Origin: Pseudoxanthomonas koreensis
GTDB taxonomy: Bacteria > Pseudomonadota > Gammaproteobacteria > Xanthomonadales > Xanthomonadaceae
Reading direction: 5' to 3'
NCBI RefSeq assembly: GCF_010093225.1
Contig: NZ_PDWM01000001.1
Coordinates: 1-64,000 of the forward strand
Length of the DNA stretch: 64,000 nt
Shown: positions 1-64,000 of the stretch, one piece after another
Layout of the letters: each line of letters opens with the position of its first letter
Position numbering within the stretch: position 1 is the stretch's first letter
Made by a program: the position numbers and the translations under genes
The notes under the pieces: generated by a model
Databases searched by the model: none
Seen by the model: only the letters and a program-made list of their open reading frames with translations
What the model was told of the DNA's origin: nothing

Positions 1-163
1 GTCGTGGGGATTGCAGGCCCGCATGCGGGGATCACGGCGCGCAATGGAGGGGGGTGCGCATCGTAGCGCGTGCGGCCGCCTTCCCGAAGGTCCGATGGAG
101 CCCCAGGCCCGCGCACGTAGTATTGGCGCCACCGGCATCGCCGGCATCCGAGCCTGTGACACG

Positions 164-2035
164 ATGACCAGTCCAGATCATGCGCGGCCGCTGGCCGTGC
201 CTCCGCTGATCCACCAGGGCAAGCGCGTCTCCGCCGCCGACGCGGTGCGGCTGGTCCGCGACGGCGACACCGTGGCTACCGGCGGCTTCGTCGGCATCGG
301 CTTCCCGGAGAACCTGGCCGTCGCCCTGGAACAGCGCTTCCTCGACGAGGGCCACCCGCGCGACCTGACCCTGGTCTACGCCGCCGGCCAGGGCGACGGC
401 CGCGGCCGCGGCCTCAACCACCTGGCCCACGAAGGCCTTGTTTCGCGCGTGATCGGCGGCCACTGGGGGCTGGTGCCGGGCCTGCAGAAGCTGGCGGTGG
501 ACAACCGCATCGAGGCCTGGAACCTGCCGCAGGGGGTGATCTCGCACCTGTTCCGCGACATCGCCGCCGGCAAGCCCGGCCAGGTCACGCGGGTGGGCCT
601 GGGCACTTTCGTCGATCCGCGCCACGGCGGCGGCCGCCTCAACGCCCGCACCACCGAAGAACGGGTGAAGCTGCTGCAGATCGACGGCGAGGACTACCTC
701 TACTACCCCACCTTCCCGGTCCACGTCGCCCTGGTCCGCGCCACCACCGCCGACCTGGACGGCAACCTGACCATGGAGCGCGAGGCGCTGACCCTGGAAG
801 CGCTGTCGATCGCGATGGCCGCGCACAACAGCGGCGGCATCGTCATCGCCCAGGTCGAGCGCATCGCCGAGAACGGCAGCCTGCCGCCGCGCCAGGTCAA
901 GATCCCCGGCACCCTGGTCGATGCGGTGGTGCTGGCCGAACGGCCCGAGTACCACCAGCAGACCTTCGCCGTGCCCTACGACCCGGCCTACTCGTCCGAA
1001 CTGCGCGTGCCGGCGGCCAGCGTCGCGCCGATGTCGCCGGGCCCGCGCAAGACCATCGCCCGCCGCGCCGCGCAGGAACTGCGGCCCAACGACATCGTCA
1101 ACCTCGGCATCGGCATGCCCGAGGGCGTGGCCGCGGTAGTGGCCGAGGAACGGATCACCGACCTGATCACCCTCACCACCGAGCCGGGCACCATCGGCGG
1201 CATTCCCGCCGGCGGCCTGAGCTTCGGCGCGGCGGTCAACGCCCAGGCAGTGATCGACCAGCCCTACCAGTTCGATTTCTACGACGGCGGCGGCCTGGAC
1301 ATCGCCGTGCTCGGCATGGCCCAGGTCGACGCCGAGGGCAACATCAACGTCAGCCGCTTCGGCACGCGCCTGGCCGGGGCCGGCGGCTTCATCAACATCA
1401 GCCAGAACGCGCGCCGGCTGGTGTTCGTCGGCAGCTTCCAGGCAGGCAGCGGCGAGGCGGCGGTGCGCAAGTTCGTGCAACAGGTCGAGCACCGCACCTT
1501 CTCCGCGCACGAGGCGCTGCGCCGCGGCCAGCCGGTGCTCTACGTCACCGAGCGCTGCGTGTTCGGGCTGCACGGGTCAGGGCTGGAACTGCTGGAGATC
1601 GCGCCGGGCATCGACCTGGAGCGCGACATCCTGGCGCACATGGACTTCCGCCCGCGCATCGCCGGCCACCTGCGGACGATGGACCCGGCGCTGTCGGGCG
1701 AAGAACCGCTGGGCCTGCGCGACCGCCTGCTGGAGCGCCCGCTGGCGCAGCGCTTCAGCCTGGATGCGCAGGCCGGCACGCTCTACATCGACTTCGAGCA
1801 CATGACCATCCGCAGCCAGGCCGATATCGACGCCGTCCATCAGCAGGTGCAGGCCCTGGTCGCGCCGCTGGACCGCAGGGTGCACGCCATCGTCAACTAC
1901 GACCACTTCCGCCTGCCCGACGACCTGGAAGACGAATGGGTGGACATGGTCCACGACCTGGTCCAGCACCATTACACCCGGGTGACGCGCTACAGCGCGA
2001 CCGGATTCCTGCGCGCCCGGCTGGACGGGGAGTGA
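164..2035 (+). CDS. Acyl-CoA:acetate/3-oxoacid CoA-transferase (YdiF/SCOT-like)
   Basis: Class I CoA-transferase of 623 aa that would move CoA between acyl-CoA and a free carboxylate such as acetoacetate or acetate in the cytoplasm. The N-terminal half carries the first CoA-transferase fold. The second half begins near residue 285 with a conserved GIGMPEG stretch. The catalytic glutamate is probably E340 in TTEPGTIGG. About 100 C-terminal residues extend beyond the usual ~530 aa YdiF length. The ATG at 164 is preferred over upstream in-frame starts because family homology begins soon after it, although no strong ribosome site is visible. It could activate acetoacetate made by the HMG-CoA lyase at 33197 for the thiolase at 21951; that link is inference. 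The exact substrate is unknown. Confidence 0.8.
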
Positions 2036-2039
2036 CCAC

Positions 2040-2119
2040 CCGTAGAGCGGGGCTTGCCCCGCAGCCCTCCGTCACGTTGCGTCTCCGCGCAAAGCAGCCG
2101 GGCAAGCCCGGCTCTACGG
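2040..2119. repeat. REP doublet, GTAGAGC type
   Basis: Two inverted arms of 23 bases (2040-2062 and 2097-2119) match with two differences. Each arm is itself a small palindrome around GGGCTTGCCC and starts from GTAG. It lies between two convergent genes and may act as a two-way terminator. A close relative is at 39082-39145. It resembles the GTAG-headed REP/SMAG elements known from Stenotrophomonas. Confidence 0.85.
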
Positions 2120-2126
2120 GGGCCAG

Positions 2127-3704
2127 CTATTTTCCGAGTTCGTACAGGTACTCCACGAACGACATCACCGCGCCGTCGTAGCCCTGCACCGCCGGGTTCT
2201 CCGATTCGATCAGGTAGTACTCGTCCGGCGCGTGCGCGCCGCCGCCATGGCCCAGGCCGAAGTGGCCGGCGGCCAGCGACAGCGGCGCATCGGTGAAGAC
2301 GAAGCCCGGGTACGAGCCGGCGTTGCGCGGCCACATCAGCGGCGTGATGCCGCGGCGTTCCAGCACCGCGCGCTGGGCCTGGATCAGCGGCGCGCCGGCG
2401 TCGGTCTGGGTGCTGTCGTAACCGCCGCTGACGTTGACCTCGATGTCGCCGTAGCCGCGCTTCTCCAGGTGCGCCTTGAGCGCGGCGACCGCATCGTCCT
2501 TCTTCATCCCCGGCACCAGGCGGAAGTCCATCTTGGCCACCGCGCGACCGGGCAGCACGGTCTTGCCGCCGGGGCCGGTGTAGCCGGCGACCAGGCCCTC
2601 GATGTTCACCGTCGGCTGCGACACCAGCCGCTCGTTGGCCTTCTGCCAGGACAGGTCGTCGATCCAGTGCGGCACGCCCAGCTGCTCCTTGACTTTCTCC
2701 TCGCTGCGCACACTGGTGGCGGCGGCGATCATCACCCGGTGCTCGGTGCCCAGCGGCGGCGCCTTCGGGTAGCCATCGATGGTGATGGTGTTGCCATCGT
2801 CAGAGACCAGCGTGCCCAGCGCCTTCACCAGCCGCCAGGCCGGGCTGTCGACCATGGCCTTGAGCGAGGAATGCACGTCCTTCTCCGGCCCCCTGCCCCA
2901 CTTCTCGCCACTGGCGACCAGCTCCAGCTCGATCACACCCTTGGCGCCGAGGGAAATGGTCACGTTGCCGTCGGAGTCCTGCGCGGCGTAGGGCATGAAC
3001 ACGCCGACCGTGTCGCGCAGCGCCTCCTCCACCTCCGGCCGGTGCACCAGCTGGCCGATGTGCGGCGAACCGATCTCCTCCTCGCCCTCGGCCACCAGCA
3101 CCAGGTTCACCGGCAGCTGCTGCCCGGATTCGCGGATCGCGTGCAGCGCGCCGAGGAACGCCGCCTGCGGCCCCTTCTGGTTCACTGCGCCGCGCCCCAT
3201 CAGCACCTTGCCCAGGCCGGGCCGCTCGACCAGCCGCGACTCCAGCGGCGGCGAGGACCACTCGGCCGGATCGAACTGCTTCACGTCGTACATGAAGTAC
3301 AGGCCGACCGTCTTCTCCGCGCCCGCATCGAGGATGGCGAACACGCCGGGCTTGCCGTCGGTGTCGAGGATCTCGACCTGCTGGAAACCGGCGTCGCGCG
3401 CCAGCCTGGCCATGTACCTGGCGCCTTCGCGCGAGTTGAGGTCCTCGGCGGCGATGGAAGGCAGCGCGATCCAGTCGCGCAACCGCCTCAGCGAAACGTC
3501 GTGCTGGGCGGCCACGGTGCGTTCGATCGCGGCCAGGTCGGGCCCGGCCGCCGGCTCGGTCGTCGGCTCCTCCGCCGGCGCCAGCACCGGCAGGGTGAGC
3601 AGTGCCAGGCCGAGCAGCGCCAGGCGGGGCTTCAGCAGGCCGCGCGTTGCAGGGAGCGGACCGGCGGGAACCGCACGGCGGCGGGAGGGAACGGACAGGT
3701 CCAT
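2127..3704 (-). CDS. Exported M20-family metallopeptidase, variant metal site
   Basis: M20/M25/M40 peptidase of 525 aa. An N-terminal hydrophobic segment (about residues 29-45) followed by APAEE suggests export. The M20 landmarks are visible but altered. The usual H-x-D motif reads M138-Y-D140, and the G-R-G-x-x-D-x-K-G motif has N175 in place of the bridging aspartate. The glutamate pair in EGEEEIGS (206-213) and a late AHAPDEY histidine are kept. The ATG at 3704 is chosen because GGAG lies eight bases upstream; a longer frame reaches 3770. It is the last gene of a minus-strand run after the antitoxin and DUF4344 genes. It could be a dipeptidase or aminoacylase of a divergent M20 subfamily; metal content is uncertain. 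Confidence 0.75.
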   Translation of the reverse strand: MDLSVPSRRRAVPAGPLPATRGLLKPRLALLGLALLTLPVLAPAEEPTTEPAAGPDLAAIERTVAAQHDVSLRRLRDWIALPSIAAEDLNSREGARYMARLARDAGFQQVEILDTDGKPGVFAILDAGAEKTVGLYFMYDVKQFDPAEWSSPPLESRLVERPGLGKVLMGRGAVNQKGPQAAFLGALHAIRESGQQLPVNLVLVAEGEEEIGSPHIGQLVHRPEVEEALRDTVGVFMPYAAQDSDGNVTISLGAKGVIELELVASGEKWGRGPEKDVHSSLKAMVDSPAWRLVKALGTLVSDDGNTITIDGYPKAPPLGTEHRVMIAAATSVRSEEKVKEQLGVPHWIDDLSWQKANERLVSQPTVNIEGLVAGYTGPGGKTVLPGRAVAKMDFRLVPGMKKDDAVAALKAHLEKRGYGDIEVNVSGGYDSTQTDAGAPLIQAQRAVLERRGITPLMWPRNAGSYPGFVFTDAPLSLAAGHFGLGHGGGAHAPDEYYLIESENPAVQGYDGAVMSFVEYLYELGK

Positions 3705-3797
3705 GCGATCGCTCCGGCTCGGATGATGGCCGATGCTAACCGGTCGCGGCGGTGCCGGCACCGCTGCCACCGCGGCCGCGCGCCGCAGGCAGTACGC

Positions 3798-4772
3798 CTA
3801 CCCGGCCACCTGTGCGGCCTGTTCCTCCCGGCCGCTGCGCTCCAGGTAGCGCGCCGCCTCGTCCCCGTATGCCTCGTAGCCCGGCGCCAGGTGCGGCAGC
3901 AGCAACCGCAGCCAGGCACGGCTGACCCGGCGCGTATCGCGCGGGCAGACCATGGCCCGCGCCGCGGTCAGGTCGCCGACGGCGACCATGCCGGCGAACC
4001 CGTCCGGATCGGTGCCATAGATCAGGCACTGCAGGTTGAAGAAGCGCTGCTCGGCCAGCGCGTGCTCGTCGGCATAGGCCTGCAGGTTGTAGGCACCGGT
4101 GCTGTCCGACAGCATCCAGTTGGCGGCCAGGCCGAGGTTGCCGGTTACCTCCTCCGGCGTCTCGTCCAGCCCGGCGAAGCGCAGCATCAGGATCCCCGCC
4201 AGCTGGTCCACCGCGTCCTCCTGGCGGCCGGTGACCGGCAGGTCCAGCAGGTGCACCAGCGCATGCCCGGTCTCGTGCAGCACGATGAAACGCACGTTGG
4301 CGCGCACATAGCGCAGCGGATGGTCCTCGCCCAGCCCCAGCGCCTGCTGGTGCTCCACCCCGCGCTCGTAGAGCGTGCGCAGCGTCTCGTAGCACAGCAC
4401 CACCTCGGCATCGCCGGGGCGGTAGAACGCACCGAACTCGCCGCACTCGGCGGTGACGAAACGCAGCCGCCGCGGCAGCGCGAACATGCCGTCGATCGCG
4501 TGCACCTCCGGCAGCTGCTGCCACAGGTCGGCGTCGCGCACGCGCCAGTAGATCTCCTGCAGGCCCGGCGAGACCGGCGGCGCGTAGGCGTACTCGAACG
4601 CAGGCACCGCCGGGTGCGCACGCGGCTGGCCCGCCGCAGGCCTGGGCTGGACCACCGAGCGCGGCATCGCGCGGTCGGCGGCTGCCGCGGGCCGCGATGC
4701 GGCGCCGGCGATGGTGGAGATGGCCGTTGCCAGCGCCAGCAGCAAGGCCGCGATAAAGGTCTTCGAAGTCAT
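3798..4772 (-). CDS. Secreted DUF4344 putative metallopeptidase
   Basis: Protein of 324 aa with an N-terminal signal peptide (residues 1-25, ending ...AGAAS) and a zinc-binding HETGH motif at 166-170, fitting the DUF4344 family of putative metallopeptidases. The protein would act outside the cytoplasm; its substrate is not known. The gene starts 11 bases after the stop of the HigA-like antitoxin gene on the same strand, so the two are probably co-transcribed. The M20 peptidase gene follows 93 bases downstream. The function as a protease is inferred from the motif only. Confidence 0.7.
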   Translation of the reverse strand: MTSKTFIAALLLALATAISTIAGAASRPAAAADRAMPRSVVQPRPAAGQPRAHPAVPAFEYAYAPPVSPGLQEIYWRVRDADLWQQLPEVHAIDGMFALPRRLRFVTAECGEFGAFYRPGDAEVVLCYETLRTLYERGVEHQQALGLGEDHPLRYVRANVRFIVLHETGHALVHLLDLPVTGRQEDAVDQLAGILMLRFAGLDETPEEVTGNLGLAANWMLSDSTGAYNLQAYADEHALAEQRFFNLQCLIYGTDPDGFAGMVAVGDLTAARAMVCPRDTRRVSRAWLRLLLPHLAPGYEAYGDEAARYLERSGREEQAAQVAG

Positions 4773-4783
4773 CCAGCCGTCGC

Positions 4784-5083
4784 TCAGGCCGCGATCCGCT
4801 CGATCCGCCGCACCGCCGCGCCCAGGGCACGGCGCGCCTGCTCCAGGTCGTAGTCGTTCTGAAGGCCCAGCCAGAAGCGCTCGCTGGTGCCCAGCGCCGC
4901 CGCCAGCCGCACGGCGGTGTCGGCGGTCACGCTGCGCTTGCCCAGCACGATCTCGTTGATCCGCCGCGGCGGCACGCCCATCGCCCGCGCCAGCGCGTTC
5001 TGGCTGATCGCCAGCGGCTGCAGGAATTCCTCCTGCAGGACTTCACCAGGGTGGATGTTGGGCAGGGTCTTCAATCGGCTCAC
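4784..5083 (-). CDS. HigA-type XRE antitoxin/regulator without HigB
   Basis: DNA-binding protein of 99 aa with the HigA signature: HPGEVLQEEF near residue 10, then a helix-turn-helix (ISQNALARAMGVPPRRINEI) and TADTAVRLAAALGTS. It starts at GTG 5083. In higBA operons the toxin gene normally lies directly upstream, but here that stretch holds only a remnant of an unrelated family. The product may therefore be an orphan antitoxin used as a transcription regulator. The DUF4344 metallopeptidase gene follows after 11 bases and is the obvious candidate target or operon partner. Confidence 0.8.
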   Translation of the reverse strand: MSRLKTLPNIHPGEVLQEEFLQPLAISQNALARAMGVPPRRINEIVLGKRSVTADTAVRLAAALGTSERFWLGLQNDYDLEQARRALGAAVRRIERIAA

Positions 5084-5178
5084 GGCGCGACTATAACGCT
5101 GCGCGTCATGGGCTTCAAACCTTCGGACACGGCACCGCGCCGGCAAGACCAGCACCGGATGCATTCCGGCGAAACGCG

Positions 5179-5382
5179 TCAGTTTCCGGAAGCCCCCTGC
5201 GTGGCCGGTGCCGCCGGCCTGGCGGGCGGATCGCCCGAGGGATGGTCGACCACGTACAGCCAGCGTCCATCGATCTTCTTCTGCACATCGGTGAAGCGGC
5301 CAGTGCTGGAGAACTCGGCTCCGCCGGCCTTGTCGGCCATGCGGATGATGTAGGTACCCCATGCGGCGCGGGCATCGTCACC
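5179..5382 (-). pseudogene. Remnant of a SnoaL/DUF4440-like protein
   Basis: A frame of about 67 codons resembles the C-terminal half of DUF4440/SnoaL-like (NTF2-fold) proteins: GDDARAAWG, GRFTDVQKKIDGRWLYVVD, then HPSGD. The frame continues upstream to 5529, but that part does not look like the family, so the N-terminal half seems lost. The whole stretch 5084-5540 otherwise shows no gene. It may be a decayed gene, and it occupies the position where a HigB toxin would be expected. The family match comes from pattern memory, not a search. Confidence 0.45.
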
Positions 5383-5540
5383 GAGCGGCCATATGCCCGC
5401 GCAGATGGCGTTCCCGACAGCAGGCACACTGGACGGCGACCGCTGCCGGGCGCACCAGGTCCCCGGTTCAGGCAAGCCGGCGCTCCAGATCGCATAGTCC
5501 TCCGCTCGCGCCCCAGCGGTAATCCCCAAGGAGAAACCCC

Positions 5541-5972
5541 ATGAAGATCGTGACCAGCCTCAGCTTCCGCGGCCAATGCCGCGAGGCGTTCGAGTTCTAT
5601 GCCAAGGTGCTTGGCGGCAAGATCACCGCGGCCTTTCCCTACAGCGGGGCGCCGGTCGACATGCCCGTGGGCGAGCAGTACAAGGACTGGCTGATGCATG
5701 CCTGGCTCGAGGTCGGCGACCAGGCGCTGATCGGCGCCGACATGGACGTGGACTGGGCCCCGGGCGTCGACAAGCCCAAGAGCGGCTTCGACATCAGCCT
5801 CCACACCAACGACGTGGAGGAAGCCCGGCGCTGGTACGAGCAACTGTCCGAAGGCGGAAAGCAGGTCATGCCCTTCGGCCAGACGTTCTGGTCGCCGGGC
5901 TACGGCAACCTGATCGACCGCTTCGGCGTGCCGTGGATGGTGAACACCAACCCGCCTGCCGACGCGAATTAA
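5541..5972 (+). CDS. PhnB-like VOC superfamily protein
   Basis: Protein of 143 aa of the glyoxalase/VOC superfamily, PhnB subgroup. It begins with the typical MKIVTSLSFRGQCREAFEFY, has a second half-repeat near HTNDVEEARRWYEQL, and ends with the conserved ...DRFGVPWMVN. AAGGAGAAA precedes the ATG. Members often bind a metal and small ligands, and several have no known substrate. It stands alone between a minus-strand group and a convergent aminotransferase gene only 23 bases away. Confidence 0.85.
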   Translation: MKIVTSLSFRGQCREAFEFYAKVLGGKITAAFPYSGAPVDMPVGEQYKDWLMHAWLEVGDQALIGADMDVDWAPGVDKPKSGFDISLHTNDVEEARRWYEQLSEGGKQVMPFGQTFWSPGYGNLIDRFGVPWMVNTNPPADAN

Positions 5973-5995
5973 CCGGGCGAAGGGTCCACGGCGCC

Positions 5996-7309
5996 CTACC
6001 CCGAAATCTCCCGCACCGCACGCACCGCGCGCTCGACCTCGTCGGCGGTGTTGACCAGGCTTGGCGCCAGCCGCGCCCAGGTGATCGCGTAGGGACTGGT
6101 GCTGGCGATGATCCTGCGCGCCAGCAACTGCTTCACCACCTCCGCCGGCGCCACGCCGTCCACCTCGAACGCGACCAGCCCCGCCGACAGCGCGGCGGAC
6201 ATCGGCGTGTGCAGCTTCACCTTCGGGTTGGCCGCCAGCCCGGCCTTGCACTGGTCGTTGAGCTCGCGGATGCGTGCGGCCACCCGTGCGCGCCCCATCT
6301 GCCGGTGCATGCGGAACGCCGCGGCGACCGCCCACTGGTGCTCGTAGGCGTGGAAGCCCCCGGGGCTCATGCGGTCGGCGGTGGTGGGCGTGGCCGGCGG
6401 CACCTGCTGTTCCCAGGCGAGGTACTGGTCGAGGTCGGTGAAGCTGGGGATCAGCGGCCGCAGGCGCGCCCAGTTCTCTGCGTTGGCCCACACCAGCCCG
6501 GTACCGCGCGGCGCGAACATCCACTTGTGGGTGCCGGCGCAGAAGTAGTCGCAGCCCAGCGTCACGACGGTCTCGTCGGTGGAGCCCAGGCCGTGGACGC
6601 CGTCCACCACCAGCAGCAGCGGCGGCCCGGGGCGCGCACGCAGCGCCGCAGCAATCTCGCGGATGGGCAGGCGGATGCCGCTGCTGGAATGCACCCAGGT
6701 CAGCCCCACCACCCGCGTGCGCGGGCCGATGCCCTTGAGCAGCGCGTCGATGATCGACTCGGTGGTGGCCGTCGCCGACTCCGCGAACAGCGGGATCATG
6801 CGCATGCCCGCGCCGGCGCGGTCCACGGCCAGCCGGATCGACTCATGGTGCGAGTAGTGGTCGTGGGTGGTGCACAGCACCTCGTCGCCGGCCTGCAGCG
6901 GCAGCCCCTGGTACACCAGCGCCAGGCCGGTGGTGGTGTTGCCGGTCAGGCACACGTCCTGCGGCCGCGCGCCCAGGTAGTCGGCGACCTCGGCCTGCAC
7001 CTGCACGTGCAGGTTGTCCGCCCCTTCGGAGAACATGCCGTGCTCGACGGTAACGAAGGGATTGTGGTCGATCGCACGCCGGTAGCCTTCGATCGCCGCG
7101 CGCACCGGCGCCGGATGGCTGGCGATGAAGAAGCTGGCGAAGTGCATCCACTCCGGATCCAGCACGAACTGGGCACGGACCGCGTCCCAGGTGGAGAGGT
7201 CCGCCATGGGCGGGGTCTGCGCTTCCAGCGCGGCCAGCAGGCCGCCTGGCAACAGGGCGGCGGACAGGGCGGCCGGGGCCGCGAGCAAGCGGCGTCGGGT
7301 GATGTGCAT
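5996..7309 (-). CDS. Exported class V aminotransferase (CefD-like)
   Basis: PLP-dependent class V aminotransferase of 437 aa related to isopenicillin-N-epimerase-like proteins. The PLP lysine is K262 in AGTHKWMFAPRG, and VVDGVHGLG holds the PLP-binding aspartate (D236). The N-terminus has RRRLLAA followed by a hydrophobic stretch, which looks like a Tat signal and suggests the folded, cofactor-loaded enzyme is exported. The gene is monocistronic and convergent with the VOC gene. The defence cassette begins shortly upstream of its start. The substrate cannot be read from the sequence. Confidence 0.8.
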   Translation of the reverse strand: MHITRRRLLAAPAALSAALLPGGLLAALEAQTPPMADLSTWDAVRAQFVLDPEWMHFASFFIASHPAPVRAAIEGYRRAIDHNPFVTVEHGMFSEGADNLHVQVQAEVADYLGARPQDVCLTGNTTTGLALVYQGLPLQAGDEVLCTTHDHYSHHESIRLAVDRAGAGMRMIPLFAESATATTESIIDALLKGIGPRTRVVGLTWVHSSSGIRLPIREIAAALRARPGPPLLLVVDGVHGLGSTDETVVTLGCDYFCAGTHKWMFAPRGTGLVWANAENWARLRPLIPSFTDLDQYLAWEQQVPPATPTTADRMSPGGFHAYEHQWAVAAAFRMHRQMGRARVAARIRELNDQCKAGLAANPKVKLHTPMSAALSAGLVAFEVDGVAPAEVVKQLLARRIIASTSPYAITWARLAPSLVNTADEVERAVRAVREISG

Positions 7310-7448
7310 GGGCCAACTCGCGTCATGGCCCGGTGGGGCCGATGGTGGGTCAACGTGGGGAGCGGCTGGGGGCGGTCAGGTAATGCCCGTCTCCGCTGCT
7401 GAGACAAAGCCAGGACAACGTGCGCTGGCCACCCGCCGGAATAGCGCT

Positions 7449-7838
7449 ATGACCAAGAAAACCCATCCCAAGCCAGTCCCGCTCCATGCCTTGGAGTACC
7501 TCTATCGCGACGCCGCCAACTGGAAGACGCATGGTTTGGTCCTGCTGCAAGGCCCCTGCCCGCCTACGATGCAGGCCCAGATTGTCGATTCCCTCGATAG
7601 CGGGCTCTACTTCGTTGCCGAACAGGTCAAGCTTCCGGCACTGCAGCGTCGCCATAACGCCGAGTACGGCGGCGCTGATGAGGATCTAGACCACGCCTTC
7701 CATGAGTTCTTCGAATTGCGGCCGGCGACTGACGACGACCTCAAAAGCGCGACACAGACGGTTTCCGCGGAGGAGGTCGGAAAACTATTTTCGATGGCAA
7801 AGCGGCGGTGGGACTGCAGGCTGTCACCGTACTGCTAA
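7449..7838 (+). CDS. Hypothetical protein beside the restriction endonuclease
   Basis: Protein of 129 aa that I do not recognise. It is soluble, with no signal peptide or membrane segment. Visible features are an N-terminal lysine-rich start, YFVAEQVKLPALQ in the middle and an acidic stretch DEDLDHAFHEFFEL. The composition is less GC-rich than that of the core genes. It sits 138 bases upstream of the endonuclease on the same strand, at the left edge of the cassette. It might be a regulator or accessory part of that cassette, or simply a neighbouring accessory gene. Confidence 0.6.
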   Translation: MTKKTHPKPVPLHALEYLYRDAANWKTHGLVLLQGPCPPTMQAQIVDSLDSGLYFVAEQVKLPALQRRHNAEYGGADEDLDHAFHEFFELRPATDDDLKSATQTVSAEEVGKLFSMAKRRWDCRLSPYC

Positions 7839-7976
7839 GACGGCAGATAAGGCCCAAGCCCACCACCACGAACACACCCTGCCCACCTGCCTGCTCACGG
7901 GGTAACCTGGTACTCGGGGAGCCCGGCCACGGAGCAGCCTCCGGCGCTGCCGTCCGAGTCCGAGGGGAGATTGGGA

Positions 7977-9269
7977 ATGATGAACGTGTTGAAGCGATTC
8001 AGGATGGGCCAGCTCTACCGCTACCCAAAACCCGCTCAGATCGATACTTCTGAGGTGGATGGCCTGCCGAACTTCTATTACATCGTCTCCAACCCCGGGT
8101 CGCCAAGCCTGCAGCTCGAACGGGGCATCAACGCGCCCAGCCCGACTCGGGCGCCCGATGGCGAGCGCCTGGCCGTCATTTTGTTGTCGAGCAATGAACA
8201 TAAGCTCGGTTCGGCCGAGAATCCATGGCATGACACCCTCTCTCCCGACGAGGGCTTCGCTCGTTATTTCGGCGACAACAAGACGCCCGATGTCGATCCC
8301 GGCCTTGCTCCCGGTAACCGGACCCTTCTAAAGCAATTCGAACTCCACACCTCAGCAGACAAGACCAAGCGCGCCTCGGCGGCCCCCATCCTTCTTTTCA
8401 GTTCGCCGCGCAAAGGAATCAAGGAGTTCGCGGGCCTTGCCCTCATCGTTGGCGCGCATCGGGTCACCCAATACTCGGAAAAGAACGGTGGGTTCTTCAC
8501 CAACTACCTCTTCGATCTGGCCGTCCTCTCGCTCACCGAGGAAGACGAGAGCCTAGCGATGATGTGGATCAAAGACCGCCGCGACGCCAGCCTCGATGCC
8601 GTCGCCGCCAACGCCATGGCGCCGAAGGCTTGGCTGCAGTGGATCAAATACGGCAGCCCGGAGATCGAGCGCATTCGTCGCCGAGTCTCGCGACACCACA
8701 TCTTGCCCAGGAAGGGACAAGTGGCACCGGCCGGTTCGGAGAACAGCAAAACACTGGAAACGATCTACAAATTCTACGAACCACGGCGGCATCGGTTCGA
8801 AGCCTTGGCCAGCTTGGCCTGCGAATCCATGATCCGCGGTACCGGCGCGAGTTATCACCGTGGCTGGCTGACCCGTGGGACCGGCGATGGCGGCCTGGAC
8901 TTCGTCGGCCGCATCGACATCGGCGAAGGCTTGTCCCGGACCAAGCTCGTGGTCTTGGGACAGGCCAAATGCGAAAAGATCGATGCCCCCACCGGAGGCG
9001 TTCATATCGCCCGAACGGTCGCTCGACTGCGTCGTGGCTGGGTCGGTGCCTACGTCACCACATCGTTCTTTTCCGAGGCGGTGCAACGCGAGGTGTTCGA
9101 GGATCAATACCCGGTGCTTCTACTGAATGGTGCCGGCCTCGCCAATGAAGTCACCAAGCTCAAGCTGGCATCGGGATTCAACAGCGTGGACAAGTTCCTC
9201 GAACACATCGATGCGGACTACGAATCCCAGGTAAGTAGCCGGAGACCAGAAGAAGTGCTCTGGGACTGA
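7977..9269 (+). CDS. AspBHI-like restriction endonuclease with Mrr-type nuclease
   Basis: Protein of 430 aa with two parts. The first ~200 residues resemble the N-terminal SRA-like base-recognition domain of AspBHI (features near YFGDNKTPD and KGIKEFAGLAL). The C-terminal part is an Mrr/MspJI-type PD-(D/E)xK nuclease with GDGGLD (D308) and Q329-A-K331. AspBHI and MspJI cut DNA containing 5-methylcytosine. The ATG at 7977 follows GGGGAG at a good distance; a TTG at 7971 is also in frame. It converges on a C5 methyltransferase gene, which is unexpected for a strictly methyl-dependent nuclease. It may instead be a methylation-sensitive member of the family. Specificity is unknown. Confidence 0.72.
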   Translation: MMNVLKRFRMGQLYRYPKPAQIDTSEVDGLPNFYYIVSNPGSPSLQLERGINAPSPTRAPDGERLAVILLSSNEHKLGSAENPWHDTLSPDEGFARYFGDNKTPDVDPGLAPGNRTLLKQFELHTSADKTKRASAAPILLFSSPRKGIKEFAGLALIVGAHRVTQYSEKNGGFFTNYLFDLAVLSLTEEDESLAMMWIKDRRDASLDAVAANAMAPKAWLQWIKYGSPEIERIRRRVSRHHILPRKGQVAPAGSENSKTLETIYKFYEPRRHRFEALASLACESMIRGTGASYHRGWLTRGTGDGGLDFVGRIDIGEGLSRTKLVVLGQAKCEKIDAPTGGVHIARTVARLRRGWVGAYVTTSFFSEAVQREVFEDQYPVLLLNGAGLANEVTKLKLASGFNSVDKFLEHIDADYESQVSSRRPEEVLWD

Positions 9270-9523
9270 GGCCGCCGGACGAGTGCAATGTTGGTAACGG
9301 ACTCCACCTTGGCACGGCGAAAGTGGACCTAACCCGGTTCGCACATATCGACCCACCCCTACCGGCCACCGCGCTCGCAAAACTTCAACTAATTTTAGGA
9401 CCACTCCGAGAAAACGCAGATCGACTAATAGTTGAGGCATGGATTTCAAAATATGCCCCGCAGCCGCAATCAGGGAGCGCGCGCTGCCCGGAACCATTCG
9501 CCCTCGTTAGTAGACCTAAAAAA

Positions 9524-10528
9524 CTAGCTCGACCGCAAAGCGCTTGCGTGCGCACATATCATCGGCGGCGGCAAAGCATTACCAATCATCAGCGCTATAG
9601 CTTCTTTTCCATGACTTTTCAGAAACCTGTACTCAACAGGAAATCCCTGAAGAACAGCTGCCTCACGCAGCGAGATGGCCCTATCTTCGAATGGGTGAAC
9701 AAATCGACCCTTTGATGGATTGTGGCAACCACTTGTGATCGTAGGCGCAGGTTTATCCCATTGCATCCGCCCATAGACATCACCGAACCCATTTATGCGC
9801 CTGTGGCACGGCAACGTAAGCTCATCCGGAATATCTGACCTACTCCCCCCATTCTTGGGTACAGCACGGATTATCCTCATTGCACCCTCGGAGTGATTAA
9901 CTCTAAGAAGATGAAGATCATCATCCATTGGGACCTGCGATAGCGCATCGCCCACGGTGAGACGAGTCGAACATCTATCTGGCTTGATGGGATCGCGATC
10001 GAGAGATCCGAGCAAGATCAATCTCTTTCGGCGTTGGGGAACGCCGTAGTCGGATGCATCAACCACCTCCTCAACCAACCGGTAGCCCACTTTCACAAGC
10101 CCCGCCTTCAGTGTCACCCAGATGCTTTGCCGCCTAAGCCCTGGAACATTCTCGAGGAGAAGATTCTTTGGCCGAAGAATTTGCGCGAACTCCAAGAAGG
10201 CGAGCGCCAGGTCATTACGGGGATCGCTATTTCCACGCGCACCATTCTTCGTCCGAATCCTAGAAAAACCTTGACACGGCGGACAACCCGCCAAGAGGCC
10301 AAGTTCACCGGGCTTCAATCCAAGGCTCTCGCCCATATCGGCTGCAGACACACTCCTGATGTCATCAGAGAAAAGGCGGACGTCAGGATGATTCAAGCGA
10401 TAAGTCTCAGAAGCTCGCCGATCGATCTCAATCGCCGCAAGCACCTTGAAGCCGGCCATCTTCAATCCGAGTGATAACCCCCCACACCCGGAGAACAGAT
10501 CAATTGCAGTCAAGTGGTCGTTACGCAT
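9524..10528 (-). CDS. DNA (cytosine-5) methyltransferase, Dcm family
   Basis: Protein of 334 aa that transfers a methyl group from SAM to C5 of cytosine. The motifs run in the standard order: AIDLFSGCGGLSLG (motif I), GCPPCQGFS with catalytic C85 (IV), LLENVPGL (VI), QRRKRL (VIII), a short target-recognition region, then REAAVLQGFP (IX) and GNALPPPM (X). The ATG at 10528 overlaps the end of the ATPase gene by eight bases, so translation is probably coupled. A TTG at 10570 is an alternative start. Base composition is clearly lower in GC than in the surrounding core genes, suggesting transfer. The product probably protects host DNA against a partner nuclease. The recognition sequence cannot be read off. 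Confidence 0.9.
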   Translation of the reverse strand: MRNDHLTAIDLFSGCGGLSLGLKMAGFKVLAAIEIDRRASETYRLNHPDVRLFSDDIRSVSAADMGESLGLKPGELGLLAGCPPCQGFSRIRTKNGARGNSDPRNDLALAFLEFAQILRPKNLLLENVPGLRRQSIWVTLKAGLVKVGYRLVEEVVDASDYGVPQRRKRLILLGSLDRDPIKPDRCSTRLTVGDALSQVPMDDDLHLLRVNHSEGAMRIIRAVPKNGGSRSDIPDELTLPCHRRINGFGDVYGRMQWDKPAPTITSGCHNPSKGRFVHPFEDRAISLREAAVLQGFPVEYRFLKSHGKEAIALMIGNALPPPMICAHASALRSS

Positions 10529-12305
10529 GCGAAGCTCGCCACACACCGACGAAATAAGAAAGCGCGTCAACCACCTTCGTCACGTCTTCGCACCCGGACG
10601 CATGCTTGGATAGTTCGTATCCAGCGATCTCAATTACCTGGCCTGCATTTGCATGCGGAACGTCACCCTCAATTTTCTCGTAAAGAACACTTTTTGCCTT
10701 AGCGGAACTACCGTCCAAATACTGAACTAGATCCGGGAAAGCAGCACGTATAACAATCTCCTCAGGAACACTCCCGGGAAGAAACCTCACCCTCTCATCA
10801 ACCCATTTGACGTAATTTTTCTGAGAAGAAATCTTCTTGTCTGCTAAGGCAGGATCCTTTCCGCCGCCAAGGTACAGTGATGGCTCGGTGCCTATGCATG
10901 CCTTGATCAGATCACCTAAATCTGATTCATCAGCAGGCGCGAGCGCGGAAATATCCGGCAACGGACAACCGAATGCATGGTCGCCGTCCAGCAGGACAAA
11001 TGTGTCATCCCGGGCGACCATCGCCGATGGAACGTAGTGACCAAGAATCATAGGAGCACCGCCCGGCACTACAACGGCCTCTATGATATCCCGCTCGCCT
11101 TCAGGTAGTCGACGCTTCGCCACATCCACAACCTTACGCGCCAACTCATCCTCGACTATTACGCGGATGCGGCCAGGCGACTTTGAACCAAGGCGATTGA
11201 AGGCGACTAAAGCAGAGGAACTATTGGCAACGGTAACCCGCCCATTCGGGGTCTCCTCAAGAACCTTGATTGCCGGATCGGGCAAATCCCAAAGAAACTC
11301 ACCTGAATGAGTCGATATAACGACCTGCATCTTCTTTTCAGCTATGCAATGCAGCAGGAACTGCAGGAACCTCCGCTGCGCCCCCGGATGAAGCGACGTC
11401 TCTGGCTCATCAAGCAAAACCAAAGCATGGTTATCAGCCGACAACAGCTTGATGACAGAACTGACAACCGCGACCTCACCACTTCCGGCGAATGCCTCGG
11501 AATACTTAAGTGTGGGCCGCTCGAATAGCACACTAATATCTTGACCACGATAACCTGGATACAACGTATGCCGCACGATAGTTGCAGATGAGTACTGGTG
11601 CCCCAAAATGTGCCTTACCCACTTAATCTCTTCTGCGTCGAGTTTTCGATTCTCAAAAACCCGCTCTCGATTCCAAAGCGGATAGCTCTTGTGCCCCGCA
11701 TCGATCACAAGTTTCAGCCGGCGAGCTTCTCGTAGCATCGCCGCATGCTTTTCCTCTTTTGTTTGGCCGGTTTCGAAGTAAAAAAAACGGTCAAACGCGC
11801 TGATTTCTGCTTTGAAGTTGATGTGTACTACTGACCGATCAACAGGCAGCCATCGATCAGAAGCGGCTCCGCCAGCAGGAGCCGCCGGTAGCGGCGCCAT
11901 GTCGTCGCCGAGAACAATCTTCGTCGGCTCCCAGTAATCCAACTTACTTCCAGACCGAACTCGTGCTTTTCGTGTTTCTACGAAACCACCCACATGATAA
12001 TTCCAGTGCGAGTAGATGAACCTTGATACCCCACCCTTGCCCTCCACGATAGGGTCGAGCTCAGTCGAAAACCAGAAATCGCGAATAGAATACTTATCGG
12101 GAGCGCCATACAGCGCATGAAGGACGGAGCTCTTTCCGCTGCCATTCGGCCCAACGAGCACTGTCAAAGGAAAGTCGAATTCGATCTTCGTGCCGGGCTC
12201 GATATTCTTAAAATTTGGAAATCGGATTGATCCGATGTACCCCTTAAGGGGCGCACCAGGCTTGAATCCACCGATTGTCTTCAGTAAGACACCGATACTT
12301 TTCAT
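10521..12305 (-). CDS. AAA ATPase with TOPRIM-like C-terminus (OLD-like)
   Basis: Protein of 594 aa. An SMC/ABC-like ATPase is shown by Walker A GPNGSGKSS (52-60), a signature-like SGE near 275, Walker B LVLLDEPE (D299, E300) and an H-loop STHS (H333). The C-terminal part has E385 in IVEDELA and a D440-G-D442 pair in VLLDGD, as in TOPRIM domains of OLD-family nucleases. The ATG at 12305 follows CGAGGA; a TTG at 12308 is also possible. Only 18 bases separate it from the icmF stop on the same strand, so transcription may run in from icmF. GC content is low: 10801-10860 has 23 G/C in 60 bases. Likely role is an ATP-driven nuclease or restriction-associated effector. Confidence 0.75.
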   Translation of the reverse strand: MKSIGVLLKTIGGFKPGAPLKGYIGSIRFPNFKNIEPGTKIEFDFPLTVLVGPNGSGKSSVLHALYGAPDKYSIRDFWFSTELDPIVEGKGGVSRFIYSHWNYHVGGFVETRKARVRSGSKLDYWEPTKIVLGDDMAPLPAAPAGGAASDRWLPVDRSVVHINFKAEISAFDRFFYFETGQTKEEKHAAMLREARRLKLVIDAGHKSYPLWNRERVFENRKLDAEEIKWVRHILGHQYSSATIVRHTLYPGYRGQDISVLFERPTLKYSEAFAGSGEVAVVSSVIKLLSADNHALVLLDEPETSLHPGAQRRFLQFLLHCIAEKKMQVVISTHSGEFLWDLPDPAIKVLEETPNGRVTVANSSSALVAFNRLGSKSPGRIRVIVEDELARKVVDVAKRRLPEGERDIIEAVVVPGGAPMILGHYVPSAMVARDDTFVLLDGDHAFGCPLPDISALAPADESDLGDLIKACIGTEPSLYLGGGKDPALADKKISSQKNYVKWVDERVRFLPGSVPEEIVIRAAFPDLVQYLDGSSAKAKSVLYEKIEGDVPHANAGQVIEIAGYELSKHASGCEDVTKVVDALSYFVGVWRASHA

Positions 12306-12323
12306 CAATCCTCGGATTTTTCG

Positions 12324-15300
12324 TCACATATTCCGCCGATACTCCCCACCCACGTCATACAACGCATGGCTGATCTGCCCCAGGCTATGCGTCTTGACCG
12401 CATCCACCAGCGCCGCAAAGACGTTCCCCCGCCTGCGCGCCGTGTCCTGAAGATACGCCAGGCCGTGGCCGTCGTGGACGGTTTCGGCCAGCCCGCTGCC
12501 TGATTCGTCGGCGCCGGCGATGTGGCCGGTGATGGTCTCCCCTTCCGGGGCCAGGCGGTTGCGGTTGGCCTGCCAGCCGGCGACGTTCGCGATCTGCTGA
12601 GCCTTCTCGGCCTCGGTGGAGCGGATCAGTTCGATCTCGGTGGCCACTTCGCCGCCGTGTTCCCGGGGCAGGAAGGTGTTGACGCCCACCAGCGGCAGCG
12701 AGCCGTCGTGCTTCTTGTGTTCGTAGTACAGCGACTCTTCCTGGATCTTGCCGCGCTGGTACATGGTGTCCATGGCGCCGAGCACGCCGCCGCGCTCGCT
12801 GATGGCCTCGAACTCCTTGTAGACCGCTTCCTCGACCAGGTCGGTCAGGTACTCCACGGCGAAGCTGCCCTGCCAAGGGTTCTCGCAGAAGTTCAGCCCC
12901 AGCTCCTTGTTGATGATCATCTGGATCGCCACCGCGCGGCGCACGCTCTCTTCGGTCGGCGTGGTGATGGCCTCGTCGTAGGCGTTGGTGTGCAGGCTGT
13001 TGCAGTTGTCGAACAGGGCGTACAGGGCCTGCAGCGTGGTGCGGATGTCGTTGAACTGGATCTCCTGCGCGTGCAGGGAGCGGCCGGAGGTCTGGATGTG
13101 GTACTTCATCATCTGGCTGCGCTCGTTGCCGCTGTAGCGCTCGCGCATGGCGCGGGCCCAGATGCGGCGGGCGACGCGGCCGATGACGGTGTACTCCGGG
13201 TCCATGCCGTTGCTGAAGAAGAAGCTCAGGTTGGGCGCGAAATCGTCGATGTGCATGCCGCGCGCCAGGTAGTACTCGACGATGGTGAAGCCATTGCTCA
13301 GGGTGAAGGCGAGCTGGCTGATCGGGTTCGCCCCGGCTTCGGCGATGTGGTAGCCGGAGATGGACACCGAATAGAAATTGCGGACCTGGTGGTCGACGAA
13401 GTACTGCTGGATGTCGCCCATCATGCGCAGGGCGAACTCGGTGCTGAAGATGCAGGTGTTCTGGGCCTGGTCTTCCTTGAGGATGTCGGCCTGCACGGTG
13501 CCGCGCACGGTCTTCAGGGTTTCGGCCTTGATCTTCGCGTAGGTCTCCGCATCGAGCAGTTGCTCGCCGGTGATGCCGAGCAGGCCCAGGCCCCGGCCGT
13601 CGTTTCCGGCCGGCAGGTCGCCGTGGTAGCGCGGACGCTCGCGGCCTTCGAAGAAGGCGTCGATCTTCTTCCGCGCCTGCGCCCAGCGGGTCTCGTCGGC
13701 CTTGAGGTACTTCTCCACCTGCTGGTCGATGGCGGTGTTCATGAACATCGCCAGGATGATCGGTGCCGGGCCGTTGATGGTCATCGACACGCTGGTGGTC
13801 GGCGCGCACAGGTCGAAGCCGGAGTACAGCTTCTTCATGTCGTCCAGGGTGGGGATGTTGACCCCGGAGTTGCCGATCTTGCCGTAGATGTCCGGGCGCG
13901 GCGCCGGGTCTTCGCCGTACAGGGTGACCGAGTCGAACGCGGTGGACAGGCGCGCGGCCGGCTGGCCGGCGGACAGGTAGTGGAAGCGGCGGTTGGTGCG
14001 CTCGGGCGTGCCTTCGCCGGCGAACATGCGGATCGGGTCTTCGCCGGTGCGCCGGTACGGGTAGACGCCGCCGGTGTAGGGGTAGCTGCCGGGGAGGTTT
14101 TCCTTGCCGAGGAAGGTCAGCAGTTCGCCCCAGCTGCGATAGGTGGGGGCGGCGATCTTGGGGACTTTCTGGTGGCTGAGGGATTCGCGGTAGTTCTCGA
14201 CGCGGATGGTCTTGTTGCGGACCTGGTATTCGGTGACGTCGTCGGTGATGGACTTCAGGCGCTGCGGCCATTCGCGCAGCTGGCGCAGGGATTCGCTGGA
14301 GAGCGACTGGATGGCGTCGTTGTAGCGCTGGCGCAGGGTCAGCAGCGAGCGGTCGCCCTCCCCCTGCAGGTCGGCGCTGTCGTACAGCGCGAGCGCGGCC
14401 GGCAGCTTCGCATCGCCCAGGTCGCGCAGCGACTCCCAGTAGGACTGGGCGCGGCTGGCGGTTTCGGCCTCGCTCTCGATGCGGCGGTTGATGCCCCTGC
14501 CCTGCTCGGCGATCTCGGCCAGGTAGCGCACGCGGGCGCCGGGGATCAGAACGGTGGCGCGCGGCTCCTTCAGCGAGGTGTCGATGACCGGCTGGAAGTC
14601 GCAACGGTTGCCCTCGCCTGCGCCTGCACCGGTCTTCTCCCGCAGCAGCCGGCACAGGTTGGCGAACATCCAGCTGATGCCGGGGTCGTTGAACTGGGAG
14701 GCAATCGTCGGGTAGACCGGGATGTCCTCATCCTTCACCGTGAACGCGGTGCGGTTGCGCTTCCACTGCTTGCGCACGTCGCGCAGGGCGTCTTCGGCGC
14801 CGCGGCGGTCGTACTTGTTGAGCACGATCAGCTCGGCGTAGTCGAGCATGTCGATCTTCTCGAGCTGGCTGGCCGCGCCGTAGTCGGAGGTCATCACGTA
14901 CATCGGGAAGTCGACCAGGTCGACGATCTCCGAGTCGGACTGGCCGATGCCGGCGGTCTCCACCAGCACCAGGTCGAACGCCAGCGACTTGAGGTAGGCG
15001 ATGCAGTCCTTGAGCACGGCGTTGGTGGCCACGTTCTGGCGGCGGGTGGCCATCGAGCGCATGTAGACGCGGTGGCTGCGCAGCGAGTTCATGCGGATGC
15101 GGTCGCCCAGCAGCGCGCCGCCGCTGCGGCGACGGGTCGGATCGACCGAGACCACCGCGATGCGCATGGCCGGGAAGCTGGACAGGAAGCGGTTGAGCAG
15201 TTCGTCGGTGACCGAGGATTTGCCGGCGCCGCCGGTGCCGGTGATGCCGATGACCGGGGTGCGGCCGGCGGCGAGCTGCCATTGCTTGCGCAGCCTGGCC

Positions 15301-15935
15301 AGGTCGGCGTCGCCGTATACGCCGTCTTCGATATCGCTGAGCACTCGTCCGATGTCGATTTCGCCCTCTGTAGGAGCCCCATTCATGGGCGACCCGACGC
15401 CCGCATGCATCCCGGCGTTCGGCAGCGCACCCGAAGCATCCGACGGCGCCGCCAGGCGCCCATCCCGCGCCGCGCCGGCGCGGGCGACGACGTCCTCGAT
15501 CATCTCCACCAGCCCCATCTTCATGCCGTCGTTGGGGTGGTAGATGCGCTCGACGCCGTAGGCCTCCAGTTCGCGGATCTCTTCGGGGGTGATCGTGCCG
15601 CCGCCGCCGCCGAACACGCGGATGTGCGCGGCGCCGCGCTCGCGCAGCATGTCGACCATGTACTTGAAGTATTCGACGTGCCCGCCCTGGTAGCTGGACA
15701 GGGCGATGGCGTCGGCGTCCTCCTGCAGCGCGGCGCGGACCACGTCCTCGACGCTGCGGTTGTGGCCCAGGTGGATGACCTCGGCGCCCTGCGCCTGGAT
15801 CAGCCGGCGCATGATGTTGATCGCCGCGTCGTGGCCGTCGAACAGGCTGGCGGCGGTGACGAAGCGCAACGGCGTGGCGTCGGGCTGCGCCTGCGGAGTC
15901 GTGTCGGGGGAACGCGGGCTGGCGGAGGTGCTCAT
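12324..15935 (-). CDS. icmF: Fused B12-dependent acyl-CoA mutase IcmF
   Basis: Protein of 1203 aa joining three parts. The N-terminal cobalamin domain has DGHDAAIN (axial H35). The middle GTPase chaperone of MeaB type has its P-loop GTGGAGKSS at 233-241. The C-terminal part is the mutase large domain with [10 protein letters not shown] and [19 protein letters not shown]. This order defines IcmF, which interconverts isobutyryl-CoA and n-butyryl-CoA and in some species isovaleryl/pivalyl-CoA. The ATG at 15935 is chosen where homology begins; the frame is open to 16121. A linker of about 40 residues (155-195) contains a stretch encoded by a REP-type repeat. It fits the branched-chain acyl-CoA genes nearby. 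Confidence 0.92.
15369..15395. repeat. Single REP arm inside the icmF reading frame
   Basis: The 27 bases begin TGTAGGAGCCCC and end GGGCGACCC, matching the heads and tails of the intergenic REP arms elsewhere in the window with a different centre. Read on the minus strand they encode residues 181-189 of IcmF (GSPMNGAPT) without breaking the frame. No inverted partner arm is seen nearby. Confidence 0.75.
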
Positions 15936-16052
15936 TCGGGCGCTGCTGGAATCAAGGACTTGAATCCCGATTCTAGTACTTTCACCGGAAACCGAGCAGT
16001 GCGCTGGAGCCGGCTTCCCGCGGGACGTGCCTGCTCCATGCCGACGCCCCCC

Positions 16053-16188
16053 TGTAGGAGCCCACTTCAGGGGGCGACCCCGCGAACGCATGCCAATGCG
16101 GTGTTCAACAGCGCGCTCCACTGGGCCCCGCGTTGTCCGCGACGACGCCAGGCGCCTGCCAGGTCGCCCCCTGAAGTGGGCTCCTACA
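16053..16188. repeat. REP doublet, TGTAGGAGCCC type, between icmF and leucine dehydrogenase
   Basis: Inverted arms at 16053-16080 (TGTAGGAGCCC...GGGCGACCC) and 16162-16188. It lies in the 459-base gap 15936-16394 between two divergently transcribed genes. The rest of that gap shows only a possible -10 (TAGAAT, 16254-16259) before the leucine dehydrogenase gene. This is the only doublet in the window that is not at a convergent junction. Confidence 0.85.
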
Positions 16189-16394
16189 AGGGGATGCGCG
16201 GGACGGGGTGAGCCGTACGCGGGCGCAGGGGGCGCCGGGTCGCGGGGCTGGGGTTAGAATGGCGCCCGCGACGCATGCCCCCTCCCCCCGGCCACGTCGC
16301 TTTTTTGTTTTCCGGACCCGGTGCGAGCCGGGCAAGCCACAGGGTACTGTCGCGCGCCACCTGCCGCATGCGCGACACGACGCGGAGCCAGCCG

Positions 16395-17495
16395 ATGCTT
16401 TTCGAAACCCTCGCCACCTCCGGCCATGAACAGGTCGTTTTCTGCAACAACCCCGAGGCGGGCCTGAAGGCGATCATCGCCGTGCACAACACCGTGCTCG
16501 GCCCGGCCGTGGGCGGTGTGCGCATGCGCCACTACGCCAACGAGGCCGATGCCGTAAGGGATGTCCTGCGCCTGAGCCGGACGATGACCTACAAGAACGC
16601 GCTGGCCGGGCTCCACATCGGCGGCGGCAAGGCGGTGATCCTGGGCGACCCGAAGACGGCCAAGACCGAGGTGCTGTTCCGCGCCTTCGGCCGCCAGGTC
16701 GAGGCGCTGGGCGGGCGCTACATCACCGCCGAGGACGTGGGCACCGACGTCAACGACATGGAGCAGATCTACCTGGAGACCGAGTTCGTCACCGGCGTGC
16801 ACCAGGTGCACGGCGGCTCCGGCGACCCGGCCCCGTTCACCGCCTACGGCACCCTGCAGGGGCTGATGGCCTCGCTGCAGCGCAAGCTCGGCCACGAGGA
16901 GGTGGGCAAGACCAGCATCGCGGTGCAGGGCCTGGGCCACATCGGCATGGAACTGGTGAAGCTGCTCAAGGAGCGCGGCGCCAAGCTCTACGCCACCGAC
17001 CTGGACCCGACGCTGGTCGAGCGCGCGGTGGCCGAGTACGGGGTCGAGGCGGTCAAGCCCGACGAGATCTACGACGTGGCCGCCGATGTGTTCGCGCCCT
17101 GCGCGATGGAGGGCGCGATCGATGCCGCCATCCTGGAGCGGCTGAAGGTGAAGATCGTCTGCGGCTCGGCCAACAACCAGCTGGCCAGCCATGCCGTCGG
17201 CGACGAGCTGTACCGGCGCGGCATCCTGTACGCGCCCGACTATGCGGTCAACGCCGGCGGGGTGATGAACGTGTCGCTGGAGATCGACGGCTACAACCGC
17301 GAGCGGGCGATGCGGCTGATCCGCAGCATCTACTACAACGTGGCCAGGATCTTCGACCTGTCCGAGCGCGAAGGCATCAGCCCGCAGTACGCCGCCGACC
17401 GCATCGCCGAAGCGCGCCTGCAGGCGATCGGCAAGCTGAAACTGCCCTTGGGCCGCACCCGTCCGCGGATGAACCACCTGCGCGGCGAGCGCTGA
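16395..17495 (+). CDS. ldh: Leucine dehydrogenase (Glu/Leu/Phe/Val dehydrogenase family)
   Basis: NAD-dependent amino-acid dehydrogenase of 366 aa that deaminates leucine (also valine and isoleucine) to 2-oxo acids. The catalytic lysine K79 lies in LHIGGGKAVI. The dinucleotide-binding glycine motif GLGHIG is in the C-terminal half, and NAGGVMNV is conserved near the end. GGAG at 16384-16387 precedes the ATG at 16395; a longer frame from 16275 is not needed. It would feed the isovaleryl-CoA dehydrogenase and MCC genes downstream. The branched-chain oxoacid dehydrogenase that must act between them is not in this window. Confidence 0.88.
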   Translation: MLFETLATSGHEQVVFCNNPEAGLKAIIAVHNTVLGPAVGGVRMRHYANEADAVRDVLRLSRTMTYKNALAGLHIGGGKAVILGDPKTAKTEVLFRAFGRQVEALGGRYITAEDVGTDVNDMEQIYLETEFVTGVHQVHGGSGDPAPFTAYGTLQGLMASLQRKLGHEEVGKTSIAVQGLGHIGMELVKLLKERGAKLYATDLDPTLVERAVAEYGVEAVKPDEIYDVAADVFAPCAMEGAIDAAILERLKVKIVCGSANNQLASHAVGDELYRRGILYAPDYAVNAGGVMNVSLEIDGYNRERAMRLIRSIYYNVARIFDLSEREGISPQYAADRIAEARLQAIGKLKLPLGRTRPRMNHLRGER

Positions 17496-17582
17496 CGCAC
17501 CCGGGGGATTTGCTGCGGGCGCACGTGTCCCCGGGCGCTGCCGGGCCTACAATGGGTTCATGTGAAACCATCAGGGGACCCC

Positions 17583-18755
17583 ATGCGAACGTTCCAGCTG
17601 GGAGAGGAAATCGACGCCCTGCGCGAGGCCGTGCGCCGCTTCGCCGAGGCGGAGATCGCGCCGCGGGCGGCGGCCATCGACGAGGAAAACGCCTTTCCGC
17701 AGGACCTGTGGCCCAAGCTGGGCGAGCTGGGCCTGCTGGGCATGACCGTGGATCCGCAGTACGGCGGCAGCGGCATGGGCTACCTGGCCCACCTGGTGGC
17801 GATGGAGGAGATCTCGCGCGCTTCCGGTTCGGTCGGCCTGAGCTACGGCGCGCACTCCAACCTGTGCGTGTCCAACCTCTACCTCAACGGCAACGACGCC
17901 CAGCGCGCGAAGTACCTGCCGAAGCTGTGCAGCGGCGAATGGAAGGGCGCGCTGGCGATGAGCGAACCGGGCGCCGGTTCGGACGTGGTCGGCTCGATGC
18001 GCTGCGCCGCGCAGTTCGTGCCGGACCGGGGCACCGACGGCGCGTGGGTCGCCAACGGCAGCAAGATGTGGATCACCAACGGCCCCGAGGCCGACGTGCT
18101 GATCGTGTACATGCGCACCGCCGGCAAGGAGGCGGGCAGCCGCTGCATGACCGCGTTCCTCGTCGAGCGCGGAATGAAGGGTTTTTCCACGGCGCAGAAG
18201 CTGGACAAGCTGGGCATGCGCGGTTCCAACACCTGCGAGCTGGTGTTCGAGGACTGCGAGATCCCCGCGGCGAACGTGCTCGGCGAAGTGAACCAGGGCG
18301 TGCGCGTGCTGATGCGCGGCCTGGACACCGAGCGGCTGGTGCTCAGCGGCGGCCCGATCGGGCTGATGCAGGCGGCCATCGACATCGCCCTGCCCTACGT
18401 GCGCGAGCGCCGGCAGTTCGACGCGGCCATCGGCACCTTCGGCCTGATGCAGGGCAAGCTGGCCGACATGTACACCGCGCTGCAGTCCTCGCGCGCGTTC
18501 GCCTACCAGGTCGCGCGCGATTTCGACGCCGGGCTGTCCTCGCGCGCGGCGGCGGCCGGCTGCCTGCTGCACGCGTCCGAGGCGGCGGTGCAGGTGGCGC
18601 TGGAAGCGATCCAGTCGCTGGGCGGCAACGGCTACATCAACGAGTTTGCTACCGGCCGGATCCTGCGCGACGCCAAGCTCTACGCCATCGGCGCCGGCAC
18701 CAACGAGATCCGGCGCATGCTGATCGGCCGCGAACTGTTCGAAGGCAAGGCCTGA
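17583..18755 (+). CDS. liuA: Isovaleryl-CoA dehydrogenase
   Basis: FAD acyl-CoA dehydrogenase of 390 aa that converts isovaleryl-CoA to 3-methylcrotonyl-CoA in leucine breakdown. The ACAD signature [10 protein letters not shown] (125-134) is present. The catalytic glutamate is placed as in human IVD, in RGLDTERL (E250), rather than at the usual late position, which supports isovaleryl specificity. SYGAHSNLC is also typical. The ATG at 17583 follows AGGGGA. A possible -10, TACAAT, is at 17548-17553. The expected partner genes (MCC, hydratase, lyase) are further downstream and not adjacent. Confidence 0.9.
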
Positions 18756-18782
18756 CCGACCTGCCCTCCTCGCCGCCGCCCG

Positions 18783-18917
18783 TGTAGGAGCCCACTTCAG
18801 GGGGCGACCCGAAGACGCATGGGCGCAGCCACGTTCAACGAGATCCATCCGGAGGTTCCACGTTGAACGCGGCACCTCCCTACCGCGTAGGGTCGCCCCC
18901 TGAAGTGGGCTCCTACA
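18783..18917. repeat. REP doublet, TGTAGGAGCCC type
   Basis: Inverted arms at 18783-18810 and 18890-18917 are near-perfect complements of each other (TGTAGGAGCCC... against ...GGGCTCCTACA). They fill the 180-base gap between the convergent isovaleryl-CoA dehydrogenase and autotransporter genes and probably act as a bidirectional terminator. Confidence 0.88.
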
Positions 18918-18935
18918 GAGGAGCGGCGGCGCCGG

Positions 18936-21800
18936 TCAGAAGCCGACGGCGTAGCGCAGCGAGGCCATGCCGGCGTCGCCGCGCGGGCCGAAGCGCTGGT
19001 CGTAGCCGAACGACAGCGCCGAGCGCGGCGTCAGCCAGGCCCGTGCCGCCACCCCGAACAGCCCGCCCGACAGCGCCGGATCGGTCGCCGCCAGCGGCGA
19101 CCACGCATCCACGCCGACGAAGCTGGCCGACAGCGACAGTCCGTCGCTGGCCAGGGTCTGCTGCCATTCGGCATAGCCGTCCAGCTCGAACGCGCCCCAG
19201 GCACGCTGCAGCCGCAGGCCGGCGATCGCCTGCGAACGGCTGGCCACGTTGCCGTCGTTGCGCAGGCCGAAACCGGCCGCGCCGGCCTCGCGGAAGCCGT
19301 CGCTGGCCACCCGCGCATGCTCGGTGACCAGGTACGGCACCAGCGCGACGCCACCGGCGTCGAAACGGTATCCCGCCTCCAGCCCGGCGCTGCTGAAATC
19401 GCCGTCGTAGTCGCTGTGCAGCCCGAAGCTGGAAGCGCCCAGCAGTAACTGCCGGTCGATCTGCCGCTGCCACTGGCCGGCGCCGAAGCGGCCCAGCACG
19501 TAGCCCTGCCCCCACTGCCGGCCCAGGTACAGCTGCGCCTGTGCCTGGCGTTCGCGGCTGCGGTCGACCAGCCCGTCGAAGCGGCTGTCGCTGCGGGTCT
19601 CGCCGAAGGCCAGGCCGGCGATGGCGCCGTCCCCGGCGAAGTCCTGCCCGGCCAGCCAGCCGCTGTACTGCGCATCGGCGCCGGTGCCGGCCGAGCCGCT
19701 GCCGGCCAGGCCTTCCATCCAGGCACCGGTGCGCTGGCCGCCCGATGCCAGCGCGTCGAAGCGCGTGGACAGCGTGCGCCGGCCCAGGTCCATCGTGTCG
19801 AAGGTCGCCGCCAGCGCCGCCGCATGCACTTCGCCGGACAGGCTGCGCAGCGAGGCGCGCGCGGTGTCGGCGCGGGTGATCTGCTGGAAATCCCCGGCGA
19901 TGCGGATGAAGCCGTCGTCGATGCTGCCGTGGCCGCCGTCCTGCTGCGCGTCGATCCCGTCGAAGGCCGCCTCCACCCGCTGCGCCGCACCGATCGCGGC
20001 CGGAGTGATGTCGGCCAGGCTCGCCGCGGCGACGCTGACGTCCAGGCGGGTGATGTCCATCCACGCCGAGTTGGCGCTGTAGCCGAGGGTGGCATCGAGG
20101 AAGATGCTCGAGGCCGCGCCCACGCCGCTGAAGCGGCCGGTGAGGCCGCCGTCGGCGGTCAGCACGTATTCGCGCGCCTGGGCGACGTAGCCGCTGCGCA
20201 CCCCGGACACGTGGACGTCGCCGCCTTCGATCGTCGCGGTGCCGTCGACCAGCAGTTGGCCGTAGCCCAGGATCATCGACAGCCGGCCACCGGCCTTCTG
20301 CACATAGTTGCCCTCGACAGTGAAGCCGCCGCGGCCTGCGCTGGCGTCGTCGATCTGGACCACGCCGGCGTTGCTCAGGTCCGCGCCCAGCCAGGTGGTC
20401 CCGGCCAGGCGCCCGCCGGCGGCCACGGTGACGTCCGAATAATGCAGGTCGCCCTGGATGCTCAGGGTGCCACCCTCGATCCGGGTGTCGCCGCGGTAGT
20501 CGAGGTAGAGGCCGGCGTTGCCCAGGGTGAGCGTGCCGCTGCCACGCTTGACCAGGCCGCCGTCGCCGGTGATCCCGTTGCTCCAGGTCGATGAGCCGGA
20601 AAAATCCACGGTGACATCGCCCCAATTGAACTGCGACGGCCCACCCAGGGCCTTGCCCAGGTTGAGCAGGCCATAGCCGAACACCGCGTCCACCCCCGGG
20701 TCGCCCAGGTCGGTGGCGTTGCCCAGCAGGGTCTGCCTGATCAGGTCGTTGTTGAAGTACGGGAATTTCTCCCACAGCACCGCCGCCGCGCCGGACACCA
20801 GCGGCGCGGCGTACGAAGTACCGCTGCCGTAATAGAAGGTGATGTTGTCGGCCGTATCGTTGTGGCCGCTGAACACCACCGTGCCCGGGGCCACCAGGCA
20901 GTAGTTCATCGCCAGCCCGCAGGCGTTGGAGTAGTACATCAACTCGGTCGGGTTGGACGTGTCCAGGGCGGCGACCGCGAGCCAGCCCTGCTCCAGGTCC
21001 GCCGCCGGCAGGGTGTTGCCGGGACCGGGCTGGCTCGGCAGTGCGGCCATGTTGGTCGGGTCGGCGCGGCTCTCGTTGCCGGTGGCGAACACCACCAGCC
21101 CGTCGTAGTCCTGGATGAAGAAGCGGTACTCGTCGGCGATCGGGGCGGTGGCGCTGGTGCGGGTCCAGTACAGCCCGCCCCAGGAGTTGTTCATGATCCG
21201 CATGCCGCGTGTGGCCAGGTCCTGGTTGATCGACTTGATGCCGATCGCACCGGTGACCTCGTTGCCCTGCCCCGAGCCGTCGTCGGTCGGCCGCTCGTCG
21301 TTGATGATGCGCGCCGAAAGGATCGACGCGCCCGGGGCCACGCCGCCGGGCCAGGTGCCCAGCGCCGCGCCGGCGGCAAGCTGGGCAACGGTAGTGCCGT
21401 GGCCGACCTTGTCGTCCACGCTCATGTCGTTGGTGCTGGTGTTGACGTAGTTCAGGTTCGCCAGCACGCGCCCGGCCAGCGCCGGATGGTTGCGGTTGAC
21501 GCCGCTGTCGATCACGCCGATGCGGTAGCCGGCGCCGGTGTAGCCCTGGCGCTCGGCGGCGGTGGCATGGGTCAGGGTCAGGTGCGCGTCGGTGGGCGGC
21601 TGGACCAGCGGCGGCGGAGAGGTGGTGGGCGGCGAAGTCGGGGGTGAGGTCGGCGCCACCGGCGGGGTCGACTTGCTGTTTCCACCGCCGCACGCGGCCA
21701 GGCCCGTCGCCAATGCGCCCACGATCGCCACCGCCAGCAGCGACCGTGCCATGCCGGCACCCGCCGCCCCCCTGCCCAGAATGTGCATCGGATCACCCAT
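18936..21800 (-). CDS. Subtilisin-like autotransporter serine protease, lipidated
   Basis: Protein of 954 aa. The N-terminal signal ends in a lipobox LAAC (C37), followed by a Pro/Ser/Thr-rich stalk (45-70). An S8 peptidase domain has triad D98 (VIDSG), H134 (GHGTTVA) and S329 (GTSYAAP). A beta-helical passenger region rich in LTLGNAG-like repeats follows. The last ~270 residues form an autotransporter beta-barrel ending in phenylalanine. This matches lipidated autotransporter proteases such as NalP and SphB1. It would be exported by Sec, anchored by lipid and translocated through its own barrel to the cell surface. The ATG at 21788 is an alternative start. It stands alone among metabolic genes. 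Confidence 0.88.
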   Translation of the reverse strand: MGDPMHILGRGAAGAGMARSLLAVAIVGALATGLAACGGGNSKSTPPVAPTSPPTSPPTTSPPPLVQPPTDAHLTLTHATAAERQGYTGAGYRIGVIDSGVNRNHPALAGRVLANLNYVNTSTNDMSVDDKVGHGTTVAQLAAGAALGTWPGGVAPGASILSARIINDERPTDDGSGQGNEVTGAIGIKSINQDLATRGMRIMNNSWGGLYWTRTSATAPIADEYRFFIQDYDGLVVFATGNESRADPTNMAALPSQPGPGNTLPAADLEQGWLAVAALDTSNPTELMYYSNACGLAMNYCLVAPGTVVFSGHNDTADNITFYYGSGTSYAAPLVSGAAAVLWEKFPYFNNDLIRQTLLGNATDLGDPGVDAVFGYGLLNLGKALGGPSQFNWGDVTVDFSGSSTWSNGITGDGGLVKRGSGTLTLGNAGLYLDYRGDTRIEGGTLSIQGDLHYSDVTVAAGGRLAGTTWLGADLSNAGVVQIDDASAGRGGFTVEGNYVQKAGGRLSMILGYGQLLVDGTATIEGGDVHVSGVRSGYVAQAREYVLTADGGLTGRFSGVGAASSIFLDATLGYSANSAWMDITRLDVSVAAASLADITPAAIGAAQRVEAAFDGIDAQQDGGHGSIDDGFIRIAGDFQQITRADTARASLRSLSGEVHAAALAATFDTMDLGRRTLSTRFDALASGGQRTGAWMEGLAGSGSAGTGADAQYSGWLAGQDFAGDGAIAGLAFGETRSDSRFDGLVDRSRERQAQAQLYLGRQWGQGYVLGRFGAGQWQRQIDRQLLLGASSFGLHSDYDGDFSSAGLEAGYRFDAGGVALVPYLVTEHARVASDGFREAGAAGFGLRNDGNVASRSQAIAGLRLQRAWGAFELDGYAEWQQTLASDGLSLSASFVGVDAWSPLAATDPALSGGLFGVAARAWLTPRSALSFGYDQRFGPRGDAGMASLRYAVGF

Positions 21801-21950
21801 TTGCTCGGTTTCCGGCGCCCGCCGCCCGGATTTCCCGTTGACCCGGTTCTATACCGCAATCGGGCCCGGGCTGTCGCCTGCCCGCGCGGACGGTGGCACA
21901 CCGGTGCCGGCGCCGCGATAATCGGGGTTCCCCACGCGAGGTCCAGTCCC

Positions 21951-23126
21951 ATGTCCGACATCGTCATCGCCGCCGCCAAGCGCACCGCCATCGGCTCCTT
22001 CCTCGGCCAGTTCACCGGCGTGCCGACCCCGACCCTGGGCGCGACCGCCATCGCCGCCGCCCTGGAGCAGTCCGGCATCGCCGCCGCCGACGTGTCGGAG
22101 GTGATCATGGGCTGCGTGCTGCCGGCCAACCTCGGCCAGGCCCCCGCGCGCCAGGCCGCGCTGGCCGCCGGCCTGCCCACCAGCGCCGGCGCCACCACCA
22201 TCAACAAGGTCTGCGGCTCGGGCATGAAGGCGATCATGCTCGGCCACGACCTGATCAAGGCCGGTTCGGCCAGCATCGTCGTCGCCGGCGGCATGGAGTC
22301 GATGACCAACGCACCGCACCTGATCCCCAACTCGCGCACCGGCAACCGCTACGGCGGCTTCCAGGCGGTCGACCACATGGCCTGGGACGGCCTGACCAGC
22401 CCGTATGACGGCCAGGCCATGGGCGTGTTCGCCGAGGCCACCGTGGCCAAGTACGGCTTCACCCGCGAGGAGCAGGATGCGTTCGCGATCGAGTCGGTCA
22501 AGCGCGCCCAGGCGGCGCAGGCCGGCGGCGCATTCGACGGCGAGATCGTCCCGGTCAAGGTCGCCACCCGCAAGGGCGAGGTCGAGTACGCCAGCGACGA
22601 GCAGCCCGGCAGGTCGGACGTGGCCAAGATCCCCACGCTGAAGCCGGCGTTCAAGAAGGACGGCAGCGTCACCGCCGCCAGCTCCTCCTCCATCTCCGAC
22701 GGCGCGGCGGCCACCGTGCTGATGTCGTCCGCGGAGGCCGCCAAGCGCGGTGTGCAGCCGCTGGCGAAGATCGTCGGCCACCAGACCTTCTCGCACCAGC
22801 CGGAGTGGTTCACCACCGCCCCGGTCGGCGCGATCAGCACCCTGCTCGACAAGGTCGGCTGGTCGGTCGCGGACGTGGACCTGTTCGAGATCAACGAAGC
22901 CTTCGCCGTGGTCGCGATGGCGCCGATCAAGGACTTGGGCATTCCCCATGCCAAGGTCAACGTCAACGGGGGCGCCTGCGCCCTGGGCCATCCGATCGGT
23001 GCCTCCGGCGCCCGCCTGGTGGTCACCCTGGTCAATGCCCTGCGCAAGCGGGGCCTGAAGAAGGGGGTCGCCGCGCTGTGCATCGGCGGCGGCGAAGCCA
23101 CCGCGATCGCGGTCGAGGTGGTGTAA
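21951..23126 (+). CDS. atoB: Acetyl-CoA C-acetyltransferase (thiolase)
   Basis: Thiolase of 391 aa that splits acetoacetyl-CoA to two acetyl-CoA or runs in reverse. The active-site residues are C88 (INKVCGSGMK), H347 (ALGHPIGASG) and C377 (LCIGGGEA). The start at 21951 gives the standard MSDIVIAAAKRTAIG beginning; GATAAT at 21918-21923 is a possible -10 and GAGG at 21938-21941 a possible ribosome site. The enzyme would complete leucine degradation after acetoacetate activation. It could also belong to fatty-acid or hydroxyalkanoate metabolism. Confidence 0.9.
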   Translation: MSDIVIAAAKRTAIGSFLGQFTGVPTPTLGATAIAAALEQSGIAAADVSEVIMGCVLPANLGQAPARQAALAAGLPTSAGATTINKVCGSGMKAIMLGHDLIKAGSASIVVAGGMESMTNAPHLIPNSRTGNRYGGFQAVDHMAWDGLTSPYDGQAMGVFAEATVAKYGFTREEQDAFAIESVKRAQAAQAGGAFDGEIVPVKVATRKGEVEYASDEQPGRSDVAKIPTLKPAFKKDGSVTAASSSSISDGAAATVLMSSAEAAKRGVQPLAKIVGHQTFSHQPEWFTTAPVGAISTLLDKVGWSVADVDLFEINEAFAVVAMAPIKDLGIPHAKVNVNGGACALGHPIGASGARLVVTLVNALRKRGLKKGVAALCIGGGEATAIAVEVV

Positions 23127-23168
23127 CCGTTTTTCACCTGCCTTTGAAGAACATGACCAAACCGGCGC

Positions 23169-23196
23169 TTGACAGCTGACTCCGGCTTGTCATCAT
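23169..23196 (+). promoter_or_regulatory. Sigma70-like promoter of the Ala-rich lipoprotein gene
   Basis: TTGACA at 23169-23174 and CATCAT at 23191-23196 are separated by 16 bases. They lie about 55 bases before the lipoprotein start. The -35 is a perfect consensus, which is unusual in this GC-rich window and suggests strong expression. Confidence 0.5.
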
Positions 23197-23250
23197 GTTG
23201 CCGGCGCGCAATGGCGCGTTGCCCAAACTAACGACGAGGAACATCCAATC

Positions 23251-23604
23251 ATGAGCATCAACAAGCTGCTGATCGCCCTGGCCCTGGGTCTGGCCCTGGC
23301 CGCGTGCTCGAAGCAGGAGCAGGCTGCCGACGCCGCCGCCGCCGCTGACGCCGCCGCCGCCGAGGCCCAGGCTGCCGCCGATTCGGCCGCTGCCGCCGGT
23401 GCCGAGACCGCCGACGCCGCCCAGGGCGCCGCCGACGCCGCCGCTGCTGCTGCCGACACCGCCGCCGATGCCGCGGCCGATGCCGCTGGCGCCGTGACCG
23501 ACGCCGCCGCCGACGCTGCCGCCGCCACCGCCGACGCCGCCCAGGACGTCGCCGAGCAGGCCAAGGACGCTGCCGAGGAAGCCAAGGAAGAAGTCAAGCA
23601 GTAA
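23251..23604 (+). CDS. Small alanine-rich lipoprotein
   Basis: Protein of 117 aa with a lipoprotein signal ending LAAC (C19), then about 95 residues made almost only of Ala with spaced Asp, Glu and Gln. It ends with a charged tail EEAKEEVKQ. The spacing of acidic residues every 3-4 positions predicts a continuous helix or coiled coil. It could be a periplasmic or envelope spacer of Lpp/YgdI-like type, but no family is recognised. GAGGAA precedes the ATG, a consensus -35 lies upstream and a strong terminator follows, so it is an independent, probably highly expressed unit. Confidence 0.75.
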   Translation: MSINKLLIALALGLALAACSKQEQAADAAAAADAAAAEAQAAADSAAAAGAETADAAQGAADAAAAAADTAADAAADAAGAVTDAAADAAAATADAAQDVAEQAKDAAEEAKEEVKQ

Positions 23605-23631
23605 TCTGCTGACCTTCCAGTTGTACAGGGA

Positions 23632-23662
23632 AAGCCGCCGGGAAACCGGCGGCTTTTTCTTT
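23632..23662 (+). terminator. Rho-independent terminator after the lipoprotein gene
   Basis: A 10-base GC stem (AAGCCGCCGG / CCGGCGGCTT) with a four-base GAAA loop is followed by TTTCTTT. It lies 27 bases after the stop of the Ala-rich lipoprotein gene and is the clearest intrinsic terminator in the window. Confidence 0.9.
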
Positions 23663-23751
23663 GCCTGGCTCTCCCGCCCGGCCGCACTTGCTGCGCCGCC
23701 AGAAGGCGCATCGCGGCCGCTGCCGTATCCTTCGGGCACCAACACCCCAGG

Positions 23752-25365
23752 ATGCCCATGCCCGCCCTCCGCAGCCAGCTTGACTCGCGCTCGCCCGAGT
23801 TCGCCGCCCATGCCGCCCACCACCGCCAGCTCGCCCAAGAGCTGGAGCGCCGCCTGCGGCGTGCCGCCGACGGCGGCGGCGAGAAGGCGCGGCAACGCCA
23901 CACCGAGCGCGGCAAGCTGCTGGCCCGCGAGCGCATCGATGCCCTCCTCGACCCCGGTTCGCCGTTCCTGGAGATCGCCCCGCTGGCGGCCGAGGAGATG
24001 TACGACGCCGCCGCGCCCGCGGCCGGGATGGTCTGCGGCATCGGCCGGGTGATGGGCCAGGAAGTGGTGGTCGTGGCCAACGACGCCACGGTCAAGGGCG
24101 GCACCTACTTCCCGATGACGGTGAAGAAGCACCTGCGCGCTCAGGAGATCGCGCGCGAGAACAACCTGCCCTGCATCTACCTGGTCGACTCCGGCGGCGC
24201 CTTCCTGCCGCTGCAGGACGAGGTGTTCCCGGATCGCGAGCATTTCGGCCGGATCTTCTACAACCAGGCGCGGCTGAGCGCGGACAACATCCCGCAGGTG
24301 GCGGTGGTGATGGGCAGCTGCACCGCCGGCGGCGCCTACGTACCGGCGATGTGCGACGAGTCGGTGATCGTGAAGAATCAGGGCACGATCTTCCTCGGCG
24401 GCCCGCCGCTGGTGAAGGCGGCCACCGGCGAGGTGGTCGATGCCGAGTCGCTGGGCGGCGCCGACGTGCACACGTCCGTGTCCGGCGTGGCCGACCACTA
24501 CGCCGAGGATGACGCCCACGCGCTGCAAATCGCGCGCGGCATCGTCGGCCACTTCAACCGCAGGAAGGTGGTGCCGGTGGCCGTGCGCGAGCCGTGCGAG
24601 CCGCTGTACCCGGCCGAAGAGCTGTACGGTATCGTCCCGGTCGACACCCGCCGCCCGTTCGACATCCGCGAGGTGATCGCGCGGCTGGTGGACGGCAGCG
24701 AGTTCGAGGAATTCAAGGCGCGCTACGGCAAGACCCTGGTCACCGGCTTCGCCCACCTGCACGGCTATCCGGTCGGGATCGTCGCCAACAACGGCATCCT
24801 GTTCTCCGAGAGCGCGCTCAAGGGCGCGCACTTCATCGAGCTGTGCAACCAGCGCGGGATCCCGCTGGTGTTCCTGCAGAACATCACCGGCTTCATGGTC
24901 GGCAGGAAGTACGAGAACGCCGGCATCGCCAGGGACGGAGCGAAGATGGTCACCGCGGTGGCCTGCTCGAGCGTGCCCAAGTTCACCGTGGTCATCGGCG
25001 GCAGCTTCGGCGCCGGCAACTACGCCATGTGCGGGCGCGCCTACGGGGCGCGCTTCCTGTGGATGTGGCCGAACGCGCGGATCAGCGTGATGGGCGGCGA
25101 ACAGGCCGCCAGCGTGCTGGCCACGGTGCGTCGCGACGGCATCGAGGCCGGCGGCGGCCAGTGGAGCGCGGAGGAAGAGGAAGCGTTCAAGGCGCCGGTG
25201 CGCGAGCAGTACGAGCACCAGGGCAGCCCGTGGTACGCCACCGCGCGGCTGTGGGACGACGGCATCATCGATCCGGCCGACACGCGCCGGGTGCTGGGGC
25301 TGGCGCTGTCGGCCTCGCTCAATGCGCCGATCGAGCCGGCGCGCTTCGGCGTGTTCCGGATGTAG
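23752..25365 (+). CDS. liuB: Methylcrotonyl-CoA carboxylase, carboxyltransferase subunit
   Basis: Carboxyltransferase (beta) subunit of 537 aa of methylcrotonyl-CoA carboxylase, which carboxylates 3-methylcrotonyl-CoA to 3-methylglutaconyl-CoA. Typical MCC-beta stretches are visible: [37 protein letters not shown], and [11 protein letters not shown] with [10 protein letters not shown] in the second half. An in-frame ATG at 23758 is an equally possible start. The biotin-carrying partner is encoded at 31149, separated by six unrelated genes, which differs from the compact liu operons of other bacteria. Confidence 0.93.
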
Positions 25366-25429
25366 TGCAGCGCACGCGGCCACGCCGCGACCGGCACACT
25401 CGCCACCGCATCGGCCTGGAGGGGAATCG

Positions 25430-26206
25430 ATGGACCTGCAACTGCAAGGCAAGCGCTGCGTGGTGCTCGGCGGCAGCCGCGGCATCGGCCGCGCGATCGC
25501 GCTGGGGCTGGCGGCCGAGGGCGCCGACGTGGCGGTGTGCGCGCGTGGCGCCGACGCTCGTGGCAAGGGTGCGCTCAACGAGGTCGAGACCGCCCTGCAG
25601 GCGCATGGCCGGCGCGTGCACGTGCGCCCCTGCGACCTGGGCGAGGCCGCGTCGCTGGCCGACTTCCTCGACGGCGTGCGCCAGGCCTTCGGCGGCGTCG
25701 ACGTGCTGGTCCACAACGCCTCGGCGCTGGCGCTGGGGCCGTCGCTGGCCGATTTCGAGGCCAGCCTGAAGCTGGACGTGATGGCCGCCGCGCGCGCCTG
25801 CGACCAGGTGATCCCGTGGATGAAGGCCGCCGGTGGCGGCAGCATCGTGCTGGTGGCGTCGATCTCCGGGCTGGAGGCCAGCCCGGGGCCGGATTTCGGC
25901 TACGCCTCGGCCAAGGCCGCGCTGATCGCCTACGCCAAGAAGCTGTCGATCTTCCACGGGCCGGACCGGATCCGCGCCAATGCCATCGCGCCCGGCTCGG
26001 TCGAGTTCGACGGCGGGCTCTGGGACCAGGTGCGCCGGCAGGACCCGCCGCGCTACGAGGCGGTGCGCGGCAGCATCCCCTGGGGCCGGATGGGCACGCT
26101 GCAGGAGATCGCCGACGTGGCCGTGTTCCTGGCCTCGCCGCGCGCGCAGTGGGTGACCGGCGCGTGCGTGCCGATCGATGGTGGGCAACACAAGGGGATG
26201 CGTTGA
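25430..26206 (+). CDS. SDR family oxidoreductase
   Basis: Short-chain dehydrogenase/reductase of 258 aa. The nucleotide-binding GGSRGIG is at residues 14-20, HNAS represents the NNAG motif, and the active-site pair appears in YASAKAA. The C-terminal WVTGACVPIDGGQ is classical. A strong GGAGGGG lies six bases before the ATG at 25430. It follows MCC-beta after 64 bases and precedes the GH8 gene by six, so it is probably co-transcribed. The substrate is unknown; it could be a 3-hydroxyacyl or FabG-like reductase. Confidence 0.85.
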   Translation: MDLQLQGKRCVVLGGSRGIGRAIALGLAAEGADVAVCARGADARGKGALNEVETALQAHGRRVHVRPCDLGEAASLADFLDGVRQAFGGVDVLVHNASALALGPSLADFEASLKLDVMAAARACDQVIPWMKAAGGGSIVLVASISGLEASPGPDFGYASAKAALIAYAKKLSIFHGPDRIRANAIAPGSVEFDGGLWDQVRRQDPPRYEAVRGSIPWGRMGTLQEIADVAVFLASPRAQWVTGACVPIDGGQHKGMR

Positions 26207-26212
26207 ATTCGC

Positions 26213-27589
26213 ATGGCCATCCGCCCGTTCCACACCCTCCGTCGCTCCGCCGCGCTGCTCCTGGTCCTGGCGCTGGCTGCCTGCGCGCGCCCGGCGACCG
26301 AAGCACAACGGGCCACCGATGCAGCGACGGCGGGAGCGGCGCAAACGCCGGCGGGAGCGGTCGCCAGCGGCCGCTATCCGGACCTGTTCGTCGAAGCCGG
26401 CTACCCGCGCGAGGAGGTCGACGCGCGGCTGCAGGCCGCGTTCGCGCAGCTGTTCCACGGTGATGCGAAGGAACAGCTGGTCTACTACGAGACCGGCAGC
26501 AATGCACACGGCCCCATGGCCTACATCCACGACGTCAACAGCGGCGACGTGCGCTCGGAAGGCATGTCCTACGGCATGATGATCGCGGTGCAGATGGACC
26601 GGAAGCGCGAGTTCGACGCGATCTGGAACTGGGCGATGGCCCACATGTACCAGGTCGATCCGGCGCACCCGGCGCTGGGCTACTTCGCCTGGTCGGTGCG
26701 CACCGACGGCGTGGCCAACGACGAAATGCCCGCGCCCGACGGCGAGGAGTACTTCATCACCGCGCTGTACTTCGCCGCGCAGCGCTGGGGCGATGGCGAA
26801 GGCCTGTACGACTACCGCGCCCACGCCGACCGCCTGCTCGGCGACGTACTGCACCGGCAGCGGATCACCGGGCCGACCGCACGCGGCGAGATGGCCGCAG
26901 GCAACCTGTTCGACCATGAGGCGAAGATGGTTCGCTTCACGCCGGACCTGGTGAGTGCCGCGCACACCGACGCCTCCTACCACCTGCCCGCTTTCTACGA
27001 GGTCTGGGCGCGGGTCGGGCCGCAGGCCGACCGGGCGTTCTGGAAGGAAGCCGCGCAGGCCAGCCGCGACTATTTCGCGAAGGCCGCGCACCCGGACACT
27101 GCGCTCACGCCCGACTACGGCAACTTCGACGGCACGCCATGGGCCGCGCCGTGGCGACCGGAAGCGGTGGACTTCCGCTACGACGCCTGGCGCAGCGCGA
27201 TGAACTGGTCGGTGGACTGGTCGTGGTGGGCGCGCGACCCGCGCCAGGTGGAGATGAGCAACCGGCTGCAGGCGTTCTTCGCATCGCAGGGGATGGCCGG
27301 CTACCAGAGCCTGTACACGCTCGACGGCACGCCGCTGGGCGGCGGCCAGGCCACCGGGCTGGTGGCGACAAACGCGGTCGCCAGCCTCGCCGCCGACCAT
27401 CCGCGCCGGCTGGATTTCGTGCGCGCGCTGTGGGAACTGCCGGTGCCGGAAGGGCAGCACCGCTACTACGACGGGATGCTGTACATGATGGCCCTGCTCC
27501 ACTGCAGCGGCAAGTTCCGCGCCTGGCTGCCGGCGGATGCGACGCCACCGGCAGCTGCGGCCCCCGTGGCCGATGCGGCGCCCTTGTAG
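26213..27589 (+). CDS. GH8 glycoside hydrolase, lipoprotein (exo-oligoxylanase-like)
   Basis: Protein of 458 aa with a lipobox LAAC (C24) and a glycoside hydrolase family 8 domain. The probable acid glutamate is E116 in VRSEGMSYGMM, and the probable base aspartate is in FRYDAWRSAMNW. This pattern matches reducing-end xylose-releasing exo-oligoxylanases better than endoglucanases, but cellulase or chitosanase activity cannot be excluded. It would sit in the outer membrane facing the periplasm and trim oligosaccharides. Its stop codon TAG lies inside the left arm of a REP element, so the last residues may have been reset by that insertion. Confidence 0.82.
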   Translation: MAIRPFHTLRRSAALLLVLALAACARPATEAQRATDAATAGAAQTPAGAVASGRYPDLFVEAGYPREEVDARLQAAFAQLFHGDAKEQLVYYETGSNAHGPMAYIHDVNSGDVRSEGMSYGMMIAVQMDRKREFDAIWNWAMAHMYQVDPAHPALGYFAWSVRTDGVANDEMPAPDGEEYFITALYFAAQRWGDGEGLYDYRAHADRLLGDVLHRQRITGPTARGEMAAGNLFDHEAKMVRFTPDLVSAAHTDASYHLPAFYEVWARVGPQADRAFWKEAAQASRDYFAKAAHPDTALTPDYGNFDGTPWAAPWRPEAVDFRYDAWRSAMNWSVDWSWWARDPRQVEMSNRLQAFFASQGMAGYQSLYTLDGTPLGGGQATGLVATNAVASLAADHPRRLDFVRALWELPVPEGQHRYYDGMLYMMALLHCSGKFRAWLPADATPPAAAAPVADAAPL

Positions 27590-27717
27590 GAGCCCACTTC
27601 AGGGGGCGACCCGGGATGACCGGAATGCAGCGTCGCTCAAGGCGGCGGTTCCGGAGGCGATGCGTTGAACACAGCTTCTTCCTGCGCCCGCGTCGCCCCC
27701 TGAAGTGGGCTCCTACA
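27585..27717. repeat. REP doublet, TGTAGGAGCCC type, overlapping the GH8 stop codon
   Basis: Inverted arms at 27585-27612 and 27690-27717 lie between convergent genes. The GTAG head of the left arm contains the TAG at 27587-27589 that ends the GH8 gene, so the repeat overlaps the coding sequence by five bases. Confidence 0.88.
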
Positions 27718-27734
27718 GGGAGCCCGGCGACGGA

Positions 27735-27989
27735 TCAGTGCTGCTTCGGCCCGGGGTCGCAGCTGTCGTTGTCGCAGCCGCCACAGGCCAGGGTGGCGCT
27801 GCCGCGGCCCGGGGGCGCGATCCGGCGCGCCAGCGCACGCATCCACGCCGGCCTGCCTTCGCGCACCAGCGGTGCGGCCAGCGCCAGCCGCGCCTTGCGC
27901 AGCGTGCCCGGCAGCTGCTTCTTCGCGAAGACCCACAGCGCCACGATCACTATCGCGCCGACGATCGCGTACTGCAGCCACATCGGCAC
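27735..27989 (-). CDS. FeoB-associated Cys-rich membrane protein (DUF6587-like)
   Basis: Protein of 84 aa with one N-terminal membrane helix (about residues 4-22, LQYAIVGAIVIVALWVF), a basic middle and a C-terminal cysteine cluster CGGCDNDSC. It lies 12 bases downstream of feoB on the same strand. Small Cys-rich partners of this kind are common after feoB and are thought to assist ferrous iron transport, perhaps in the place of FeoC. The cysteines could bind iron or sense redox state, which is inference. Confidence 0.78.
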   Translation of the reverse strand: MPMWLQYAIVGAIVIVALWVFAKKQLPGTLRKARLALAAPLVREGRPAWMRALARRIAPPGRGSATLACGGCDNDSCDPGPKQH

Positions 27990-28001
27990 GGCCGCGCTCC
28001 C

Positions 28002-29861
28002 CTAGCCCGCCCCCAGCCGCACCGCGACCTGGTAGGTCAGCAGCGAAGCCAGGTAGGCCAGCGCGAACAGGTAGCCGGCGGCAATCGCCATCGTCTTCCA
28101 CGAGCCGGTCTCGCGCTTGATCGCCGCCCAGGTGGCGATGCACTGCGGTGCGTAGATGAACCACACCAGCAGCGACAGGCCGGTGGCCAGCGACCAGCCG
28201 TCCTGGATCAATGGCGTCAGCGCCAGGGTAGCGGCCTCGTCGTCGGCGGCCGACAGCGCGTAGACGGTGGCCAGCGAGGACACCGCCACTTCGCGCGCGG
28301 CCAGGCCGGGGATCAGCGCGATGCAGATCTGCCAGTTGAAGCCCAGCGGCGCGAACACCACCGCCAGCGCGTGGCCGATGCGGCCGGCGAAGCTGTAGTC
28401 GATCGCCGGCATCGTCGCGTCGGCCGGCGCGGCCGGGAACGACAGCAGCACCCACAGCAGCACGGTCAGGGCGAAGATGATCCCGCCCACGCGCTTGAGG
28501 AAGATCATGCCGCGCTCGTACAGGCCGATCCCCAGGTCGCGCAGGTTGGGCAGGCGGTACGAGGGCAGCTCCAGCATCAGCGGGTGCTCGCCCTTGTCGC
28601 GGCGCCACTTCTTCATCACCCACGACACCGCCAGCGCGCTGAGGATGCCGGCCATGTACAGCCCGAACAGCACCAGCCCCTGCAGGTTGAACCCGCCCCA
28701 GACCTCGCGCGAGGGAATGAAGGCGCCGATCAGCAGCGCATACACCGGCAGCCGCGCCGAGCAGGTCATCAGCGGCGCCACCAGGATCGTGGCCAGGCGG
28801 TCGCGCGGGTCCTGGATGCTGCGCGTGGCCATGATCCCCGGGATCGCGCAGGCGAAGCTGGACAGCAACGGGATGAACGAGCGCCCGGACAGGCCGGCGC
28901 CGGCCATCAGCCGGTCGAGCAGGAACGCCGCGCGCGGCAGGTAGCCCGATTCCTCCAGCGCCAGGATGAAGGCGAACAGGATCAGGATCTGCGGCAGGAA
29001 CACGATCACCCCGCCCAGGCCGGCGATGATGCCGTCCACCAGCAGGCTGGCCAGCGGGCCCTCGGCCATGCGCGAGCCCACCCATTCGCCGAGCGCGGCG
29101 GTGCCGGCTTCGATCAGGTCCATCATCGGCGTGGCCCAGGCGTAGACGGCCTGGAAGATCAGGAACATCACCACCGCCAGGGTCAGCAGCCCGAACAGCG
29201 GATGCAGCAGCCAGCGGTCCAGGGCGTCGTCGACCTTCGCCGTGCGCGTGGGCATCGACACCGTGGCAGCGAGCAGGCGCCGGGTCTCGGCGTGCAGGTC
29301 GGCATCGTCGGCCAGTTGCACCCCGGGCGCATGCAGGTGCGCGGCCAGCTGGTCGATGCCCTCGACCAGCGCGCGCGCGCCGTGGTGGCGCCCCGCCACC
29401 GTCTCCACCACCGGCACGCCGAGCTCGCGCTCCAGCGCTTCGCGGTCGATGGCGATGCCGCGCCGCGCCGCCGCGTCGCTCATGTTCAGCGCCACGATCA
29501 TCGGCTTGCCCATCTGCCGCACTTCCAGCACGAAGCGCAGGTGCAGGCGCAGGTTGGTGGCATCGACCACGCACACCAGCACGTCCGGGGCCGCTTCGCC
29601 CGGGTAGAAGCCGCGGCACAGGTCGCGGGTGATCGCCTCGTCCAGGCTGGCAGGCTTGAGGCTGTAGGCACCGGGCAGGTCGAGCACCGCGTAGCTGCGC
29701 CCGGACGGCGAGTGCAGCCGGCCTTCCTTGCGCTCGACGGTCACGCCGGCGTAGTTGGCGACCTTCTGCCGGCTGCCGGTGAGCTGGTTGAACAACGCGG
29801 TCTTGCCCGAATTCGGGTTGCCCAGCAGGGCCAGGCGCAAGGTGTCGGTGGCGGCGCTCAT
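28002..29861 (-). CDS. feoB: Ferrous iron transporter FeoB
   Basis: Inner-membrane Fe(II) transporter of 619 aa. The N-terminal G-protein domain has G1 GNPNSGKT (14-21), a VTVERKEG switch region, G3 DLPGAYSL and G4 NMSD. Then come a helical linker and two Gate-type membrane segments with conserved serine/cysteine stretches (SFACAIPGIMATR). It is shorter than the ~770 aa E. coli protein, as is common for relatives. Its ATG overlaps the feoA stop by four bases (ATGA), so the two are translationally coupled. Expression is probably controlled by Fur from the site upstream of feoA. Confidence 0.95.
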   Translation of the reverse strand: MSAATDTLRLALLGNPNSGKTALFNQLTGSRQKVANYAGVTVERKEGRLHSPSGRSYAVLDLPGAYSLKPASLDEAITRDLCRGFYPGEAAPDVLVCVVDATNLRLHLRFVLEVRQMGKPMIVALNMSDAAARRGIAIDREALERELGVPVVETVAGRHHGARALVEGIDQLAAHLHAPGVQLADDADLHAETRRLLAATVSMPTRTAKVDDALDRWLLHPLFGLLTLAVVMFLIFQAVYAWATPMMDLIEAGTAALGEWVGSRMAEGPLASLLVDGIIAGLGGVIVFLPQILILFAFILALEESGYLPRAAFLLDRLMAGAGLSGRSFIPLLSSFACAIPGIMATRSIQDPRDRLATILVAPLMTCSARLPVYALLIGAFIPSREVWGGFNLQGLVLFGLYMAGILSALAVSWVMKKWRRDKGEHPLMLELPSYRLPNLRDLGIGLYERGMIFLKRVGGIIFALTVLLWVLLSFPAAPADATMPAIDYSFAGRIGHALAVVFAPLGFNWQICIALIPGLAAREVAVSSLATVYALSAADDEAATLALTPLIQDGWSLATGLSLLVWFIYAPQCIATWAAIKRETGSWKTMAIAAGYLFALAYLASLLTYQVAVRLGAG

Positions 29862-30133
29862 GTCGTCGCCTCCCGCATGCCCGTCACCCGAATGCCCGCC
29901 ACCCGCACCCGCGCCGCCTCGCTGCGGCGCAGGGCGAAGCGCGTATAGCCGACCTGGACCAGCAGCGGCTCGGCGCCGAACGGCCCCCTGGCGACGACCT
30001 CGACCTGCTCCCCGGCAACGAAGCCCAGCTCGCGCAGGCGGCGGGCGATGGCGTCGTTGGGCTGGTGGTCCTCTACGGACTCGACGGTGACGGGGGTGCG
30101 TGGCGGCAGCTCGGACAGCGTCACGGGGGGCAT
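29858..30133 (-). CDS. feoA: Ferrous iron transport protein FeoA
   Basis: SH3-like cytoplasmic protein of 91 aa that supports FeoB. It shows RRLRELGFVAGEQVEVVARGPFG and a hydrophobic strand after it, typical of FeoA. The ATG at 30133 is chosen because the frame upstream has no homology and contains the Fur-box-like site and a possible promoter. It is the first gene of a feoA-feoB-DUF6587 operon. Confidence 0.9.
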   Translation of the reverse strand: MPPVTLSELPPRTPVTVESVEDHQPNDAIARRLRELGFVAGEQVEVVARGPFGAEPLLVQVGYTRFALRRSEAARVRVAGIRVTGMREATT

Positions 30134-30147
30134 CAGGCGGTCTGGCT

Positions 30148-30171
30148 TATCAAGAATTGTTCTCAATTGTA
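30148..30171 (-). promoter_or_regulatory. Fur-box-like site overlapping the feoA promoter
   Basis: The stretch TCAAGAATTGTTCTCAA (30150-30166) is an imperfect inverted repeat (TCAAGAA-TTG-TTCTCAA) resembling Fur boxes. On the minus strand a -10-like TACAAT (30166-30171) runs directly into it, so bound Fur would block transcription. The feoA start is 14 bases further on. A fur gene is at 48361. Confidence 0.65.
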
Positions 30172-30272
30172 CCATTCCCGGCACGGCCGGGGCCGGGCGC
30201 GCGCCGCGCTGCGTCATGGTCGATGCCGTGCCGGCGGCTATCATCCATGGCCTTGATCCATCGGGACCGACC

Positions 30273-31061
30273 ATGGCCGAACCGCTGCTGACCGAACGCG
30301 CCGGGCCGGTGCTGCGCCTGCGCCTGAACCGGCCGCAGCTGCACAACGCCTTCGACGCCGCGCTGATCGCCGCGCTCACCGCAGCGCTGGAGGCCGCCGG
30401 CGCCGACCCCGGTGTCCGCGTGGTGGTGCTGGAGGGCGAAGGCGCCTCCTTCTCCGCCGGCGCCGACCTGCAGTGGATGCGCGGCATGGCCGCCGCCAGC
30501 GAGGACGAGAACCGCACCGACGCCCTGGCCCTGGCGCGGCTGATGCGCACCCTGGACGAACTGCCGCGGCCGACCATCGCCCGGGTGCACGGACCGGCCT
30601 TCGGCGGCGGCGTGGGCCTGGTGGCCTGTTGCGACATCGCCATCGGCACCCCGCAGGCGCGCTTCGGCCTGACCGAAAGCCGGCTGGGCCTGCTGCCGGC
30701 GGTGATTTCGCCCTATGTGGTCGCCGCGATCGGGCCACGCCAGGCGCGGCGCTGGTTCGCCACGGCGCAGATGTTCGACGCCGGTGCCGCGCTGGGCATA
30801 GGCCTGCTGCACGAGGTCGTGCCCGCCGACGCGCTGGATGCGGCGGTGGCCGCGCAGGGCGCGCTGCTGTGCCGCGCCGCGCCGAACGCGGCGGGGCTGG
30901 CCAAGGCGCTGGTGCGTCAAGCGGCGCACCCGGGCGAGGCCGCGGCCTGCGACCGGGCCAACGCCGACCTGATCGCGCGCCTGCGGGTGTCCGCGGAAGG
31001 CCAGGAAGGCATCGGCGCCTTCCTCGAAAAGCGCGCCCCGGCCTGGGCACCCGGGGAATGA
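30273..31061 (+). CDS. liuC: Methylglutaconyl-CoA hydratase (enoyl-CoA hydratase family)
   Basis: Crotonase-fold enzyme of 262 aa that hydrates 3-methylglutaconyl-CoA to HMG-CoA. The oxyanion-hole region FSAGADLQWMR and HGPAFGGGVGLVACCD are typical. The glutamate-containing stretch LTESRLGLLPAVISPYV is characteristic of the leucine-pathway hydratases. The ATG at 30273 fits the family start; upstream frame is unrelated. It is followed 87 bases later by the MCC alpha gene, and it is divergent from feoA. Confidence 0.88.
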   Translation: MAEPLLTERAGPVLRLRLNRPQLHNAFDAALIAALTAALEAAGADPGVRVVVLEGEGASFSAGADLQWMRGMAAASEDENRTDALALARLMRTLDELPRPTIARVHGPAFGGGVGLVACCDIAIGTPQARFGLTESRLGLLPAVISPYVVAAIGPRQARRWFATAQMFDAGAALGIGLLHEVVPADALDAAVAAQGALLCRAAPNAAGLAKALVRQAAHPGEAAACDRANADLIARLRVSAEGQEGIGAFLEKRAPAWAPGE

Positions 31062-31148
31062 ACCCCATGCCCGCACGCTTCGCCCGCCTGTGCCGCGGCA
31101 CGCCCGTGCTCCCGGCCTGACGCCTCCCGGCCCGACTTCCAGGACCCC

Positions 31149-33200
31149 ATGTTCGAGAAGATCCTCATCGCCAACCGCGGCGAAATCGCCTGCCGCATCA
31201 TCCGCAGCTGCCGCCGGCTGGGCATCGCCAGCGTGGCGGTATATTCCGACGCCGACGCCAACGCGCTGCACGTGCGCCTGGCCGACGAAGCGCACCGCAT
31301 CGGCGGCAACGCACCCGCAGACAGCTACCTGCGCGGCGAGGCGGTGATCGAGGCGGCGGTGCGCAGCGGCGCCCAGGCCATCCATCCCGGCTACGGCTTC
31401 CTGTCCGAGAACGCGGATTTCGCCGAGGCGGTGGCCGCGGCCGGGCTGGTGTTCATCGGCCCGCGCGCGGAATCGATGCGGCGCATGGGCAGCAAGGCCG
31501 GCGCCAAGCAACTGATGGCCACGGCCGGGGGGCCGGTGGTGCCCGGCTACAACGGCGAGGACCAGAGCCTGGCCACGCTCTCGCGCGAGGCCGCGCGGAC
31601 GGGCTTTCCGCTGATGGTCAAGGCCGCCCACGGCGGCGGCGGCAAGGGCATGCGCGTGGTCCACCGCCTGGATGATTTCGTGCCGGCGCTTGAGAGCTGC
31701 CAACGCGAGGCGCGCAACGCCTTCGGCCGCGACCGCGTGCTGCTGGAACGCTACGTGGCCACCCCGCGGCACATCGAGATCCAGGTGTTCGGCGATGCGC
31801 ATGGCGAGGTGATCCACCTCAACGAGCGCGAATGCTCGGCCCAGCGCCGCTACCAGAAGGTGCTGGAGGAATCGCCCTCGCCGTTCCTCACCCCGGAGCT
31901 GCGCGCGGCCATGGGCCAGGCCGCGGTCGCCGCCGCGCGCGCGATCGGCTACGTCAACGCCGGCACGGTGGAGTTCATCGTCGACGCCGACGGCAACTTC
32001 TATTTCATGGAGATCAACACCCGGCTGCAGGTCGAACACCCGGTCACCGAGATGGTCACCGGCCTGGACCTGGTCGAATGGCAGCTGCGCGTGGCCGCCG
32101 GCGAGCCGCTGCCGCTGCGGCAGGAACAGGTGCCGCAGGAAGGCCATGCGATCGAAGTGCGGCTGTACGCCGAAGACCCCGACGCCGGCTTCCTGCCCGC
32201 CTCCGGCACCCTGCGCGCGCTGGAACTGCCGGCGCCGTCGCCGCGGGTGCGGGTCGATGCGGGAGTGGAGGCCGGCGACACGGTCACCGTGTTCTACGAC
32301 CCGATGATCGCCAAGCTCATCGTCCACGACGCCGACCGCCCGCGCGCGCTGTCGCGGCTGCGCGCGGCGCTGGCCCGCTGCCATGTCGCCGGCACGAAGA
32401 CCAACCTCGCCTTCCTCGAGGCGCTGGCGCGGCATCCGGCCGTGGTCGAGGGCCGGATCGACACCGGCTACCTGGACCGGCACCTGGACGAATTCCTGGA
32501 TACCGGTGCGGCACTGCCCTCCCCGCTGCTGGCGGCCGCCGGCACCGCCCTGCTCCTGCGCGCACAGGCCCGCGAGGCCGGCTCGGCCCGCGGCAGCGGC
32601 GACCCGGCTTCGCCGTGGGCGGTCGCCGACGGCTGGCGCCTGCACGGCCGCGCGCCACGGCGGCCGCGCCTGCAGGCCGGCGGCCAGGTGCACGAACTCC
32701 ACGCCCGCGGCCATGGCGGCGACTGGCAGGTGGCCGTGGCCGAGGCCAGCCATGCGGTGGCCGGCGCGCGCCTGGCCGACGGCCTGCTCGACCTGCGTAT
32801 CGACGGTCAGGGGCACAGGCTGGCGGTCTTCATGGAAGGCGACCTGCTCGAACTGCACGACGGCCACCGCCGCGCGCAGCTGCGCCTGCTGCCGGCCGAG
32901 CGCGGCGAAGGCACCGGCGGCGGCGCGGGCGACGGCCGGGTGCTGGCGCCGATGCCCGGCCGGGTGGTACTGGTGAAGGCCAGCGCCGGCCAGGCCGTGG
33001 TTGCCGGCGCCGAGCTGCTAGTGATGGAGGCGATGAAGATGGAGCTGACGGTCAAGGCACCGCGCGACGGCATCGTCTCCGAACTGCGGGCGGTGGCCGG
33101 CGATTTCGTCGAGGCCGACGCGGTGCTGGCGGTGGTCGCGCCGCCGCCGGACGGCGCGGCGGCAGGCACGGCGCCAGGCACGGCGGAGGAGCAGGCATGA
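31149..33200 (+). CDS. liuD: Methylcrotonyl-CoA carboxylase, biotin carboxylase/BCCP subunit
   Basis: Alpha subunit of 683 aa. An ATP-grasp biotin carboxylase domain fills residues 1-450, beginning MFEKILIANRGEIACR, with the glycine-rich loop KAAHGGGGKGM. A linker region follows, and the C-terminal biotinyl domain carries the biotin lysine K630 in EAMKMELTV. Together with the beta subunit encoded at 23752 it forms MCC. The stop overlaps the start of the HMG-CoA lyase gene (ATGA), showing translational coupling. Confidence 0.94.
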   Translation: MFEKILIANRGEIACRIIRSCRRLGIASVAVYSDADANALHVRLADEAHRIGGNAPADSYLRGEAVIEAAVRSGAQAIHPGYGFLSENADFAEAVAAAGLVFIGPRAESMRRMGSKAGAKQLMATAGGPVVPGYNGEDQSLATLSREAARTGFPLMVKAAHGGGGKGMRVVHRLDDFVPALESCQREARNAFGRDRVLLERYVATPRHIEIQVFGDAHGEVIHLNERECSAQRRYQKVLEESPSPFLTPELRAAMGQAAVAAARAIGYVNAGTVEFIVDADGNFYFMEINTRLQVEHPVTEMVTGLDLVEWQLRVAAGEPLPLRQEQVPQEGHAIEVRLYAEDPDAGFLPASGTLRALELPAPSPRVRVDAGVEAGDTVTVFYDPMIAKLIVHDADRPRALSRLRAALARCHVAGTKTNLAFLEALARHPAVVEGRIDTGYLDRHLDEFLDTGAALPSPLLAAAGTALLLRAQAREAGSARGSGDPASPWAVADGWRLHGRAPRRPRLQAGGQVHELHARGHGGDWQVAVAEASHAVAGARLADGLLDLRIDGQGHRLAVFMEGDLLELHDGHRRAQLRLLPAERGEGTGGGAGDGRVLAPMPGRVVLVKASAGQAVVAGAELLVMEAMKMELTVKAPRDGIVSELRAVAGDFVEADAVLAVVAPPPDGAAAGTAPGTAEEQA

Positions 33201-34090
33201 GCGACTTCGTCCGCATCGTCGAGGTCGCCCCGCGCGACGGCCTGCAGAACGAAGCGGCGATGGTCGCCACCGCCGACAAGATCGCGCTGGTCGACCGGCT
33301 CTCGGCCACCGGCCTGCGCAGCATCGAGGCGACCAGCTTCGTCAGCCCGAAGTGGGTGCCGCAGCTGGCCGACGCGGCCGAGGTGATGGCCGGCATCCAG
33401 CGCCGTCCCGGCGTGTCCTATCCGGTGCTGGTGCCCAACCTGCAGGGCTACGAACGTGCCCGCGCCGCCGGCGCCGACGAGGTGGCGGTGTTCACCGCCG
33501 CGTCCGAGGCCTTCAACCGGCGCAACATCAACGCCTCCATCGACGAGTCGATCGAACGCTTCGCACCGGTGCTGGCGCAGGCGCGGCAGGACGGCGTGCG
33601 CGTGCGCGGCTACGTCTCCACCGTGCTCGGCTGTCCCTACCAGGGCCAGGTGCCACTGGCCGACGTGGTCCGCGTGGCTGCGCGCCTGCACGCGCTGGGC
33701 TGCTACGAGGTCTCGCTGGGCGACACCATCGGCGTGGGCACGCCGCTGAAGGCGCGGGCGATGCTGGACGCGGTCGCCACCGAAGTGCCCATGGCTGCGC
33801 TGGCCGTGCATTTCCACGACACCTGGGGCCAGGCCCTGGCCAACGTCGCCGCCTGCGTCGAAGCCGGCGTGCGCGTGGCCGACGCGGCCGTGGCCGGGAC
33901 CGGCGGCTGTCCCTACGCCAAGGGCGCCAGCGGCAATGTTGCCAGCGAGGACCTGGTGTATATGCTGCACGGCATGGGGATCGAAACGGGGATCGACCTG
34001 GAGGCGCTGGCCGCGACCGGCCGCTGGCTGGCATCGCGCCTGGGCCGGGACACCGGCAGCAAGGTCGGGCGGGCCCTGGCGGCCGCATGA
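33197..34090 (+). CDS. liuE: Hydroxymethylglutaryl-CoA lyase
   Basis: Lyase of 297 aa that splits HMG-CoA to acetoacetate and acetyl-CoA, the last carbon-cleaving step of leucine breakdown. The N-terminal EVAPRDGLQNE holds the catalytic arginine and metal ligand, HFHDTWGQALANV provides the metal histidines, and GTGGCPYAKGASGN contains the active-site cysteine loop. It overlaps MCC-alpha upstream and the GGDEF/EAL gene downstream by four bases each, so the three are one translational unit. Confidence 0.94.
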   Translation: MSDFVRIVEVAPRDGLQNEAAMVATADKIALVDRLSATGLRSIEATSFVSPKWVPQLADAAEVMAGIQRRPGVSYPVLVPNLQGYERARAAGADEVAVFTAASEAFNRRNINASIDESIERFAPVLAQARQDGVRVRGYVSTVLGCPYQGQVPLADVVRVAARLHALGCYEVSLGDTIGVGTPLKARAMLDAVATEVPMAALAVHFHDTWGQALANVAACVEAGVRVADAAVAGTGGCPYAKGASGNVASEDLVYMLHGMGIETGIDLEALAATGRWLASRLGRDTGSKVGRALAAA

Positions 34091-36642
34091 GCGCCGCCGG
34101 CCAGGGCGTCTCCGGGTCCACGCAGGGCGTGGAACCGGAGGCGGTTTTGGCCGCACTGGCCGCGGCCCTGCGCGATCCGTCGCTGGCGCCTGGCATGCGC
34201 CGCCTGCTGCAGCAGGCCCACGACACCCTGCACCAGGCCCTGGCCGAGGGCGAGTCGGCGCGCCTGCGCTACCACGCCCTGTTCGACGCGGTGCCCGACC
34301 CGGTCAGCATCCTCAGCGAGACCGGCATCGTCCTGGACCTCAACAAGGCCGGCATCCGCGCCTACCACCGACCGCGCGAGGAAATCGTCGGCCAGCCGAT
34401 CGAGGTGCTCAATCCGGACCTGCCACCGGACCACCTGATGCCGGTCTGGGAAACGCTCAACCGCGGCGAGACCTACGTCATCGAAGTCACCAACATGCGT
34501 GGCGACGGCAGCCGCTTCCCGGTGGAAGTGCATTCGGCCGGCTTCCGGCACGGCGGACGGCGCTGCATCGTGGCGGTGGCACGCGACCTGAGCAGCCGCT
34601 GGCAGGCCGAGTCGCGCTACCGCCTGCTGATGGAGTCGATCGACAAGGGCGTGCTGCTGCTGGACCGCCAGCTGAACCTGCTCTCGGCCAATCCGGCCGC
34701 GCACCGCATCCTCGGCCCGGGCGTGGAAACCGACGTGCATGCGCAACCGCGCGAATGGACCATCGTCGACGAACACGGACGCGTGTTGAGCGAAGACCAA
34801 TGGCCGACCCAGCGTTCGCTGGCCACCGGCCAGATCATCCCCAGCACCACCATCGGCCTGCACCACCTGCCCAGCGACCGCATGGTCTGGATCTCGGCGA
34901 CGACGGTGCCGGTGTTCTCGTCCGGGCGCGACGAAGCCGACCACGTGTTCGTGCTGTTCAGCGACATCACCGAGCTCAAGCGCGACAGCACCCTGTTCGA
35001 CCGCGCCCAGTCGCTGGCCCACATCGGCGGCTGGGAGTGGGACCGCGGCCGCCAGCGCCTGTACCTGACCGGCGAGGCCTCGCGCATCATCGACCTGGAA
35101 CCGGGCCGGCGCGGCATGGACGAACTGATGGAGCGGCTGCGCCCGCGCGACCGCCACCTGCTCGACGAGGCGCTGGAAGACGCCTTCGCCCGGCGCTCGC
35201 CATTCGACCTGGAACTGCAGGGCCAGCGCGGCGACGGGCACAGTTTCTGGATCCGGATCATCGGCGAGGTCGAGCCCGGCAACCATGTCTCGCCGCGCAT
35301 CGCCGGTACCCTGCAGGACATCACCGAGCGCAAGCAGGCCGAGGAGACCCTGCGCATCCAGGCGCGCACCGACCCGCTCACCGGCATCCTCAACCGCGAT
35401 GCGATCCTGGGCGAACTGGACGCGCGCCTGCGCGAACCGGCGCAGGCCGCGGTGGCGGTGCTGTACATCGACCTGGACCGTTTCAAGACGGTCAACGACG
35501 TGCTCGGCCACGGTGCCGGCGACGACCTGCTGGTGCGCACCGGCCAGCGCATCGCCCACGCCATCGGCACCGAAGGCCTGCTCGCCCGCTTCGGCGGCGA
35601 CGAGTTCCTGGTCCTGTGCGACGGCAACGACCCGGAACAGGCGCCGCACCTGGCCGAGGCGATCCTGCAGTCGCTGGTGCCCCCGTTCCTGTTCGGTGAG
35701 GACGAGTTCACGGTCAGCGCCAGCATCGGCATCGCGTACGCCCCGGCCGACGGCACCCGGCCACAGCAGCTGATCCAGAGCGCCGACATCGCCATGTACG
35801 ACTGCAAGCGCCGCAGCCGCAACGGCTGGCAGGTGTTCACCCCGGACCTGGCGCAGAAGCAGCAGGACCGGCTGCAGATCGAGACCCAGCTGCGGCGCGC
35901 GCTGGACAACGCCGAGTTCCGCCTCGTGTACCAGCCGCAGGTGGACCTGCGCCACGGCCAGATCGTCGCCGCCGAAGCGCTGATCCGCTGGCAGAGCCAC
36001 CAGCTGGGCGAACTGCGCCCGGACCTGTTCATCAGCCACGCCGAAACCACCGGCGACATCGTCCGCATCGGCGACTGGGTGCTGCGCGAGGCCTGCCGCC
36101 AGGTGCGCGAGTGGCGCGAGCAGGGGCTGGGCGTCGTGCGCGTGGCGATCAACGTGTCTTACCGCCAGTTCGTCGCCGAGGACCTGGCGGTGAAGGTCGG
36201 CGAGACCCTGCGCGAATTCGACCTGCCCGGCTCGGCGCTGGAGCTGGAGTTCACCGAACGGGTGCTGATCGAGGATGCACCGGCGACCCTGCGCACCTTC
36301 GCCGAGCTGCGGCGGATGGGCGTGGTACTGACCATCGACGACTTCGGCGAGGGCTACAGCGCACTCAACTACCTGCGCCGGCTGCCGATCCACGGGCTCA
36401 AGCTGAGCCAGCTGTTCGTCGAGGGCGTGCCGGAGAACCGCTCGGACGTGGCCGTGTGCGAGGCGGTGAGCGCGATCGCACGCAGCCTGGGCCTGGGCCT
36501 GGTCGCCGAGGGCGTGGAACTGGAGGCGCAGCGGCGCTTCCTGCTGGAGCTCGGCGTCCCCGTCGGCCAGGGCTTCCTCTTCGCCCCCGGCCTGCCCCCC
36601 GACGAACTGGCCCACCGCATCGCCACCAGCCAGGGCGCCTGA
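34087..36642 (+). CDS. PAS-GGDEF-EAL cyclic-di-GMP signalling protein
   Basis: Cytoplasmic protein of 851 aa with no membrane segment. Three PAS-like sensor regions cover about residues 65-425. The diguanylate cyclase domain keeps the active motif GGDEF (503-507). The phosphodiesterase domain keeps EAL (630-632), IDDFGEGYSAL, VAEGVE and the late GQGF, but the common KID motif reads KLS. Both activities are therefore possible. Its ATG overlaps the HMG-CoA lyase stop (ATGA), an unusual coupling of c-di-GMP turnover to leucine catabolism. Confidence 0.9.
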   Translation: MSAAGQGVSGSTQGVEPEAVLAALAAALRDPSLAPGMRRLLQQAHDTLHQALAEGESARLRYHALFDAVPDPVSILSETGIVLDLNKAGIRAYHRPREEIVGQPIEVLNPDLPPDHLMPVWETLNRGETYVIEVTNMRGDGSRFPVEVHSAGFRHGGRRCIVAVARDLSSRWQAESRYRLLMESIDKGVLLLDRQLNLLSANPAAHRILGPGVETDVHAQPREWTIVDEHGRVLSEDQWPTQRSLATGQIIPSTTIGLHHLPSDRMVWISATTVPVFSSGRDEADHVFVLFSDITELKRDSTLFDRAQSLAHIGGWEWDRGRQRLYLTGEASRIIDLEPGRRGMDELMERLRPRDRHLLDEALEDAFARRSPFDLELQGQRGDGHSFWIRIIGEVEPGNHVSPRIAGTLQDITERKQAEETLRIQARTDPLTGILNRDAILGELDARLREPAQAAVAVLYIDLDRFKTVNDVLGHGAGDDLLVRTGQRIAHAIGTEGLLARFGGDEFLVLCDGNDPEQAPHLAEAILQSLVPPFLFGEDEFTVSASIGIAYAPADGTRPQQLIQSADIAMYDCKRRSRNGWQVFTPDLAQKQQDRLQIETQLRRALDNAEFRLVYQPQVDLRHGQIVAAEALIRWQSHQLGELRPDLFISHAETTGDIVRIGDWVLREACRQVREWREQGLGVVRVAINVSYRQFVAEDLAVKVGETLREFDLPGSALELEFTERVLIEDAPATLRTFAELRRMGVVLTIDDFGEGYSALNYLRRLPIHGLKLSQLFVEGVPENRSDVAVCEAVSAIARSLGLGLVAEGVELEAQRRFLLELGVPVGQGFLFAPGLPPDELAHRIATSQGA

Positions 36643-36658
36643 TCCGCGCCGCGCTCCC

Positions 36659-36793
36659 TGTAGGAGCCCACTTCAGGGGGCGACCCGATGCCGCCCGGAG
36701 GCGCCGCGGTCAACGCGCACCCTCCGGTGCGATCGCGTGGGATGTCGCTTCGATCCGGCGCTTTCGGGTCGCCCCCTGAAGTGGGCTCCTACA
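36659..36793. repeat. REP doublet, TGTAGGAGCCC type
   Basis: Inverted arms at 36659-36686 and 36766-36793, close copies of those at 16053, 18783 and 27585. They fill the 160-base gap between the convergent GGDEF/EAL and MOSC genes. Confidence 0.88.
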
Positions 36794-36802
36794 GGAAGGC
36801 CG

Positions 36803-37504
36803 TCAGGGGACGGAGGGGCCGGACAGGCGGTTGTCCCACGCTTCCGTCCGATCCTGTTCCAGGCGGCGCTGGAACAGCGTGCGCCATGACGGCACCAGCG
36901 GCAGTTCCAGCGCGGCGAGCAGTTCGGCGCGGTCCAGGGTGCGGCGGTAGAGCAGCTCGGCCAGCCGCGGCAGCGGCCATTGCGGATGCGGGCGCTCGAG
37001 CAGCACCAGATCGTCGCCGGCCTGCACGGTACCGGGCTCGAGCACGCGGTAGTACCAGCCGCTGCGCCCGCTGTCCTGCACCCGCCGCGCCATGTCGGCG
37101 ATGCCGAAGCGGTCGGAAAGTTTCCAGCACGGCTGGCGTCCCTGGGCCAGCTCGACCACCGCGCTGCCCAGGCGCAGGCGGTCGCCCAGGCACAGGTCGG
37201 CCTCGGTCACCCCGGTGCTGCTGATGTTCTCGCCGAACGCGCCCGGCGCTCCCAGCAGCGGATGCGCACCGATCTCGCCACGCCAGGCGACGTAGTGTTC
37301 GCGCGCGTAGTGGTGGACGGCCTTGTCCGGCCCGCCGTGCACGCGGCGGTCGCCCTGCTCGTCGCCTTGCAGGCCTTCGGCGCCGATGGCCACCGCGCCG
37401 GCCACCGGCTGCTTGGCGATCGCGCTGCGGCTGTCCGGGCGGGTGTAGGCCACCGCCTTGCCGGTCAGCACCGCATCGATCCGGGCGAGCACGCGCACGG
37501 CCAT
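36803..37504 (-). CDS. MOSC domain protein (YiiM family)
   Basis: Protein of 233 aa with a MOSC domain and the helical 3-alpha C-terminal part of YiiM. The conserved cysteine is in QGRQPCWKLSDRFG, and LQGDEQGDRRVHGGPDKAVH is the typical early motif. YiiM-type MOSC proteins bind molybdenum cofactor and help reduce N-hydroxylated compounds. The ATG at 37504 is used; upstream frame lacks homology. It lies 32 bases downstream of an aminotransferase gene on the same strand. Confidence 0.88.
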   Translation of the reverse strand: MAVRVLARIDAVLTGKAVAYTRPDSRSAIAKQPVAGAVAIGAEGLQGDEQGDRRVHGGPDKAVHHYAREHYVAWRGEIGAHPLLGAPGAFGENISSTGVTEADLCLGDRLRLGSAVVELAQGRQPCWKLSDRFGIADMARRVQDSGRSGWYYRVLEPGTVQAGDDLVLLERPHPQWPLPRLAELLYRRTLDRAELLAALELPLVPSWRTLFQRRLEQDRTEAWDNRLSGPSVP

Positions 37505-37536
37505 CGTGATCGCCCGGGGCGCAGCCGCGCCGGGCT

Positions 37537-38736
37537 TCAGCCCGCCTTCGGCAACGCGGCGATCTCGGCCTTCAGCAGTTCGCCGAGCACCTTCACGCCG
37601 GCATCGATCTTCTCGCCCGGCACGGTGACGAAGGACAGGCGCAGGGTATTGGTCTTCGGCTCCACCGCGTAGAACGGCGCGCCGGGGACGAAGGCCACGT
37701 TGCGCTCCACCGCCTTGGCCAGCAGCTTGCCGCTGTCCACGCCCTCGGGCAGGTCGACCCAGATGAACATGCCGCCCGCGGGACGGTTCCAGGTCACCCC
37801 GGCCGGGAATTCGCGCTCCAGCGCGGCCAGCATGTGCCGGCACTGCGCCGCATACAGGGTGCGGATCTCGGGGATGTGGCGGTCGATGAAACCGTCCTGC
37901 ACCGTCTCGTACACGATCCGCTGCGAGAACGACGGCGTATGCAGGTCGGCGGCCTGCTTGGCCTGGATCATCTTCGCCAGCACTTCCTCGGGCGCCACCA
38001 CATAGCCCAGGCGCAGGCCCGGGGCCAGCACCTTGGAGAACGAGCCCATGTAGATCACGCCGTCCGGATTCATCGACAGCAGGCTCGGCAGCGCCTCGCC
38101 GCCGTAGGACAGCTCGCCGTACGGGTCGTCCTCCACCAGCGGCACCCCGGCCGCGTCAGCCAGCGCGACCAGCGCCTTGCGCCGCTCCAGCGGCATGCGC
38201 CGCCCGGTCGGGTTCTGGAAGTTGGGCAGGCAGTACAGGAAGCGGGCGCCCGCCAGCTGCTCGGGGGTCAGCGCGTCGGTGACGATGCCCTGCTCGTCGC
38301 TGGGCAGCGAACCGAACTGCGGCGCGAACAGCGAGAACGCCTGCAGCGCGCCGAGGTAGCTCGGGGTTTCCACCAGCACCTTGCTGCCTTCGTCGATCAG
38401 CACCTTGCCCAGCAGGTCCAGGGCCTGCTGCGAACCGGTGGTGATCAGCACGCGCGAGGCCGGGATCCGCGCACCGCCACGGCTCAGGCGCTCGGCGATC
38501 CACTCGCGCAGCGGCGTGAAGCCTTCGGTCGGGCCGTACTGCAGCGCCGCGTGCGGGGCCTCGCGCAGCACCTTCTCGGTGGCCTGGTGCATGCGCTCGA
38601 CCGGGAAGGTGGCCGGGGACGGCAGGCCGCCGGCGAAGGAAATGACCTCGGGGCGCTCGGTGACCTTGAGGATCTCGCGGATGGCCGAACTGGTGAGCGC
38701 CTGGGCGCGACGGGACAGGGTGTATTGGGTAGTCAT
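37537..38736 (-). CDS. PLP-dependent class I/II aminotransferase (LysN/MocR-like)
   Basis: Fold-type I aminotransferase of 399 aa. The PLP lysine is in MGSFSKVLAPGLRLGY, and EDDPYGELSY holds the PLP-ring aspartate. Such proteins include 2-aminoadipate and branched or aromatic aminotransferases; there is no DNA-binding domain, so it is not a MocR regulator. No ribosome site is visible. TACAAT (38743-38748, minus strand) ends six bases before the ATG at 38736, so the mRNA may be leaderless. Confidence 0.86.
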   Translation of the reverse strand: MTTQYTLSRRAQALTSSAIREILKVTERPEVISFAGGLPSPATFPVERMHQATEKVLREAPHAALQYGPTEGFTPLREWIAERLSRGGARIPASRVLITTGSQQALDLLGKVLIDEGSKVLVETPSYLGALQAFSLFAPQFGSLPSDEQGIVTDALTPEQLAGARFLYCLPNFQNPTGRRMPLERRKALVALADAAGVPLVEDDPYGELSYGGEALPSLLSMNPDGVIYMGSFSKVLAPGLRLGYVVAPEEVLAKMIQAKQAADLHTPSFSQRIVYETVQDGFIDRHIPEIRTLYAAQCRHMLAALEREFPAGVTWNRPAGGMFIWVDLPEGVDSGKLLAKAVERNVAFVPGAPFYAVEPKTNTLRLSFVTVPGEKIDAGVKVLGELLKAEIAALPKAG

Positions 38737-38892
38737 GGGCCCATTGTACCGGCCCGGGCGCAGGCCTGCCCCCGCGCCTCGCGGGCCCGGCCGCACATGG
38801 AAACTTCACGCCGTGGAAACGGTTGTTTAAGCCGCCGGGCCAATAATCGGAACCGTCCACGCGAACGCGCAGCCACCCGAAGGAGGCCAGGC

Positions 38893-39081
38893 ATGTCCTT
38901 CCGCCAGTTCCCCGCCACCGGCAACGATGGCAACCCCTACATCATCATCGAGTTCCACGACGCGCACGGCCCCGACGGCAAGCCGGCGCTGCGCTACGAA
39001 CTGGCCGACGGCCAGCGCCTGCAGCGCCACGACGACCGCTACACCAACGCCGATTCCACCCTGGTCCTGACCGCCGACTGA
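38893..39081 (+). CDS. Conserved small acidic protein
   Basis: Protein of 62 aa, hydrophilic and rich in Asp, with no signal peptide. A perfect AGGAGG (38881-38886) precedes the ATG, which supports expression. I do not recognise the family. A beta-rich pattern (YIIIEF, RYELADGQRLQRHDDRY) is visible. It lies alone between a divergent aminotransferase gene and a convergent tyrA gene. Confidence 0.7.
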   Translation: MSFRQFPATGNDGNPYIIIEFHDAHGPDGKPALRYELADGQRLQRHDDRYTNADSTLVLTAD

Positions 39082-39145
39082 GTAGAGCGGGGCTTGCCCC
39101 GCTGCACACCTGCAAGGCCCCGCAGCCGGGCAAGCCCGGCTCTAC
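39082..39145. repeat. REP doublet, GTAGAGC type
   Basis: Inverted arms at 39082-39102 and 39125-39145, the second copy of the element at 2040-2119 but with a shorter spacer. It starts on the base after the stop of the 62-aa gene and ends three bases before the tyrA stop, between convergent genes. Confidence 0.86.
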
Positions 39146-39147
39146 CC

Positions 39148-40305
39148 TCACGGCCGCTCCAGCACCCGCCCCACCCCGCTGCGGTCGATCGCCTCGGCCG
39201 CCGCGCGCAGCGTGTCCACGTCGGCGCCGGCGTCGAAGCCGATGCGGAAATGCACCTCGCCGGCCGGCGTGCGCGAGGAGTGGATCGAGGACAGGCTGAT
39301 GCCGTGTTCCTCGAACACGTGCAGCAGCGCGCGCAGCGAACCGGCGCGGTCCTCCGGCAGGTGCACGCTCAGGCACCGGGTCTCGGTGAGGTCGGCCAGC
39401 AGGTAGCCGACGCGTTCGAAGGTATAGCTGCCCTCCTCCGCCACCTCGCCCCACTGCGCGCGGTTGGCCGCGAGGAAATGTTCACGGAACTCCACCCGCG
39501 CGCCCTCGTCGCCGCGCGCCACCAGCGCCTGCAGGCGCGCGATCTCCGCGCCCAGCCGTGCCAGCACCTCGCCGCTGTGCGGATTGCCGAACTGGATGTC
39601 CTCGTAGATCTGCGGGTTCAGCGACAGGATCCGCGCGATCACCGCGGTGTCCATCTCGAACGCGGTCGAACGGTACGGCAGCAGCGCTTCCGGCCCTCCC
39701 AGTTCGCCGGCGAAGCTGCGCAGCACCCCCGCCTGGCCCAGGTGCGCGGCATGGACCATCGCCTGGACCACGGCCATGACCCGGTCGTGGTGGGCGGGCG
39801 TGGTGCGCACGTATTCGCCCTGCAGCGCATCGAGCAGCCGCTGCAGCCAGGGCCGCCAGGCGTCGAGGCGTTCCTCGCACACCACCACCACCCGGCCCTT
39901 GAGCGTGGGCGTCTTCAGTGGCGCGGTCATCGGATGCAGGCCGACCACCTCGGCCTGCGATTGCAGCATCGCCGCCACCGGCGCCTGCTTGAGCGAGGTG
40001 ATGTCCAGCCACAGCCGGCCGCGCTCGCGCCCGGCCGACTGCGCCACGTAGTGCGCGATCAGCGCCGCGGTGTGCCGGATCGGCGCGGCGAACACCAGCA
40101 CGTCGGCCTGCCCGAGCAGCGCCTCGGGCGCATCGCTGGCCGGGTCGGCCGGGTCGTGGCCGAGCACGCGCAGGCCCATGCGCTGCTCGAAGAAGCACCG
40201 CAGCCACACCCCGTAGGCGCCGGCGCTGCCGACCAGGCCGATCACCGGTTCGGCCGGCGGCGGCACGGGCGGCGTGGCGTCCTGCAGGCGTGCCGGCGCG
40301 TTCAC
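39148..40305 (-). CDS. tyrA: Prephenate dehydrogenase with ACT domain
   Basis: Protein of 385 aa for tyrosine synthesis, converting prephenate to 4-hydroxyphenylpyruvate. The N-terminal dinucleotide-binding region reads GLVGSAGAYGVW. The helical middle carries LHPM and ...QAMVHAAHLG stretches typical of TyrA. The last ~90 residues (LSVHLPEDRAGSLRALL...) form an ACT regulatory domain, expected to bind tyrosine. It starts at GTG 40305, overlapping the pdxY stop (GTGA), so the two genes are coupled. Confidence 0.9.
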   Translation of the reverse strand: MNAPARLQDATPPVPPPAEPVIGLVGSAGAYGVWLRCFFEQRMGLRVLGHDPADPASDAPEALLGQADVLVFAAPIRHTAALIAHYVAQSAGRERGRLWLDITSLKQAPVAAMLQSQAEVVGLHPMTAPLKTPTLKGRVVVVCEERLDAWRPWLQRLLDALQGEYVRTTPAHHDRVMAVVQAMVHAAHLGQAGVLRSFAGELGGPEALLPYRSTAFEMDTAVIARILSLNPQIYEDIQFGNPHSGEVLARLGAEIARLQALVARGDEGARVEFREHFLAANRAQWGEVAEEGSYTFERVGYLLADLTETRCLSVHLPEDRAGSLRALLHVFEEHGISLSSIHSSRTPAGEVHFRIGFDAGADVDTLRAAAEAIDRSGVGRVLERP

Positions 40306-41210
40306 AGCGCCACCGCCGGGGAACGCGCCGGGCCGTCGGCCAGCGCCGCGGCCGCGGCCGCCTGCACGTCCAGTTCCTCCCAGCCCTGGGCCAAAGTCGA
40401 TTCCAGTGCCGCATGCACCCCCGCCAGGGCGCGCTCGGCGGCGCGCACCGGGGTTTCGCCGCGCAGCAGGAAGGCGGCCAGCAGCGCGCAGAGCACGTCG
40501 CCGGTGCCGGCCACGTCCACCTCCAGCCGCGGCGAGCGCAGGCGCCAGGCGCCGTCGCGCCCCACCAGCAGGGTGACCAGGTCGTCGTCCGTGCCCGCCA
40601 CGCTGTGCGCGAGCACCCACTCGGGGCCGCGTCCAAGCAGGGTGCGTGCCGCCCGCAGCGCATCGGCTTCACGCAGCGCGGGCTGGCCGGCGAGGCGTTC
40701 CAGCTCGAAGGCGTTGGGCGCGGCCATCCACGCCAGCGGCAGCAGGCGCTGCGCGAACACCGCCTCCAGCCCGGGCTCGACGTAGGCCCCGGTGTGGGTG
40801 TCGCCGATCACCGGGTCGAGCAGGTAGCGCGGCGCGGCGCCGGCGCGGTGGTGCGCCTCCAGCCAGTCGGCGAAAGCCTCGCCGTTGGCGACGCTGCCGA
40901 AGTAGCCGGACAGCAGCAGCGGCGCGCGCGCGGTGACCCCGCGTTCGTCCAGCCCGCGCAGCAGGTCGGCCAGCCAGTCGGCCGGCAGCACGCGGCCGCG
41001 CAGGGTCGGATAGAAGGGCGTGTTGCTGAGCAGCGTGGTCGGCACCTCGGCCACGCGCACCCCGAGCATGCGCAGCACCGGCACCGCGGCGCTGTTGCCG
41101 GCATAGCCGTAGGCCAGCTGCGACTGCACCGATACCAGGTCCACCGGCGACGGCCCGCGCGGGCGGTTGCCGCGTTCGTGGACCAGGTGGCTGTGCAGCG
41201 CGTCGCTCAT
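40302..41210 (-). CDS. pdxY: Pyridoxal kinase
   Basis: Ribokinase-family kinase of 302 aa that phosphorylates pyridoxal to PLP. Visible motifs are SVQSQLAYGYAGNSAA near the start, DPVIGDTHTGAYV in the middle and the catalytic GTGD in VAGTGDVLCALL. The stop overlaps the tyrA GTG start. PLP supply fits the several aminotransferases in the window, though that is only context. Confidence 0.9.
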   Translation of the reverse strand: MSDALHSHLVHERGNRPRGPSPVDLVSVQSQLAYGYAGNSAAVPVLRMLGVRVAEVPTTLLSNTPFYPTLRGRVLPADWLADLLRGLDERGVTARAPLLLSGYFGSVANGEAFADWLEAHHRAGAAPRYLLDPVIGDTHTGAYVEPGLEAVFAQRLLPLAWMAAPNAFELERLAGQPALREADALRAARTLLGRGPEWVLAHSVAGTDDDLVTLLVGRDGAWRLRSPRLEVDVAGTGDVLCALLAAFLLRGETPVRAAERALAGVHAALESTLAQGWEELDVQAAAAAALADGPARSPAVAL

Positions 41211-41309
41211 CGGCTCGGCCGTGGGAAAGGGCCCCGCATGCTAGCGCGCGGCCCGTGCGCCGGCGCGCAGCGTTTCAGCTGCAACGGAAATGTGCCGGCC
41301 CCCGCCGGC

Positions 41310-42434
41310 TCAGGACGAGGTCATCCGGCCCCAGAACGACTTCACCCCGTCGAGGAAGGTGGCCGAACGCGGCGAATGCCGGCGCCCCTCCTCGCCGCTG
41401 AAGGTGGCCTCGAACTTCTCCAGCAGCTCGCGCTGCTCGGCGGTGAGGTTGACCGGGGTCTCCACCACCACGCGGCAGTACAGGTCGCCGGCACTGCGGC
41501 TGCGCACCGAGCGCACGCCCTTGCCGCGCAGGCGGAACACCTTGCCGGCCTGGGTCTCGACGGGGATGCGGATCTCGGCCTCGCCGTCGAGCGTGGGCAC
41601 GTTGACGATGTCGCCGAGCGCGGCCTGGGAAATGCGGATCGGCACTTCGCAGTGCAGGTCGTCGCCGTCGCGGCGGAAGATGTCGTGCTCGCGCACGCGG
41701 ACTTCCACGTACAGGTCGCCCGGTGGCGTACCCGGCGGGCCGGCCTCGCCCTCGCCCTGCAGGCGGATGCGGTCGCCGCTGTCCACGCCGGCGGGGATCT
41801 TCACCGACAGGACCTTCTCGTCCTCGATGCGGCCGGCGCCGTGGCATTCCTTGCACGGGTTGCGCACCACCTGGCCGCGGCCGCCGCATTCCGGGCAGGC
41901 CTGCTGCATGGTGAAGATGCCGCGCTGGAAACGGACCTGGCCGCGGCCGTGGCAGGTGTTGCAGGACTCGACCTTGCCGTCCTCCGAACCGCTGCCCTTG
42001 CAGGGGCCGCATTCGGCCAGGGTCGGGATCTCGATCCGCTTCTCGATGCCGGCGACGGCCTCTTCCAGGTCCAGCTCCATCACGTAGCCGATGTCGGCGC
42101 CGCGCCGCGCCGCGCGCGGGCCGCCGGCGCCGCCGAAGATCGAACCGAAGATGTCGCCGAAGATGTCGCCCATGTCCGGCTGCGGCCCGCCGCCACCGCC
42201 CATGCCGTGCTCGAACGCGGCGTGGCCGTGCGCGTCGTAGGCGCGGCGCTTGCCGGAATCGGACAGGACTTCATAGGCCTCCTTGCACTCCTTGAACGCG
42301 GCCTCGGCGGCGGCGTCGCCCGGGTTGCGGTCCGGGTGGTGCTTCATCGCGCAGCGGCGATAGGCCTTCTTCAGTTCGTCGTCGCCGGCATTGCGGGCCA
42401 CGCCCAGCACTTCGTAGTAGTCGCGCTTGCTCAT
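41310..42434 (-). CDS. dnaJ: Chaperone DnaJ
   Basis: Co-chaperone of 374 aa that delivers substrates to DnaK and stimulates its ATPase. It has the J domain with HPD (residues 33-35), a Gly/Phe-rich linker ([14 protein letters not shown]), and four CxxCxGxG zinc motifs: [24 protein letters not shown] and CKECHGAG. The ATG at 42434 is chosen because the J domain starts there; in-frame ATGs further upstream add only 12 residues. It lies downstream of dnaK across a hairpin. Confidence 0.96.
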
Positions 42435-42474
42435 CGGGCTTTCATCGGGCTGTTTCCATGGGACTTTCATGCGA

Positions 42475-42507
42475 CAGCCCGCGCCACCTGGGGGATGGCG
42501 CGGGCTG
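42475..42507 (-). terminator. Intercistronic hairpin between dnaK and dnaJ
   Basis: An 11-base perfect GC stem (42475-42485 with 42497-42507) and an 11-base loop lie between the two genes. No T-run follows on the minus strand, so it is more likely a partial terminator or mRNA-stabilising structure that sets the DnaK:DnaJ ratio than a full terminator. Confidence 0.5.
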
Positions 42508-42541
42508 CATGGGCCGCCGGCGCCGGGGCGCCGTCGCGGCC

Positions 42542-44470
<1,929 letters not shown>

Positions 44471-44526
44471 TGCGTGTGCTCCCTCGGGAATTTGGCTGGC
44501 CCCCATGACGCCGGGCCCTGTTCGCT

Positions 44527-44554
44527 AGATAGGGTCGCGCCGGCGCCGTTCAAG
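44527..44554 (-). promoter_or_regulatory. Sigma32-like heat-shock promoter of dnaK
   Basis: On the minus strand CTTGAA (44549-44554) and CCCTATCT (44527-44534) are separated by 14 bases, close to the CTTGAA / CCCCATNT consensus of sigma32. The dnaK start is about 57 bases downstream. No CIRCE repeat is present here. Confidence 0.75.
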
Positions 44555-44610
44555 TGGCCGTCGCGGTGGCCAGGCCCGATGCCGGGCCCGGCGCTGTTCA
44601 GGCCGGCGTT

Positions 44611-45117
44611 TCAGTCGTGGCGGGCGACCACCACCAGCGCCGGGCGCAGCAGGCGGTCGTTGAGCAGGTAGCCCTTCTGGAACACCTGCAGCACGCTGCC
44701 CGGCGCGGCCTGGCCCGGATCGGCCTGGCTGATGGCCTGGTGGTGCTCGGGGTCGAACGGCTGGCCGGCCGGGTCGACCACGGCCAGGCCATTGTCGGCG
44801 GCCACCTTCAGCAGCTGGCGATAGGTCAGCTCCAGCCCGTCCTTCAGCGGCCCTTCCTGGGCAGCGGCGGCCGCCAGGCCGGCGTCGAGGCTGTCGAATA
44901 CCGGCAGCATCTCGCCCAGCAGGCGTTCGTTGGCGAAGCGGCGGGCCTGCTCGATGTCGCGGGCCACTCGCTTGCGCTGGTTCTCAAGGTCGGCGCGCTC
45001 GCGCAGCGAATCGGCGCGCAGCTGTTCAAGCTCGCCGCGCAGGGCCTCGATCTCGTCGCGCAGCTGCGCCTCCAGGCTGGCTTCGTCGCCGGGGATCGGG
45101 GTGGGTTCTTCGGTCAT
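44611..45117 (-). CDS. grpE: Nucleotide exchange factor GrpE
   Basis: DnaK nucleotide-exchange factor of 168 aa. It has a long N-terminal coiled coil ([20 protein letters not shown]...), then the GrpE core with [19 protein letters not shown] and the late [19 protein letters not shown]. The ATG at 45117 is the natural start; the longer frame to 45189 lacks homology and contains the heat-shock promoter. Confidence 0.95.
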
Positions 45118-45163
45118 CAGGTCGGCTCCGTGGCGGCGCTCCCGGCCGCCCATCCCCGACCCA

Positions 45164-45190
45164 ATGGGGATCGCCCCGCAGCGATTCAAG
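45164..45190 (-). promoter_or_regulatory. Sigma32-like heat-shock promoter of grpE
   Basis: On the minus strand CTTGAA (45185-45190) and CCCCAT (45164-45169) are separated by 15 bases, an excellent sigma32 match. It lies in the gap between hrcA and grpE, so grpE can be induced independently of hrcA. Confidence 0.8.
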
Positions 45191-45210
45191 AGCCCCGATC
45201 GGAGAGCGGC

Positions 45211-46263
45211 TCAGCCCTCGCCCGGCGGCTGCAGTGCCGCGCCCAGCACGTCGGCGGCGGCCTGCACCACCGGGATGACCCGGTCATAGGCCATCCGCGT
45301 CGGCCCGATCACGCCGAGCACGCCCAGCACCTGGCCACCGGCGCCGTAGGGCGCGGTGACCAGCGAGACCCCGTCCAGCGGCGCCAGTCCGGTTTCCTCG
45401 CCGATGAAGATGCGCACGCCCGGCGCGCGCTGGGTGCGTTCGAGCAGTTGCAGGATCTCGCGCTTGCGGGCGAAGGCCTCGAACAGCTCGCGCAGCCGCT
45501 CCACGTCGGACAGGTCCTGCAGGCCCATCAGCCGGGTCTGCCCGGCCAGGACCATGTCGTCGCCGGGCGGCTCCAGCGCCTGCTCGGCCAGTTCCACCGA
45601 CTGCGCCAGCAGCTGCTCCATCTCGTCGCGGGCCTGGCGCAGCTCGTGCAGCAGGGTCGCGCGGATCTGCGCCAGCGGGCGCCCGGCGCAGTGCGCGTTG
45701 AGGTAGTTGGCGACCTTCTCCAGCTCGGCCGGTTCGAACGCACGCTGCGGCTCGATCACCCGGTTCTGTACTTCGCCGTCGGCGAACACCACGATCGCCA
45801 GCACGCGGCGCCCGCCCAGCGGCACGAAGTCGATCTGGCGGAAGGCGAACTGGCCGCGCCGCGGCGCACCCACGACGCCGACGAAATGGGTCATCGCCGA
45901 CAGCAGTTCCGACGCATTGCCGAGCAGGGCCTGGGTGCTGCCGGCGCCGGCGGTCAGTTCGGCGCGCAACCGCGCCAGCTCGCGCTCGCCCAGCGACTTC
46001 ACCTGCAGCAGGCTGTCGACGAACACCCGGTAGCCCTGCACGGTCGGCACCCGCCCGGCCGAAGTGTGCGGCGAGCTGAGCAGGCCGCTGTCCTCCAGGT
46101 CGGCGAGGATGTTGCGGATCGTGGCCGGGCTCACGTCCAGGCCGGCATGGCGGGCCAGGGTCTGCGAGCCGACCGGTTCGCCATCGTGGATGTAGCGGCC
46201 GATCAGGGTACGCAGCAACTGGCGGGCGCGGGGGTCGAGCGGCGGCTTCGCGGGCACGGTCAT
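45211..46263 (-). CDS. hrcA: Heat-inducible transcription repressor HrcA
   Basis: Repressor of 350 aa that binds CIRCE operators at heat-shock genes. The N-terminal winged helix reads VGSQTLARHAGLDVSPATIRNILADLEDSGLL, followed by the GAF-like HrcA domain with GRVPTVQGYRVFVDSLL and the late GPTRMAYDRVIPVV. The ATG at 46263 gives the normal start. It heads the chaperone cluster, but no CIRCE repeat was found anywhere in 44471-46480, so its targets probably lie elsewhere, such as groESL. Confidence 0.95.
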   Translation of the reverse strand: MTVPAKPPLDPRARQLLRTLIGRYIHDGEPVGSQTLARHAGLDVSPATIRNILADLEDSGLLSSPHTSAGRVPTVQGYRVFVDSLLQVKSLGERELARLRAELTAGAGSTQALLGNASELLSAMTHFVGVVGAPRRGQFAFRQIDFVPLGGRRVLAIVVFADGEVQNRVIEPQRAFEPAELEKVANYLNAHCAGRPLAQIRATLLHELRQARDEMEQLLAQSVELAEQALEPPGDDMVLAGQTRLMGLQDLSDVERLRELFEAFARKREILQLLERTQRAPGVRIFIGEETGLAPLDGVSLVTAPYGAGGQVLGVLGVIGPTRMAYDRVIPVVQAAADVLGAALQPPGEG

Positions 46264-46348
46264 GCCGAATAGATAGCCATCATGCCGCCGCACCGCAAGC
46301 GCGCGCGTGCAGGCGGCGTACTGCGGTGCGCATGCGGCCCGCCGATCG

Positions 46349-46396
46349 AGCCCCCCTCCGTCGTCCCGGCATGCGCCGGGACGACGGAGGGGGGCT
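46349..46396. repeat. Perfect 22-base inverted repeat between hrcA and recN
   Basis: Arms 46349-46370 and 46375-46396 are exact complements around ATGC (AGCCCCCCTCCGTCGTCCCG... type). The element lies in the 216-base gap between divergent genes. It has no T-run and is unlike the GTAG REP arms, so it is a different repeat or an operator/cruciform. Confidence 0.8.
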
Positions 46397-46467
46397 TCGT
46401 CCTTCCCTAGCCCGTCGCGCGGCATGCGACTACAGCCGCGCAGCATCCACGTGCGCCTCCGCCCTCC

Positions 46468-46473
46468 TACAAT
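46468..46473 (+). promoter_or_regulatory. Possible -10 of a leaderless recN promoter
   Basis: TACAAT ends six bases before the recN ATG, so transcription would start on or next to the start codon. No ribosome-binding site and no clear -35 are seen. Confidence 0.4.
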
Positions 46474-46479
46474 GCGCCC

Positions 46480-48204
46480 ATGCTGACCCACCTCGCCCTG
46501 AAGGACTTCGCCGTCGTCCGCGCCACCGAACTGGAGTTCGGCCCCGGCATGACCGTGATCTCCGGCGAGACCGGTGCCGGCAAGTCGCTGCTGGTGGACG
46601 CACTGGGCTTCCTGTCCGGGCTGCGCGCCGACAGCGGCGTGGTCCGCCACGGCAGCGAGCGCGCCGAACTGGCCGCCGATTTCGACCTGGCCGGCACTCC
46701 GGCCGCGCGCGACTGGCTGCGCGACCATGAACTGGACGAGGACGGCCAGTGCCAGCTGCGCCGGATCCTGCGCGCCGACGGCGGTTCGCGCGCCTGGATC
46801 AACGGCCGCCCGGTGACCCTGGCCCAGCTCGGCGAACTGGCCGGCCTGCTGGTCGAGATCCACGGCCAGCACGAACACCAGTCGCTGCTATCGCGCGCCA
46901 GCCAGCTGGCCCTGCTCGACGGCCACGCCGGCAACGAGGCCGAACGCGCCGCGGTGCGCGCCGCCGCGGCCGCCTGGCAGGCGCTGCTGGCCGAGCGCGA
47001 CGCGCTGCAGGCGCAGGGCGATGTCTCCGACCGGATCGGCTGGCTGCAGCACCAGCTGGCCGAACGGGAACGCGAGGCCCTGGATCCGGCGGCGCTGGAA
47101 CCCCTGGCCGTGGCCCATCGCCGCCAGGCCAATGCCGCCGGCCTGATCGCCGCCTGCGACGACGCCTTCGCCCGCCTCGGCGGCGACGAAGCTCCATCGC
47201 TGGCCCGCCAGCTGCAGCAGGTGCGTGCCGGCCTGGCCCGGGCCGCGGAGCACGAACCGCGCCTGGCCGAAGCCGACGTCCTGCTCGAGGGCGCCGGCGT
47301 GCAGGTCGAAGAAGCGCTGGCTCTGGTCGGCCGCATCCGCGACGACCTGGAACTGGATCCGGCGCGCATGGACGAACTCGAGCGCCGCCTGGGCCGGGTC
47401 CACGACCTGGCCCGCAAGCACCGCCTGGCCCCGGCCGACCTGGCCACCCACCGCGACGGCATCGCCATCGAACTGGAACGCCTGCGCGGTGCCGGCGAAC
47501 GCCTGGACCGGCTCGATGGCGAGATCGCCGACGCCGCGGTCGCCTGGCGCACCGCCGCCGCCGCCCTCAGCGCCACCCGCCTGGCCGCTGGCGAGGCGCT
47601 GTCCACCGCCACCACCGCCCTGATCGACGAACTGGGCATGGGCGGCGGCCGCTTCCTGGTCGAACTGGAACCGGTCGGCGGCGAGCGTCCCGATCCCAAC
47701 GGCGCCGAGCGCGTGGAGTTCCTGGTCGCGGCCAACGCCGGCCAGCCACCACGGCCACTACGCAAGGTCGCCTCCGGCGGCGAACTGTCGCGCATCTCGC
47801 TGGCCATCGAAGTCGCCGCGCTGGGTTCTGACGCGGTGCCGACCATGGTCTTCGACGAGGTCGATTCAGGCATCGGCGGCGCGGTGGCGCAGATCGTCGG
47901 CCGCAAGCTGCGCGCGCTGGGCGGTGCGCGCCAGGTGCTGTGCGTGACGCACCTGCCGCAGGTCGCCGCGCAGGGCCACGCCCACTACCGGGTCAGCAAG
48001 GCGCCGGGGGAGGGCATCACCCGCAGCGCGGTGGAACGGCTCGACGACGCCGGCCGCGAACGCGAACTGGCGCGGATGCTGGGCGGGGTGGAAGTGGGCG
48101 CCGAAGCGCACGCCGCGGCGCGCCGGCTGCTCGACGAGGCGGCCGCCGCCGACGCACCTGCGCCCGCAACGACCCGACGGACGCGGCGCGCAGCCGCAGG
48201 CTGA
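46480..48204 (+). CDS. recN: DNA repair protein RecN
   Basis: SMC-like ATPase of 574 aa acting in double-strand break repair. Walker A GETGAGKS is at 29-36. The central region is a coiled coil, and the C-terminal half holds the ABC signature LRKVASGGELSRISLA, Walker B TMVFDEVDSGIGG and a late VTHLPQVAA. No ribosome site precedes the ATG at 46480; a TACAAT six bases upstream suggests a leaderless mRNA. Confidence 0.94.
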   Translation: MLTHLALKDFAVVRATELEFGPGMTVISGETGAGKSLLVDALGFLSGLRADSGVVRHGSERAELAADFDLAGTPAARDWLRDHELDEDGQCQLRRILRADGGSRAWINGRPVTLAQLGELAGLLVEIHGQHEHQSLLSRASQLALLDGHAGNEAERAAVRAAAAAWQALLAERDALQAQGDVSDRIGWLQHQLAEREREALDPAALEPLAVAHRRQANAAGLIAACDDAFARLGGDEAPSLARQLQQVRAGLARAAEHEPRLAEADVLLEGAGVQVEEALALVGRIRDDLELDPARMDELERRLGRVHDLARKHRLAPADLATHRDGIAIELERLRGAGERLDRLDGEIADAAVAWRTAAAALSATRLAAGEALSTATTALIDELGMGGGRFLVELEPVGGERPDPNGAERVEFLVAANAGQPPRPLRKVASGGELSRISLAIEVAALGSDAVPTMVFDEVDSGIGGAVAQIVGRKLRALGGARQVLCVTHLPQVAAQGHAHYRVSKAPGEGITRSAVERLDDAGRERELARMLGGVEVGAEAHAAARRLLDEAAAADAPAPATTRRTRRAAAG

Positions 48205-48217
48205 ACGTCACGCCCCC

Positions 48218-48346
48218 TGTAGGAGCCCGCATGAGGGCGACCCGATGGCGCGTCCGGAGACAGCGTTCAACGCGGCATCTCCAAGGCGTCGCGTCGAACG
48301 CCGCGTGACCTGCCGCCGCGTGGTCGCCCTCATGCGGGCTCCTACA
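48218..48346. repeat. REP doublet, TGTAGGAGCCCGCATG variant
   Basis: Inverted arms at 48218-48243 and 48322-48346 share the TGTAGGAGCCC head and GGGCGACC tail of the other REP arms but have a GCATGA centre. It lies between the convergent recN and fur genes. Confidence 0.85.
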
Positions 48347-48360
48347 AAAAGCGCCGGCAG

Positions 48361-48771
48361 TCAGCGCCGCTTCTTGCGCACGTACAGGACCAGCGAGTGC
48401 TCCTCCAGCTCGTAGCCGTGCCTGGTGGCGATCTCGCGCTGCAGCTTCTCGATCTCCGGGCTTTCGAACTCGATGATCTTGCCGGTGTCCACGTCCACCA
48501 TGTGGTCGTGGTGGCCGCCGCGGTCCAGTTCGTACATCGCCTGGCCGCCTTCGAAGTTGTGCTTGATCACCAGCCCGGCGGCCTCGAACTGGGTCAGCAC
48601 GCGGTAGACCGTGGCCAGGCCGATCTCGTCGCCGTTGTCGAGCAGGCGCCGGTAGATGTCCTCCGCGGTGAGGTGGTGCTGGGGCTGCTTTTCCTCCAGC
48701 AGTTCGAGGATGCGCATGCGCGGATGAGTGACCTTCAGGCCGACGCGGCGCAGGTCGTTCGACGTTTCCAT
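48361..48771 (-). CDS. fur: Ferric uptake regulator Fur
   Basis: Iron-responsive repressor of 136 aa. The winged helix includes HHLTAEDIYRRLL and IGLATVYRVLTQFE, and the metal-binding GGHHDHMVDVDTGKIIEF follows. The protein contains no cysteine at all, so the structural zinc CxxC pair of E. coli Fur is absent, as in some other gammaproteobacterial Fur proteins. It is divergent from bamE, the usual arrangement. A probable target is the feoA promoter in this window. Confidence 0.95.
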   Translation of the reverse strand: METSNDLRRVGLKVTHPRMRILELLEEKQPQHHLTAEDIYRRLLDNGDEIGLATVYRVLTQFEAAGLVIKHNFEGGQAMYELDRGGHHDHMVDVDTGKIIEFESPEIEKLQREIATRHGYELEEHSLVLYVRKKRR

Positions 48772-48913
48772 GGCCTCTCCTGTGGACGCATTCCTGCAGT
48801 GGCCGGCCAGCCGCCCCGCGTGAACCGCGGGTTTACCGCCAGCGCCGCTGCAACCGGTTTCCCGGCGTGCCGGGAGTGTATCATCGGACCACTTTCCGTC
48901 CCGTGTGCCCGCA

Positions 48914-49318
48914 ATGCCCAGCTTCCGCCGCCTGCTGCTGATCGCCCCTCTTTCGCTCGCCGTCGCCGGTTGCGGCGTGCTCTACAAGCAGCCGATCTAC
49001 CAGGGCAACCTGATGGAGAAGGAAGCGGTGGACCAGCTCAAGCCCGGGCTGAGCAAGCAGCAGGTCGCCGGTCTGCTGGGCACGCCGTCGATCGCCGATC
49101 CGTTCCACGCGCAGCGCTGGGACTATTCGGCCACCGAGCGCACCAACCGCCGCGGCACCGTCGAGGGCAAGACCCTGACCCTGCACTTCGAGAACGACAC
49201 CCTGGTGCGCTGGGAAGGCGACTACTTCCCCGAGCAGGACCTGGAGCTGGCGCAGGGTTCGATCCGCAAGTTCGGCCCGAACCTGGCCCGCGACAAGGAC
49301 AAGAAGGGCCGCCGCTGA
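48914..49318 (+). CDS. bamE: Outer membrane assembly lipoprotein BamE
   Basis: SmpA/OmlA-family lipoprotein of 134 aa, part of the BAM complex that inserts beta-barrel proteins. Signal peptide ends in a lipobox VAGC (C19 or C22 with the upstream GTG at 48905). Conserved features are QPIYQGNLMEKEAVDQLKPG and VAGLLGTPSIADPF. It is transcribed divergently from fur and converges with rnfH, whose stop is only six bases away. Confidence 0.93.
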   Translation: MPSFRRLLLIAPLSLAVAGCGVLYKQPIYQGNLMEKEAVDQLKPGLSKQQVAGLLGTPSIADPFHAQRWDYSATERTNRRGTVEGKTLTLHFENDTLVRWEGDYFPEQDLELAQGSIRKFGPNLARDKDKKGRR

Positions 49319-49324
49319 ACCGGC

Positions 49325-49597
49325 TCAGCCACCGCGCTGGCGCGCCGCGCGCCGGCGCCGCGCGTCCTTCGGATCGGCCTGCAGCGGCCTGAGCAGTTCC
49401 ACCCGGTCGCCGTCGCGCAGCGGCGTCGACGCGTCCGCCGCGTTGCCGAACACCGCATAGCCCGCCACCTCCCCGTCGTGGCCCAGCGCCGCATGGCGGA
49501 CCGCGTCGGCCACGGTGGCGCCGGCGTCCAGCACCAGTTCGCGCTCGAGGAAACGGTGCGGCCAGGCCAGCACCACCCTGACCCGCAGCGCGCTCAT
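49325..49597 (-). CDS. rnfH: RnfH/RatB family ubiquitin-like protein
   Basis: Small beta-grasp protein of 90 aa (UPF0125). The typical N-terminal strand and ERELVLDAGATVADAVRHAAL are visible, followed by VFGNAADASTPLRDGDRVELLRPL. Function is unclear; it is usually found beside ratA. Its ATG overlaps the ratA stop by four bases (ATGA). Confidence 0.9.
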   Translation of the reverse strand: MSALRVRVVLAWPHRFLERELVLDAGATVADAVRHAALGHDGEVAGYAVFGNAADASTPLRDGDRVELLRPLQADPKDARRRRAARQRGG

Positions 49598-50022
49598 CCG
49601 CCGCGGTCGGCCACGCGCACGAAGTCGTCGACCATGCGGTCGGCCAGGCCCTGGAAGCCCAGCGCGAGCACCGGCGCCAGCAGCCGCGAATGCGGTTCGA
49701 AGTCCAGGGTCAGCGAGACCTTGCACGAGGACTCGTCCAGTACGTGGAAGGTCCACACCCCGTGCAGCCGGCGGAACGGCCCGTCGCGCAGCTGCATGTC
49801 GATCCGGTGCGGGCGCTCGAGCAGGTTCTCGGTGGTGAACCAGGTGCGCAGCGAACCCAGCCCCAGGTCCAGCCGGGCCAGCATGCGGGCCTCGTCCGCT
49901 TCCAGCACCTGCGCCTGCTCGCACCAGGCGAAACGCCGCGGATAGGCGGCCACGTCGTTGACCAGGTCGAACATGCGCGCGGCCGAGTGCTCGACCAGGG
50001 CGCTGCGGTGGATGCTGGGCAT
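49594..50022 (-). CDS. ratA: RatA/Coq10-like START-domain protein
   Basis: SRPBCC-fold protein of 142 aa. It shows MFDLVNDVAAYPRRFAWCEQAQVLE, the hallmark of RatA and Coq10 proteins. In E. coli RatA was described as inhibiting 70S association, while the family is also linked to ubiquinone binding. It is divergent from smpB, the classical order, and overlaps rnfH. Confidence 0.9.
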   Translation of the reverse strand: MPSIHRSALVEHSAARMFDLVNDVAAYPRRFAWCEQAQVLEADEARMLARLDLGLGSLRTWFTTENLLERPHRIDMQLRDGPFRRLHGVWTFHVLDESSCKVSLTLDFEPHSRLLAPVLALGFQGLADRMVDDFVRVADRGG

Positions 50023-50056
50023 GCGGCGGTGAAGTGTCCGGACGCCCGGATTGGGC

Positions 50057-50062
50057 GACAAT
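50057..50062 (+). promoter_or_regulatory. Possible -10 directly before smpB
   Basis: GACAAT ends six bases before the smpB ATG, the same spacing seen at recN and at the aminotransferase gene at 38736. The transcript may be leaderless. Confidence 0.35.
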
Positions 50063-50068
50063 GGCGGG

Positions 50069-50584
50069 ATGAACAAGCAACCGGCCCATGATAAGGCAAA
50101 GGGCAAGGCCAAGGCCGAACCGGCCAACCGCACCATCGCCCTGAACAAGCGCGCACGCCACGAATACCACCTGGTCGACCGCTTCGAGGCCGGCCTTGCC
50201 CTGCAGGGCTGGGAAGTGAAGTCGATCCGCGCCGGCCGCGCCAACCTGACTGACGGCTATGCCTACATCGAGGACGGCGAGATCTACCTGATCGGCGCCC
50301 AGATCACCCCGCTGATCCAGGCGTCGACCCACGTCGTCGCCAACGACCGCCGCACCCGCAAACTGCTGCTGCACCGGCACGAGATCGACAAGCTGGTCGG
50401 CCGGGTCGAGCGCGACGGCTACACCCTGGTGCCCACCGCGATGTACTGGAGCAAGGGCAAGGTCAAGCTCGAGATCGCCCTGGCCAAGGGCAAGAAGGAG
50501 CACGACAAGCGCGATACGGCCAAGGAGCGCGACTGGCAGCGCGAGAAGCAGCGCGCGATGCGCCGGCACAACAAGGACGCCTGA
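50069..50584 (+). CDS. smpB: SsrA-binding protein SmpB
   Basis: Protein of 171 aa that binds tmRNA and rescues stalled ribosomes. Conserved features are [41 protein letters not shown] and the basic C-terminal tail [18 protein letters not shown]. The ATG at 50069 is preferred over the TTG at 50051. No tmRNA gene is seen next to it. Confidence 0.95.
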
Positions 50585-50790
50585 GGCCGCCGTCGGCCGG
50601 CACCGGTGCCGGATGCGCCCGCGGCTGCCCTGCCCGCCGGCATCCGTTCGTTCCGGACCATCGGCGGCACATGGGCCCAAGGTCCCGTTTCCATGACGGC
50701 GCCGGCGGCATAAGCTCTGCCGCATCCGGCCCGAAGGGCCCGGCATCGGCGCTGCCGGACCACACACCCAGACCATCCAGGATCCACCGC

Positions 50791-53028
50791 GTGCGGAACC
50801 CGCTCCCAGTCCGTTCCCGTTCCATCTGCCTGTTCCTCCTCCTGCTCTGCGGCAGTTCCCTTGCCCAGGCCTGGGCTGCGACTCCTCCCGGCCAGTCCTG
50901 CCCGCAACGCGACGGCGACACCTCGCGGCCGCGCATCGGCCTGGCCCTGGGCGGCGGCGGCGCGCGCGGCGTGGCCCACATCAGCGTGCTGCGCAAGCTC
51001 GAAGAGCTGAAGATCCCGGTCGACTGCATCGCCGGCACCAGCATGGGCTCGCTGGTCGGCGGCCTGTACGCGGCCGGGGTACCGATCGAGGACATGGAAG
51101 CGCTGGTCCTGGAGACGGACTGGAAGCGCCTGTTCGACGACAGCATCCCGCGCGAGGAGCGCTCCTACCGGCGCAAGCAGGACGACCGCGACGGCGTGGC
51201 CACGCTCGGCGTCGGCCTGGGCAAGGGCAAGCTCGAGGTCAGCCCGGGCATGCTGCAGGGCGAGCGGATCCTGGCCATGTTCGAACGCAAGACCCTGGCG
51301 GTCAGCACGGTCACCGATTTCGACAAGCTGCCGATCCCGTTCCGCGCCACCGGCACCGACCTCAACACCGGCGAATCGGTGGAGCTGGGCAGCGGCAGCC
51401 TGGCCGAGGCGATGCGCGCCTCGATGTCGCTGCCGGGCATCTTCCAGCCGGTGCAGATCGACGGCCGCGTGCTGATCGACGGCGGCATCGCCGAACAGGT
51501 ACCGGTCGACACCGTGCGCCGGATGGGCGCCGACATCGTCATCGCCGTGGACGTGGGCACGCCACTGACCAAGCTCGATGCCGACGCCAGCATGCTGCAG
51601 GTGATCTCGCAGCTGACCGGCATGCTCACCGTCGGCAACACCCGCACGTCGACCGCGAAGCTGGCCGAGCACGATGTACTGATCGTGCCCGAGCTGGGCA
51701 CCGAGGTGACCACCGGCGATTTCGCCAAGGCCAAGGAAGCGCTGCTGATCGGCGCCGAGGCGGCCGAGGCGGCGACCTCCAGCCTGGCCGGCCTGCCGCG
51801 CTACCGCGGCGCACCGCCGGCGCCGTTCAAGGCGCCACCGACGCCGGTGGTCGAGTTCGTCCGGCTGGAGAACGACAGCCGCTACGACGACGAGGTACTC
51901 AAGGCGATCGTCGACGTGCCAGTCGGCCGCCCGGTGGATCCGGACGAGCTGGAAGAGGCCACGCTGCGCGCCTACAGCCAGGGCACGTTCGCCAGCGTCA
52001 CCTACGAGGTGGTGGAGGAAGACGGCCGCACCGGCGTGGTGTTCAAGGCGCGCGAGAAGCCGCAGGGCCCCAACTACATCCAGGCCGGCTTCCGCCTGGA
52101 GACCGACTTCAGCGGCACCTATGAATCCAGCCTGCGCGTGGGCCTGCTGCGCGCACCGGTGACCCCGTACGGCGCCGAGGCGCGGGTGCTGCTGGCACTG
52201 GGCAGCGAACCTGGCCTGCAGGGCGAGTACTACCATCCGTTCGACCCGCAGGCGCGCTGGTACTTCTACAGCCGCCTCGGCGTGCAGAACCGCAGCATGC
52301 CGTACTTCAACGACGTCGGGGACCGCATCGCCACCTACGACTCGTGGGTCGGCGGCGCGCGCGCCAGCCTGGGACGCACCTTCGGCCTGTACGGCGCGGC
52401 CGAGCTCGGCATCGAGCGCAGCGAAAGCCGCGCGGGCCTGGACGTCGGCGACCCGGCGCTGCCGGACATCGAGGTCGGCACCGGCGCCTGGTTCGGCTTC
52501 GTCTCCATCGACCGGCTCGACAGCCTGTACTTCCCGCGCAGGGGCTACTGGGCGCGGCTGGACTACCGCGGCACCGCCGGCTGGCTGGGCGGCGAGGCCG
52601 ATTTCGAAGAGGCCGGGCTCGACGTGCTCGGCGCCACCCCGTTCGGCCGCCACGCCATCCAGTACGGCGCCAGCTACCAGTCCACCCTGTCCGGCACCCT
52701 GCCGCTGTACGAGCGCCACAGCATGGGCGGGCGCGGGCGCCTGGTCGGCTTCCGCTACAACGAGCTGGTCGGCCAGAACTACGCGGTGGTGATGCTCGGC
52801 TACAGCTACCAGCTGGCGGAAGTCTTCGGCCGCTCGGCGGTGGTCGGCTCCACCTTCGAGTACGGCAACGCCTGGGACCTGCGCCGCGACATGGACTGGA
52901 GCGACGGCATCTTCAACGGCAGCCTCTACATCGGCTTCGACTCATGGATCGGGCCGATGCTGTTCGGCTACGGCATGCGCGAGGGCGGGAACGGCGTGCT
53001 GTTCCTGGAGATCGGCAAGCCGTTCTGA
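50791..53028 (+). CDS. Patatin-like phospholipase with Omp85-type barrel (PlpD-like)
   Basis: Protein of 745 aa with a signal peptide (residues 1-30). The patatin domain has the oxyanion loop GGGGARG (54-60), nucleophile S84 in GTSMGS and D230 in LIDGG. A POTRA-like segment follows near residues 350-420, and a C-terminal 16-strand surface-antigen barrel ends in phenylalanine. This is the type Vd secretion layout, in which the barrel may carry the lipase to the surface. Start is GTG 50791, which begins a good signal peptide. It is unrelated to smpB upstream, with a 206-base gap. Confidence 0.88.
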   Translation: MRNPLPVRSRSICLFLLLLCGSSLAQAWAATPPGQSCPQRDGDTSRPRIGLALGGGGARGVAHISVLRKLEELKIPVDCIAGTSMGSLVGGLYAAGVPIEDMEALVLETDWKRLFDDSIPREERSYRRKQDDRDGVATLGVGLGKGKLEVSPGMLQGERILAMFERKTLAVSTVTDFDKLPIPFRATGTDLNTGESVELGSGSLAEAMRASMSLPGIFQPVQIDGRVLIDGGIAEQVPVDTVRRMGADIVIAVDVGTPLTKLDADASMLQVISQLTGMLTVGNTRTSTAKLAEHDVLIVPELGTEVTTGDFAKAKEALLIGAEAAEAATSSLAGLPRYRGAPPAPFKAPPTPVVEFVRLENDSRYDDEVLKAIVDVPVGRPVDPDELEEATLRAYSQGTFASVTYEVVEEDGRTGVVFKAREKPQGPNYIQAGFRLETDFSGTYESSLRVGLLRAPVTPYGAEARVLLALGSEPGLQGEYYHPFDPQARWYFYSRLGVQNRSMPYFNDVGDRIATYDSWVGGARASLGRTFGLYGAAELGIERSESRAGLDVGDPALPDIEVGTGAWFGFVSIDRLDSLYFPRRGYWARLDYRGTAGWLGGEADFEEAGLDVLGATPFGRHAIQYGASYQSTLSGTLPLYERHSMGGRGRLVGFRYNELVGQNYAVVMLGYSYQLAEVFGRSAVVGSTFEYGNAWDLRRDMDWSDGIFNGSLYIGFDSWIGPMLFGYGMREGGNGVLFLEIGKPF

Positions 53029-53421
53029 GCGCGCGGGCCCGCCGCCGCCGGGCTGCCCTCCATCCGGACCCGGATCGAGGCCGGGAACGGACGCGGCCAA
53101 CTCGAACCGGCCGCCTCTCCCCCTGAAAGCCCCGGCAAGTCACCCAGAGGGCGGGAGAGATCCCTGCCTTCCGGGCCGCCACCGCGGCGATGGAGGAGCG
53201 CCCGCCGCCGGGCCAGGTACCCCCGCGCGAAGGCATATCTCCCGGCCACCCCTCTGTCATGAAATGGCAAGTTGTTATCGCCGTTTGGCAAGAACTGCAG
53301 CTCCCTTCGTCCCTATAGTCGATCGCATACGGCCCCCGCAAGGGGCTTTTGAACCCTGAATCCGTCGCGACAGAACGGCGGTTCCAGGAGGCTCGGCTAG
53401 AAGCACCTGGGAGGGTGATTA
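53029..53421. other. 393-base gap before the DUF1302 cluster
   Basis: No gene is seen. A -10-like TATAGT is at 53314-53319 without a good -35. GAGGG at 53411-53415 lies before the GTG start of the next gene. The gap probably holds the promoter and leader of the five-gene cluster that follows. Confidence 0.5.
53332..53350 (+). terminator. Small GC hairpin plus T-run in the leader of the DUF1302 gene
   Basis: GCCCC and GGGGC around a CGCAA loop are followed by TTTT. It lies after the TATAGT and before the gene, so it could be an attenuator-like leader terminator. The stem is only five bases, so support is weak. Confidence 0.35.
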
Positions 53422-55296
53422 GTGAAGTCATCGCGCAACAGAAAGGCGTTCCCGAACACGTCGAAACACCTGCTCGGCACCATGATCCTGGCGGCGCTGG
53501 CCGCCACCGGCAGCGCCGGAGCGGCCGAGATCAAGACCAGCAACCCGGACCTGGTCCTGCGCTGGGACAACACCTTCCGCGTCAACCTGGCCAACCGCGT
53601 CGAGGACGAGGATCCCGCGATCCTGGCCAGCCCGAACTTCGACGACGGCAACCGCAATTTCGGCCGGGGCACGGTGTCCCAGCGCCTGGACCTGCTGAGC
53701 GAGTTCGACCTGGTCTGGCAGGACCGCCTGGGCTTCCGCGTCAGCGCCGCCGGCTGGTACGACGCCGCCTACGCCAACCTGGACCGGGGCAGCCCGGCCA
53801 CCTCCAACCACCTGGAGAACGGCCAGCCCGCGGTGGGCCTGAGCGAGGCGACCGACAAGTACTTCCACGGTCCGGCGGGGGAACTGCTCGACGCCTTCGT
53901 GTTCGCCAAGCTCGACATGGGCGGCATGCCGCTCAACGTCAAGCTCGGCCGCCACACCGTGTTCTGGGGCGAGGCCATGCTCAGCCCGGTGCACAGCCTG
54001 AGCTACGGCCAGTCGGCGCTGGACCTGGGCAAGCTGTTCTCCGTGCCGGGCACCGAAACCAAGGAACTGTTCCTGCCGCGCGAAGCGCTGTCGGCCCAGC
54101 TCCAGGTCACGCCCGAACTCTCCTTCGCCGGCCAGTTCTTCTTCGACTGGGAACAGGCGCGCATCCCCGAGGCCGGCTCCTTCCTCGGCTTCAACGACCA
54201 CCTGCTGCGCGGCGGCGAGTCCTTCATCTTCGGACCCGCGGCGGTGACCCCGGCCAACCCGTGGGGCATCAACCGCCTGGTCCGCGGCACCGACGCCGAT
54301 CCGGACACGACCGGCGACTGGGGCCTGTCCACGCGCTGGAGTCCGGCTTGGCTCGACGGCACGCTCGGCGCGTACTACCGCGTCACCACCGACATCCTGC
54401 CGCAGGGCAACGCCACCCCGGCCGTGCGGCCGAACACACCGGCGGCGGTGTGCAGCGCCCTGGGCCGGGTAATGCTGAACGCGACCACCTGCTACATCAA
54501 TCCGGACGCGGCGACCGTGCCCGAGATCCTGCGCGGCACCATCGGCCGCTACGCCGCGGCCTATGCCGGCGACATCAAGATCTACGGCCTGAGCCTGTCC
54601 AAGAACATGTGGGGCACCAGCATCGGCGCCGACCTGAACTACCGCGACAACATGCCGCTGCTCAGCGACACCGTGAGCGTGCTGCCCGCCTCGTTCGCCG
54701 CGTTCGCCCCGCTGATGCCGCCGGGCGCCCTGTTCGCGCCGCCGGGAGACGGCGAGACCGGCGGTGCGCGCGGCAATACCTGGCACGGCGTGCTCAACAG
54801 CTTCACCACGTTCGGCGAGACGCCGCTGTGGGATTCGGCCAACCTGATCGTCGAGCTGACCTGGAGCCACTGGAGCGACGTCACTTCCGGCGCCGCGGTG
54901 TTCAAGGGCCGCAACGACTACATGGTCGTCGGTCCCGCCGGTACCCCGGTGACCCCGGCCGACAAGGTGACCAAGGACTTCTACGGCCTGGCGATCAACT
55001 TCACGCCGACCACGTACCAGGTCTTCCCGGGCGCCGACCTGTCGGCGCCGATCAGCTTCTCCCGCGGCCTGAGCGGCAATTCCGCCGTGCTGCTGGGCGG
55101 CAACGAGGGCGCCGGCAGCTATTCCGTCGGCCTGGCGCTCGACCTGCGGTCGAGGTACCGCTTCGATCTCAAGTACGTGGACTTCCTGGGCGACTTCACC
55201 ACCAATCAGCTCGGAGCGATCACCTCCAGCGGCGGCGCCAACTCGCTGCTCACCGACCGTGGTTTCGTGGTCCTGACCTTCAAGACCACCCTGTGA
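53422..55296 (+). CDS. DUF1302 outer-membrane protein
   Basis: Protein of 624 aa with a signal peptide (MILAALAATGSAGAAE) and a DUF1302 domain rich in alternating strands and aromatic residues (KLGRHTVFWGEA, DWGLSTRWSPAWLDGTLGAYY). The C-terminus LTFKTTL is barrel-like. DUF1302 proteins are predicted outer-membrane channels found with DUF1329 proteins in gene sets for hydrophobic substrates. Start is GTG 53422 after GAGGG. First gene of a five-gene plus-strand cluster. Confidence 0.85.
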   Translation: MKSSRNRKAFPNTSKHLLGTMILAALAATGSAGAAEIKTSNPDLVLRWDNTFRVNLANRVEDEDPAILASPNFDDGNRNFGRGTVSQRLDLLSEFDLVWQDRLGFRVSAAGWYDAAYANLDRGSPATSNHLENGQPAVGLSEATDKYFHGPAGELLDAFVFAKLDMGGMPLNVKLGRHTVFWGEAMLSPVHSLSYGQSALDLGKLFSVPGTETKELFLPREALSAQLQVTPELSFAGQFFFDWEQARIPEAGSFLGFNDHLLRGGESFIFGPAAVTPANPWGINRLVRGTDADPDTTGDWGLSTRWSPAWLDGTLGAYYRVTTDILPQGNATPAVRPNTPAAVCSALGRVMLNATTCYINPDAATVPEILRGTIGRYAAAYAGDIKIYGLSLSKNMWGTSIGADLNYRDNMPLLSDTVSVLPASFAAFAPLMPPGALFAPPGDGETGGARGNTWHGVLNSFTTFGETPLWDSANLIVELTWSHWSDVTSGAAVFKGRNDYMVVGPAGTPVTPADKVTKDFYGLAINFTPTTYQVFPGADLSAPISFSRGLSGNSAVLLGGNEGAGSYSVGLALDLRSRYRFDLKYVDFLGDFTTNQLGAITSSGGANSLLTDRGFVVLTFKTTL

Positions 55297-55328
55297 CCGA
55301 CGTCCAGGCATCCCATCAGGAGTACTCA

Positions 55329-56687
55329 ATGAAATACGCCAAGACGTTCCTGGCCGGCGCGCTGCTGGTCGCCCTCGGCACCGCCCAGGCGGCGGTCAAC
55401 CCCGAGCAGGCCCGGCAGTTGGGCAAGAACCTGACCCGCATCGGCGCCGAGGCCGCCGGCAATGCCGACGGCACCATCCCGGCCTATACCGGCGGCCTGA
55501 CCAAGCCGCCTGCGAGCTTCAAGCCCGGCAGCACGATCCGTCCCGACCCCTTCGCCGGCGAAAAGCCGCGACTGACCATCACCTCCAGGAACATGGCGCA
55601 GTACGAGGCGCAGCTGACGGTGGGCGCACGGGCACTGCTGAAGAAGTACCCGAACTACCGCATCGACGTGTATCCGACCCACCGCACGGTGGCCCTGCCC
55701 GACCGCGTGCTGGACGCCACCGCGGCGAACGCGACCCGCGCCAGCACCAGCAACGGCGGCCTGGGCATTTCCGGCGCCATCGGCGGCTACCCGTTCCCGA
55801 TCCCGAAGGACGGCCACGAGGCGATGTGGAACCACCTGCTGCGCTATGTCGGCGTCGCCAGCAACTTCCGCTACGACAACTGGAACGTGGACGCCTCCGG
55901 CAGGCCGGCGCTGGCCACCAGCGGCAAGCTGTTCGTCGAATACCCGTACTACGACCCGAAGAACACCCAGCCGGCCGCGGAAACCGACGTCTACTTCCGC
56001 ACCAAGATCTTCTACAACGCCCCGGCCCGCCGCGCCGGCGAGGCGCTGATGGCGGTCGACGTGGTCAACCCGCTCGCGCGGCCGCGCCGCGCCTGGCTGT
56101 ACCTGCCGGGCCAGCGCCGGGTCAAGCTCGCGCCCGACATCTCCTACGACACCCCGAACCCGGGCACCGCCGGCTCGGCGACCTACGACGATTCGTGGAT
56201 CTTCAACGGCGCGATGGACCGCTTCGACTTCAAGCTGGTCGGCAAGAAGGAAATGCTGGTCCCGTACAACACCTACCGGCTGACCACGCACAAGAAGGCC
56301 GCCGAAGTGACCACGCCGCACTTCCTCAATCCGGACCTGGTGCGCTGGGAGCTGCATCGCGTCTGGGTCGTGGAGGCCACGCTGAAGACCGGCAAGCGCC
56401 ACATCTACGCCCGCCGCACCTTCTACCTGGACGAGGACAGCTGGACTGCGCTGTCGGCCGACCAGTACGACGCCAGCGGCCAGCTGTACCGCGCCTCCTT
56501 CGCGCACATGGCCCCGAGCTACGACGCGAAGACGCCGAACGCCGAAACCCAGGTGTTCTACGACCTGACCTCGGGCGTCTACAACGTCAGCTTCCTGATG
56601 GGCCCATACGACGGCGTGACCTACACCGACCCGCTGCCGGCCAACCAGTGGTCGCCCGACTCCCTGGCCGGTGCCGGCATCCGCTGA
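55329..56687 (+). CDS. DUF1329 periplasmic/outer-membrane lipid-handling protein
   Basis: Protein of 452 aa with a signal peptide ending TAQAA. DUF1329 features include DGTIPAYTGGLTKPP at the start, YPFPIPKDGHEAMWNHLLRY and RRAWLYLPGQRRVKLAPD. The predicted fold resembles LolA/LolB lipid carriers. It follows the DUF1302 gene by 32 bases and probably passes hydrophobic ligands between the membranes with that protein. Function is inferred from co-occurrence. Confidence 0.85.
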   Translation: MKYAKTFLAGALLVALGTAQAAVNPEQARQLGKNLTRIGAEAAGNADGTIPAYTGGLTKPPASFKPGSTIRPDPFAGEKPRLTITSRNMAQYEAQLTVGARALLKKYPNYRIDVYPTHRTVALPDRVLDATAANATRASTSNGGLGISGAIGGYPFPIPKDGHEAMWNHLLRYVGVASNFRYDNWNVDASGRPALATSGKLFVEYPYYDPKNTQPAAETDVYFRTKIFYNAPARRAGEALMAVDVVNPLARPRRAWLYLPGQRRVKLAPDISYDTPNPGTAGSATYDDSWIFNGAMDRFDFKLVGKKEMLVPYNTYRLTTHKKAAEVTTPHFLNPDLVRWELHRVWVVEATLKTGKRHIYARRTFYLDEDSWTALSADQYDASGQLYRASFAHMAPSYDAKTPNAETQVFYDLTSGVYNVSFLMGPYDGVTYTDPLPANQWSPDSLAGAGIR

Positions 56688-56769
56688 ACCCTGACGCCCG
56701 GGACTCCGGCGGCGAGCCGCCGCCGGAGTGCCGCACCCGGGCAGCCCCACTGCTGGACATACACCGCTC

Positions 56770-57873
56770 ATGAATTCCACTGCCCGACGCCTGGCCGTCC
56801 CGTCCGGACTGGCCGCCCTGCTCGGCGTGGCGACGCTGTTCGCCGCACACTCCGCACCGGAAGTGCGTTTCGTCGATGTCCTCGACCAGCCCGCCGGGCA
56901 CAGTACGCTGGCCATGCAGCGGCTGCTGCAGGCCAGCGCCTTCGCCGGCCGACGCCTGGTCGCCGCCGGTGCACGCGGCCACGTCGTGTATTCGGACGAC
57001 GATGGTGCGACCTGGCGACAGGCCACCGTCCCGGTCAGCGCCGACCTGACTTCGCTGTTCTTCGTCGATGCGAAGCTGGGCTGGGCGGTGGGCCACGAGG
57101 GCGTGGTGCTGCACACCCGTGACGGCGGCGCTTCCTGGGAAGTGCAACTGGACGGCCGCCGCGCCAATGCGCTCGTGCTCGAGCATGTCGCCAAGCTGCC
57201 CGCCGGCACCGACCCGTCCGTGTCCGAATCGCTGAAGGCCGAGGCCGAGCGCGCGGCGGCGGAGGGGCCGAGCCTGCCCTTCCTCGACGTCTGGTTCGCC
57301 GATCCGCAACAGGGTTTCATCGTCGGCGCCTACAACCTGATCTTCCATACCCGCGATGGCGGCAAGACCTGGGAACCGTGGGTCGAGCGCACGCAGAACG
57401 AAGGCTTCTACCACCTGTACGGCATCCGCGGCAGCGAAGACGGCGTGTACATCGCCGGCGAACTGGGCCTGGCCCTGCGCCTGGATGCCGCCACGGGCCG
57501 CTTCGTCGCGCTGCAGACGCCCTACGACGGCAGCTGGTTCGGCCTGCTGGCCAAACCCGGCCTGGTGCTCGCCTACGGCCTGCGCGGCACCGCCTACCGC
57601 TCGCTCGACGGCGGCCAGACCTGGGAAGCGGCGCCCACCGGCGTCACCGCCTCGATCACCGGCGGCCAGGTACTGGCCGATGGCCGCCTGCTGCTGTGCT
57701 CGCAGGCCGGCGACGTCCTGGTCAGCGACGACGACGGCGCGAGCTTCCGCCGGCTCGCGCTGCAAGCGCCGATGTCCTACGCCGGCATCGCCGCCTCCGG
57801 CGACACCGTGCTCCTGAGCGGCCTGCGCGGCGTGCGCGTCGAACGCCTGCCGCCCCGCATCGATCCGCAGTAA
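56770..57873 (+). CDS. YCF48/BNR-repeat protein (Hcf136-like)
   Basis: Protein of 367 aa with an N-terminal hydrophobic segment and a seven-bladed propeller built from BNR/YCF48 repeats (VYSDDDGATWRQ, LHTRDGGASWE, FHTRDGGKTWEP, YRSLDGGQTWE). The plant homologue Hcf136 assists photosystem II assembly. In bacteria such proteins sit beside DUF1302/DUF1329/RND sets and are likely periplasmic assembly or scaffold factors. It lies 82 bases after the DUF1329 gene. Confidence 0.83.
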   Translation: MNSTARRLAVPSGLAALLGVATLFAAHSAPEVRFVDVLDQPAGHSTLAMQRLLQASAFAGRRLVAAGARGHVVYSDDDGATWRQATVPVSADLTSLFFVDAKLGWAVGHEGVVLHTRDGGASWEVQLDGRRANALVLEHVAKLPAGTDPSVSESLKAEAERAAAEGPSLPFLDVWFADPQQGFIVGAYNLIFHTRDGGKTWEPWVERTQNEGFYHLYGIRGSEDGVYIAGELGLALRLDAATGRFVALQTPYDGSWFGLLAKPGLVLAYGLRGTAYRSLDGGQTWEAAPTGVTASITGGQVLADGRLLLCSQAGDVLVSDDDGASFRRLALQAPMSYAGIAASGDTVLLSGLRGVRVERLPPRIDPQ

Positions 57874-57897
57874 CCCGCTCGCCCGCAAGGATTCCGC

Positions 57898-60306
57898 TTG
57901 AACACGTCCCACCCCCTGCCCGACGAGATGCCGGTCGTCCGCTCCATCGAGGACTTCGACCACCACTCGGGCCACTTCTTCGAGCGCGCGATCTTCAACC
58001 ACCGGCGCTGGATCGTCTTCGCCTGCCTGCTGCTGACCCTGCTGCTCGGCTTCCAGGCCACGAAGCTGACGATCAACGCCGGCTTCGAGAAGATGATCCC
58101 GCACGGCCACGAATACGTGAAGAACTACCTGGAGAACCGCGGCAGCCTGCGCGGCCTGGGCAATTCGGTGCGCGTGGTGGTCGAGAACGTCGACGGCGAC
58201 ATCTTCGACCCGGAGTACCTGGAAGTCCTCAAGCAGGTCAACGACGAGCTGTTCCTGATGCGCGACGTCGATCGCGCCTGGATGAAGTCGATCTGGACGC
58301 CGGCCGTGCGCTGGAGCGAGGTCAACGAGGAAGGCTTCGTCGGCGGGCCGGTGATGCCCGACAACTACGACGGCTCGCCCGCTTCCGTGGACGCGCTCAA
58401 GCTCAACATCCGCCGCGCCAACATCGTCGGCAACCTGGTGGCCAACGACTTCCGTTCGAGCATGGTGTTCGTGCCCCTGCTCGAGACCAACCCGGACACG
58501 GGCCAGCGGCTGGACTACCACGCGTTCTCGCAGGAACTCGAACAGCGCATCCGCGCCAGGTACGAGGACGGCAGCGACGGCAAGACGAAGATCCACGTGA
58601 TCGGCTTCGCCAAGCTGGTCGGCGACCTGATCGAAGGCCTGGTCAAGGTCGCCAGCTTCTTCCTGGCCGCAGCCGTGATCGCCGGGCTGATCATCTTCCT
58701 GTACACCCGCTGCGTGCGCAGCACCCTGCTGGTGGTCGCCTGTTCGGTGATCGCCGTGTCCTGGCAGCTGGGCCTGGTGCAGCTGTTCGGCTTCGAGCTC
58801 GATCCCTTCTCGGTGCTGGTGCCGTTCCTGATCTTCGCCATCGGCGTCAGCCACGGTGCGCAGAAGATGAACGGCATCATGCAGGACATCGGCCGCGGCA
58901 CCCACCGACTGGTCGCCGCCCGCTACACCTTCCGCCGCCTGTTCCTGGCCGGCCTGACCGCGCTGCTCGCCGACGTGGTCGGTTTCGCGGTGCTGATGGT
59001 GATCGACATCCCGGTGATCAAGGAGCTGGCGCTGACCGCCAGCATCGGCGTCGGCGTGCTGGTGTTCACCAACCTGATCCTGCTGCCGGTGCTGCTGTCC
59101 TACACCGGCGTCAGCCCGGCGGCGGCGGCGCGCAGCCTGCGCGAGGACACCGAACAGGCGCGCGGCCGCGGCCTGGGCGCGGTCTGGAACCTGCTCGTCC
59201 GCTTCACCGAACGGCGCTGGGCGCTGGGTGCGATCGGCTGCGCGGTGGTGCTGGCGGCCGGCGGCCTGTGGGTCAGCCGCGGCCTGCAGATCGGCGACCT
59301 GGACCCGGGCGCGCCCGAGCTGCGCAAGGACTCGCGCTACAACCGGGACAACGCCTACATCACCACGAACTACGCCCTGTCGAGCGACCTGTTCGCGGTG
59401 ATCGTGCAGACGCCGGACGATGCCTGCCTCAACTACAAGACCCTGGTCCAGGCCGACCGCCTGGGCTGGGCGCTGCAGCAGGATCCGTCGGTGCAGACCA
59501 CGGTGTCGCTGGCCGACGCGGTGCGCAACATCACCGCCGGCTCGTTCGAAGGCAACCCGAAGTGGCTCACGCTCAACCGCAACCAGGGCGTGATCAACTA
59601 TTCGGGCCAGCAGGCCACGGTGCTGAACCCTGATCTGTTCAACACCGAATGCTCGGTGCTGCCGGTGATCGCCTACCTCTCCGACCACAAGGCGGCCTCG
59701 CTCAAGCGGGTGGCCGCCATCGCCGAAGACTTCGCCGCCAAGCACAACGACGCGGACGTGACCTTCAAGCTGGCGGCCGGCTCTGCCGGCATCGAGGCCG
59801 CGACCAACGAGGTGGTCGGCCGCGCCAGCCGCCTGATGCTGCTGTACGTGTACGGCGCGGTGGGATTGCTGTGCTTCGTCGCCTTCCGCAGCTGGCGCGC
59901 GGTGGTCGTGGCGGTGCTGCCACTGATGCTGACCTCGATCCTGTGCGAGGCGCTGATGGTCGGGCTCGGCATCGGCGTCAAGGTGGCGACCCTGCCGGTG
60001 ATCGCGCTCGGCGCCGGCATCGGCGTCGACTACGCGCTGTACCTGCTCAGCGTGCAGCTGGCCCAGCAGCGGGCCGGCGCGCCGCTGGCAGCCGCCTACC
60101 GGCATGCGGTGATGTTCACCGGCAAGGTCGTCGCCCTGGTCGGCGTCACCCTGGCGGCGGGCGTCGTCACCTGGACGTTCTCGCCGATCAAGTTCCAGGC
60201 CGACATGGGCATCCTGCTCACCTTCATGTTCCTGTGGAACATGATCGGTGCCCTGGTGCTCATTCCGGCGCTCTCGCATTTCCTGTTGCGCAAGGTGGAG
60301 GTCTGA
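57898..60306 (+). CDS. RND/MMPL-family transporter
   Basis: Inner-membrane protein of 802 aa with two repeats, each having one helix, a large periplasmic domain and five more helices ([11 protein letters not shown]..., then [20 protein letters not shown]). [13 protein letters not shown] carries the proton-relay aspartate of MMPL proteins. Members move hydrophobic molecules such as hopanoids, sterols or lipids. Start is TTG 57898, 24 bases after the previous stop, with GCAAGGA before it. The ligase gene starts one base after its stop. Confidence 0.88.
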
Positions 60307-60307
60307 C

Positions 60308-61945
60308 ATGCTCGGTCTGATGCAGGAACACCCGCTGCTGGTCTCGTCGCTGATCGAGCATGCCGTGGCCGCCCATCCCGGCGCCGGGATCGTCTCGCGC
60401 ACGGTCGAAGGCCCGGTCCACCGCTGCACCTGGCGCGACGTCCACCGGCGCTCGAAACAGGCCGCCAACGCCCTCACCGCGCTCGGCGTGCGGCCGGGCG
60501 ACCGGGTCGCGACCCTGGCCTGGAACGGCTACCGGCACATGGAGCTGTACTTCGGCGTGTCGGGCATGGGCGCCGTGCTGCACACGCTCAACCCGCGCCT
60601 GTTCCCCGAGCAGCTCGAGTACATCGTCAACCACGCCGAAGACAGCGTTCTGTGCTTCGACCTGAGCTTCGTTCCGCTGGTGGAAAAGCTGGCGCCGCAA
60701 CTGGAAAGCGTGCGCGCCTTCGTGCTGATGACCGACCGTGCGCACATGCCCGAGTCCTCGATCCCGGGATTGCTGTGCTACGAGGACCTGCTGGCGGCGC
60801 AATCGGACGATTACGCCTGGCCCGACCTGGACGAGCGCGCGGCCGCCTCGCTGTGCTACACCTCGGGCACCACCGGCAAGCCCAAGGGCGTGCTGTATTC
60901 GCACCGCTCGACCGTGCTGCACGCCTTCGGCGCCTGCACCGTCGACAGCCTTGCGGTTTCCCGCGACGATACCGCGCTGCTGGTCGTGCCGATGTTCCAT
61001 GTCAACGCCTGGAGCATGCCCTACGCGGCCGCGATGAGCGGCGCCAGGCTGGTGCTGCCCGGTCCGGCCCTGGACGGCGCCAGCGTCTATGCGTTGCTGC
61101 GCGACGAACAGGTCACGCTGGCACTGGGCGTGCCGACGGTGTGGCTGATGCTGCTGCAGCACGTCTCGGCCGCGGGCCTGGAGCCGGCCACCGAACTGGC
61201 GCTGCGCCGGGTCGTGATCGGCGGCGCCGCGGCGCCGCGGTCGATGGCCGAGGCGTTCGAACGGGACTTCGGCGCCTTCGTCGTGCACGCCTGGGGCATG
61301 ACCGAAACCTCGCCGGTCGGCACGGTCTGCAACCTGTTGCCGGAGCACCGGGCCCTGCCCCTGGAACAGCGGCTGCAGGTGCAGGCCAAGCAGGGCCGCG
61401 CCGTGTTCGGCGTCCGCCTGAAGCTGACCGACGACGAGGGCCGGGCCCTGCCGCACGACGGCCAGGCGGCCGGCCACCTGAAGATCCGCGGACCCTGGGT
61501 CGCGCGCGCCTACTACCGCGACGAAGGCGGCCCGATCCTGGACGACGAGGGCTGGTTCGATACCGGCGACGTGGCGACCATCGATCCGGATGGCTACATG
61601 CACATCACCGACCGCTCCAAGGACGTGATCAAGTCCGGCGGCGAATGGATCTCCTCGATCGCCATCGAGAACGCGGCCATGGGGCACCCGCTGGTCGCCG
61701 AAGCCGCCGTGATCGGGATCGCGCACCCGAAGTGGCAGGAGCGGCCGCTGCTGCTGCTGGTGGTCAAGCCCGGCCAGGTGTTGGAGCGCGAGTCGGTGCT
61801 GCACTACCTCGATGGTCGCGTCGCCAAGTGGTGGCTGCCCGACGACGTGCTGTTCGTGCGCGAACTGCCCCACACCGCGACCGGCAAGCTGCTCAAGACG
61901 GCGCTGCGCGAGCAGTTCCGCGACTACCGGTTCGCCGACGCCTGA
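60308..61945 (+). CDS. Long-chain acyl-CoA ligase (AMP-forming)
   Basis: ANL-superfamily ligase of 545 aa. The P-loop reads [12 protein letters not shown], the adenylate motif is [16 protein letters not shown] carries the hinge aspartate, and the C-terminal lysine is in [13 protein letters not shown]. It activates medium or long-chain acids with CoA. Its start one base after the RND gene stop suggests that the substrate brought in by the upstream proteins is a carboxylic acid or becomes one. Confidence 0.9.
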
Positions 61946-62014
61946 GCCGCCAGGCCGGAGCGCGCCGCGCTTCGGCCTTGATGCGGTGCATCGGTGTCCT
62001 AGCCGCGACTGGCC

Positions 62015-62578
62015 TCAGCGATCGAGCCGGGCGATCAGTTCCAGCGCTTGCGGCCACTCGCCGAAACCGGCCGCCGGGTTGAGATGGCCGACCTCGCCGA
62101 GATCCACGAGCCCGCTGCCCCAGTCCTGCGCCAGCGCCTGCGCCCGCGTGAACGCGCACAGCGGGTCGTTGCGGCTGGCCGCGACCACGCTCGGGAACGG
62201 TAGCGGACCGCGCGGGATCGGCAACCAGCCGTGCTCTTCCAGTTGCTCCGTCGTCGGGTAGCCGGCCGGGAACGGGCTCTCCACGTCGGCCGGAGTCGCC
62301 AGCAGCGCTCCCTTGATCGGCCGAGCCGGTCCGTGCAGCCGCGCCCAGTGCGCGACCATCATCACCCCCGCGCTGTGCGCGACGAGGATGACCGGACCGC
62401 TGATCGCGGACAGCGCCCGGTCCAGCGCATCGACGCGCACGGCGCGGGAGAGCCTGTCCTGCTCCAGCGGCGGCACGGTGCGCACCCGGGGCAGCCTGGC
62501 CGCCAGCAGGGTCTGCCAGTGCTCCGGCACGTGGTCGCGCAGGCCGGGAACGATGAGGACGGTGGTGTCGCCGGTCAT
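62015..62578 (-). CDS. RBBP9/YdeN-family serine hydrolase
   Basis: Small alpha/beta hydrolase of 187 aa. The nucleophile is in LVAHSAG, the histidine in GEVGHLNPAAGFGEW, and the acid in SRNDPLC. The early PGLRDHVPEHWQ is characteristic of the RBBP9/YdeN group. Substrate is unknown. It converges on the acyl-CoA ligase gene across 69 bases and lies 34 bases after the YeiH-type transporter gene. Confidence 0.88.
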   Translation of the reverse strand: MTGDTTVLIVPGLRDHVPEHWQTLLAARLPRVRTVPPLEQDRLSRAVRVDALDRALSAISGPVILVAHSAGVMMVAHWARLHGPARPIKGALLATPADVESPFPAGYPTTEQLEEHGWLPIPRGPLPFPSVVAASRNDPLCAFTRAQALAQDWGSGLVDLGEVGHLNPAAGFGEWPQALELIARLDR

Positions 62579-62612
62579 GGAATATCCCTGTTCACAACGG
62601 AATGCCGGGGGA

Positions 62613-63608
62613 TCAGACCCCCAGCCACAGCAGCCCCAGCACCAGGGCCGCGAGGAACGCGGTCTCGCCGAGCATCAGCAGCACCGGCTTGATGCCGACC
62701 CTGGTCAGCTCCCTGATCTGGATCTTCATGCCCAGTGCCGCGATCGCCGTGACCAGGCACCAGGTCGACAGGTTGCTGCCGAACTGCTGCAGGGGCGCCG
62801 GGATCACGCCGAGGCTGCCGAGCACGGCCAGGCCGAAGAAGGCCACCGCGAACCAGGGCAGCAAGGGCGGGCGTTCGCCGCTGTCGTGGCCGCCGCGTGT
62901 ACGGGTGATCATGACCGCCACGAGGATGACCGGCAGCAGCATGGCCACGCGAAGCAGCTTCACCACGGTGGCGGTGTCGCCGATCTCGTGCGACAGGCTG
63001 TAACCCGCGCCGACCACCTGGGCGACATCGTGGATCGTGCCGCCGATGAACACACCCGCATCGATCGGGTCCAGCCCGAGGGCGCGCACGATCACCGGGT
63101 AGACGATCATCGCCGCGGTCGACAGCGCCGAGACGCCGATGACGGTGAACAGCGTCGCGCGCTCCTTGCCCGGATGCGCCGGCAGGGCCGCGGCCAGCGC
63201 CAGCGCCGCGGACGCCCCGCAGATGGCGGTCGCGCCGCCGGACAGCAGCCCGAACAGGACGTTGAAGCCCATCGCGCGCGCCACCAGCATCGACACCACG
63301 ATGGTGGCCACGACCGAGACCACCACCACCAGCACCGGATGCCAGCCCAGGGCGGCGATCTGCTCGAGGGTGATGCGCGTACCGAGCAGGGCCACGCCCA
63401 GGCGCAACACGCCGCGCGCGGCCAGGTCGATGCCCGGCTTGCAGGGGCCGTCCGCCGACAGGAAGTTCATCGCCATGCCGAGCAGCAACGCGAACAGCAT
63501 CACCGGCGCATCGTACTGGCTGGCCAGCGAACGCGCGGCGATGGCGACGACGACGCTGGCCAGCAGGCCGGGCAGATAGCGCCCGGCGGATGTCCGCCAC
63601 CGGTTCAT
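62613..63608 (-). CDS. YeiH/PSE-family putative sulfate exporter
   Basis: Polytopic membrane protein of 331 aa with about ten helices and the conserved SGGATAICGASAALA and GGTIHDVAQVVGAGY motifs of the YeiH (UPF0324) family. Members are annotated as putative sulfate exporters, but the substrate is poorly established. Its ATG overlaps the stop of the upstream DsbA-like gene by four bases. Confidence 0.88.
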   Translation of the reverse strand: MNRWRTSAGRYLPGLLASVVVAIAARSLASQYDAPVMLFALLLGMAMNFLSADGPCKPGIDLAARGVLRLGVALLGTRITLEQIAALGWHPVLVVVVSVVATIVVSMLVARAMGFNVLFGLLSGGATAICGASAALALAAALPAHPGKERATLFTVIGVSALSTAAMIVYPVIVRALGLDPIDAGVFIGGTIHDVAQVVGAGYSLSHEIGDTATVVKLLRVAMLLPVILVAVMITRTRGGHDSGERPPLLPWFAVAFFGLAVLGSLGVIPAPLQQFGSNLSTWCLVTAIAALGMKIQIRELTRVGIKPVLLMLGETAFLAALVLGLLWLGV

Positions 63609-64000
63609 GCGGCGGCGGGCGGAGCCGGCACCAGTATCGCCCGGCGCATGGCCGCAACCAGGATGGCGGCATCCTGCGCGCCGGACAGGGCCAGGCGCTG
63701 GTTGAACACGAAATGGGGCACGCCGGTGGCGGCACGCCCGGCCGGAGCCACGGCGGCACCGGGCGCGGCATCGGCGATCCGGTCCACCGGCACGCCAACC
63801 TCCCCCGCCAGCCGAAGCAACGTCGCGGCATCGCCGATGTCCTCGCCACGCTGGAAGTAGGCGGCGAAGAGACGTTCGAGCAACGCTTCATGCAGGTCAG
63901 GCTCGCCCAGGCGCGCGACCCGGCGCAGCAGTCCATGCGCCCGGCCCGTATTGGGCATCCGCTCGATCCGGGCCAGGTCTATGTCGAGGCCGGCACCGCG
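63605..64000 (-). CDS. DsbA-family oxidoreductase (FrnE-like), partial
   Basis: C-terminal 131 residues of a thioredoxin-fold protein; the N-terminus with any CxxC lies beyond the window end. The stretch IERMPNTGRAHGLLR and the later GVPHFVFNQRLALSGAQD are typical of FrnE and 2-hydroxychromene-2-carboxylate isomerase relatives. The reading frame stays open to base 64000. It overlaps the YeiH gene start (ATGA), so the two are coupled. Confidence 0.85.
   Translation of the reverse strand, partial: RGAGLDIDLARIERMPNTGRAHGLLRRVARLGEPDLHEALLERLFAAYFQRGEDIGDAATLLRLAGEVGVPVDRIADAAPGAAVAPAGRAATGVPHFVFNQRLALSGAQDAAILVAAMRRAILVPAPPAAA

Follow-up and report, generated by a model that had tools for sequence, protein, structure and literature searches.

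The locus raises the question of whether four genes lodged between two core-type genes of Pseudoxanthomonas koreensis constitute a single defense system or hold more than one unit. In the window (the whole 64,000-nucleotide stretch of DNA that was analyzed), four open reading frames (ORFs) separate a class V aminotransferase gene (5996-7309, minus strand; PF00266, E = 2.8e-34) from icmF (12324-16121, minus strand), the product of which reads, from its sequence, as the B12-dependent isobutyryl-CoA mutase type and not as the IcmF of type VI secretion. Gene order, strands, and the manner in which the two gene pairs converge are as the initial annotation had described them; the pairs are referred to here as module 1 (u129 and the MspJI-type gene; 7449-9269) and module 2 (ATPase and methyltransferase genes; 9524-12305).

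7449-7838, plus strand: u129, a conserved 129-aa protein; an ORF with aligned relatives elsewhere, located 5' of the MspJI-type gene and cooriented with it
7971-9269, plus strand: MspJI-family restriction endonuclease of up to 432 aa, module 1 (Pfam, PADLOC, and MspJI 4f0p)
9270-9523, no strand: spacer separating the convergent modules; third-position GC is 0.73 in the genes to its left and 0.53 in those to its right
9524-10528, minus strand: C5-cytosine (Dcm-type) DNA methyltransferase of 334 aa, with ATG at 10528 (TTG possible at 10570); PF00145, E = 2.9e-53
10521-12305, minus strand: OLD-type ABC ATPase with a C-terminal TOPRIM-helical part, 594 aa, with ATG at 12305 (TTG possible at 12308); PF13175, E = 8.6e-21, and 6p74 fold; candidate effector of module 2
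10524-11192, minus strand: predicted TOPRIM and helical domain of the ATPase, residues 372 to 594, from fold comparison with OLD proteins
10521-10528, minus strand: the ATPase 3' end (stop codon included) and the methyltransferase ATG overlap by 8 bases, as read from the sequence

The low GC content that had first drawn attention to the insert (23 G or C among the 60 bases at 10801-10860) is real: when all 64 kb were scanned in 1-kb windows with a step of 250 bases, every one of the 19 windows with a GC content below 0.62 started at 7501-12001, within the insert, against a median of 0.704 over the 64 kb. The insert is also uneven in composition. At third codon positions, the GC fraction is 0.91 to 0.94 in the two flanking genes (icmF and the aminotransferase gene), 0.73 in both genes of module 1, and 0.53 to 0.54 in both genes of module 2; the difference between the modules suggests two acquisitions, and modules 1 and 2 were probably acquired separately. 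No convincing recombination repeats flanked the insert edges within 7000-12700, no promoter or terminator signals of the locus exceeded those of shuffled sequence, and the 64-kb window contains no tRNA genes to which integration could be linked.

The site at the 3' end of icmF is a defense hotspot with varied cargo. A search of 37 genomes (the window's own and others from its genus, family, and order) located the C-terminal part of icmF in 33, and the region that follows was taken from 12 genomes of the same genus and three more-distant ones (L057 to L071). ORFs after icmF vary between genomes, as listed for 13 of the 15 (the 12 same-genus genomes and L069). Pfam was applied to 17 chosen ORFs from 11 of these 13 loci (L060 and L064 excluded), in a set that also held two u129 neighbors and a methyltransferase beside an MspJI relative. 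A defense-type domain starts within approximately 3 kb of icmF in 7 of the 12 same-genus genomes, the cargo being Mrr (L057), SIR2 with HerA (L059), ResIII/PLD/DUF3427 (L061), GmrSD_N with AAA (L062), AAA_15 (L066), an N6_N4 methylase with GmrSD_N (L067), and a reverse transcriptase (L068). Vsr and a C5-methyltransferase lie approximately 4 to 6 kb from icmF in L063, and Pfam revealed no clear defense domain in the ORFs scanned from L058 and L065. In a tblastn search of 17 loci (L057 to L073) with ten window proteins as queries, no match was found for the ATPase or for the MspJI-type protein. A conserved syntenic core locus was rejected as an explanation because the cargo after icmF differs among relatives; the syntenic position, full conservation of which across the genus the initial annotation would have taken as a sign of no transfer, is not fully conserved. 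The insert would be cargo of this hotspot, holding two modules.

Module 1 encodes a member of the MspJI family, in agreement with the earlier description of an AspBHI-N/Mrr-type nuclease. The AspBHI-type N-terminal domain (PF18062, E = 7.1e-24) and the Mrr-like catalytic domain (PF04471, E = 4e-6) are both present at full length, the best PADLOC model is the methyl-directed nuclease mREase_II (PDLC03206, E = 5.5e-142), and the likeness to MspJI itself (4f0p, E = 5.8e-95) extends over residues 12 to 430 of 432, with the region of the D and QAK motifs aligned and kept; the difference from MspJI lies in the presence of u129 ahead of the nuclease gene. We take D ... QxK to be the catalytic residues of the family. 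The product of u129 has no match up to an E value of 1 in Pfam, PADLOC, or NCBIfam, so the label of unknown stands, and it is considered a real gene because relatives exist elsewhere: by tblastn of the 17 loci L057 to L073, three contain them (L061, L072, and L073), the last two having been fetched for u129. Scans of viral contigs with single-sequence MspJI or u129 queries yielded nothing, and a scan with a u129 alignment yielded one relative. Relatives within the MspJI family are rare, with 3 of the 398 phylum genomes (the window's own included) matching at E = 1e-15. Ten other loci of the family were available, comprising 8 of 16 plasmid records and both other genomes from the phylum search; the plasmid records excluded were two from Priestia, one Ensifer near-duplicate, and five archaeal partial matches. 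A C5-methyltransferase gene lies within approximately 1.3 kb of the MspJI-family gene in 4 of the 10 (L121, L122, L124, and L127), which is puzzling for a nuclease expected to cut 5-methylcytosine (5mC), and none was found in the stretches examined (11 to 15 kb) of the other six. Module 1 should cut incoming DNA that bears 5mC.

The unit that recurs in other genomes is the pair of genes in module 2. With the ATPase sequence as the sole query, 17 loci were gathered: the window, Vreelandella alkaliphila, a Bacteroidetes metagenome-assembled genome, two phylum genomes (one from the window's class), and 12 contigs of a viral collection. A C5-methyltransferase gene adjoins the ATPase gene in all 17, of which approximately 15 are independent once near-identical loci are merged (L093 with L095 from the tree; L098 with L101 by eye). 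The two genes are directly adjacent in 15 loci; a 207-aa gene intervenes in L022 and a transposase-like ORF in L096. Three arrangements were found, with the ATPase gene first (window, L021, L098, L099, L100, L101, and L102), the methyltransferase gene first (L022, L083, L091, and L094), or the genes convergent (L084, L092, L093, L095, L096, and L097), and the pair has therefore been kept through rearrangement. As a control, no C5-methyltransferase was found in 11- to 13-kb stretches of 18 loci with more-distant OLD-like or AAA ATPases (all six partial matches of the phylum search and 12 of the 20 matches from other genomes in the search of relatives), in 12 of which the family profile re-detects an ATPase. 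The distances of ATPase and methyltransferase correlate across 15 loci (L099 and L101 excluded; r = 0.81); the coefficient is 0.79 without the near-duplicate L095 and 0.86 when L022 is also removed (Mantel P = 0.0001 in each case), and it is 0.82 for ten representatives (L095 and L022 excluded; Mantel P = 0.0001). A PHROGs scan of ten chosen neighbors of the pair supports mobile settings: matches to tail sheath, virion structural, and tail proteins surround the pair in L099, integrases lie near it in L084, L092, L098, and L102, and a phage exonuclease lies near it in L100. Inspection of the ORF lists by eye revealed no separate nuclease gene recurring beside the pair.

The ATPase has Pfam matches to AAA_15/AAA_21 and an N-terminal ABC ATPase with the Walker A, signature, Walker B, and H-loop elements of the OLD family; Walker A, the signature, DEPE, and the H-loop are invariant or nearly so in an alignment of 13 members, from which L083, L084, L099, and L101 were excluded (the ATPase genes of L099 and L101 are interrupted). 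The TOPRIM-like tail proposed in the initial annotation finds support in fold comparison, the predicted C-terminal part resembling the TOPRIM and helical domain of OLD type. With the whole model as the query, Foldseek returned the OLD nuclease 6p74 as the best match and Gabija as the second; with the model of residues 372 to 594 (mean pLDDT, 90.5), ranks 1 to 4 were the OLD C-terminal regions 6njx, 6njw, 6njv, and 6nk8. VIA placed SMC and Rad50 ATPase heads at the top for the whole model, with 6p74 as the match spanning residues 23 to 588 and Gabija absent among the 50 matches listed. Identity to solved OLD-type proteins in the fold alignments is 10 to 18%, and when the C-terminal part alone was used as a sequence profile, no solved structure emerged as a convincing relative (best E = 0.1). 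Residues E385, D440, and D442, corresponding to the TOPRIM Glu and DxD, are invariant in all 13 members, and their spacing is that of E400, D455, and D457, given as the metal-A ligands of Burkholderia pseudomallei OLD in the accessible text of PMC6755086. The same text describes the metal-B residue Glu404 as absolutely conserved in class 2 OLD proteins; its place is occupied by Ala389 in the window ATPase (Ala in 12 of 13 members and Leu in one), which sets this protein apart from class 2. Among PADLOC models, the window ATPase scores best with HEC-04 (E = 1.5e-31), with a best stretch of residues 217 to 442 and a second stretch that passes only a laxer limit; the model matches all 13 members, and the fused AriAB model gives an E value of 1e-15 over a short stretch.

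Nine of 398 genomes in the phylum sample match the ATPase at E ≤ 1e-15, three of them at full length (the window's own included), and in the class sample of 369 genomes, the own genome alone reaches 1e-30, with at most three candidates scored per genome in both searches. Among 60 genomes of relatives, 18 match at E = 0.001, the own alone at full length; 11 records of a plasmid collection have partial matches, none attaining 80% coverage. Scans of viral contigs with a single ATPase or a three-row query found no relative, and a five-row query found 12.

The assignment of the partner gene to the Dcm family holds: in addition to the PF00145 match, the product has PCQ, ENV, and QRxR, presumably the named C5-methyltransferase motifs, and is a C5-cytosine DNA methyltransferase. 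The target-recognition region of such enzymes usually lies between motifs VIII and IX, and the paired methyltransferases form subgroups that differ there. A similar stretch between these motifs is common to the window, L021, L091, and L102 enzymes, so, on sequence grounds, these four may share one methylation motif; the ATPase tree places the same four loci in a single clade (support, 1.00). The 8-base overlap of the window genes suggests that their translation is coupled, and an overlap of 10 bases also occurs in L021.

Module 2 is a recurrent two-gene unit, probably a restriction-modification-like (RM-like) system without a name. We suggest that it works like restriction-modification, with no type II enzyme dedicated to the task: the C5-methyltransferase would mark a motif of the host, and the ATPase, which probably acts as a multimer clamped by ATP, would let the TOPRIM nuclease nick or degrade unmarked DNA. 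We give an even chance to this reading, in which the methyltransferase marks self and the OLD nuclease attacks DNA lacking the mark, and favor it because a self-marking enzyme accompanies the ATPase in every locus found, the fold is of nuclease type with conserved metal residues, and the setting is mobile. The observations on which it builds are gene content, conserved pairing, correlated divergence, a predicted OLD-like fold, and conserved metal-A residues; from these we infer that the ATPase multimerizes and acts as a nuclease, that the methyl mark is used, and that the pair has an antiphage function. The main rival, which we judge unlikely, is that the OLD-type protein is a guard or abortive-infection effector, a phage-triggered toxic nuclease comparable to PARIS, HEC-04/IbfA, and retron-Eco8, with the methyltransferase as an antidote or shield that guards host DNA against the OLD-type nuclease or guards the element against restriction by the host. 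However, the best HEC-04 stretch is limited to less than the whole ATPase, HEC-04 and IbfA as described in the accessible part of their source have no methyltransferase whereas the pairing here holds in 17 of 17 loci, and a constant C5-methyltransferase partner is left unexplained unless the mark matters. That a solitary methyltransferase and a separate OLD nuclease, both common genes of defense islands, owe their proximity to chance or to clustering within islands is very improbable; C5-methyltransferases are frequent in such islands, since a scan of 17 loci from the hotspot and u129 sets also found them in three (L062, L063, and L069), but this reading must contend with 17 of 17 loci versus 0 of 18 controls, with the correlated divergence, and with the surroundings of the pair in L098 and L099, where it is phage-type genes and not an island that flank it.

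The initial annotation had supposed that all four genes act together, and their contiguity between core-type genes, a GC content below that of the flanks throughout, and the proximity of C5-methyltransferases to some other MspJI-family genes would fit a single four-gene system. Set against this are the two composition strata and, decisively for our rejection of it, co-occurrence, on which the proposal falls by a criterion of the initial annotation itself (homologues of the ATPase and the nuclease that hardly ever adjoin): MspJI-type or u129 relatives are present in none of the 16 other ATPase loci (8.6- to 18-kb stretches), and an ATPase relative is present in none of the 10 other MspJI-family loci (11- to 15-kb stretches), leaving such a system scarcely credible. 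The defense-type content and foreign origin proposed for the insert are thus supported, and joint action of its four genes is not. We attach the least probability to a scheme in which the methyltransferase methylates invading DNA for cutting by the neighboring MspJI-type enzyme: the methyltransferase genes near 4 of the 10 other MspJI-family genes are compatible with it, but host DNA would be methylated too, no methyltransferase was found in the stretches examined of the other six, and the window methyltransferase groups by tree with the ATPase-paired enzymes.

We consider it possible, at somewhat less than an even chance, that the RM-like pair is a stand-alone immune system and a further OLD context class, in which self is marked by a C5-methyltransferase and the restriction enzyme is an OLD-type ATPase-TOPRIM nuclease whose metal-B site is altered, the pair being carried in prophages and islands across phyla. 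If so, a poorly discriminating nuclease family would be tied to a methylation signal. The recognition of self versus invader by OLD-type nucleases is an open matter; the accessible text of a 2025 preprint (PMC12407980) calls the discrimination by Gabija unknown and proposes phage end-binding proteins. A C5-methyltransferase beside this OLD subfamily in every locus found offers a testable answer for one branch, namely, methylation. A small mobile unit can escape defense catalogues when each half matches generic models only.

OLD classes are set by gene context, the nuclease gene occurring alone, with GajB, in retrons, or in PARIS, according to the accessible text of a review (PMC10568477) in which the words methyltransferase and methylase do not occur. 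The window ATPase resembles classes 1 to 4 (P2 Old, Gabija GajA, the retron effector, and PARIS AriA/AriB) in its ABC ATPase and TOPRIM-helical architecture, top fold matches, and metal-A triad but differs in its C5-cytosine methyltransferase partner, the Ala at the Glu404 position, and the low identity noted above. PARIS differs further in that the AriA ATPase and AriB TOPRIM are encoded by separate genes, whereas the window protein is one chain. HEC-04/IbfA shares the single-chain ATPase-TOPRIM organization and provides the best PADLOC model, but the best stretch covers only positions 159 to 377 of 494, and the HEC-04/IbfA paper makes no mention of a methyltransferase. The literature searched, as far as its accessible text extends, contains no named system with a C5-methyltransferase and OLD-type ATPase pair, the source of the ABC-ATPase-anchored RM-like conflict systems lying outside it. 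We take that source to be Krishnan et al. 2020. These conflict systems appear as reference 52 in the accessible part of PMC12839542. Module 2 resembles type II restriction-modification in that a 5mC methyltransferase stands next to a putative DNA-cutting enzyme in a compact, mobile unit, and it differs in that the candidate restriction enzyme is the ATPase-TOPRIM protein.

Across the genus, varied defence-type genes occupy a hotspot located at the 3' end of icmF, as observed in the window (region of 12324) and in the regions that follow icmF in related genomes (L057 to L069); a tRNA scan of the whole window found none. Elsewhere in the window, the ORF at 4784-5362 on the reverse strand contains a helix-turn-helix stretch, which we take to resemble a HigA-type antitoxin or regulator.

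The 129-aa protein encoded upstream of the MspJI-type nuclease gene, here termed u129, belongs to a conserved small protein family, the alignment of five sequences revealing the common motifs Y-x-YRDA-x-N-x-K and D-H-x-x-HE. The genes are located as follows.

Window 7449-7838, forward strand: u129
L061 3825-4190: u129 relative, in a region after icmF
L072 9001-9453: u129 relative
L073 4030-4455: u129 relative
L130 3519-3851: u129 relative
L085 5989-6309: u129 relative
L131, near 4001-4297: u129 relative

Restriction-type genes adjoin u129 in the window, and the same holds for four of the six other places: the neighbors are of the MspJI type, of the PLD/ResIII/DUF3427 type, and, in two places, of the HNH_2 type (the latter two kinds by Pfam), together with UvrD-like and DUF3883-like genes, read by eye, in L130. 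Of the remaining two places, one is a Bdellovibrio plasmid and the other a phage-collection record that carries no annotation. The u129 protein may be a small accessory of DNA restriction modules.

Among 10 other MspJI-family loci, 4 (L121, L122, L124, and L127) contain a C5-cytosine methyltransferase gene no more than about 1.3 kb away, a proximity at odds with a nuclease family that should cut 5mC DNA.

The pair formed by the OLD-type ABC ATPase-TOPRIM and C5-cytosine methyltransferase genes lies near an integrase-type gene in five viral-collection contigs, as called by profile scan in L092 and by eye in L093, L095, L096, and L097. A guaB-like gene, recognized by eye, follows the pair in L092, L093, and L095, which suggests an island family inserted beside guaB. 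Transposase-like ORFs, also read by eye, interrupt the ATPase gene in L101 (8925-9697) and separate it from the methyltransferase gene in L096 (9769-10977). A second, separate pair, of Vsr and C5-methyltransferase genes, is situated upstream in L094 (2358-4088). In a Bacteroidetes MAG (L022, 5528-9713), a Vsr gene is followed by the C5-methyltransferase gene, next by the gene for a 207-aa protein that has a subthreshold BsaWI-type match, and then by the ATPase gene; this locus is possibly a fuller restriction-modification version.
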